Below, piece after piece: positions 1 to 22,613 of a stretch of DNA of 22,613 nucleotides (the stretch's first letter is position 1; the number at the start of each line of letters is the position of its first letter). The position numbers and the translations under genes were made by a program. Under the pieces are notes generated by a model, which was given only the letters and a program-made list of their open reading frames with translations, did not search any database and was not told the DNA's origin. The DNA lies in IMG/VR virus record IMGVR_UViG_3300010334_000303, positions 1 to 22,613 of that record; one strand, given 5' to 3'. This DNA is from a virus.

Positions 1-306
1 GTATATACTGTAAGTTATTGCTGTATGAAGCAAAGAGAAAAGTGTTCTGGACGGGGGTGCGAATCCCCCCAGGTCCACCATAAGCACATAGTTGTCCTAG
101 ATGAAAGAAACCTCTTAGGGCTCTAGTGGGGATTGTGTGCTTTTGATGGGCCTGACCTAGATTCGACAGGGCAACAAGTAACAGAGTGGACAGCACGACA
201 GCGATAGTCGTAAAAACTAAACAAAAGTAACCGCAAACGACTCACAGTTCGCATTAGCGGCCTAACAGCCACTTAGGGTAAGACATACCTCGTAACAGAA
301 ACTCAG
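1..306 (+). ncRNA. ssrA: circularly permuted (two-piece) tmRNA gene
   Basis: tmRNA rescues stalled ribosomes and tags the nascent chain for proteolysis. The acceptor end comes first: a T-arm with GGGGG (53-57), loop TGCGAAT (58-64) and CCCCC (65-69), then CAGGTCC (70-76) and ACCA (77-80). The 5' part lies downstream: GGGCCTG (148-154) pairs over all 7 positions (one G-U) with 70-76 to form the acceptor stem, followed by the tmRNA D-analogue with ATTCGACAGGG. The stretch 81-147 is an intervening segment closed by AAGCACA (82-88) pairing with TGTGCTT (136-142), to be removed in maturation. The tag frame is at 233-265. The 5' boundary is uncertain and may lie just left of the window; the P2 helix and pseudoknots were not resolved. 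Permuted tmRNAs are known from alphaproteobacteria, cyanobacteria and some betaproteobacteria; one in a phage context is unusual. Confidence 0.93.
233..265 (+). other. tmRNA tag reading frame (ANDSQFALAA)
   Basis: The resume codon GCA at 233 opens a 10-codon frame encoding ANDSQFALAA and ending in TAA at 263-265. It keeps the AND start and the ALAA end of beta- and gammaproteobacterial tags (E. coli: ANDENYALAA), which are read by ClpXP/ClpAP. The tag is unlike the alphaproteobacterial tags usually found with permuted tmRNAs, which hints at a betaproteobacterial source. Confidence 0.93.
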
Positions 307-331
307 AAAAGGTTGCTTCGGCAACCTTTTT
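307..331 (+). terminator. Rho-independent terminator of the tmRNA gene
   Basis: GGTTGC (311-316), TTCG tetraloop (317-320) and GCAACC (321-326) form a stem that AAAA/TTTT extends to 10 bp. A T-tract follows. It lies directly after the tmRNA coding piece and marks its 3' end. Confidence 0.93.
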
Positions 332-382
332 CTTTATAAGTATTTTTATAATACGAACATTATCACACTAAAGAATATATCA

Positions 383-838
383 ATGGCTGAAATATTAATT
401 GCAACAGAACAAGATAAAAGCGGCACAGATGTGACAATTTATATGGCGCAAACAATTGCCGGAAGTCCGGTGTATCCATTTTATTTAAAAAATTATGCAG
501 AATTAATGGATGCAGGTTTGGCTCAATCTCTGCTGTATTCATCAAATCGAACCAAAGCAGTATATGCAACGATTGACAATAAGGTTGTTGGAAACATAGT
601 TTATGAAATACAAGAAGATGTTTTCAAGTCCTGCTACTTGTTGTTTAGTGCAGTTGACGAAAATTTTAGACAGCGTGGAATTTTGAAATTGATGCACAAC
701 CACTTTGAAGTTATTATTAAAAAACAAGGTGCAAAAAAATTGTACAGCTTTGTCCATGTAGATAATGCGCCCCGAATCGCCAGTTGTGTGGGCCTAGGTT
801 TAGAAAAGCAATTTTATAAAATGTATAAAGTGTTGTAA
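383..838 (+). CDS. GNAT-like N-acetyltransferase
   Basis: A 151-residue protein with the layout of the GNAT fold. A central strand (CYLLFSAVDENFR, about 84-96) is followed by RQRGI (96-100), which fits the acyl-CoA pyrophosphate-binding Q/RxxGxG/A loop although the last glycine is not canonical. The C-terminal part (FVHVDNAPRIASCVGLGLEK) resembles the GNAT strand-helix where an Asn precedes the 'xxxGF' segment. The acceptor substrate is unknown. A TATAAT at 347-352 could be its -10 box but lacks a clear -35; the RBS is weak. The stop codon lies inside the palindrome at 828-851 that overlaps the next promoter, so its 3' end doubles as regulatory DNA. Confidence 0.6.
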   Translation: MAEILIATEQDKSGTDVTIYMAQTIAGSPVYPFYLKNYAELMDAGLAQSLLYSSNRTKAVYATIDNKVVGNIVYEIQEDVFKSCYLLFSAVDENFRQRGILKLMHNHFEVIIKKQGAKKLYSFVHVDNAPRIASCVGLGLEKQFYKMYKVL

Positions 839-851
839 AAATACAACACTT
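828..851 (+). promoter_or_regulatory. palindromic operator-like site overlapping the -35 box
   Basis: Perfect 10-bp arms AAGTGTTGTA (828-837) and TACAACACTT (842-851) flank AAAA. The last two bases are the first two of the -35 box TTGACC. The core TGTA-RMAA-TACA recurs at 10908-10919, 10982-10993 and 11016-11027, each near a promoter, so a shared DNA-binding regulator or RNA hairpin is likely. It is not terminator-like, because no T-tract follows. Confidence 0.55.
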
Positions 852-878
852 GACCATTGTTTCCCTTTGTGCTATAAT
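850..878 (+). promoter_or_regulatory. sigma70-type promoter
   Basis: TTGACC (850-855), a 17-bp spacer and TATAAT (873-878). Transcription would start near 885, just after the upstream ATG at 884. This supports translation of the HD-domain gene from 902. It probably drives 902-2562. Confidence 0.85.
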
Positions 879-901
879 ACTGTATGAAACAGGAGAATCA
901 T

Positions 902-1405
902 ATGGAATTAGTAGAAAGAGCCAGAATTTTTGCAACAGCGGCCCATACCGCTGTGGCACAATTACGGAAGTACACTAATGAGCCGTACATTGTGCATCCT
1001 GCCGAAGTGGCCGGCATTGTTGCCACAGTTCCCCACACTCCCGAAATGTTAGCGGCCGCTTGGTTGCATGATGTGGTTGAAGACACTGGTGTTACCAACG
1101 AAGTGATCCGTGCTGAATTTGGCGCCACAGTTGCAGAGTTGGTTGGCTGGTTAACTGATGTCAGCAGGCCCGAACAAGGCAATCGTGCTGTCCGCAAGGC
1201 AATAGACCGGGCACATACTGCTGGTGCACCTGCTGAAGCACAGACTGTAAAGTTGGCCGACTTGATCTCAAACACCAGAAGCATTGTGGCACAAGATGTT
1301 GCCTTTGCCAAAGTGTACTTGGAAGAAAAGCGGTTGTTGTTGGAAGTGTTGACTCGTGGTGATGCCACATTGATGGCAGAAGCCAGGACCAGTGTGTCTA
1401 AATGA
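902..1405 (+). CDS. HD-domain phosphohydrolase, ppGpp-hydrolase-like (MESH1/SpoT family)
   Basis: The protein has 167 residues from ATG 902, chosen over ATG 884 because AGGAG (891-895) sits correctly before 902 and the promoter start point falls after 884. The alpha-helical HD signature of RelA/SpoT hydrolases is visible: an early His (H15), PYIVHP with H32, HD at 56-57, ED at 60-61 and KLADLISN at about 123-130, where the Asp completes metal binding. Length matches stand-alone small alarmone hydrolases. Known family members remove the 3'-pyrophosphate of (p)ppGpp. In a phage it could blunt the stringent response during infection; another nucleotide substrate is possible. The stop overlaps the next start (ATGA, 1402-1405). 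Confidence 0.8.
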   Translation: MELVERARIFATAAHTAVAQLRKYTNEPYIVHPAEVAGIVATVPHTPEMLAAAWLHDVVEDTGVTNEVIRAEFGATVAELVGWLTDVSRPEQGNRAVRKAIDRAHTAGAPAEAQTVKLADLISNTRSIVAQDVAFAKVYLEEKRLLLEVLTRGDATLMAEARTSVSK

Positions 1406-1569
1406 TCAGCGAACAAGACCTTGTGTTTCGTTTGAGAAAAAGAGCAGAGATCCGGCGGCAAATTTCGACTCGAAAGAGTGTACAAGAAGGAGCCCCGGAT
1501 CGAATTGCCGACCTGTTGGAAGAAGCCGCAGATGAAATCGAAAGACTTAGAAAAAATGAACCAGCCTAG
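1402..1569 (+). CDS. small conserved-type phage protein, 55 aa
   Basis: The frame starts at ATG 1402 inside the stop of the HD gene (ATGA overlap) and ends at TAG 1567-1569. The product begins MISEQDLVFRLRKRAEIRRQ and ends in a heptad-like acidic helix (DRIADLLEEAADEIERLRK), so it is probably all-helical or coiled-coil. I do not recognise a function. It overlaps the next gene by 14 bases, which suggests translational coupling between the HD protein and the kinase. Confidence 0.75.
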   Translation: MISEQDLVFRLRKRAEIRRQISTRKSVQEGAPDRIADLLEEAADEIERLRKNEPA

Positions 1570-2026
1570 ATTGTACATGTTGATTGGAATCCCCGGTGCA
1601 GGTAAAAGTACCTGGATTAAAAATCAGCCTTGGGCCTTGGGGCTGACTGTGGTCAGTACAGATGCGTTTGTAGAAGATTATGCCAGAGCCCAAGGCAAGA
1701 CCTATTCCGAAGTGTTTGAGGAATACATGCCCACTGCTGTTGACCTAATGAGTCAACAGATTGTATTTGCTCGAGATCACGGTCATACTGTAATTTGGGA
1801 TCAGACCAGTACCACAGTTAAAAGTCGTGCTAGAAAGTTTCGCATGTTGCCCAACTACTATCACATTGCTGTGGTGTTTAAAATACCAGACCATGTAGAA
1901 TTAGCTCGCCGCTTGGCCGCAAGACCTGGCAAAGTAATTCCAGATCGAGTGCTGGATGATATGATTATTAATTGGGATGAGCCAGAAGAAGAAGAAGGCT
2001 TTGACGAGATCTGGTATATATCGTAA
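1556..2026 (+). CDS. P-loop kinase, polynucleotide 5'-kinase-like (AAA_33)
   Basis: The protein has 156 residues from ATG 1556; an in-frame ATG at 1478 would add 26 residues with no similarity to the fold and would run fully through the preceding gene. Walker A is GIPGAGKST (11-19), STDAF follows with D36 as the likely general base, then WDQTSTT (81-87), and RRLAARPGKVIPDRVL (118-133) forms the Arg-rich lid. The pattern fits the T4 PseT/PNK N-terminal kinase family, which phosphorylates 5'-OH nucleic-acid ends; related small-molecule or nucleoside kinases cannot be excluded. The acidic tail (EEPEEEE-like, 142-148) is unusual. It is followed at once by a phosphoesterase (TAATG overlap), possibly a split end-healing pair. 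Confidence 0.75.
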   Translation: MNQPRLYMLIGIPGAGKSTWIKNQPWALGLTVVSTDAFVEDYARAQGKTYSEVFEEYMPTAVDLMSQQIVFARDHGHTVIWDQTSTTVKSRARKFRMLPNYYHIAVVFKIPDHVELARRLAARPGKVIPDRVLDDMIINWDEPEEEEGFDEIWYIS

Positions 2027-2562
2027 TGAAAACATGGGTTACTTCTGACATACATTTTAGTCACACCAACATTTTAAAATTCTGTGCTGACAGTAGGCCG
2101 TTTCACGACATCACTGAAATGAATACTGCAATTATCAACAATCACAATAGTGTGGTTGGTTATGATGATTTGGTTTACATACTGGGTGACATTGCATTTA
2201 CCGATGCAATTTCAGCATCCAGGCTGTTGAATCGAATGAATGGAAAAAAGATTCTGATCAAGGGCAATCACGATGTCAAGCTGTTGAGAGATCAAACTTT
2301 TAGAAACTGTTTTGCAGAGATACACGAATACTTGGAACTTGGTTACAAAGAATTCCGGATTGTATTGTTTCATTATCCAATTTGGGAATGGGATATGATG
2401 CATAGAGGTGCGCTACACTTCCATGGTCACTGCCATGCTAGGCCCACCGGTGTTCCTGGCAGGATCTTGGATGTCAGCATGGATGGAAACAATTGCTTTC
2501 CTTACAGTATGGATGAAGCAGTTCAATTGGCCATGAAAAAAATTGTCAGAAGTCACCATTGA
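2026..2562 (+). CDS. calcineurin-like metallophosphoesterase
   Basis: The 178-residue protein has all the blocks of the two-metal phosphoesterase fold: DIH (D8, H10), GD (D55), GNHD (80-83), a His in LFHYP (H116) and HFHGH (131-135). Known members hydrolyse phosphomonoesters, phosphodiesters or nucleotides using Mn/Fe. Its start overlaps the kinase stop, so the two are co-translated. A role in repairing cleaved RNA or DNA ends is inference from that pairing. The stop TGA lies inside the -35 box of the next promoter. Confidence 0.85.
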   Translation: MKTWVTSDIHFSHTNILKFCADSRPFHDITEMNTAIINNHNSVVGYDDLVYILGDIAFTDAISASRLLNRMNGKKILIKGNHDVKLLRDQTFRNCFAEIHEYLELGYKEFRIVLFHYPIWEWDMMHRGALHFHGHCHARPTGVPGRILDVSMDGNNCFPYSMDEAVQLAMKKIVRSHH

Positions 2563-2587
2563 CAACTGCGATAACTTCAGCTATAAT
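2559..2587 (+). promoter_or_regulatory. sigma70-type promoter, full consensus
   Basis: TTGACA (2559-2564), a 17-bp spacer and TATAAT (2582-2587). It overlaps the stop codon of the phosphoesterase and serves the gene at 2619, which has AGGAGA at 2608-2613. Confidence 0.9.
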
Positions 2588-2618
2588 AACTTTGCAACAA
2601 TCATTTTAGGAGATTTAT

Positions 2619-3152
2619 ATGATCACAATGAAAGAGTGGATGGAATTGGTTGACTATAAAATTACCGAAGGTAGTGAATATGGTTGGTCGTGTTATGGCC
2701 CAAATGCTTACTGTTTAGACTCATGGAATGGAGTACATGGTGCAGGTGGATATAGTTTTAGCATTGTATTCAGTACTAAAACACAAAAGGTCTACGAAGT
2801 CAGTGTATGTGACTATACCAATGACCGTGCCTATCGTATGATTGTAGAGAACAAGCAGGACAAGCACCGCAAGGAAGCAGAATCCAAAAGCGAACTGGCC
2901 AATCAAGCATGGGACGATGTCAACTATATTGATTTGGATGTTGATGATGATTTTTTCCAAAAATCACTGGCCATCAAAGAAGGAGATGAGTATGACACTC
3001 GTATACTGGTTCCGGTTGACTTCAGTGATGACGATTTGTTGCACTACATGAAAATAGCACATGATATGGACATCACATTCAACGAATTTGTTGAAATGGC
3101 ACTAGAAGAAGCCATAGCAAAGCATCAAATATTGCCAAAATCCGACGATTAA
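2619..3152 (+). CDS. phage protein of unknown function, 177 aa
   Basis: I do not recognise a family. The N-terminal half is rich in aromatic residues and Gly (YGWSCYGPNAYCLDSWNGVHGAGGYS) and looks beta-rich. The C-terminal half is acidic and helical, with DLDVDDDFF and a final segment (MDITFNEFVEMALEEAIAKHQ) that resembles a short ribbon-helix-helix or regulatory tail. The start at 2619 has a strong SD five bases upstream; ATG 2628 is an alternative. It has its own consensus promoter and is a single-gene unit between 2559 and the operator-like palindrome at 3162. Confidence 0.8.
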   Translation: MITMKEWMELVDYKITEGSEYGWSCYGPNAYCLDSWNGVHGAGGYSFSIVFSTKTQKVYEVSVCDYTNDRAYRMIVENKQDKHRKEAESKSELANQAWDDVNYIDLDVDDDFFQKSLAIKEGDEYDTRILVPVDFSDDDLLHYMKIAHDMDITFNEFVEMALEEAIAKHQILPKSDD

Positions 3153-3161
3153 GGTTATTAC

Positions 3162-3177
3162 AGATTGTTTACAATCT
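3162..3177 (+). promoter_or_regulatory. perfect palindrome upstream of the OMP gene
   Basis: AGATTGT (3162-3168) and ACAATCT (3171-3177) are separated by TT. The right arm ends on the first base of the TATAAATA element, a position suited to an operator controlling that promoter. Confidence 0.5.
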
Positions 3178-3184
3178 ATAAATA
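3177..3184 (+). promoter_or_regulatory. T4-type late promoter element (TATAAATA)
   Basis: An exact match to the T4 late consensus TATAAATA, without a sigma70 -35 hexamer 17 bp upstream. Transcription would start near 3190 and give a leader of about 50 bases for the OMP gene. Similar octamers lie at 14123-14130 (CATAAATA) and 21399-21406 (AATAAATA). Confidence 0.5.
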
Positions 3185-3196
3185 GTGTTCACAGTT

Positions 3197-3214
3197 AAGT
3201 ATTTTCGAATACTT
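3197..3214 (+). promoter_or_regulatory. TTCG-capped hairpin in the 5' leader of the OMP gene
   Basis: AAGTATT (3197-3203), TTCG loop (3204-3207) and AATACTT (3208-3214) form a perfect 7-bp stem near the predicted mRNA 5' end, 28 bases before the start codon. No T-tract follows, so it is more likely an mRNA-stabilising 5' hairpin than a terminator. Confidence 0.5.
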
Positions 3215-3242
3215 GGGTGTATATAAAAAGGAAATATAATTT

Positions 3243-3803
3243 ATGAAAAAAGTCTTAGCAATTTTAGCACTAACTATTAGTGGCTCAGTATTTGCAGGTT
3301 CTATCACAGTTGAAGGTCAGAACATTGACGGTCAAAGTGGCGGCGCCGATCAGAAAAACTTCAACATGACAGCAAAGGAAAGTATCAACAATACTTTTGC
3401 AGGCCATATTCAAGTTTCAACAACTCAGACAGATAATACCAATGCATTGTCAACTCGTCTTGAGGCTGGTTTGACCGGTTCTGTTGCAGTATTTGGTCCA
3501 GTGACTGGTTATACCACAGTTGCAGTAGGTGAGAAATACAGTTCCACTGGTAGTTTTGCTTACTACTCAGTTGAGCCAGGTCTCTCTGCACCAATTGGTA
3601 GCACTGGTCTAACTGCAAAGGTTGGATACCGTTATCGTACTTCGTTTGATAATTCCAGCGTTAACTTGGATACAACTCAAACAGTTCGTGCTGGCGTATC
3701 ATATGCTCTTAGCAAACAAGATGCAGTTGGTGTCCGTTACGACAAGGTAACAGGCGATTCCAAGCAAAATATTATGGCAGTCAACTACACTCGCAGTTTC
3801 TAA
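3243..3803 (+). CDS. small outer-membrane beta-barrel protein
   Basis: The 186-residue protein begins with a clear Sec signal peptide (MKKVLAILALTISGSVFAG, cleavage after about A18). The mature part is almost entirely alternating polar/hydrophobic strands (for example TGYTTVAVGEKYSSTG, LTAKVGYRYRTSF, QNIMAVNYTRSF) and ends in Phe, the BAM-recognised outer-membrane signature. About eight to ten strands fit the length. The function is unknown: phage-encoded outer-membrane proteins can alter receptors or block superinfection (Lom-like proteins of lambdoid phages). The RBS is AAAAGGAAA upstream of ATG 3243. It sits alone between a late-type promoter and a strong terminator, so it is separately controlled. 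Confidence 0.8.
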   Translation: MKKVLAILALTISGSVFAGSITVEGQNIDGQSGGADQKNFNMTAKESINNTFAGHIQVSTTQTDNTNALSTRLEAGLTGSVAVFGPVTGYTTVAVGEKYSSTGSFAYYSVEPGLSAPIGSTGLTAKVGYRYRTSFDNSSVNLDTTQTVRAGVSYALSKQDAVGVRYDKVTGDSKQNIMAVNYTRSF

Positions 3804-3823
3804 TTTTTTAAATTAGTTTCACC

Positions 3824-3856
3824 AAAAGCCACCACTACGGTGGCTTTTGTGTTTTT
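3824..3856 (+). terminator. Rho-independent terminator after the OMP gene
   Basis: AAAAGCCACC (3824-3833), loop ACTAC and GGTGGCTTTT (3839-3848) form a perfect 10-bp stem. GTGTTTTT follows. A weaker AT-rich inverted repeat (3800-3816) overlaps the stop codon. Confidence 0.92.
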
Positions 3857-3874
3857 GCAGTACATAACTATAAT
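3847..3874 (+). promoter_or_regulatory. probable sigma70 promoter, moderate
   Basis: TATAAT at 3869-3874 with a poor -35 (TTGTGT, 3847-3852, 16-bp spacer) inside the terminator T-tract. It is needed to transcribe the gene at 3919 past the terminator. Confidence 0.45.
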
Positions 3875-3918
3875 GTAAGACAACAGTTTTACGACACACT
3901 CAAACACAGGAGATTATT

Positions 3919-4185
3919 ATGAGTACAATTGCCCCTAACGGCTACCAACTTCGTCTTGAACTACTCAAGATGTCAAAAGAAATGCTAGAGCAAGACTGGC
4001 ATGCACATCGCGAATCGCTTCGGTCTCAATGGGAACAAGAAGTTAACTTGGTCCAAATTCGAGCCCATTCAATTGATCAACCAGTTGAAGCAGTTCCAGC
4101 ACAACCCGCCTTCCGACCTTTTCCTACTGAGGAAGAGATCATCAAGAAGGCCAAGGTCCTAAACGAGTTCATTGCACAGAAGTAA
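3919..4185 (+). CDS. small phage protein, 88 aa, unknown function
   Basis: An SD (CAGGAGATT) precedes ATG 3919 at good spacing. The product is helical: an amphipathic N-terminal region (YQLRLELLKMSKEMLEQDWH), a charged middle, a Pro/Ala-rich linker (about 55-69) and a C-terminal helix (TEEEIIKKAKVLNEFIAQK). The N-terminus resembles short conserved proteins of T4-like aquatic phages as I remember them, but I can assign no role. It is bracketed by terminators and so is a monocistronic unit. Confidence 0.75.
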   Translation: MSTIAPNGYQLRLELLKMSKEMLEQDWHAHRESLRSQWEQEVNLVQIRAHSIDQPVEAVPAQPAFRPFPTEEEIIKKAKVLNEFIAQK

Positions 4186-4207
4186 TAAACGGTAGTTTCG
4201 CCAAAAG

Positions 4208-4244
4208 AAGTCTATGTGGCTAACACCTCATAGACTTTCTGTTT
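4208..4244 (+). terminator. Rho-independent terminator
   Basis: AAGTCTATG (4208-4216) and CATAGACTT (4229-4237) form a 9-bp perfect stem around a 12-base loop, followed by TCTGTTT. The T-tract is imperfect. Confidence 0.75.
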
Positions 4245-4267
4245 AAGTAATGTTACAATGTTAAAAG

Positions 4268-4284
4268 CATCACAATTAGTGATG
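4268..4284 (+). promoter_or_regulatory. inverted repeat just upstream of the HTH gene
   Basis: CATCAC (4268-4273) and GTGATG (4279-4284) flank AATTA, 20 bases before ATG 4305. The gene downstream encodes a helix-turn-helix protein, so an autoregulatory operator or leader hairpin is plausible. No convincing -35/-10 pair is visible here; TACAAT at about 4253-4258 may be the -10. Confidence 0.4.
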
Positions 4285-4304
4285 TAATAATTTAAGGAAA
4301 CACA

Positions 4305-4583
4305 ATGTTAAAGAAATTTGATGAAACCACTAAACAGTATAAACTGTTCAAAGCCCTTGTTATCAATGGCGAGTCATTGACAGAAGCCGCAATTGAAAAG
4401 CGTTTTGGTATCAAGAACCCAACTGCAACAATCAGCGTTATTCGTCAACGCGGTTATGCAGTTTATGCAAATCCCCGTAAAGCAGGTAATGGCGTTCAGG
4501 TCACTGAATATCGCCATGGTGAAGCCAGCCGTCGTATGGTAGCTTTGGCATACAAAGCACAGGCCATGGGCATCACAATCTAA
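4305..4583 (+). CDS. small helix-turn-helix DNA-binding protein
   Basis: The 92-residue basic protein contains a winged-helix/HTH segment: SLTEAAIEKRFGIKNPTATI (24-43) reads as helix-turn-helix with the recognition helix near 38-48, followed by a basic wing (YAVYANPRKAGNGVQVTEYRHG). Similar short HTH proteins are common in T4-like phages of aquatic bacteria; their targets are mostly unknown. AAGGAAACACA gives an acceptable SD. Its gene stands alone between terminators, with an inverted repeat directly upstream, which fits an abundant or self-regulated product. Confidence 0.75.
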   Translation: MLKKFDETTKQYKLFKALVINGESLTEAAIEKRFGIKNPTATISVIRQRGYAVYANPRKAGNGVQVTEYRHGEASRRMVALAYKAQAMGITI

Positions 4584-4606
4584 TTTGCTTAAAAATTAGA
4601 CAAATT

Positions 4607-4629
4607 AGCCCCTTAATTGGGGCTTTTTT
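4607..4629 (+). terminator. Rho-independent terminator
   Basis: AGCCCC (4607-4612), loop TTAATT and GGGGCT (4619-4624) are followed by an uninterrupted T-run to 4629. Confidence 0.93.
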
Positions 4630-4661
4630 GCGGCTGTAGCATAAAAACAACAGAAAAACGG

Positions 4662-4690
4662 TTGACAGCAAAACAGTTTAATAGTATAAT
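4662..4690 (+). promoter_or_regulatory. sigma70-type promoter, full consensus
   Basis: TTGACA (4662-4667), a 17-bp spacer and TATAAT (4685-4690). The leader carries repeats of ATACAA (4691-4706) and a five-codon mini-ORF (ATG 4707, TGA 4722-4724) that overlaps the start codon of the subtilase. Confidence 0.9.
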
Positions 4691-4720
4691 ATACAAATAC
4701 AAATACATGAAAGTTCAACT

Positions 4721-6790
4721 ATGAAACTCAAAGCACTAACCTTAGCAATTTTATTGGCCCTGGGCAGTACAGCCTACGCTCAGACCAAAGCACTAAATTA
4801 TGAAGCGCAGGAAATTTCAACAGCACTTGTAAAAACAGGTGTACCAGTTGCATGGTCCAGGGGGTTCACTGGCAAAGGTATAACAATTGCCATTGTTGAT
4901 CAGGGCTTTGATTTAACTCATGCAGACTTTGCCAATAAAATTGTTGGCAGTAAAAATTTCTATGATCCAGCATCAGCGGTAACTTGGGGCCATCATGGAA
5001 CACTGATGGCCGGCATCGCGGCCGCAAATAAAAACGGTTCAGGTACAGTTGGTGTTGCACCTGATGCTAACTTATTGTTGGCTCAAGTGGGAGCTGGTGG
5101 CAGTTCAGTTGGCATTAATTTTACCGCAGTAAAGCAAGCAGTGGATTGGGCCAGTGCCAACGGCGCATCAGTTATCAATCTGAGCCTTGGATCCGTGTTT
5201 GATCCAAATTTTACCAATGGTATCTCTCAAATGTCTGCAGGAATTTATAAAGCACCTGCCGCATATGGATCATTGTATGGTTATAGTACAACCGATGTGC
5301 AAGCATTTGCTGTAGGTACCAACAGAGGAAGTATCATTGTTGCGGCCGCAGGCAATCAGGGACTGGCATACTCACAGGTACCTGGCATGTTTGCCACGCA
5401 GGTTGATAGCACAGGTAAACTAGTACTTGGCGGCAAAATGCTGATTGTTGGATTTGCTGATACCAACGGCAATATTGCCACAGCATCAAACAAGGCCGGC
5501 TCCATTTGTAATAACATATCTGGCTCTACCTGTAACGATCCTTATCTTGTCAAAGACTTTTATGTTGTTGCGCCAGGCATGCAGTTGTATGGCTCAGTGG
5601 CCAATCAATATGGATTGAAAGATGACAAAGGCAATTTGAACACCAGCGGCTCAATTGCAGTTACTGGATCCAGTGGCGCCACGGCCTATGTGTCAGGTGG
5701 CGTGGCGTTGATGAAACAGGCGTGGCCACAGTTAAGGTCAGAACAAATTGTTTCATTGATTCTAAATACAGCCACGCCAATGGGCGATTCAAATGTTACC
5801 GGTCGCGGCATGGTTAACTTTGACAAGGCAACCCAGCCAATGGGCACAGTTACACTGGCCAACATGACCAAATTGAATGGCTCTGGACCACAAGGTAAAA
5901 CAGTTGGCCTCACTGGCACCGGAGTAGCTACATCTGGTGCAATTAGTTTGGCCACCAGCTCAGTGCTACAAAATACTCAAGTGGTTGACAGCATTGGTCG
6001 TAACTATACTGTAAACTTAACACAGGCAGTTGGATTTACCAACTCAATGAGTTACCAATATGCCAGTCCTTGGATGGCTATGGCTTCGTCAAACTACAGA
6101 CACATGGCAGTACCATTTGGTAAAGATGGTGTAATAACATTCATGACCAGTGACACAGGTACCGCAAGTCAATATGAGTGGCAACATAGTGAGCGCACTC
6201 GACTTAACTTTGAAGTGGGTGCATTAAAGGAATTGAATAGTGTACTTGGTTCACAAGGTGGTGGCGCATTGGCATTTGGCGGTAGCAATACCACATGGTT
6301 TGGTGGCGGCGGCAGTTACAAGATTGCCGAGAATACTGCACTGATTGGAAAATATACTGTGGGCTTTACCAAAACCTCCAATGTACAAGATAGTATGGTA
6401 CAATTAGACTCTACAATTATAAGCGACTCATGGAAGCTTGGAGCATCACAAGAACGAGTGTTTATCAATCAAGGCAAATTACATGATGAAATTACTCTAG
6501 CCGTGGCACAACCAGTACAAGTACGAAGTGGTAGTGCAACAGTAACTGGAGTCACATCTTACACATACACAGACAATGGTGATGGCACAAGTACTGCAAA
6601 TCCGCAGTCACAAACAATGCGTTCAAGCTTGGCTCCGCAAGTTCGTGAAATGGATCTGGTACTTGGTTATACTGTCAAACATACCAATGCAACCAGTGTT
6701 GGATTTAATGTGGTACGCCAGTTCAATGCAGGTGGTGCCGCAGGTGTACAAGCAACAGGATTTTCAATAATGGCCCGTAGCGTATTTTAA
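4721..6790 (+). CDS. secreted subtilisin-like protease with autotransporter-like C-terminus
   Basis: The 689-residue protein has a Sec signal peptide (MKLKALTLAILLALGSTAYA, cleaved before Q21). The S8 peptidase domain spans about 45-370 and is catalytically complete: Asp60 in IVDQGFDLTH, His92 in HHGTLMAG, oxyanion Asn212 in AAAGNQG, and Ser318 in GSSGATAYVSG (the usual Pro of GTSxAxP is Ala). Residues about 410-689 are amphipathic strands, and the chain ends in Phe (SIMARSVF). This matches the order of S8 autotransporters such as SphB1 and NalP, where the barrel anchors a surface protease. The segment DEITLAVAQPVQVRSG resembles their barrel motif. It is most likely a cell-surface protease made by the infected host; a virion role is possible. 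A consensus promoter lies upstream. Confidence 0.85.
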   Translation: MKLKALTLAILLALGSTAYAQTKALNYEAQEISTALVKTGVPVAWSRGFTGKGITIAIVDQGFDLTHADFANKIVGSKNFYDPASAVTWGHHGTLMAGIAAANKNGSGTVGVAPDANLLLAQVGAGGSSVGINFTAVKQAVDWASANGASVINLSLGSVFDPNFTNGISQMSAGIYKAPAAYGSLYGYSTTDVQAFAVGTNRGSIIVAAAGNQGLAYSQVPGMFATQVDSTGKLVLGGKMLIVGFADTNGNIATASNKAGSICNNISGSTCNDPYLVKDFYVVAPGMQLYGSVANQYGLKDDKGNLNTSGSIAVTGSSGATAYVSGGVALMKQAWPQLRSEQIVSLILNTATPMGDSNVTGRGMVNFDKATQPMGTVTLANMTKLNGSGPQGKTVGLTGTGVATSGAISLATSSVLQNTQVVDSIGRNYTVNLTQAVGFTNSMSYQYASPWMAMASSNYRHMAVPFGKDGVITFMTSDTGTASQYEWQHSERTRLNFEVGALKELNSVLGSQGGGALAFGGSNTTWFGGGGSYKIAENTALIGKYTVGFTKTSNVQDSMVQLDSTIISDSWKLGASQERVFINQGKLHDEITLAVAQPVQVRSGSATVTGVTSYTYTDNGDGTSTANPQSQTMRSSLAPQVREMDLVLGYTVKHTNATSVGFNVVRQFNAGGAAGVQATGFSIMARSVF

Positions 6791-6800
6791 GGAAAAACAG

Positions 6801-6998
6801 ATGCAGGATCGTGACCATGTACGGCAACGAATGACTGAAATTATGGAGCTCATAGACAGCTCTATTCAGTTGACAGACGATAGAGAAGAGCTTATAATGT
6901 TAGCATGTGCCATGTTACAACGCACAGTAGAATTACTCGATGACACTATTGGTGAACAAGGTCGAGATACCATATTAAAAGGATCACTAAGTGAGTAA
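6801..6998 (+). CDS. small helical phage protein, 65 aa
   Basis: AAGGAAAAACAG supplies an SD for ATG 6801, ten bases after the subtilase stop. The acidic, helical product (RQRMTEIMELIDSSIQLTDD; ACAMLQRTVELLDDTIG) is of unknown function and may dimerise. It overlaps the next gene by 8 bases and opens the run of small genes 6801-9338 that reads through from the subtilase. Confidence 0.7.
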   Translation: MQDRDHVRQRMTEIMELIDSSIQLTDDREELIMLACAMLQRTVELLDDTIGEQGRDTILKGSLSE

Positions 6999-7245
6999 AG
7001 CCAAACACAAACCTTATCAATGGATTGACGGTGAAACAGCGGATCGTATTACCAGCATGAATCTCAAAGACTATCGTGCGTATCTAAAGAAAGAAATCAA
7101 GCTGTGGAAGAAGAATCCCAAGACTGACACCAACCCAAGTGGCCATTGGATGCACCCAGAGGATGTGGGCATTAACATGCAGACCATTGCGGCATTGGAT
7201 TTGATCATCAGTCACTTTCCAGAAACACCGGATGAGATAAAATGA
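6991..7245 (+). CDS. small phage protein, 84 aa (GTG start)
   Basis: The start codon is GTG at 6991, with AAAGGA eight bases upstream and an overlap with the preceding stop. The product is basic in its first half (KHKPYQWIDGETADRITSMNLKDYRAYLKKEIKLWKKN), with HWMHPED in the middle and a C-terminal helix. I recognise no family. The stop overlaps the next start (ATGA). Confidence 0.7.
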   Translation: MSKAKHKPYQWIDGETADRITSMNLKDYRAYLKKEIKLWKKNPKTDTNPSGHWMHPEDVGINMQTIAALDLIISHFPETPDEIK

Positions 7246-7439
7246 AAAAATGGATATATGTAATTTTAATGGGACTATTATGGTCCATGGTTGTAGTAAG
7301 TATTTTTAGTGCAGTTGCTACCAAGCCTCCACAAGTCATGTGCCTTGGGGGTATTGTAATGACACCAGACAAAGGTGGAGACATGTGGGTCCAGAAGGGC
7401 CTATTCCCAACGCATTGTATGCCTGTAGACAAGGATTAA
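7242..7439 (+). CDS. small single-span membrane protein, 65 aa
   Basis: An N-terminal hydrophobic segment (WIYVILMGLLWSMVVVSIFSAVA, about 4-26) after MKK is a signal anchor or signal peptide. The short remainder carries two Cys (VMCLGG, THCMPV) that could form a disulfide in the periplasm. No function is recognised. It is coupled to the upstream gene by ATGA and to the next by a one-base gap. Confidence 0.65.
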   Translation: MKKWIYVILMGLLWSMVVVSIFSAVATKPPQVMCLGGIVMTPDKGGDMWVQKGLFPTHCMPVDKD

Positions 7440-7440
7440 T

Positions 7441-8028
7441 ATGAAAAAAGAACTAGACGAATTGTTGTGCAAGAAGTATCCAAAGATGATGGTGAACCGT
7501 GAAAAGTCCATGCGAGAAACTTGCATGTGTTGGGGATTTGAATGCGGCGATGGTTGGTTCCAAATTCTAAATCAACTCATGGGCAATATACAACATCACA
7601 TTGACTGGCGTCTTCGTCAGCGTGAAGTTGCTATCAAAATGAGAGAAATTGCTGTGCAACTGAAAGCTGGCAACAGTGAGTTATTTGATCATGACATGAT
7701 GGACATGATCAATCTAGAGTACAAAGAAAAGCGCCGGCAAGAACTTATTGAAGATCCATTGCGTGAAGTACCAGAGGCCATTCATCAAGTTACCTTAGAC
7801 CAAGTTAAAGAGAAGTTTGGCACATTGCGATTTTACTACACTGGCGGTGACGAATACATCAGTGGACTTGTTAGCATGGCAGAAAGCATGAGTGGTGTCA
7901 CTTGCGAGGAATGTGGCAATCCTGGTAAACAAGTTGGTGGTGGTTGGATTACAACCTTGTGCCAAACTCATGCAGAAGCTCGGGGAATCTTTTTTGACAA
8001 TGAAGAAGATGAAACTGTCGACAATTAA
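7441..8028 (+). CDS. phage protein with C-terminal zinc-ribbon-like motif, 195 aa
   Basis: The N-terminal block MCWGFECGDGWFQILNQL (29-46) and the central block QVTLDQVKEKFGTLRFYYTGGDEYI (116-140) resemble a hypothetical protein that recurs in many phages, as I recall it. The C-terminus has CEEC (155-158) and CQTH (174-177), a CxxC...CxxH metal-binding arrangement. The function is unknown; zinc binding is inferred from spacing. Its last codons overlap the next gene's start. Confidence 0.75.
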   Translation: MKKELDELLCKKYPKMMVNREKSMRETCMCWGFECGDGWFQILNQLMGNIQHHIDWRLRQREVAIKMREIAVQLKAGNSELFDHDMMDMINLEYKEKRRQELIEDPLREVPEAIHQVTLDQVKEKFGTLRFYYTGGDEYISGLVSMAESMSGVTCEECGNPGKQVGGGWITTLCQTHAEARGIFFDNEEDETVDN

Positions 8029-8194
8029 TTGGGAGTTGTGTGGCGCAATAACTGCCATGTGTGTTTGTGTGTATCTTTTGTTTACTATTCCTTGGCCAAG
8101 GCAACAGGTATACAACTGTAGCATTTCAGAAATTAGTCCCGACTATCCTATAGAAGTCAAAGAAGGTTGCCGTAAATTACGGATAGAGAAATAA
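8000..8194 (+). CDS. small membrane protein, 64 aa
   Basis: The frame from ATG 8000 (or ATG 8009, three codons later) gives MKKMKLSTINW, a single hydrophobic span (LCGAITAMCVCVYLLFTIPW, about 14-33) and a short tail with two Cys (NCSISE, EGCRK). An upstream in-frame ATG at 7892 would lie wholly inside the preceding gene and is unlikely. It overlaps that gene by about 29 bases and stops one base before the next start. A periplasm-facing accessory role is possible; no family was identified. Confidence 0.65.
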   Translation: MKKMKLSTINWELCGAITAMCVCVYLLFTIPWPRQQVYNCSISEISPDYPIEVKEGCRKLRIEK

Positions 8195-8195
8195 A

Positions 8196-8657
8196 ATGAC
8201 AAAAGAAACAATCTTTTACATCAAGCAAGGCCGCAAGTATATCCCTCACAGCACATACAATAGTGAGTTCTGTGATGCATTTCCCAAAGGCACGCACCTG
8301 GTACAAAGCTATGCAGGCGGGAGTCTGCGTAGGTTCAATATTGATCCAAAGTATGCACCAATGATTGCCGCTGGCCGGGTCGCCGAGGAAAAGATTAGTG
8401 AAGTGTTAATGAAGGCCAACGAACTACGGCCAATGACTGCACCAATTACCCCAGCGGCTCACCGAGCATGGATGAAGCTGAAGAAAGAGCTCGGCAACGA
8501 TGCTATGTTGACTAGAGGTAGTGCAAGAGAAGCGGCCGAGTCAGCAGTCAATGCAATGGTTCAAGAAGCTGGCACTCTCATGGAACATCCAATGGTACAA
8601 GCCGCCTACCAGGAGTTTGAAGTAATCTGTAAATTGGTCAACGAGCAAAATAAGTAA
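8196..8657 (+). CDS. phage protein of unknown function, 153 aa
   Basis: Begins MTKETIFYIKQGRKYIPHSTYNSEF, then GTHLVQSYAGGSLRRFNIDP, which is a small beta-rich N-terminus. A helical remainder is rich in Ala, Glu and Lys (RVAEEKISEVLMKANEL; AREAAESAVNAMVQEAG). I recognise no catalytic motif. The position among short phage genes and the three-base spacing to the downstream oxygenase-like gene put it in the same transcript. Confidence 0.75.
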   Translation: MTKETIFYIKQGRKYIPHSTYNSEFCDAFPKGTHLVQSYAGGSLRRFNIDPKYAPMIAAGRVAEEKISEVLMKANELRPMTAPITPAAHRAWMKLKKELGNDAMLTRGSAREAAESAVNAMVQEAGTLMEHPMVQAAYQEFEVICKLVNEQNK

Positions 8658-8660
8658 AGG

Positions 8661-9338
8661 ATGAAAGTACAAGCGCATCCGGACTATTTTTGCCCTTTAT
8701 CGTTGAAGTTACCGCAGACCGCAAAAACCTTCCTACAAGAATTCTTTGTAGATGATTTAAAGGAACAACAATCAAAGAAAAGGCAGTTGGGTTTATATCC
8801 ACTGCCTGATTCTACAGCCTTGATTGAATTAAAGGAATTGGTAGATAACTTTTTGGCGCCACTGCAATTGGCGGCCGGTTCGTATGGTGCATTTGCATTG
8901 AAAGAGTCCACGCAAGATGTCAACATACATGTTGACGCCATGCGTCTCAATACCAGACTGAGTTTTTATGAACTTGCAGAAACACCGGGTGTTATCAATT
9001 GGTGGCAAGATGATGGAACAGGATATGAAGCATGGCGACCCAGTTACCTGGGTGGTAGCCCAATCCTTGATTATCGCTTTCCTTGGGTTGATGATTTACA
9101 AGCAGGAAAAAGAACTTGGGATGAAGTCCCCAAGCCTGTATTTGGTACAAGTACAGCAGTACCTAGTGCTTTATTAATGACAGCACTACCACACAATGTA
9201 TTTCAAGGGCCAGGCTTTAGAATCACAATCACCTGCCAGATTGTTAACCGTCAAACTCGTTCAGTTGAACACACTTGGCAACAAGTACAACAGCATTTTA
9301 ACTCCATTGCATTGCCTGCCAGTGCATACGAATCGTAG
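8661..9338 (+). CDS. 2OG-Fe(II)-oxygenase-like protein (HxD...H...R), 225 aa
   Basis: A double-stranded beta-helix iron triad is suggested by H90-V-D92, H178 and R187, with WW at 114-115 after the first strand. The same residues sit at nearly the same positions in the protein at 20272 (H90, D92, H176, R187), so the two are probably homologs. Members of this superfamily use Fe(II), O2 and 2-oxoglutarate to hydroxylate or otherwise oxidise proteins, nucleic acids or small molecules; the substrate here is unknown. The start ATG 8661 follows AAAGG. The 3' end overlaps the convergent methyltransferase gene by 41 bases. Confidence 0.6.
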   Translation: MKVQAHPDYFCPLSLKLPQTAKTFLQEFFVDDLKEQQSKKRQLGLYPLPDSTALIELKELVDNFLAPLQLAAGSYGAFALKESTQDVNIHVDAMRLNTRLSFYELAETPGVINWWQDDGTGYEAWRPSYLGGSPILDYRFPWVDDLQAGKRTWDEVPKPVFGTSTAVPSALLMTALPHNVFQGPGFRITITCQIVNRQTRSVEHTWQQVQQHFNSIALPASAYES

Positions 9339-10101
9339 CATAGCCAGATCCAAAGTAGTCGGAGCCAGACATGAATTTAAACAGCTGGCCATTGTAATTG
9401 GGATTGGCAGTGATTAGTTTTATAGTTGTTTGTGCTACCTCTGCTGATTTTGCAAAGAACACTTTGTTTTTGCCCCACATGATTGGATACAGCAATTTTT
9501 CTTGATGGGCAATCACAGTGGCCCAAGTGCGTAGCGGTGCACCTGTGCACCAGTCGTCTACAATGTAGATACCACGATCTTTTAGCTTGGGTAACGACTT
9601 TCTAATGGTGTTGAGATTTTCAGCAACACCGTCCCCGTAGTCATGATGTATAATATCATACTGTTCATCAGCTTCTGCTTCGCTCAGGTAGCAAGTCAAG
9701 GACATTGTCCTGCCAGTCAATTGTTCAGATCTTGTGGCAATCCAGGATTGCATATCTTTGGCAGTAGATAATGTTGCTAACACTTCTATTTCTTCTTGGC
9801 TTAAACAACGATTAAAGTGATCTGTATACCAAGCACCACTAGAGTTTGTTTCCTTTGCCCCGATAAAGTTCAAATGATCAACACCGGTAAATTTTACACT
9901 ATTATGACCGGTTTCGCACAATGCTTCATTAAATATTGCAAGTCCACCGCCGATGTAAGATCCAAGTTCTAGGAACTTATCAATTTTGGGTAAACTACCA
10001 AATAACAGCCAACATGCTATGACATCCTCCGGTGGACTTAACATTCCAAGCTTTAGGACATGTTGATAGATGTTGTTTAGATTTTTCCAGGAATAGTCCA
10101 C
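9298..10101 (-). CDS. class I SAM-dependent methyltransferase
   Basis: The only minus-strand gene I support, 267 residues. The start is GTG (10101-10099), preceded on the minus strand by TTGGAGAAAAA. Motif I is FLELGSYIGGG (43-53), motif II ends at GVDHLNF (D75), and DIIHHDYGDG plus IYIVDDWC supply the later acidic strands. The layout resembles the Methyltransf_24/CmcI-type O-methyltransferases, which act on small molecules or glycans. The acceptor is unknown. It lies between two oxygenase-like genes, converging on one and diverging from the other with only 16 bases between starts. Confidence 0.8.
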   Translation of the reverse strand: MDYSWKNLNNIYQHVLKLGMLSPPEDVIACWLLFGSLPKIDKFLELGSYIGGGLAIFNEALCETGHNSVKFTGVDHLNFIGAKETNSSGAWYTDHFNRCLSQEEIEVLATLSTAKDMQSWIATRSEQLTGRTMSLTCYLSEAEADEQYDIIHHDYGDGVAENLNTIRKSLPKLKDRGIYIVDDWCTGAPLRTWATVIAHQEKLLYPIMWGKNKVFFAKSAEVAQTTIKLITANPNYNGQLFKFMSGSDYFGSGYATIRMHWQAMQWS

Positions 10102-10117
10102 TTTTTCTCCAATAAGT

Positions 10118-10660
10118 ATGTGTATGATTGACGACTTCTATGTATACGAAACACCTGACTTTTTAGATCTTCCTTACATTAAAAAACTAGTTATGGACAA
10201 GCTTGAGGCAGAGTTTGTCCTTAAAGGGTATGTGAGAATTGACGTCAGTACCGACGACTATCTAAAATCACTGCAAGAAAGGTTTGTATTCTTGGGTGGT
10301 TGGTTGAACATATATCATACCCCTCCAACAGGGTATATCCCCTTGCACATCGACGGACATCGACTGGCGGCATTCAACATACCAATCAGTGGATGTGATG
10401 ATACATCTGCTACAATTTACTATGAGCCAGTTGACGGCGAGATTGAAAAAGTCTACAAGCCTGACGAACGGCACTACCGAATCACGGGAGAGATGAAAGA
10501 GGTTTATAGATTTTCATTGAAGCGTCCTGCACTGATTCGCAATGATGTGGCTCACGATGTAAAACGATTTGACTCCACTGATATTAGGATCATTGCCAGT
10601 TGGGGAGTAGCAGGCACCTTTGAAGAGTGCAGAAAAAAATTCAAAGAAATTTTGCCATAA
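10118..10660 (+). CDS. 2OG-Fe(II)-oxygenase-like protein (HxD...H...R), 180 aa
   Basis: H77-I-D79 in PLHIDGHRLAAFNIPI, H146 in NDVAHDVKR and R157 in DIRIIASWGV give the facial-triad pattern plus the 2-oxoglutarate-binding Arg eleven residues after the second His. The HIDxxR...FNIPI block is shared with the protein at 20272 (HIDALERG...ARFNIPI). ATG 10118 and ATG 10124 are both possible and neither has a clear SD. There is no room for a promoter in the 16-base divergent gap, so it may be read from upstream, antisense to the methyltransferase. Confidence 0.65.
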   Translation: MCMIDDFYVYETPDFLDLPYIKKLVMDKLEAEFVLKGYVRIDVSTDDYLKSLQERFVFLGGWLNIYHTPPTGYIPLHIDGHRLAAFNIPISGCDDTSATIYYEPVDGEIEKVYKPDERHYRITGEMKEVYRFSLKRPALIRNDVAHDVKRFDSTDIRIIASWGVAGTFEECRKKFKEILP

Positions 10661-10664
10661 GAGG

Positions 10665-10693
10665 TAGACTTCTAAGTTAAAAGGATATATAAT
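10665..10693 (+). promoter_or_regulatory. probable sigma70 promoter
   Basis: TAGACT (10665-10670), a 17-bp spacer and TATAAT (10688-10693). It lies just after the oxygenase-like gene and would start a transcript at about 10700. Confidence 0.6.
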
Positions 10694-10699
10694 AATACT

Positions 10700-10819
10700 A
10701 TGTTAAATGTAAAATTGTTACCAGGTAATACAGGACCAGCCACAGAGGATACTCCGAGGCCGTAACTCTACGCATAGTGAGATTACAGGCCCTGGAAATA
10801 AAAACTCCGGGGCTTTTTT
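10700..10819 (+). ncRNA. candidate small RNA of about 120 nt
   Basis: A promoter-terminator pair encloses about 120 bases with no plausible gene (only a 21-codon frame from ATG 10700, lacking an SD). An internal hairpin is visible at 10752-10776: GTAACTC pairs with GAG/TTAC (one bulge) and CTA with TAG around CGCA. The terminator hairpin closes the 3' end. It may be a regulatory RNA or the processed leader of the tRNA array. Confidence 0.4.
10789..10819 (+). terminator. Rho-independent terminator
   Basis: GCCCTGGA (10789-10796) pairs with TCCGGGGC (10806-10813), 8 bp with one T-G, followed by six T. It stands only five bases before tRNA-Gly(GCC). That tRNA has no promoter of its own in between, so it must depend on readthrough or antitermination. 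Confidence 0.85.
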
Positions 10820-10824
10820 ATTGT

Positions 10825-10900
10825 GCGGGCGTAGCTCAGTTGGTAGAGCATTACCTTGCCAAGGTAAATGTCGTCGGTTCGAACCCGATCGCCCGCTCCA
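10825..10900 (+). tRNA. tRNA-Gly (anticodon GCC)
   Basis: Acceptor GCGGGCG (10825-10831) pairs with CGCCCGC (10890-10896); discriminator T and encoded CCA follow. The anticodon loop TTGCCAA sits on a TTACC/GGTAA stem. The T-loop is TTCGAAC. Confidence 0.95.
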
Positions 10901-10903
10901 GGC

Positions 10904-10923
10904 TTGTTGTAGAAATACAACAA
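10904..10923 (+). promoter_or_regulatory. palindromic element, copy 2 (TGTA-GAAA-TACA core)
   Basis: TTGTTGTA (10904-10911) and TACAACAA (10916-10923) are perfect 8-bp arms around GAAA. A -35 box starts 19 bases further on, at 10943. The same arrangement recurs at 11013-11031. Confidence 0.55.
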
Positions 10924-10942
10924 AAATAAAGGCAGATAGTTG

Positions 10943-10971
10943 TTGACAGGAATGAGTAGATAGCATATACT
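10943..10971 (+). promoter_or_regulatory. sigma70-type promoter
   Basis: TTGACA (10943-10948), a 17-bp spacer and TATACT (10966-10971). It is the first of two tandem promoters for the tRNA array. Confidence 0.85.
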
Positions 10972-10980
10972 AGTTGAATA

Positions 10981-10994
10981 CTGTAGCAATACAG
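10981..10994 (+). promoter_or_regulatory. palindromic element, copy 3 (TGTA-GCAA-TACA core)
   Basis: CTGTA (10981-10985) and TACAG (10990-10994) around GCAA, at or just after the start point of the promoter at 10943. It has shorter arms but the same core as the other copies. Confidence 0.45.
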
Positions 10995-11012
10995 CAGAAA
11001 CAGTTTGAAAAG

Positions 11013-11031
11013 TGTTGTAGAAATACAACAA
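11013..11031 (+). promoter_or_regulatory. palindromic element, copy 4 (TGTA-GAAA-TACA core)
   Basis: TGTTGTA (11013-11019) and TACAACA (11024-11030) flank GAAA. It lies 18 bases before the -35 box at 11050, almost the same spacing as copy 2 to its promoter. Confidence 0.55.
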
Positions 11032-11049
11032 AAGAAAGTTAGAAAACGG

Positions 11050-11078
11050 TTGACATTACGGCATTGTCCGTATATAAT
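11050..11078 (+). promoter_or_regulatory. sigma70-type promoter, full consensus, for the tRNA array
   Basis: TTGACA (11050-11055), a 17-bp spacer and TATAAT (11073-11078). The spacer holds an inverted repeat TACGG/CCGTA (11057-11061, 11068-11072). Transcription starts near 11085, immediately before the leader hairpin. Confidence 0.92.
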
Positions 11079-11085
11079 AACCAAA

Positions 11086-11122
11086 CACTACAGCGAAAGT
11101 TGTAGTGATTGTTCTTTAAAAA
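11086..11122 (+). promoter_or_regulatory. rrn-like antitermination leader: stem-loop plus boxA-like element
   Basis: CACTACA (11086-11092) and TGTAGTG (11101-11107) form a 7-bp hairpin at the transcript start. TGTTCTTTAAAA (11110-11121) follows and matches the bacterial rRNA boxA TGCTCTTTAACA at 10 of 12 positions. A boxB-like stem before boxA is the order found in rrn leaders, where NusB/NusE bind boxA and let RNA polymerase ignore Rho on untranslated RNA. A long, structured tRNA array is the kind of transcript that would need it. Confidence 0.6.
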
Positions 11123-11137
11123 TTTGGTGGCATTTGT

Positions 11138-11212
11138 GCTCGATTCGTCTATCGGTTAGGACATCTGGTTTTCATCCAGGCAAGAGCGGTTCGATTCCGC
11201 TATCGAGTACCA
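11138..11212 (+). tRNA. tRNA-Glu (anticodon TTC)
   Basis: Acceptor GCTCGAT (11138-11144) pairs with ATCGAGT (11202-11208), G-T at the first pair; discriminator A and CCA follow. The loop TTTTCAT carries TTC. The T-loop is TTCGATT. Confidence 0.93.
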
Positions 11213-11425
11213 TATGCAAGAATACTAAGGTTACCTAGACCACTAGGCGACTGGGATGATGGCAGTGCCGACGGGTGCTGGTCAAGTCCAGGAGCATGAA
11301 ACAGGCGCAAGCTGGATTTGCGGTGGACAATCTAGGAGTAATGACCGTGCAGGCCTATACGAGACGTTCGTATATGGTAGACATAGATGCACAATGGTTC
11401 CTTTAGTATTCTTACATATGGTATT
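11213..11425 (+). ncRNA. structured non-coding element A between tRNA-Glu and tRNA-Leu
   Basis: No gene is supported in these 213 bases, but the stretch folds extensively. The outer stem pairs 11211-11230 with 11401-11420 over 20 positions with one mismatch and one G-T; it includes the last two bases of the tRNA-Glu CCA. Inside, ACCTAGA (about 11233-11239) can pair with TCTAGG (11331-11336), and hairpins occur at CTGG/CCAG (about 11278-11291), CGCAA/TTGCG (about 11306-11322) and TATACGA/TCGTATA (11356-11374), the last enclosed by CCGTGCA/TGCAC. I do not recognise an RNA family. It may be an independent ncRNA or a processing element of the tRNA precursor. Confidence 0.6.
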
Positions 11426-11511
11426 GCGAGTATGGTGAAATCTGGTAGACACAAGAGACTTAAAATCTCTCGCCGCAAGGTGTCCCGGTTCGACTCCGGG
11501 TACTCGCACCA
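11426..11511 (+). tRNA. tRNA-Leu (anticodon TAA)
   Basis: Acceptor GCGAGTA (11426-11432) pairs with TACTCGC (11501-11507), then ACCA. Anticodon loop CTTAAAA on an AGAGA/TCTCT stem. The long class II variable arm (CGCCGCAAGGTG) fits leucine. Confidence 0.95.
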
Positions 11512-11520
11512 AAATTAAGG

Positions 11521-11543
11521 CAATTGGGTTGTCAACCTAATTG
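11521..11543 (+). repeat. 10-bp hairpin upstream of a small CDS
   Basis: CAATTGGGTT (11521-11530) pairs with AACCTAATTG (11534-11543) around GTC, with one G-T. There is no T-tract. It lies ten bases after tRNA-Leu and may be a processing stem or a leader structure for the gene at 11586. Confidence 0.5.
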
Positions 11544-11585
11544 GAGGCTAAGGCGTTATTAGTATATGCACTCCAGGAGAACAGC

Positions 11586-11726
11586 ATGTCAAATGATATA
11601 TTAGCCCAAGTAAGAGAGATGTTGGATCGTACAAGAGATCCTTTTGAGATCGCGCACAAGTTGCATATTGATCTTGAATTTGTACAACAAGCAATGTCAA
11701 TTTTACTGAACAAAGTGTTAGCCTAA
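11586..11726 (+). CDS. very small HTH-like protein, 46 aa
   Basis: ATG 11586 has a good SD (CCAGGAGAAC) and is preferred over ATG 11541, which has none and would run through the upstream hairpin region. The product is all helical; DPFEIAHKLHIDLEFVQQAMSIL (18-40) reads like a helix-turn-helix of the sigma-like or transposase type. It may bind nucleic acid, but nothing more is certain. It lies inside the tRNA array, nine bases before tRNA-Asp. Confidence 0.65.
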   Translation: MSNDILAQVREMLDRTRDPFEIAHKLHIDLEFVQQAMSILLNKVLA

Positions 11727-11734
11727 ACAAATTT

Positions 11735-11809
11735 GGTCTGTTCGTATAGAGGTTATTACTGTGGATTGTCTATCCACTTACGGGGGTTCGATTCCCCCAC
11801 AGACCGCCA
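11735..11809 (+). tRNA. tRNA-Asp (anticodon GTC)
   Basis: Acceptor GGTCTGT (11735-11741) pairs with ACAGACC (11799-11805). Discriminator G, as expected for Asp, and CCA. Loop TTGTCTA on GTGGA/TCCAC. Confidence 0.95.
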
Positions 11810-11815
11810 ATTTTT

Positions 11816-11891
11816 TCCGCCTTAGCTCAGTTGGTAGAGTAGATGACTGTTAATCATTTGGTCCCTGGTTCGAGCCCAGGAGGTGGAGCCA
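11816..11891 (+). tRNA. tRNA-Asn (anticodon GTT)
   Basis: Acceptor TCCGCCT (11816-11822) pairs with AGGTGGA (11881-11887). Discriminator G, as expected for Asn, and CCA. Loop CTGTTAA. Confidence 0.95.
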
Positions 11892-11928
11892 AGAAAACAT
11901 CAGTTTCTTTCATTTTACAAAGGCAATT

Positions 11929-12153
11929 ATGACATACATCAGTCGAGGAGTTGACATTGATACAGATCAATGTGTACAAAATGTTGGAGGCAATCGATTC
12001 AACTTGGTTTTAATTGCCGCGGCAAGAGCCAGGGAAATTAGTCAAAACAATAGAGAAAGTGTTCGCACAGAACATCTCCATACACCAGTAACTGCATTAC
12101 TTGAAGTCCAAGATGGTAAGTTGGGGTATGAAGGAATACGAAAAGTTCGTTAA
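11929..12153 (+). CDS. rpoZ: RNA polymerase omega subunit homolog
   Basis: The 74-residue protein carries the omega core: TDQCVQNVGGNRFNLVLIAAARAREI (12-37), where bacterial omega has a D-C-x4-GNRF-x-LVL-x2-RAR pattern, followed by a helix ending in PVTALLEV (53-60), as in the omega segment that contacts beta-prime. Omega promotes beta-prime folding and assembly and, in proteobacteria, forms ppGpp site 1. The N-terminal region involved in that site is altered (an insertion SRGVDID before the conserved helix), so a phage omega could yield polymerase with changed promoter or ppGpp response. ATG 11929 follows AAAGGCAATT. It sits between tRNA-Asn and tRNA-fMet, downstream of a boxA-like leader. 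Confidence 0.82.
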   Translation: MTYISRGVDIDTDQCVQNVGGNRFNLVLIAAARAREISQNNRESVRTEHLHTPVTALLEVQDGKLGYEGIRKVR

Positions 12154-12159
12154 GTATAT

Positions 12160-12235
12160 CGCGGGGTACGTCAGTGGTCAGACTGCTAGGCTCATAACCT
12201 AGAAGACGGAGGTTCGAATCCTTCCCCCGCAACCA
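12160..12235 (+). tRNA. initiator tRNA-Met (anticodon CAT)
   Basis: Position 1 is C (12160) and position 72 is A (12231), the unpaired C1-A72 that marks bacterial initiator tRNA. The remaining acceptor pairs are GCGGGG/CCCCGC. Loop CTCATAA on CTAGG/CCTAG: the three consecutive G-C pairs of E. coli fMet are reduced to two, the third being A-T. The 3' end AACCA is as in E. coli. Confidence 0.9.
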
Positions 12236-12505
12236 GACGTTCCGAGTGTCTTCGGATAGTGTGACCCACACGATGAGAAGTAGTGTGACAACTACGGGTG
12301 GTAGTCTTTGAACCGAAAGGCCGCTGGCAATGCGATAACGGAACCTGTCGGGAAGTGGGTGGAAGCCGTGTGTGATGGTGTTGGGGGTTCCTGGCGCTTG
12401 ATACGGTACAATTACCACCGGGGTTCGCAGAGCATATTAAAACACACTCTAACCGCAAGGTGACAAGTGAGCTCATGTTCATGAAGTGTGTTTCAATATG
12501 TTTTT
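12236..12505 (+). ncRNA. structured non-coding element B between tRNA-fMet and tRNA-Ala
   Basis: These 270 bases hold no supported gene. The 3' domain is closed by 12433-12448 pairing with 12485-12500 (15 of 16), followed by TTTTTC and tRNA-Ala. The 5' domain shows hairpins TCCGA/TCGGA (about 12241-12256), GTGTG/CACAC (about 12259-12271) and GTAGT/ACTAC (about 12280-12295), plus long-range pairs GGTGGTA/TACCACC (about 12298-12304 with 12413-12419) and GGAACC/GGTTCC (about 12340-12345 with 12386-12391). I recognise no known family; it lacks hammerhead core motifs and obvious group I intron P/Q/R/S elements. The 3' stem plus T-run might act as a terminator. Confidence 0.6.
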
Positions 12506-12506
12506 C

Positions 12507-12582
12507 GGGGGTGTAGCTCATTTGGGAGAGCGCCTGCTTTGCAAGCAGGATGTAGCAAGTTCGATCCTTGTCACCTCCACCA
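12507..12582 (+). tRNA. tRNA-Ala (anticodon TGC)
   Basis: Acceptor GGGGGTG (12507-12513) pairs with CACCTCC (12572-12578), with one G-T at position 3; ACCA follows. Loop TTTGCAA on CCTGC/GCAGG. Confidence 0.94.
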
Positions 12583-12602
12583 TTATTATAAAGGAAAGTC
12601 GT

Positions 12603-12770
12603 ATGCACGAAGCTGGTAAGGGCGATAGCCCAAGACCCTACAGCGTTGATTCAAAAACTTACTCAGACAATTGGGACACAATTTTTGGTAAGAAAGACAA
12701 CAACGATAAAAAAGAAATTGTTGATTCTTTGGACAAAAAACCAACAGACAACAATCCTGCGGCTAAGTAA
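12603..12770 (+). CDS. small acidic phage protein, 55 aa
   Basis: AAAGGAAAGTC precedes ATG 12603; the longer frame from 12486 would run through tRNA-Ala and is rejected. The N-terminal motif HEAGKGDSPRPYSVDSKTYSDNWDTIFGKK (2-31) matches a short protein I know from many phage genomes (GKGD-x-RP...Y-x2-N-x-D-x-IFG). Its function is unknown. The C-terminus is charged and probably disordered. Confidence 0.75.
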   Translation: MHEAGKGDSPRPYSVDSKTYSDNWDTIFGKKDNNDKKEIVDSLDKKPTDNNPAAK

Positions 12771-12774
12771 GATT

Positions 12775-13215
12775 ATGTTGCACTTGATTCAAACACTGGG
12801 GGAAAATATACTGGACTTGATCAGTCAAGACCCAGTACGCCCACATATTCCTGCAAATGATAGGATTGGCAACAACAAAGAAATTTTTGTACTCAAAAAT
12901 GAAGACGACTCAGTTCGTGCAATCACCTGCGTAAGTTATCAAAACAGTATTCCCAAGTCTGAACTGGATTTGTTTATTTCAGATGTAGAACCAGACACAG
13001 CAGTTTTTTATACAATTTGGAGTTACAAGCCCGGAGCAGGCCGTCAGTTGATTTTTGATGCAGTTGACTACATCAAAAAAAATAAACCAAGTATAACAAA
13101 GTTTGTTACACTAAGTCCTAAAACAGAAATGGCCAAGCGTTTTCATACCAAGAACGGTGCTATTATTTTTAGAGAAAACGAAGAGTCAACAAACTACGAA
13201 TATTTGCATCCTTAA
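12775..13215 (+). CDS. GNAT-like protein whose stop codon lies in tRNA-Val
   Basis: The 146-residue frame starts at ATG 12775, five bases after the preceding stop; an earlier in-frame ATG at 12646 lies inside that gene. YKPGAGRQLIFDAVDYIKK (84-102) fits the GNAT loop and helix that bind acyl-CoA, and KFVTLSPKTEMAKRFHTKNGAIIFRENE (109-136) fits the later strand, helix and 'NGA' strand. The substrate is unknown. The last ten bases are the first ten of tRNA-Val: the stop TAA is made by tRNA positions 8-10, so translation and tRNA maturation compete for the same transcript. Confidence 0.65.
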   Translation: MLHLIQTLGENILDLISQDPVRPHIPANDRIGNNKEIFVLKNEDDSVRAITCVSYQNSIPKSELDLFISDVEPDTAVFYTIWSYKPGAGRQLIFDAVDYIKKNKPSITKFVTLSPKTEMAKRFHTKNGAIIFRENEESTNYEYLHP

Positions 13216-13281
13216 CTCAGTTGGTAGAGTTCCTCGCTTACACCGAGGCTGTCGGCGGTTCGAGCCCGTCAGGATGTACCA
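13206..13281 (+). tRNA. tRNA-Val (anticodon TAC)
   Basis: Acceptor GCATCCT (13206-13212) pairs with AGGATGT (13271-13277), G-T at the first pair; ACCA follows. Loop CTTACAC on CCTCG/CGAGG. Its first ten bases are also coding. Confidence 0.94.
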
Positions 13282-13303
13282 AACAACATAAGTAAATTTC
13301 AAC

Positions 13304-13379
13304 GCCCTTGTAGCTCAGCTGGTAGAGCACCGCACTTGTAATGCGGGGGTCCCGTGTTCGATTCATGGCGGGGGCACCA
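13304..13379 (+). tRNA. tRNA-Thr (anticodon TGT)
   Basis: Acceptor GCCCTTG (13304-13310) pairs with CGGGGGC (13369-13375), two T-G wobbles; ACCA follows. Loop CTTGTAA on CCGCA/TGCGG. Confidence 0.92.
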
Positions 13380-13392
13380 TTTTTAATCACCC

Positions 13393-13641
13393 ATGTGGGA
13401 ATACCTAGTAACCTTTTTTGCGATCTTTTTACTTGACATTGTTTACACCTACTACTTGCGGTGTGTGGCCAATGACAATGTGTTAGGTGCAAGTTTTTGG
13501 TCAATAGCCTGTTATATTCTAGGAAGTGTGGCAGTTATAAATTACACAACCAATCATTGGTTAATGATTCCAGCCGTGGCAGGTGCGTTTTGCGGCACCT
13601 GGGTTGGAATGAAAATTAAGAAGAAACAATTCGGAGTGTAG
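13393..13641 (+). CDS. small membrane protein, 82 aa, stop codon lies in tRNA-Pro
   Basis: Three hydrophobic segments are visible (about 4-22, 33-50 and 57-75), followed by the basic tail KIKKKQ, a small inner-membrane protein. The arrangement, with AFCGTWVGMKIK near the end, resembles short phage membrane proteins of unknown function. There is no strong SD before ATG 13393, which lies 14 bases after tRNA-Thr. The stop TAG (13639-13641) is formed by positions 8-10 of tRNA-Pro, as in the GNAT gene and tRNA-Val. Confidence 0.7.
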   Translation: MWEYLVTFFAIFLLDIVYTYYLRCVANDNVLGASFWSIACYILGSVAVINYTTNHWLMIPAVAGAFCGTWVGMKIKKKQFGV

Positions 13642-13708
13642 CGCAGTCTGGTAGCGCACCTGGTTTGGGACCAGGGGGTCCAAGGTTCGAATCCTTGTAC
13701 TCCGACCA
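13632..13708 (+). tRNA. tRNA-Pro (anticodon TGG)
   Basis: Acceptor CGGAGTG (13632-13638) pairs with TACTCCG (13698-13704), G-T at pair 7; ACCA follows. C1-G72 is typical of bacterial tRNA-Pro. Loop TTTGGGA on CCTGG/CCAGG. Its first ten bases are also coding. Confidence 0.95.
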
Positions 13709-14039
13709 AGTACCCCGGGCACCTCTGCCCGTTATACAAGAGGGGGATATTAGCAAACCCATAGACGCTACGGTGCATTGGATCTACCGCAAGGCCCATT
13801 TACGGCGACTTGAGAAATCACAAAGGCAGGAACTGTACTGTCTAAATAGAAAAATAGTTGGACGGGGTAACCACCCAGTCTGGGGCTCTTGTGGTGAGAG
13901 TAGCCAGACACTTTATAAAAGCCGTTTGAGTAGCTACAATGGAACACCGAAATACTTCTCAATACTAGTCAGTAGAAGGACCGGCCATGAAGAGTAGGGC
14001 TACCGCGAATTCAAGCGTCACAGACGGCCTCTATAAAGT
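13709..14039 (+). ncRNA. structured non-coding element C between tRNA-Pro and tRNA-Gly
   Basis: These 331 bases lack a supported gene. The 3' domain is closed by 13909-13925 pairing with 14024-14040 (15 of 17), reaching the first base of tRNA-Gly. Within it, TTGAGTAGC (about 13925-13934) can pair with GCTAC and TCAA near 14000-14013. The 5' domain shows CGGGC/GCCCG around ACCTCT (about 13715-13732), and a long hairpin GTCTGG/CCAGAC with inner CTCT/AGAG (about 13878-13910). I recognise no family. The design, a long stem abutting a tRNA, is shared with elements A and B although the primary sequences differ. Confidence 0.6.
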
Positions 14040-14113
14040 GCGGGATTAGTTTAATGGTAAAACTACAGATTTCCAATCTGTTGTCGTCAGTTCGATTCTG
14101 ACATTCCGCTCCA
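14040..14113 (+). tRNA. tRNA-Gly (anticodon TCC)
   Basis: Acceptor GCGGGAT (14040-14046) pairs with ATTCCGC (14103-14109), one G-T; discriminator T and CCA. Loop TTTCCAA on ACAGA/TCTGT. It is the last tRNA of the array. Confidence 0.94.
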
Positions 14114-14122
14114 GACTTTTAG

Positions 14123-14130
14123 CATAAATA
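14123..14130 (+). promoter_or_regulatory. late-promoter-like octamer (CATAAATA)
   Basis: Seven of eight positions match the T4 late consensus and no sigma70 -35 lies upstream. It ends five bases before ATG 14136, so a transcript from it would be leaderless or nearly so; the gene has no SD. Readthrough from the tRNA array is the alternative. Confidence 0.35.
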
Positions 14131-14135
14131 TTGGT

Positions 14136-15008
14136 ATGAATCCAGACTTTACTAATCTAGCCTATGCCAAAGTCAATTTAAACTTTGATGCTGAATTATT
14201 TGCCACCGAATACGATCGGCACATATTGCCACATGGAATTTCCATTTGCAATAGTCTTGAAACTTTAAACACATCTGTTGCACTCAATGAGTATTGGGGC
14301 ATGGTTCCTCCAGATGAATATACCAAAGCAGATGTGTGGCGACAACCAGGACCTGCTACTACATTAGAATATATAAAACAACAACGCCCACAGTGGAAAA
14401 TGGTGCAGTTAATGGGATTAGATATCACAGAAATAACTGACCCATTACTGTTGCGATTTTCCAAGCAAGGGGGACCTAGTGTTCGAAACGAAACACTGGA
14501 TCCAAAGTATAAATTTTCAATCAAACCTTATTTTGCTGATTTGCAAATATACAAATGGATCATTGAAAATATTCCGTTACAGGAAATTAGAAGTTTACAT
14601 TGTGTTAGCATTGAAGCAGGCGGGCTGGCAACAATACATCGAGATGTAAAAGGTCTATATGCTGGTATCAACAACAGCAGTGGATCGGACAATCGCATCT
14701 ATAAAAATGGTTATGTAATTATCAATTTAAATATCAGTAGCGGAGGTGGTCCACTATGGTGGTGCCTGGACGGGCCAGGTGTATTAGATCCGCAAAAATC
14801 AGATGATCAAGTTTATTTGACAAACGATTATTTTTTACATGCAGTTCCATTAATGACTAGTCGACGCCGCCAAATTAGAATCATGGGCAAGCCAAAACCA
14901 GAGTTATGGAACATGTTTGAATCAACGGGCATGATTACACTTCCAGACGACTACCAGTACAACGGCGGATTTGGCATTGAGTTCTTACCAAAAAATGACA
15001 GCAAATAA
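14136..15008 (+). CDS. HxD...H...R oxygenase-like protein, tandem paralog 1
   Basis: The 290-residue protein has H168-R-D170 (ATIHRDVKGLY), H235 (YFLHAVP) and an Arg-rich strand TSRRRQIRIMG (241-251), in the spacing of a cupin-fold Fe(II)/2OG oxygenase. The N-terminal 150 residues have no recognised domain but are clearly conserved with the next gene: AYAKVNL, WGMxPP, GGPSxRNETLD, IHRD, TSRRRQ. The matching N-termini of the two proteins support this start, though there is no SD. The substrate is unknown. It overlaps its paralog by 14 bases and begins the operon that holds radical SAM, phosphatase and PP-loop genes. Confidence 0.6.
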   Translation: MNPDFTNLAYAKVNLNFDAELFATEYDRHILPHGISICNSLETLNTSVALNEYWGMVPPDEYTKADVWRQPGPATTLEYIKQQRPQWKMVQLMGLDITEITDPLLLRFSKQGGPSVRNETLDPKYKFSIKPYFADLQIYKWIIENIPLQEIRSLHCVSIEAGGLATIHRDVKGLYAGINNSSGSDNRIYKNGYVIINLNISSGGGPLWWCLDGPGVLDPQKSDDQVYLTNDYFLHAVPLMTSRRRQIRIMGKPKPELWNMFESTGMITLPDDYQYNGGFGIEFLPKNDSK

Positions 15009-15879
15009 ATTTTCAAACATTGCCTATGCAAAGGTAAACCTGGCGTATGATCGTGAACTTTTTATCAAAGAATATGATGAGATTATATTACCACACGGTC
15101 ACCCAATTTCAAACAATTTGAATGCGGTTGGTTCTACTGCACCATTGAATAAGGTATGGGGAATGATACCACCAGAATTATACAATAAAGGTGATATCTA
15201 CATGCAAGAAGGAAATGCCAACGCAATGAAATACATTGTGCGAGAACATCCAGGTTGGTTAATGGTGCAATTAATGCAAGCTGATCTGACTCAGGTTCCT
15301 GAGTCTAAGAAAGAAATTCTTAAGAAATTTTCTTTTAGAGGTGGACCCAGTTTTAGAAATGAAACATTGGATCTTGATTTTTCAATTAAACAACCTTTTG
15401 AACACATGCAAATATGGAAATGGATACAAAATAATTTACCATTTAAAAAAATTAACAGCATTCATTGTGTGAGTTTAGAGCCTGGCGGGTTTTCAATCAT
15501 ACATAGAGATATGAAAGGCTTGTATAATCCATTGTCTAGTGCAACAACCAACAGACTTTACAAAGAAGGGTTCGTAGTACTTGCGTTGAATTTGTCAGAT
15601 GGTGGATCTCCTTTATATTGGTCGCTGGACGGCGCAGATGCAGTCAATTGTTTTAAAGCCAATGATCCACTGTATCTTTCAAGTGATTACTTCATGCACG
15701 GAGTAGGAATAGTAACCAGTCGCCGACGACAAGTCCGTGTTGCTGGTATTCCAGGTCCTGAATTATGGGATCTATTAGACAAAGATTCTATCATTGACCT
15801 GGGTGAACATTACAAATATGATTCTTCCTGGGCCAGAGATTATGCAGAAAAAGAATTACTAAATCGAGAATCTAAATGA
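14995..15879 (+). CDS. HxD...H...R oxygenase-like protein, tandem paralog 2
   Basis: The 294-residue protein starts at ATG 14995 (MTANKFSNIAYAKVN, aligned with MNPDFTNLAYAKVN of paralog 1) rather than ATG 14971, which lies deeper in the upstream gene. H170-R-D172, H235 and TSRRRQVRVAG (241-251) match paralog 1 almost position for position, as do PSFRNETLD and LNLSDGGSPLYWSLDG. A tandem duplication with divergence is clear. Retention of the metal-binding residues in both copies suggests both are active, perhaps on successive positions of one substrate or as a heterodimer. The stop overlaps the radical SAM start (ATGA). Confidence 0.6.
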   Translation: MTANKFSNIAYAKVNLAYDRELFIKEYDEIILPHGHPISNNLNAVGSTAPLNKVWGMIPPELYNKGDIYMQEGNANAMKYIVREHPGWLMVQLMQADLTQVPESKKEILKKFSFRGGPSFRNETLDLDFSIKQPFEHMQIWKWIQNNLPFKKINSIHCVSLEPGGFSIIHRDMKGLYNPLSSATTNRLYKEGFVVLALNLSDGGSPLYWSLDGADAVNCFKANDPLYLSSDYFMHGVGIVTSRRRQVRVAGIPGPELWDLLDKDSIIDLGEHYKYDSSWARDYAEKELLNRESK

Positions 15880-17390
15880 ATGTTGTACTATTAAATTCTG
15901 GTCCAAGAATTAATGAATTTACAGTTTACAGAACACTGGGTCCTTACAAGCTGGCACATGCACTGAGAAAAATTGGCATTTCTACAGTGGTAATTGATCA
16001 CGTCAGATGGTTAGATGATAACACTTTAACACAACTGCTGGATAAGTTTGTAACAGATGATACACTTTGCATTGGTATCAGCACCACATTTATATACCAA
16101 CAGTTTGATACACCAGTTTTTCCGCCGGGCCTGCAAACTGCAATTGAAAAACTTGCTCAAAAATTTCCCAGGGCAAAAATTGTGTTGGGAGGACCTTACA
16201 CGCAAAGATTTAAAGTAGAAGTACACCCTTCGTTTACTAAAGAGATTGATGCAATATTTGAAGAGTACTCTGAAGATACATTTGTAGATTACATACGCTC
16301 AATAAAAGAATCTAATATCACACTAATGCCACCATTTACTCATGAATTATGGAATGGCAAAGGAGTATTGTGTTTTAAAAAGCCCAAGATAGAACGATTT
16401 AACATTGAAACAAGTGCATTCAGATTTGTCGACGATGATGTAATTATGCCCAATGAGACATTGCCATTGGAAGTCAGCCGCGGTTGTATTTTTAAATGCA
16501 AATTCTGCAATCATTTGTTGTTGGGCAGAGGCAAGCTGGATTATCTAAGAGATTTTGAATTACTAAAAGATGAGCTAATGCACAATTATGAAAAGTGGGG
16601 AATAACAAACTATTATATCATTTGCGATACATTCAATGACACTGAATATAAAATGAAAGCCTGGTATGATATGGTAGCAAGCTTACCTTTTAAAATCAAG
16701 TATACTTCATATTTGCGAGCAGACTTGTTGGATAAATTTCCAGATGTACCTTACATGCTACAAGAATCTGGGTTGCTGGCTGGTTTTCATGGAATAGAAA
16801 GCCTGGGCGAACAGGCTTCAGGCATCATTGGCAAAGGTTGGAGTGGCAAAAGTGCAAGAGAATATATACCAAAATTGTACCATGATATCTGGAATAAAAA
16901 AGTAGCGCAGACGCTCAGTTTCATTGTTGGATTAACCGGCGACACAAGAGAATCTTTGCTGGACACAGCACACTGGTTTGTTGACAACGATCTTTATAAC
17001 ATAACCTGGTCGTCATTGGGTCTTAGTAATCTAGGGGCTGTGCCCGGTCGACACGCCAGCGAATTTGAAAAAAATGCAACCAAATATGGATATGAATTTG
17101 TTGAATTTATAGCTGATAATCGAAGAAAGACCAAGGGGTATTATTGGAAGACTGATTATTGGACTCTGCGAGATGCTGACAAATATGTGCAAGAAGTATT
17201 ACGACCGGTGACCAACAAATCAAATGCGCCACATGGCAGTTGGACACTTTTGCAGTTTATGCAATATCCTGGTGTGACCGAAGAAAATTTGACCAAAGAA
17301 AATTCTAAAAAAATTGTAGCTGACCTTGATCTACGCCTGCAACAAAAATTATGGATCAATGCGTATGTAGGAAAAATGCTTGCTCTTTAA
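15876..17390 (+). CDS. radical SAM protein with N-terminal cobalamin-binding-like domain
   Basis: The 504-residue protein has an N-terminal Rossmann-like domain (about 1-140: VVLLNSGPR..., ...KIVLGGPYT...) of the kind that precedes class B radical SAM enzymes; the DxHxxG cobalamin-ligand motif is not evident, so B12 binding is uncertain. The 4Fe-4S motif is C204-IFK-C208-KF-C211 in EVSRGCIFKCKFCNH. Later blocks (GLLAGFHGIESLGEQ, SFIVGLTGDTRESLLDTAHWF) match the substrate/SAM side of the barrel. Class B members methylate or rearrange unactivated carbons in natural products, tRNA and lipids. The C-terminus is unassigned. It is coupled to the oxygenase-like pair (ATGA overlap). Confidence 0.85.
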   Translation: MNVVLLNSGPRINEFTVYRTLGPYKLAHALRKIGISTVVIDHVRWLDDNTLTQLLDKFVTDDTLCIGISTTFIYQQFDTPVFPPGLQTAIEKLAQKFPRAKIVLGGPYTQRFKVEVHPSFTKEIDAIFEEYSEDTFVDYIRSIKESNITLMPPFTHELWNGKGVLCFKKPKIERFNIETSAFRFVDDDVIMPNETLPLEVSRGCIFKCKFCNHLLLGRGKLDYLRDFELLKDELMHNYEKWGITNYYIICDTFNDTEYKMKAWYDMVASLPFKIKYTSYLRADLLDKFPDVPYMLQESGLLAGFHGIESLGEQASGIIGKGWSGKSAREYIPKLYHDIWNKKVAQTLSFIVGLTGDTRESLLDTAHWFVDNDLYNITWSSLGLSNLGAVPGRHASEFEKNATKYGYEFVEFIADNRRKTKGYYWKTDYWTLRDADKYVQEVLRPVTNKSNAPHGSWTLLQFMQYPGVTEENLTKENSKKIVADLDLRLQQKLWINAYVGKMLAL

Positions 17391-17408
17391 GCGCAAATCA
17401 CATATAAT
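17380..17408 (+). promoter_or_regulatory. sigma70-type promoter within the 3' end of the radical SAM gene
   Basis: TTGCTC (17380-17385), a 17-bp spacer and TATAAT (17403-17408). The expected start point, 6-8 bases after the -10 box, coincides with ATG 17415, which predicts a leaderless mRNA. Confidence 0.7.
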
Positions 17409-17414
17409 ATACAC

Positions 17415-17933
17415 ATGCCTTGGATTGAAAACATACCTTTAGAAAATGTAGCCACCGGACGTCATCATGATTGCGGTGACAACAGTATGCTGATCCAAAT
17501 TTCGGATCATGACATGGCGTTTCCTACTCCCAAACATCACTTCAAAGAAGTACACAAATTTACATTTTTGGACATTGAAGAAGATGGCATGACCAACACA
17601 GGTGATGGTAGAACCATTGACATGAGCGAGTTTGCCATTACAGATGCACAGGCCGCAGAGCTTGTGCGCTTGTTGCAACATGCCTTTGAAAATCGCATGA
17701 ATGTTGTGGTTCACTGTCATGCCGGTGTTTGCCGTTCAGGTGCTGTGGCAGAAGTTGGTGTTATGATGGGCTTTGCAGATTGCGAGCGTTTTCGTATTCC
17801 AAACCTGTTGGTCAAGCATAAAATGATGCGGGTGCTTGGATGGACCTACGATGAGCAGGAAAAGTCCTACGATGTAAACGGTACTGTTAACGAATGGGGC
17901 TTTATACTGCCCAATCATGACGGAGATATTTAA
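17415..17933 (+). CDS. CX5R cysteine phosphatase (dual-specificity/tyrosine-phosphatase-like)
   Basis: The 172-residue protein carries the P-loop signature HC(X5)RSG in VVVHCHAGVCRSGAVAEV (97-114): catalytic C101 and R107. An upstream acidic loop (TIDMSEFAITDAQAAE, 67-82) may supply the general acid Asp. The size suits a minimal dual-specificity phosphatase domain, which removes phosphate from Tyr/Ser/Thr, nucleotides or lipids. The target is unknown: it could act on host phosphoproteins or within the neighbouring pathway. There is no SD and the promoter -10 box ends six bases before the ATG. The stop overlaps the next small gene (TAATG). Confidence 0.8.
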   Translation: MPWIENIPLENVATGRHHDCGDNSMLIQISDHDMAFPTPKHHFKEVHKFTFLDIEEDGMTNTGDGRTIDMSEFAITDAQAAELVRLLQHAFENRMNVVVHCHAGVCRSGAVAEVGVMMGFADCERFRIPNLLVKHKMMRVLGWTYDEQEKSYDVNGTVNEWGFILPNHDGDI

Positions 17934-18112
17934 TGGATTGGTTACGCTATAGCGGCCTATGGATAACTGTAATTTTCAACCCATTCCATTGGCGCATTTC
18001 TTACTGCATTGATTCAACCCAGGCCGAATGGCCAAGCCCCAGTCGCCGAGAAATTGTAATACAGGTCATCATGCTGTCATTCAGGCTAGTTGTCGACAAT
18101 GGTGACTGGTAA
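17933..18112 (+). CDS. small aromatic-rich phage protein, 59 aa
   Basis: The frame opens at ATG 17933 inside the phosphatase stop and ends at TAA 18110-18112. The product is rich in Trp and Phe (MDWLRYSGLWITVIFNPFHWR; SFRLVVDNGDW) and looks like a small beta-strand or membrane-peripheral protein. The ending FRLVVDNGDW resembles short phage proteins of unknown function. The start overlap and the eight-base gap to the next gene support its being translated. Confidence 0.65.
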   Translation: MDWLRYSGLWITVIFNPFHWRISYCIDSTQAEWPSPSRREIVIQVIMLSFRLVVDNGDW

Positions 18113-18120
18113 GTATCGTT

Positions 18121-19083
18121 ATGAAATACGGCCTAGACGAAAACGACAAATATTGGATTGAATATACCAGCCTGCCCAGACCCATTGGAAACATGCGGCA
18201 AGAATTGGATTTGGCCTGTCAGCGCATTGCCAACGAAAGGAAAACAATAATCAGTCTAAGCAGTGGTTTAGACAGCCAAGTTGTACTGCATAGCTTTATA
18301 CAACAAGGCTTGCCACATGAATGTGCGTTTATGTATCATCCTGGCTTTAATGATTCTGAATTTCAAAATATTAAAATCTTAGAGAAAAAATACAACTTTA
18401 AATGCAATATCATTGACATTGATCCAATGGCTATAAAAGATGAAATAGAAGCGTTGTCGACTGCAACAAGGATACCACCACAACATCATATCAAAGCAAA
18501 ATTTCTAGACCAACTTGATCAAGCTTGTCATGTGCTAGAAGGTCCAGAAAACCCAGACCTATTTGTAAACAACAACAATTTAAAATTGTCAGCCGCCGAT
18601 GAGGGTACTTGGCGCATGATGGAAAGTTACAATGCCATTGACACAACATCAGCTTGGTTCCATGCAAATCGACAAAACCCCACTGTGTATTTAGATAGAC
18701 GAAGTTTGCATCAGGAATTTGCCATCAGCATGCTGATTGACGACATTGCAGTGGCCTATAGGCATGCATTTCCATATATTAAAGAAAACGGCATGGTAGA
18801 TCCAAAAACTGGAAAAGCACCATTGTGGATCATCTGGGGCTGGGGCCTGTATATCAAGCCTATTCAATTTGGCAAGTATTGGGGCAATGAGCTAGAATAT
18901 TTTCCAAAATTTGCTGTGCAAAAAGAAATAGATTATGTAGCAACTCCCAAAGTAATACACGACTATCTGGCACGAGTAATTTTCATCGACCTAGACCGGC
19001 ACTTGGAGTTGATGTGCGATTATGGATCAAATCGCACAATAAAGCATACGCAAACATATATACAAAATGCAAAAAACATTTAA
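18121..19083 (+). CDS. PP-loop ATP pyrophosphatase, asparagine-synthase-like, copy 1
   Basis: The 320-residue protein has the PP-loop SLSSGLDSQ (45-53) at the end of the first strand, as in N-type ATP pyrophosphatases, and KYNFKCNIIDID (about 90-101) as the next strand. Family members adenylate a carboxylate, carbonyl or phosphate-like oxygen with ATP and attach an amine or sulfur (asparagine synthase, beta-lactam synthetase, tRNA thiolation enzymes). There is no glutaminase domain, so it does not use Gln in the AsnB way by itself. Several Trp-rich segments (WIIWGWGLYIKP, about 238-249) are unusual. It overlaps the second PP-loop gene by 17 bases. Confidence 0.75.
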   Translation: MKYGLDENDKYWIEYTSLPRPIGNMRQELDLACQRIANERKTIISLSSGLDSQVVLHSFIQQGLPHECAFMYHPGFNDSEFQNIKILEKKYNFKCNIIDIDPMAIKDEIEALSTATRIPPQHHIKAKFLDQLDQACHVLEGPENPDLFVNNNNLKLSAADEGTWRMMESYNAIDTTSAWFHANRQNPTVYLDRRSLHQEFAISMLIDDIAVAYRHAFPYIKENGMVDPKTGKAPLWIIWGWGLYIKPIQFGKYWGNELEYFPKFAVQKEIDYVATPKVIHDYLARVIFIDLDRHLELMCDYGSNRTIKHTQTYIQNAKNI

Positions 19084-20275
19084 TAAAAATCTAGGTTATT
19101 ATGTATGTAATGATATTGATTTTCATTCTAAAATTGAAGCATGTATATATGGAACAAAAGTCAACCAGCCAGTACGCTGGATGTTCAACAACGCAGTTTT
19201 TAACTCACACAATTGGGCAGTGGAACCTAGTGAAACATTAGATCAGTTGTATGATTCCCGTGCAAGACAGCTTCGTGAAAAGTATGACTATGTTATATTA
19301 AGCTACTCGGGCGGCGCAGACAGCAACAACATCTACGAAAGCTTTCGTAGACAAGGCCTGCACATTGATGAAATTGTAGTTAATACAATGACAAAGGCCA
19401 GCGAAAAGTTTATTACAGTAGATGCAAACAGTAAAAATTCTTACAATGGTCCAGAAAGCGAACATCAATTGCATTTGTTGCCGCGCTTACGCACAATCGA
19501 AAATGAAATGCCTCGAACCAAGATTCGTATCTTTGATCTAAGTGACACATTATTTGAAAGCCTGGCCAACACAGATGAAAGTTGGGTATTGAATCAAAAG
19601 GAAGGTCTTAATCCAATTGGTATTACACGATTTAACTATCTGAGTTTTGATGAAGTCAAGCGTGATTTTGACCGCGGCAAGAGTACTTGTTTAATTACAG
19701 GAGTTGAAAAGCCCAGAGTTATAATTCGAGAAAACAATTTATTAATGCGGTTCAACGATCGTAGTGCCAATATCAACACAGTGGCAGAGCATATCAAAGA
19801 ATATGAAAACTGCACAGTGGAATATTTTTATTGGGCTCCAGAAAGTGTGCGTATGTTGATCAAGCAAGGACATGTTATCAAGAAATATCTAGAGGCGTTC
19901 CCTGCTCAACAAGAATTTTGGCTAGAACACAGAGTTACTCCAGCGTTGACACGCCTGATGCACGAGCGTGTGTTAAGAAATCTGCTGTACACAACCTGGC
20001 AAGAAGAGTGGTTTCAGGCAGACAAAGCAGTGAGTGATTGGTACAGTGAGTTTGATCGTTGGTTCATTGATCATTACAAAGACACGTCAGCTTGGCGAAA
20101 TTGGCATGCTGGTATTGACTATGTTAAGAACAATTTAAAACCATTTTTAAAATCAAATGGACGCGGAATTCCAGACGGTTTAAAGCCAGTGGCACACATT
20201 TATAATCTTGGACCAATCAAATTAGCAACCAACACATGGCTAATTGGAGAAAGCGGACAAAACAGACCACCATGA
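19067..20275 (+). CDS. PP-loop ATP pyrophosphatase, asparagine-synthase-like, copy 2
   Basis: The 402-residue protein has SYSGGADSN (79-87), the canonical SGGxDS PP-loop, after an N-terminal region of about 75 residues without recognised motifs. The next strand carries EIVVNTMTKAS. It is longer than copy 1 and the two share little beyond the PP-loop, so they are distant relatives rather than a recent duplication. Like copy 1 it lacks a glutamine-hydrolysing domain. Adjacent, overlapping PP-loop genes suggest either a complex or two ATP-dependent ligation steps on one pathway intermediate. The stop overlaps the next start (ATGA). Confidence 0.75.
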   Translation: MQKTFNKNLGYYVCNDIDFHSKIEACIYGTKVNQPVRWMFNNAVFNSHNWAVEPSETLDQLYDSRARQLREKYDYVILSYSGGADSNNIYESFRRQGLHIDEIVVNTMTKASEKFITVDANSKNSYNGPESEHQLHLLPRLRTIENEMPRTKIRIFDLSDTLFESLANTDESWVLNQKEGLNPIGITRFNYLSFDEVKRDFDRGKSTCLITGVEKPRVIIRENNLLMRFNDRSANINTVAEHIKEYENCTVEYFYWAPESVRMLIKQGHVIKKYLEAFPAQQEFWLEHRVTPALTRLMHERVLRNLLYTTWQEEWFQADKAVSDWYSEFDRWFIDHYKDTSAWRNWHAGIDYVKNNLKPFLKSNGRGIPDGLKPVAHIYNLGPIKLATNTWLIGESGQNRPP

Positions 20276-20913
20276 CATATAAAAACTACCATATTCCAAT
20301 GCCCAAGTTCAATCCAACAGAGGCCGAACAGAAATGGGCATTGGAGAATATTGCACCCGAGTTGGAGCCAGCATTGAAATTGATCAAAGGTGCATTTGAC
20401 AGAGTTGACGTGCCGCAAGAGTTATTTAGACCATGGCCTCAGCGTGATGCAGTACTGGCGCACTTTGATGAATTAAAATTGGAATTTAAAAGATTTGCCG
20501 GTTTTATTTCACATCCTGGTCAATGCCCCAAGAGTGCTCATATAGATGCACTTGAACGCGGTGTAGCAATGGTAGCCCGTTTTAATATTCCCATACAAGG
20601 ATTAAGTCCAGTCACACTGGATTGGTGGAATGACGGAATTGACAGCGATCGAATTGGCGAGCGTGTGTTCACTGAACTTAGAAATGGCGTAGAAAAACCA
20701 GCCTACAGCTTTAAATCTCTAATAGATGACTGGGGTACCACCCCAGCGTTTACGGTGCTAGATCCAGGAGCATGTTGGAACAGGACTGAAATTGCACACA
20801 GAGCACAAAGCCCCAACTGTGCTGTCAGCAGGATTCAAATCACAGCAGAAGTTAAACAACAAATTGCCTGGACTGAATTGGTTGCCAGACTAGAACGCCT
20901 GGGCTACTGTTGA
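20272..20913 (+). CDS. 2OG-Fe(II)-oxygenase-like protein (HxD...H...R), 213 aa
   Basis: ATG 20272 overlaps the upstream stop as ATGA and is chosen over ATG 20236, which lies further inside that gene. H90-I-D92 (SAHIDALERG), FNIPI (104-108), LDWW (116-119), H176 and R187 parallel the protein at 8661 (H90, D92, WW, H178, R187) and the HID...FNIPI block at 10118. These three form one family within the window, distinct from the two longer paralogs at 14136 and 14995. The substrate is unknown; placement directly after the PP-loop genes suggests a shared pathway. Confidence 0.65.
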   Translation: MTYKNYHIPMPKFNPTEAEQKWALENIAPELEPALKLIKGAFDRVDVPQELFRPWPQRDAVLAHFDELKLEFKRFAGFISHPGQCPKSAHIDALERGVAMVARFNIPIQGLSPVTLDWWNDGIDSDRIGERVFTELRNGVEKPAYSFKSLIDDWGTTPAFTVLDPGACWNRTEIAHRAQSPNCAVSRIQITAEVKQQIAWTELVARLERLGYC

Positions 20914-20917
20914 CCCA

Positions 20918-20958
20918 TTGACAATCTGTGGCGATTGCTGTATAATAGCAGTAATCGC
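20918..20958 (+). promoter_or_regulatory. sigma70-type promoter with operator-like inverted repeat over the -10 box
   Basis: TTGACA (20918-20923), a 17-bp spacer and TATAAT (20941-20946). The -10 box is enclosed by inverted repeats GCGATTGCTG (20931-20940) and CAGTAATCGC (20949-20958), 9 of 10 complementary. This is where a repressor would block polymerase. Confidence 0.85.
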
Positions 20959-20976
20959 TTTTCTTTTGGAGAAATT

Positions 20977-21387
20977 ATGTTAGAATGTTTGATCTTAGGT
21001 GACAGTATTGCAGTAGGCACACAGCAATTCCGACAGGAATGTGCGCTGATAGGCAAAGGTGGAATCAACACAGCACAATGGAATCGTATGTATCGGAGTC
21101 GAGATCTAACTGCCCGCAATGTTATTATTAGCTTGGGTACAAACGATCACGCCGGTGTCAATACCTTTCGGGAATTGATGGACATGCGTATGCGTGTGGA
21201 TGCTGATCATGTGTTTTGGATCTTGCCGCCTTGCAATGACAAATTCTGCAAACCCGCAGTGAATGAAGTAGTTGAACTTATTGCTCGAAACTTTAATGAC
21301 ACTGTTATTGGCACTAAAAAACTACAAACAGATGCCATACACCCCAGCTGGTCAGGGTACCAAGAACTGGGCCAAAAGACAAAATAA
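20977..21387 (+). CDS. SGNH/GDSL-type hydrolase
   Basis: ATG 20977 follows TTTTGGAGAAATT and lies downstream of the promoter start point, unlike ATG 20935. The 136-residue product has GDSIAVG (8-14, Ser10 nucleophile), a Gly in GKGG (27-30), SLGTND (52-57, Asn56) and DAIHPSWSGY (119-128, Asp119 and His122): all four SGNH blocks, in a protein shorter than typical family members (about 180-220). Known members deacylate lipids, sugars and peptidoglycan. Phage versions may remove O-acetyl groups from surface polysaccharide. It lies just before an adhesin gene, and there is no signal peptide, so it could be a virion component or cytosolic. Confidence 0.82.
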   Translation: MLECLILGDSIAVGTQQFRQECALIGKGGINTAQWNRMYRSRDLTARNVIISLGTNDHAGVNTFRELMDMRMRVDADHVFWILPPCNDKFCKPAVNEVVELIARNFNDTVIGTKKLQTDAIHPSWSGYQELGQKTK

Positions 21388-21398
21388 CTGCGGTCCAA

Positions 21399-21406
21399 AA
21401 TAAATA
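21399..21406 (+). promoter_or_regulatory. late-promoter-like octamer (AATAAATA) and leader hairpin
   Basis: Seven of eight match TATAAATA. A transcript would start near 21412 and its leader contains a hairpin (CAACT/AGTTG at 21414-21426, or AACTTA/TAAGTT at 21415-21436). This resembles the OMP gene leader. The structural gene at 21453 is expected to be late. Confidence 0.45.
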
Positions 21407-21452
21407 GTCCATACAACTTAGAGTTGAATTTAAGTTAACATGGGTTATTTCA

Positions 21453-22502
21453 ATGACAATCAGATCGTCAGGCGCACTGCCTGCCAGTGAAATCAATGCC
21501 GAACTCGGGCTCGCTTCAACCGCACAAATTGGCATTGGTGGAGCAGTACCTAGAGGCCTAGCTGGCGTTGCGTCAGGTGCTATTGCATTCAGCAACTTTT
21601 ATGGCAAGGCCAATCTGACACCGGGCAATGGCGGTCTATTCACAACATCAACCACATTTACAGTACCCAGCTCATCTGGCGGAACACTCAACATATTAAG
21701 CATTGGTGGCGGCGGTGGCGGTGGCGGTGGAACAAATCGTTGTGCTGTTTATCTGTATGTGGGTGGCGGAGGAGGTGGCTCCGGAGAAATCACATTAAAA
21801 ACAGTGACCGTGACACCTGGTACAGTTTTGACAATCACAGTTGGTGCCGCAGGTTCAGCTGGCGGACAGCGTGATGGACAATATGGCGGCGGTGCCGCAG
21901 GTGGCACAGGCGGTACTACCACTGTCAAAAACGGTGCCACTATTTTGACCGGTGCAGGTGGCGGAGGAGGTGGCGCACTTTCTCAACAGCCGTCGTCGTC
22001 ACCTATTCTTGACAACTATAGTGCTCACTTTAACCAAAGCGTTATCAATACAGCGGCCAGCACAATTTTAGCGGCCGGAGGCGCAGGTGGTTCAGGTGGC
22101 GGAGGTGGTTCAGGCTACACAAATCCGTTTGCCAGCGTGGCCGGCAATGGCACTTCTTATGCAGGTACCACCTACATGGGCGGCGGCGATGGCGGCCGTG
22201 GCTACACCATCGATACCACCAGTGGCGTGGCTACACCATACGGCACAGGTTCTGCAGGTCGTGGCGGACGAGGAAATGTTGGCCCACAAATCCAGCTGGA
22301 CAAGGGTTACTATTATTTCACGCCACAAAATAGCTGTAAAGGCGGTTCGCCTGCCGCAGGAAACTACATTGCTCAAGCAGGAAGCACCTATGGAGGTGGA
22401 GGTGGTGGTGGTGGTATGGACAACGAATATTGCGGTACCACTGGTAAAGCCACTGGTGTTGCTGGCGCGGGCGGCGCAGTATTCATCTGGTGGGGTTATT
22501 GA
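21453..22502 (+). CDS. glycine-rich phage tail fibre/adhesin protein
   Basis: Residues 1-52 (SGALPASEINAELG...ISLGGAxVRxLAG-like...SNFYGKA) match a module found at the N-terminus of many phage tail and baseplate-associated proteins. A beta-rich linker (FTTSTTFTVPSSSGGTLNILSIGG) then leads into a long Gly-rich body with runs up to nine Gly, repeated GGAGGxGG patterns and interspersed loops. It ends in GAGGAVFIWWGY. Such regions form polyglycine type II sandwiches in receptor-binding adhesins like the gp38 of S16-type phages. It probably sits at the tail tip and binds the host surface. The start has no good SD. Confidence 0.8.
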   Translation: MTIRSSGALPASEINAELGLASTAQIGIGGAVPRGLAGVASGAIAFSNFYGKANLTPGNGGLFTTSTTFTVPSSSGGTLNILSIGGGGGGGGGTNRCAVYLYVGGGGGGSGEITLKTVTVTPGTVLTITVGAAGSAGGQRDGQYGGGAAGGTGGTTTVKNGATILTGAGGGGGGALSQQPSSSPILDNYSAHFNQSVINTAASTILAAGGAGGSGGGGGSGYTNPFASVAGNGTSYAGTTYMGGGDGGRGYTIDTTSGVATPYGTGSAGRGGRGNVGPQIQLDKGYYYFTPQNSCKGGSPAAGNYIAQAGSTYGGGGGGGGMDNEYCGTTGKATGVAGAGGAVFIWWGY

Positions 22503-22503
22503 C

Positions 22504-22613
22504 ATGAGCGCACCAGCTATCACAATTGGCTGTGTGTCCAATCTCTACAGCAGACAAATGCACTTTGTCAATGCAGGCGATGTTGAACTGGGTCATACTC
22601 ACTTGTATGATCA
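22504..22613 (+). CDS. cupin-like phage protein, 5' part only
   Basis: ATG 22504 opens one base after the adhesin stop and the frame runs off the window. The visible 36 residues (MSAPAITIGCVSNLYSRQMH..., ...VNAGDVELGHTHLYD) include GDxxxGHTH, the start of a cupin metal-binding motif. Cupin-like proteins next to tail genes are familiar in aquatic phages, with unknown function. Assignment rests on a short stretch. Confidence 0.55.
   Translation, partial: MSAPAITIGCVSNLYSRQMHFVNAGDVELGHTHLYD

Follow-up and report, generated by a model that had tools for sequence, protein, structure and literature searches.

The cassette at positions 14136–21387 of the window (the whole stretch of DNA analysed, namely positions 1–22,613 of IMGVR_UViG_3300010334_000303) is tentatively read here as a variant of a modular pathway of natural-product type, located in the hypervariable island of a T4-like jumbo phage, that amidates and oxidises a carboxylate. 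At its core, PP1 and PP2 would be a functional pair of asparagine-synthetase-like enzymes, which may bind ATP, adenylate a small-molecule carboxylate and couple the activated acid to an amine such as ammonia, yielding an amide or a lactam. Ox20272 could then hydroxylate the product of the pair or its precursor, a step proposed because of its constant linkage to PP2, and, in the lineage of the window, the paired 2OG oxygenases together with the class-B-like radical SAM enzyme (rSAM) might add hydroxyl, methyl or other groups. The analysis shows gene content, motifs, the predicted folds of the 14136 and 19067 products, adjacency and purifying selection; which reaction takes place, in what order and on which substrate, and how the phage benefits, are inferences.

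The eight genes listed in the initial annotation are intact and lie at or very near the positions given there, all on the plus strand and mostly overlapping, by 4–17 bases at several junctions (Table 1); preferred starts were chosen from homolog alignment and overlap. The methyltransferase and the two HxD proteins that had been placed upstream are also present. The enzyme classes named for these genes agree with family matches, folds and motifs, and the catalytic residues are retained across homologs, the motifs of the paired oxygenases, Ox20272, rSAM, the phosphatase, the SGNH protein and PP2 being invariant. The cassette genes are under purifying selection, with dN/dS relative to L004 of about 0.05–0.26 wherever dS could be estimated (dS of Ox14995 is saturated in this comparison); the 59-residue ORF, 78% identical in L004, has a dN/dS of 0.26. 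Eleven tRNA genes are found closely upstream of the cassette. The T4 late-promoter pattern occurs at one site, at chance-level frequency and away from the cassette.

Table 1. Features of the cassette and its flanks, with the evidence for each assignment
Feature	Positions	Strand	Evidence
Upstream HxD oxygenase-like protein	8661–9338	+	HxD...H...R in sequence; no family match
Class I methyltransferase	9298–10101	-	PF13578 1.2e-5; conserved in L004, L114
Upstream HxD oxygenase-like protein	10118–10660	+	H77xD79/H146/R157 invariant in 4
Ox14136, 2OG/Fe(II)-type oxygenase, first of paralogous pair	14136–15008	+	Predicted fold and invariant residues
Ox14995, second oxygenase of pair	14995–15879	+	49% identical to Ox14136; 14-base overlap
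rSAM, radical SAM enzyme, putatively class-B-like (B12-binding type)	15876–17390	+	PF04055 7.9e-7
DSP, DSP/PTP-type phosphatase	17415–17933	+	Family match 5.4e-6; HCX5R
59-aa ORF, no assigned function	17933–18112	+	Conserved in nearest lineage
PP1, PP-loop synthetase-like protein	18121–19083	+	SSGLDS P-loop; PHROG 1550 4.3e-6
PP2, asparagine-synthetase-like PP-loop protein without glutaminase domain	19067–20275	+	AF2 fold
Ox20272, small HxD...H...R oxygenase-like protein	20272–20913 (start not 20236)	+	Invariant motif; PP2 linkage
SGNH/GDSL hydrolase	20977–21387 (start not 20935)	+	PF13472 2.3e-4, weak
Glycine-rich fibre/adhesin-like protein, 3' of cassette	21453–22502	+	PF21722 1.2e-5

The AlphaFold (AF2) model of PP2 (pLDDT 90) has the overall predicted fold of the synthetases, including their C-terminal helical part. 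In VIA-align comparisons, the top ranks are held by AsnB, human ASNS, β-lactam synthetase, TsnB9, and carbapenam synthetase (Z 8.1–10.8 over 227–291 residues, covering 1–374 of the model), whereas PP-loop enzymes whose match is confined to the core of PP2 score below them (Z ≤7.6); carbapenam synthetase is also the top Foldseek match. With 6–10% identity and 5–6 Å rmsd at Z ~10, however, these matches make another reaction, including thiolation, possible on the same fold. PP2 shares with this superfamily the SGGxDS motif (S81-x-G83-x-D85, invariant in 49 PP2 homologs) and the predicted fold over most of its length, but it lacks the N-terminal Ntn glutaminase domain with Cys1, just ~70 residues preceding the PP-loop, and has no significant sequence similarity to these enzymes (not significant against AsnB by hhalign; zero matches to PF00733 among the 49 members). 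It is, moreover, only ~400 residues long, is encoded beside a second PP-loop protein, and is virus-restricted in the searches made. Candidates in PP2 for the residues that take the place of the AsnB GEGSDE loop and Lys449 are G212-x-E214-K215-P216 and K320, respectively. The initial annotation had correctly noted the PP-loop class and the absence of glutaminase, but had missed the likeness to asparagine synthetases that is seen in the fold of PP2. Its fold, a PP-loop that is intact and the missing glutaminase suggest that PP2 is an acyl-adenylating, amide-forming synthetase, and these features are the basis for the amide or lactam chemistry proposed for the pair. While PP2 is assigned to the PP-loop proteins because of its predicted fold, PP1 is so assigned because its profile resembles that of PP2 (hhalign probability 95%); PP1 compared with AsnB by hhalign was not significant. 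The weak match of PP1 to the QueC-like PHROG 1550 extends over ~80 residues around the P-loop, and the C-terminal zinc-binding cysteine cluster of QueC is absent from PP1, hence a queuosine or 7-deazaguanine role was rejected. An apparent insertion in one PP2 gene (L048) is an artefact, PP2 having been joined to the following PP1.

Across ~190 related IMG/VR loci, grouped into lineages, it is the two PP-loop genes that stay constant. They are adjacent in 23 of the 31 lineages with PP1, compared with 6.3 expected from within-island shuffles (maximum 11 in 200 shuffles), part of this co-occurrence being regional since all loci come from one gene-rich island type, and four arrangements are seen: tandem, reversed, divergent, and convergent. 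In loci retrieved by PP1 alone, PP2 lies no more than three genes away in 16 of 19 lineages, and the distances of PP1 and PP2 are correlated with a Mantel r of 0.78, inflated by shared phage ancestry. The pair thus travels together, as had been anticipated. Nine lineages carry Ox20272, and in each of them it lies at most two genes from PP2.

The other genes behave differently. Only 5 lineages, with 7.9 expected, have an rSAM gene no more than three genes from PP2, PP2 lies within 10 kb in only 5 of 57 rSAM-retrieved lineages, DSP adjoins PP1 in 4 lineages (2.9 expected), and the linkage of rSAM, DSP and the oxygenase pair to PP1/PP2 is not significant. The claim that all the genes constitute one pathway is therefore not upheld; the genes for rSAM, the oxygenase pair, the phosphatase and the SGNH protein are exchangeable parts. 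A stronger version, in which there is no single pathway and independent cassettes gather in a hypervariable island, only PP1/PP2 (with Ox20272) being functionally coherent, is somewhat unlikely. Within-island shuffles do explain the rSAM–PP2, DSP–PP1, rSAM–DSP and Ox20272–SGNH adjacencies, and DSP prefers other partners, but the order Ox-Ox-rSAM-DSP-PP1-PP2-Ox-SGNH is constant between lineages at 64–92% protein identity (the whole order is kept in the nearest lineage, L003–L006), the part from rSAM to SGNH is intact in a contig whose PP2 is at 57% (L026/L176), and the oxygenase pair again adjoins rSAM in a more distant phage, L099. The suggested association of the PP-loop pair with the 14136/14995 families holds in the nearest lineage; in another distant phage, L019, an oxygenase homolog adjoins PP1, but the oxygenase pair is not significantly linked overall.

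Among relatives, the neighbours of PP2 include a TctC-type carboxylate-binding protein (20 observed and 6.3 expected), a nitronate-monooxygenase-like (NMO) enzyme (11 and 4.4), DUF2061 (9 and 1.9) and Rieske oxygenases, and TctA was also identified; in the lineage of the window, no TctC or NMO gene adjoins PP2. Substrate capture in these relatives would probably fall to a phage periplasmic binding protein of the TctC type, in some cases accompanied by TctA, and the NMO-like and Rieske enzymes may process the captured molecule. That the cassette instead modifies a host surface glycan or lipid, for example by amidating LPS uronic acids in the manner of asparagine-synthetase-like O-antigen enzymes, is quite improbable. 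The cassette precedes a fibre-like gene, related islands often carry desaturases, GNATs and FA hydroxylases, and the host recognition cluster of T4-like pelagiphages holds LPS and radical SAM cassettes (PMC7029224); yet the neighbour census contains no glycosyltransferase family, and family-2 glycosyltransferases are missing from 7 of 12 contigs and distant from PP2 in the remainder.

Of the three HxD...H...R proteins initially reported, all carry the motif, two being close paralogs and Ox20272 distinct from them. The AF2 model of Ox14136 (pLDDT 84) superimposes on 7v4m with a Z of 12.9 (VIA, 3.0 Å, 160 aligned residues); its top structural match is a nucleoside-antibiotic hydroxylase, AlkB-type enzymes are also among the matches, and the predicted fold is PHD2- and prolyl-hydroxylase-like. 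Residues H168xD170...H235...R244/R245/R248 are invariant in 7 homologs, and in Ox14136 and Ox14995 the HxD...H facial triad and a distal Arg are placed on a predicted double-stranded β helix; Ox14136 is assigned as an oxygenase because the predicted fold agrees. Judged by its sequence, Ox20272, with H92xD94...H178...R189 invariant in 10 homologs, has the HxD...H...R pattern of a putative 2OG/Fe(II) dioxygenase. Scanning IMG/VR with the single sequence Ox14998 yielded zero loci, and searching with an alignment instead yielded five.

The resemblance of Ox14136 to nucleoside-modifying and AlkB-type enzymes, the nearby tRNA genes, the weak QueC-like match of PP1 and the fact that PP-loop, radical SAM and 2OG enzymes are all known from tRNA and DNA modification would fit hypermodification of phage DNA or tRNA. 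This is nevertheless very improbable: PP2 is closer to asparagine and lactam synthetases than to TtcA, TilS or QueC, PP1 lacks the QueC zinc cysteines, and the enriched neighbours are TctC transport proteins rather than nucleic-acid enzymes. Four contigs have full-length thymidylate synthase matches, and base hypermodification is not indicated by this search. A small carboxylate is favoured over the modified DNA base considered initially. Marginally less probable still is modification of a ribosomal peptide or of a protein in the virion, for instance the neighbouring glycine-rich fibre, a reading to which the fibre-like gene directly 3' of the cassette, the prolyl-hydroxylase-like fold of Ox14136 and the RiPP families among the weak rSAM matches might point; the neighbours of PP2 are, however, varied and usually do not include a fibre gene, and no precursor peptide was noticed.

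Large aquatic phages commonly encode PP2, with ~494 IMG/VR stretches carrying a member of the family, yet the family is absent from every family library searched (zero matches in Pfam, PHROG and NCBIfam). PP2 has no matches among 50,697 phage records or in 368 other Gammaproteobacterial genomes; tblastn against the same phage records found none for Ox14136, PP1, PP2, rSAM, three PP2/rSAM relatives, TctC, or two other PP-loop families, and PDB sequence searches with four alignments gave no significant match. Only one PP2 locus (L191) was nominally bacterial, and this MAG contig of 3 kb, which carries three PP2-like copies, probably comes from a phage. The family is apparently undescribed and virus-only, and, in line with the initial annotation, no named phage system with this gene set was found in the databases and papers searched. 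The analysis suggests that T4-related large freshwater phages make or modify a small molecule during infection; the host of this phage group may belong to the Burkholderiales. If the pair truly forms amides, phages own a branch of the asparagine/lactam synthetase superfamily along with an exchangeable oxidative and radical toolkit, small-molecule chemistry of a kind that the usual auxiliary metabolic genes of viruses do not provide, with compact, directly testable enzymes. We can speculate further, although this is unlikely, that PP1/PP2 is a two-subunit amide or lactam synthetase, evolved in T4-like jumbo phages and absent from bacteria, which with interchangeable oxygenase, radical SAM and carboxylate-uptake genes provides virus-specific biosynthesis of a diffusible or envelope-bound infection metabolite.

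The carbapenem/thienamycin and clavulanate pathways combine an AS-like synthetase with 2OG oxygenases and B12 radical SAM methyltransferases. The same three enzyme classes are adjacent in the cassette, a likeness at class level, but genes for carboxymethylproline or other precursors are absent from it. Two sources describe T4-like marine genomes with many radical SAM genes, a host recognition cluster in T4-like pelagimyophages, and freshwater members that carry genes for stearoyl-CoA desaturase and 2OG-FeDO (PMC7029224, PMC5332604). A hypervariable island with radical SAM cassettes is common to these phages and the one studied here, whereas the passages considered do not mention an asparagine-synthetase-like pair or TctC or NMO linkage (PMC7029224, PMC5332604).

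The phosphatase has the DSP/PTP signature HCX5R (H100-C101...R107), invariant in 26 homologs, and in relatives mostly adjoins metallophosphoesterase (MPE) and kinase (PNK) genes; it is probably a passenger outside the pathway. The SGNH protein, with blocks S9/G28/N55/D118xxH121 invariant in 13 SGNH proteins, is loosely associated and perhaps also a passenger. In rSAM, the CX3CX2C motif of the radical SAM superfamily is invariant in 67 proteins. The best curated family is the PhpK-family P-methyltransferase of NCBIfam (TIGR04479, 1e-18), other B12-rSAM families matching more weakly; at 67 bits relative to a cut-off of 600, assignment as PhpK was rejected, and no phosphinate genes were noticed near the cassette. 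PF02310 has no match in the rSAM of the window and matches a bacterial relative at 2.9e-5. This relative is encoded in a five-copy cluster whose other genes include a PLP decarboxylase and adenylating-enzyme-like ones, so that its surroundings look biosynthetic.

The eight plus-strand genes of the cassette, several of which overlap by 4-17 bases, agree with the overlapping stretch proposed in the initial annotation of this 22.6-kb IMG/VR fragment. Eleven tRNA genes lie upstream. Matches in the sequence libraries are limited to the radical SAM protein (rSAM) and the phosphatase (DSP), plus weak ones for the SGNH protein and, in PP1, one of two PP-loop proteins, for the P-loop region; no family is matched significantly by Ox14136, Ox14995, the second PP-loop protein (PP2), or Ox20272. 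Since dN/dS relative to L004, from the nearest lineage, is 0.05-0.26 in each gene with estimable dS, the cassette genes are in use.

Coordinates of the cassette genes and of other features in the window and in related loci
Sequence	Position	Feature	Basis
Window	1478-2562	P-loop kinase and calcineurin-like phosphoesterase genes	
Window	3243-3803	Small porin-like outer-membrane protein	Signal peptide
Window	4721-6790	S8 subtilase	PF00082, 1.6e-37; signal peptide
Window	14136-21387	Cassette (+ strand)	
Window	14136-15008	Ox14136, oxygenase	
Window	14995-15879	Ox14995, paralog of Ox14136	
Window	15876-17390	rSAM	
Window	17415-17933	DSP	
Window	18121-19083	PP1	
Window	19067-20275	PP2	
Window	20272-20913	Ox20272, small HxD oxygenase-like protein	
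Window	20977-21387	SGNH hydrolase	
Window	Directly after cassette	Glycine-rich fibre-like protein	PF21722
L007	4298-5551; 14619-15542	Further PP-loop families	
L007	5609-6550	DctP-type TRAP binding protein	
L008	9082-16194	Three PP2 paralogs, PP1 homolog, TctC genes	
L009	16950-17513	Relative of porin-like protein	About 50% identity
L046	6396-7883	TctA tricarboxylate transporter	6.8e-139
L181	4145-4777	Further PP-loop family	
L214	G237:C127:4000-20000	Bacterial rSAM-relative locus	

About 190 loci, collapsed at 90% DNA identity into 109 lineages, were compared within a reach of 10 kb, with greedy gene calling and lineage labels that depend on author-set profile-score cut-offs; expected adjacencies come from gene shuffles inside loci, which retain local content and lose operon structure. 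PP1 and PP2 are adjacent in 23 lineages versus 6.3 expected, in tandem, reversed, divergent, or convergent arrangement, and in loci found by PP1 alone PP2 is at most three genes away in 16 of 19 lineages; Mantel correlations between PP1 and PP2 distances contain shared ancestry. PP2 also adjoins a TctC-type carboxylate-binding protein (20 versus 6.3 expected), a flavoprotein of the nitronate-monooxygenase (NMO) family (11 versus 4.4), and a DUF2061 protein (9 versus 1.9), and Ox20272 lies within two genes of PP2 in all nine lineages that carry it (expected 4.3, shuffle maximum 8). In contrast, rSAM-PP2, DSP-PP1, rSAM-DSP, and Ox20272-SGNH adjacencies show no excess over chance inside islands. 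The earlier proposal of one tailoring pathway thus holds only in part, and the core is PP1-PP2 with an oxygenase, plus carboxylate uptake in many lineages, the remaining cassette genes being exchangeable. As the complete order is retained in the nearest lineage, the cassette genes may act together in the window phage.

The kinase and phosphoesterase genes adjoin DSP in many related phages, which suggests a separate module. The phage-encoded TctA of L046 is close to PP2-type genes, and several lineages have a DctP-type protein, that of L007 apparently lacking a signal peptide. Published work describes, for pelagimyophages, a host recognition cluster that contains radical SAM cassettes, freshwater members carrying genes for desaturase and 2OG enzymes (PMC7029224), and, for one T4-like genome, 12 radical SAM genes (PMC5332604). 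Neither the synthetase pair nor its association with TctC, NMO, and Ox20272 was described in the papers reached by our literature search, whose incomplete coverage leaves novelty unproven.

The confidently predicted structure of PP2 (pLDDT 90, from 49 sequences) bears out its assignment as a PP-loop protein, and PP1 is a distant PP2 relative (hhalign probability 95%); a glutaminase domain is absent from both, as in the initial annotation. The first twelve rows of the VIA structure alignment include human and E. coli asparagine synthetase, beta-lactam synthetase, TsnB9, and carbapenam synthetase, with Z of 8.1-10.8 over 227-291 residues, covering 1-374, whereas the remaining PP-loop enzymes reach Z of at most 7.6 and align in the core alone. 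By sequence, the link of PP2 to asparagine synthetase is below significance. In the viral structure library, every full-length match is an uncharacterised protein of uncultured Caudovirales, followed by 'asparagine synthase' proteins at E of about 1e-3. PP1 and PP2 would both adenylate a carboxylate and form an amide; because the glutaminase domain is absent, we infer free ammonia or another amine as the nitrogen donor.

With 49 members of the PP2 family as queries, PHROGs gave no match and Pfam none to a relevant family, and 50,697 phage records gave zero matches to any query tried. A bacterial genome scan for PP2 found one short contig of a metagenome-assembled genome, and that genome is the sole match among 369 Gammaproteobacterial genomes searched with the PP2 profile. 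Relatives of PP2 are encoded in about 494 IMG/VR stretches, those of rSAM in 441. Since T4-type Gp23 is present in 8 of 15 long contigs, with lengths reaching 524 kb, T4-like jumbo phages are among the carriers. The PP2 paralogs of L008 lie with their neighbours within 7 kb, which suggests diversification of the synthetase inside one genome. The related phages encode at least three further PP-loop families, one similar to QueC/ATP_bind_3; the two in L007 have no match in annotated phage records.

The model of Ox14136 (pLDDT 84, built from seven sequences) resembles 2OG/Fe(II) hydroxylases, the top VIA match being the nucleoside-antibiotic hydroxylase 7v4m (Z 12.9, 3.0 A, 160 residues), followed by proline 3-hydroxylase and PHD2 (Z about 10). 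Together with HxD...H...R, invariant across seven homologs, this fold upholds its identification as an oxygenase. Relatives of the Ox14136-Ox14995 pair are rare, being limited to the nearest lineage, to L099, where two copies are immediately upstream of the same radical SAM gene, and to L019, where a single copy adjoins PP1. The closest curated family of rSAM is PhpK (67 bits versus a 600-bit cut-off). The bacterial locus L214 contains five or more radical SAM paralogs of the window family, a repeated gene for a 200-aa partner upstream of several of them, a PLP decarboxylase, and two genes read as adenylating enzymes, one of which gave no match in a Pfam search. This locus resembles secondary metabolism, possibly a biosynthetic cluster, a context compatible with a biosynthetic role.

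Elsewhere in the window, the subtilase, with a C terminus resembling an outer-membrane domain, looks from its sequence like a phage-encoded secreted protease, and the porin-like protein, whose L009 relative belongs to another phage, is possibly a superinfection or envelope factor.
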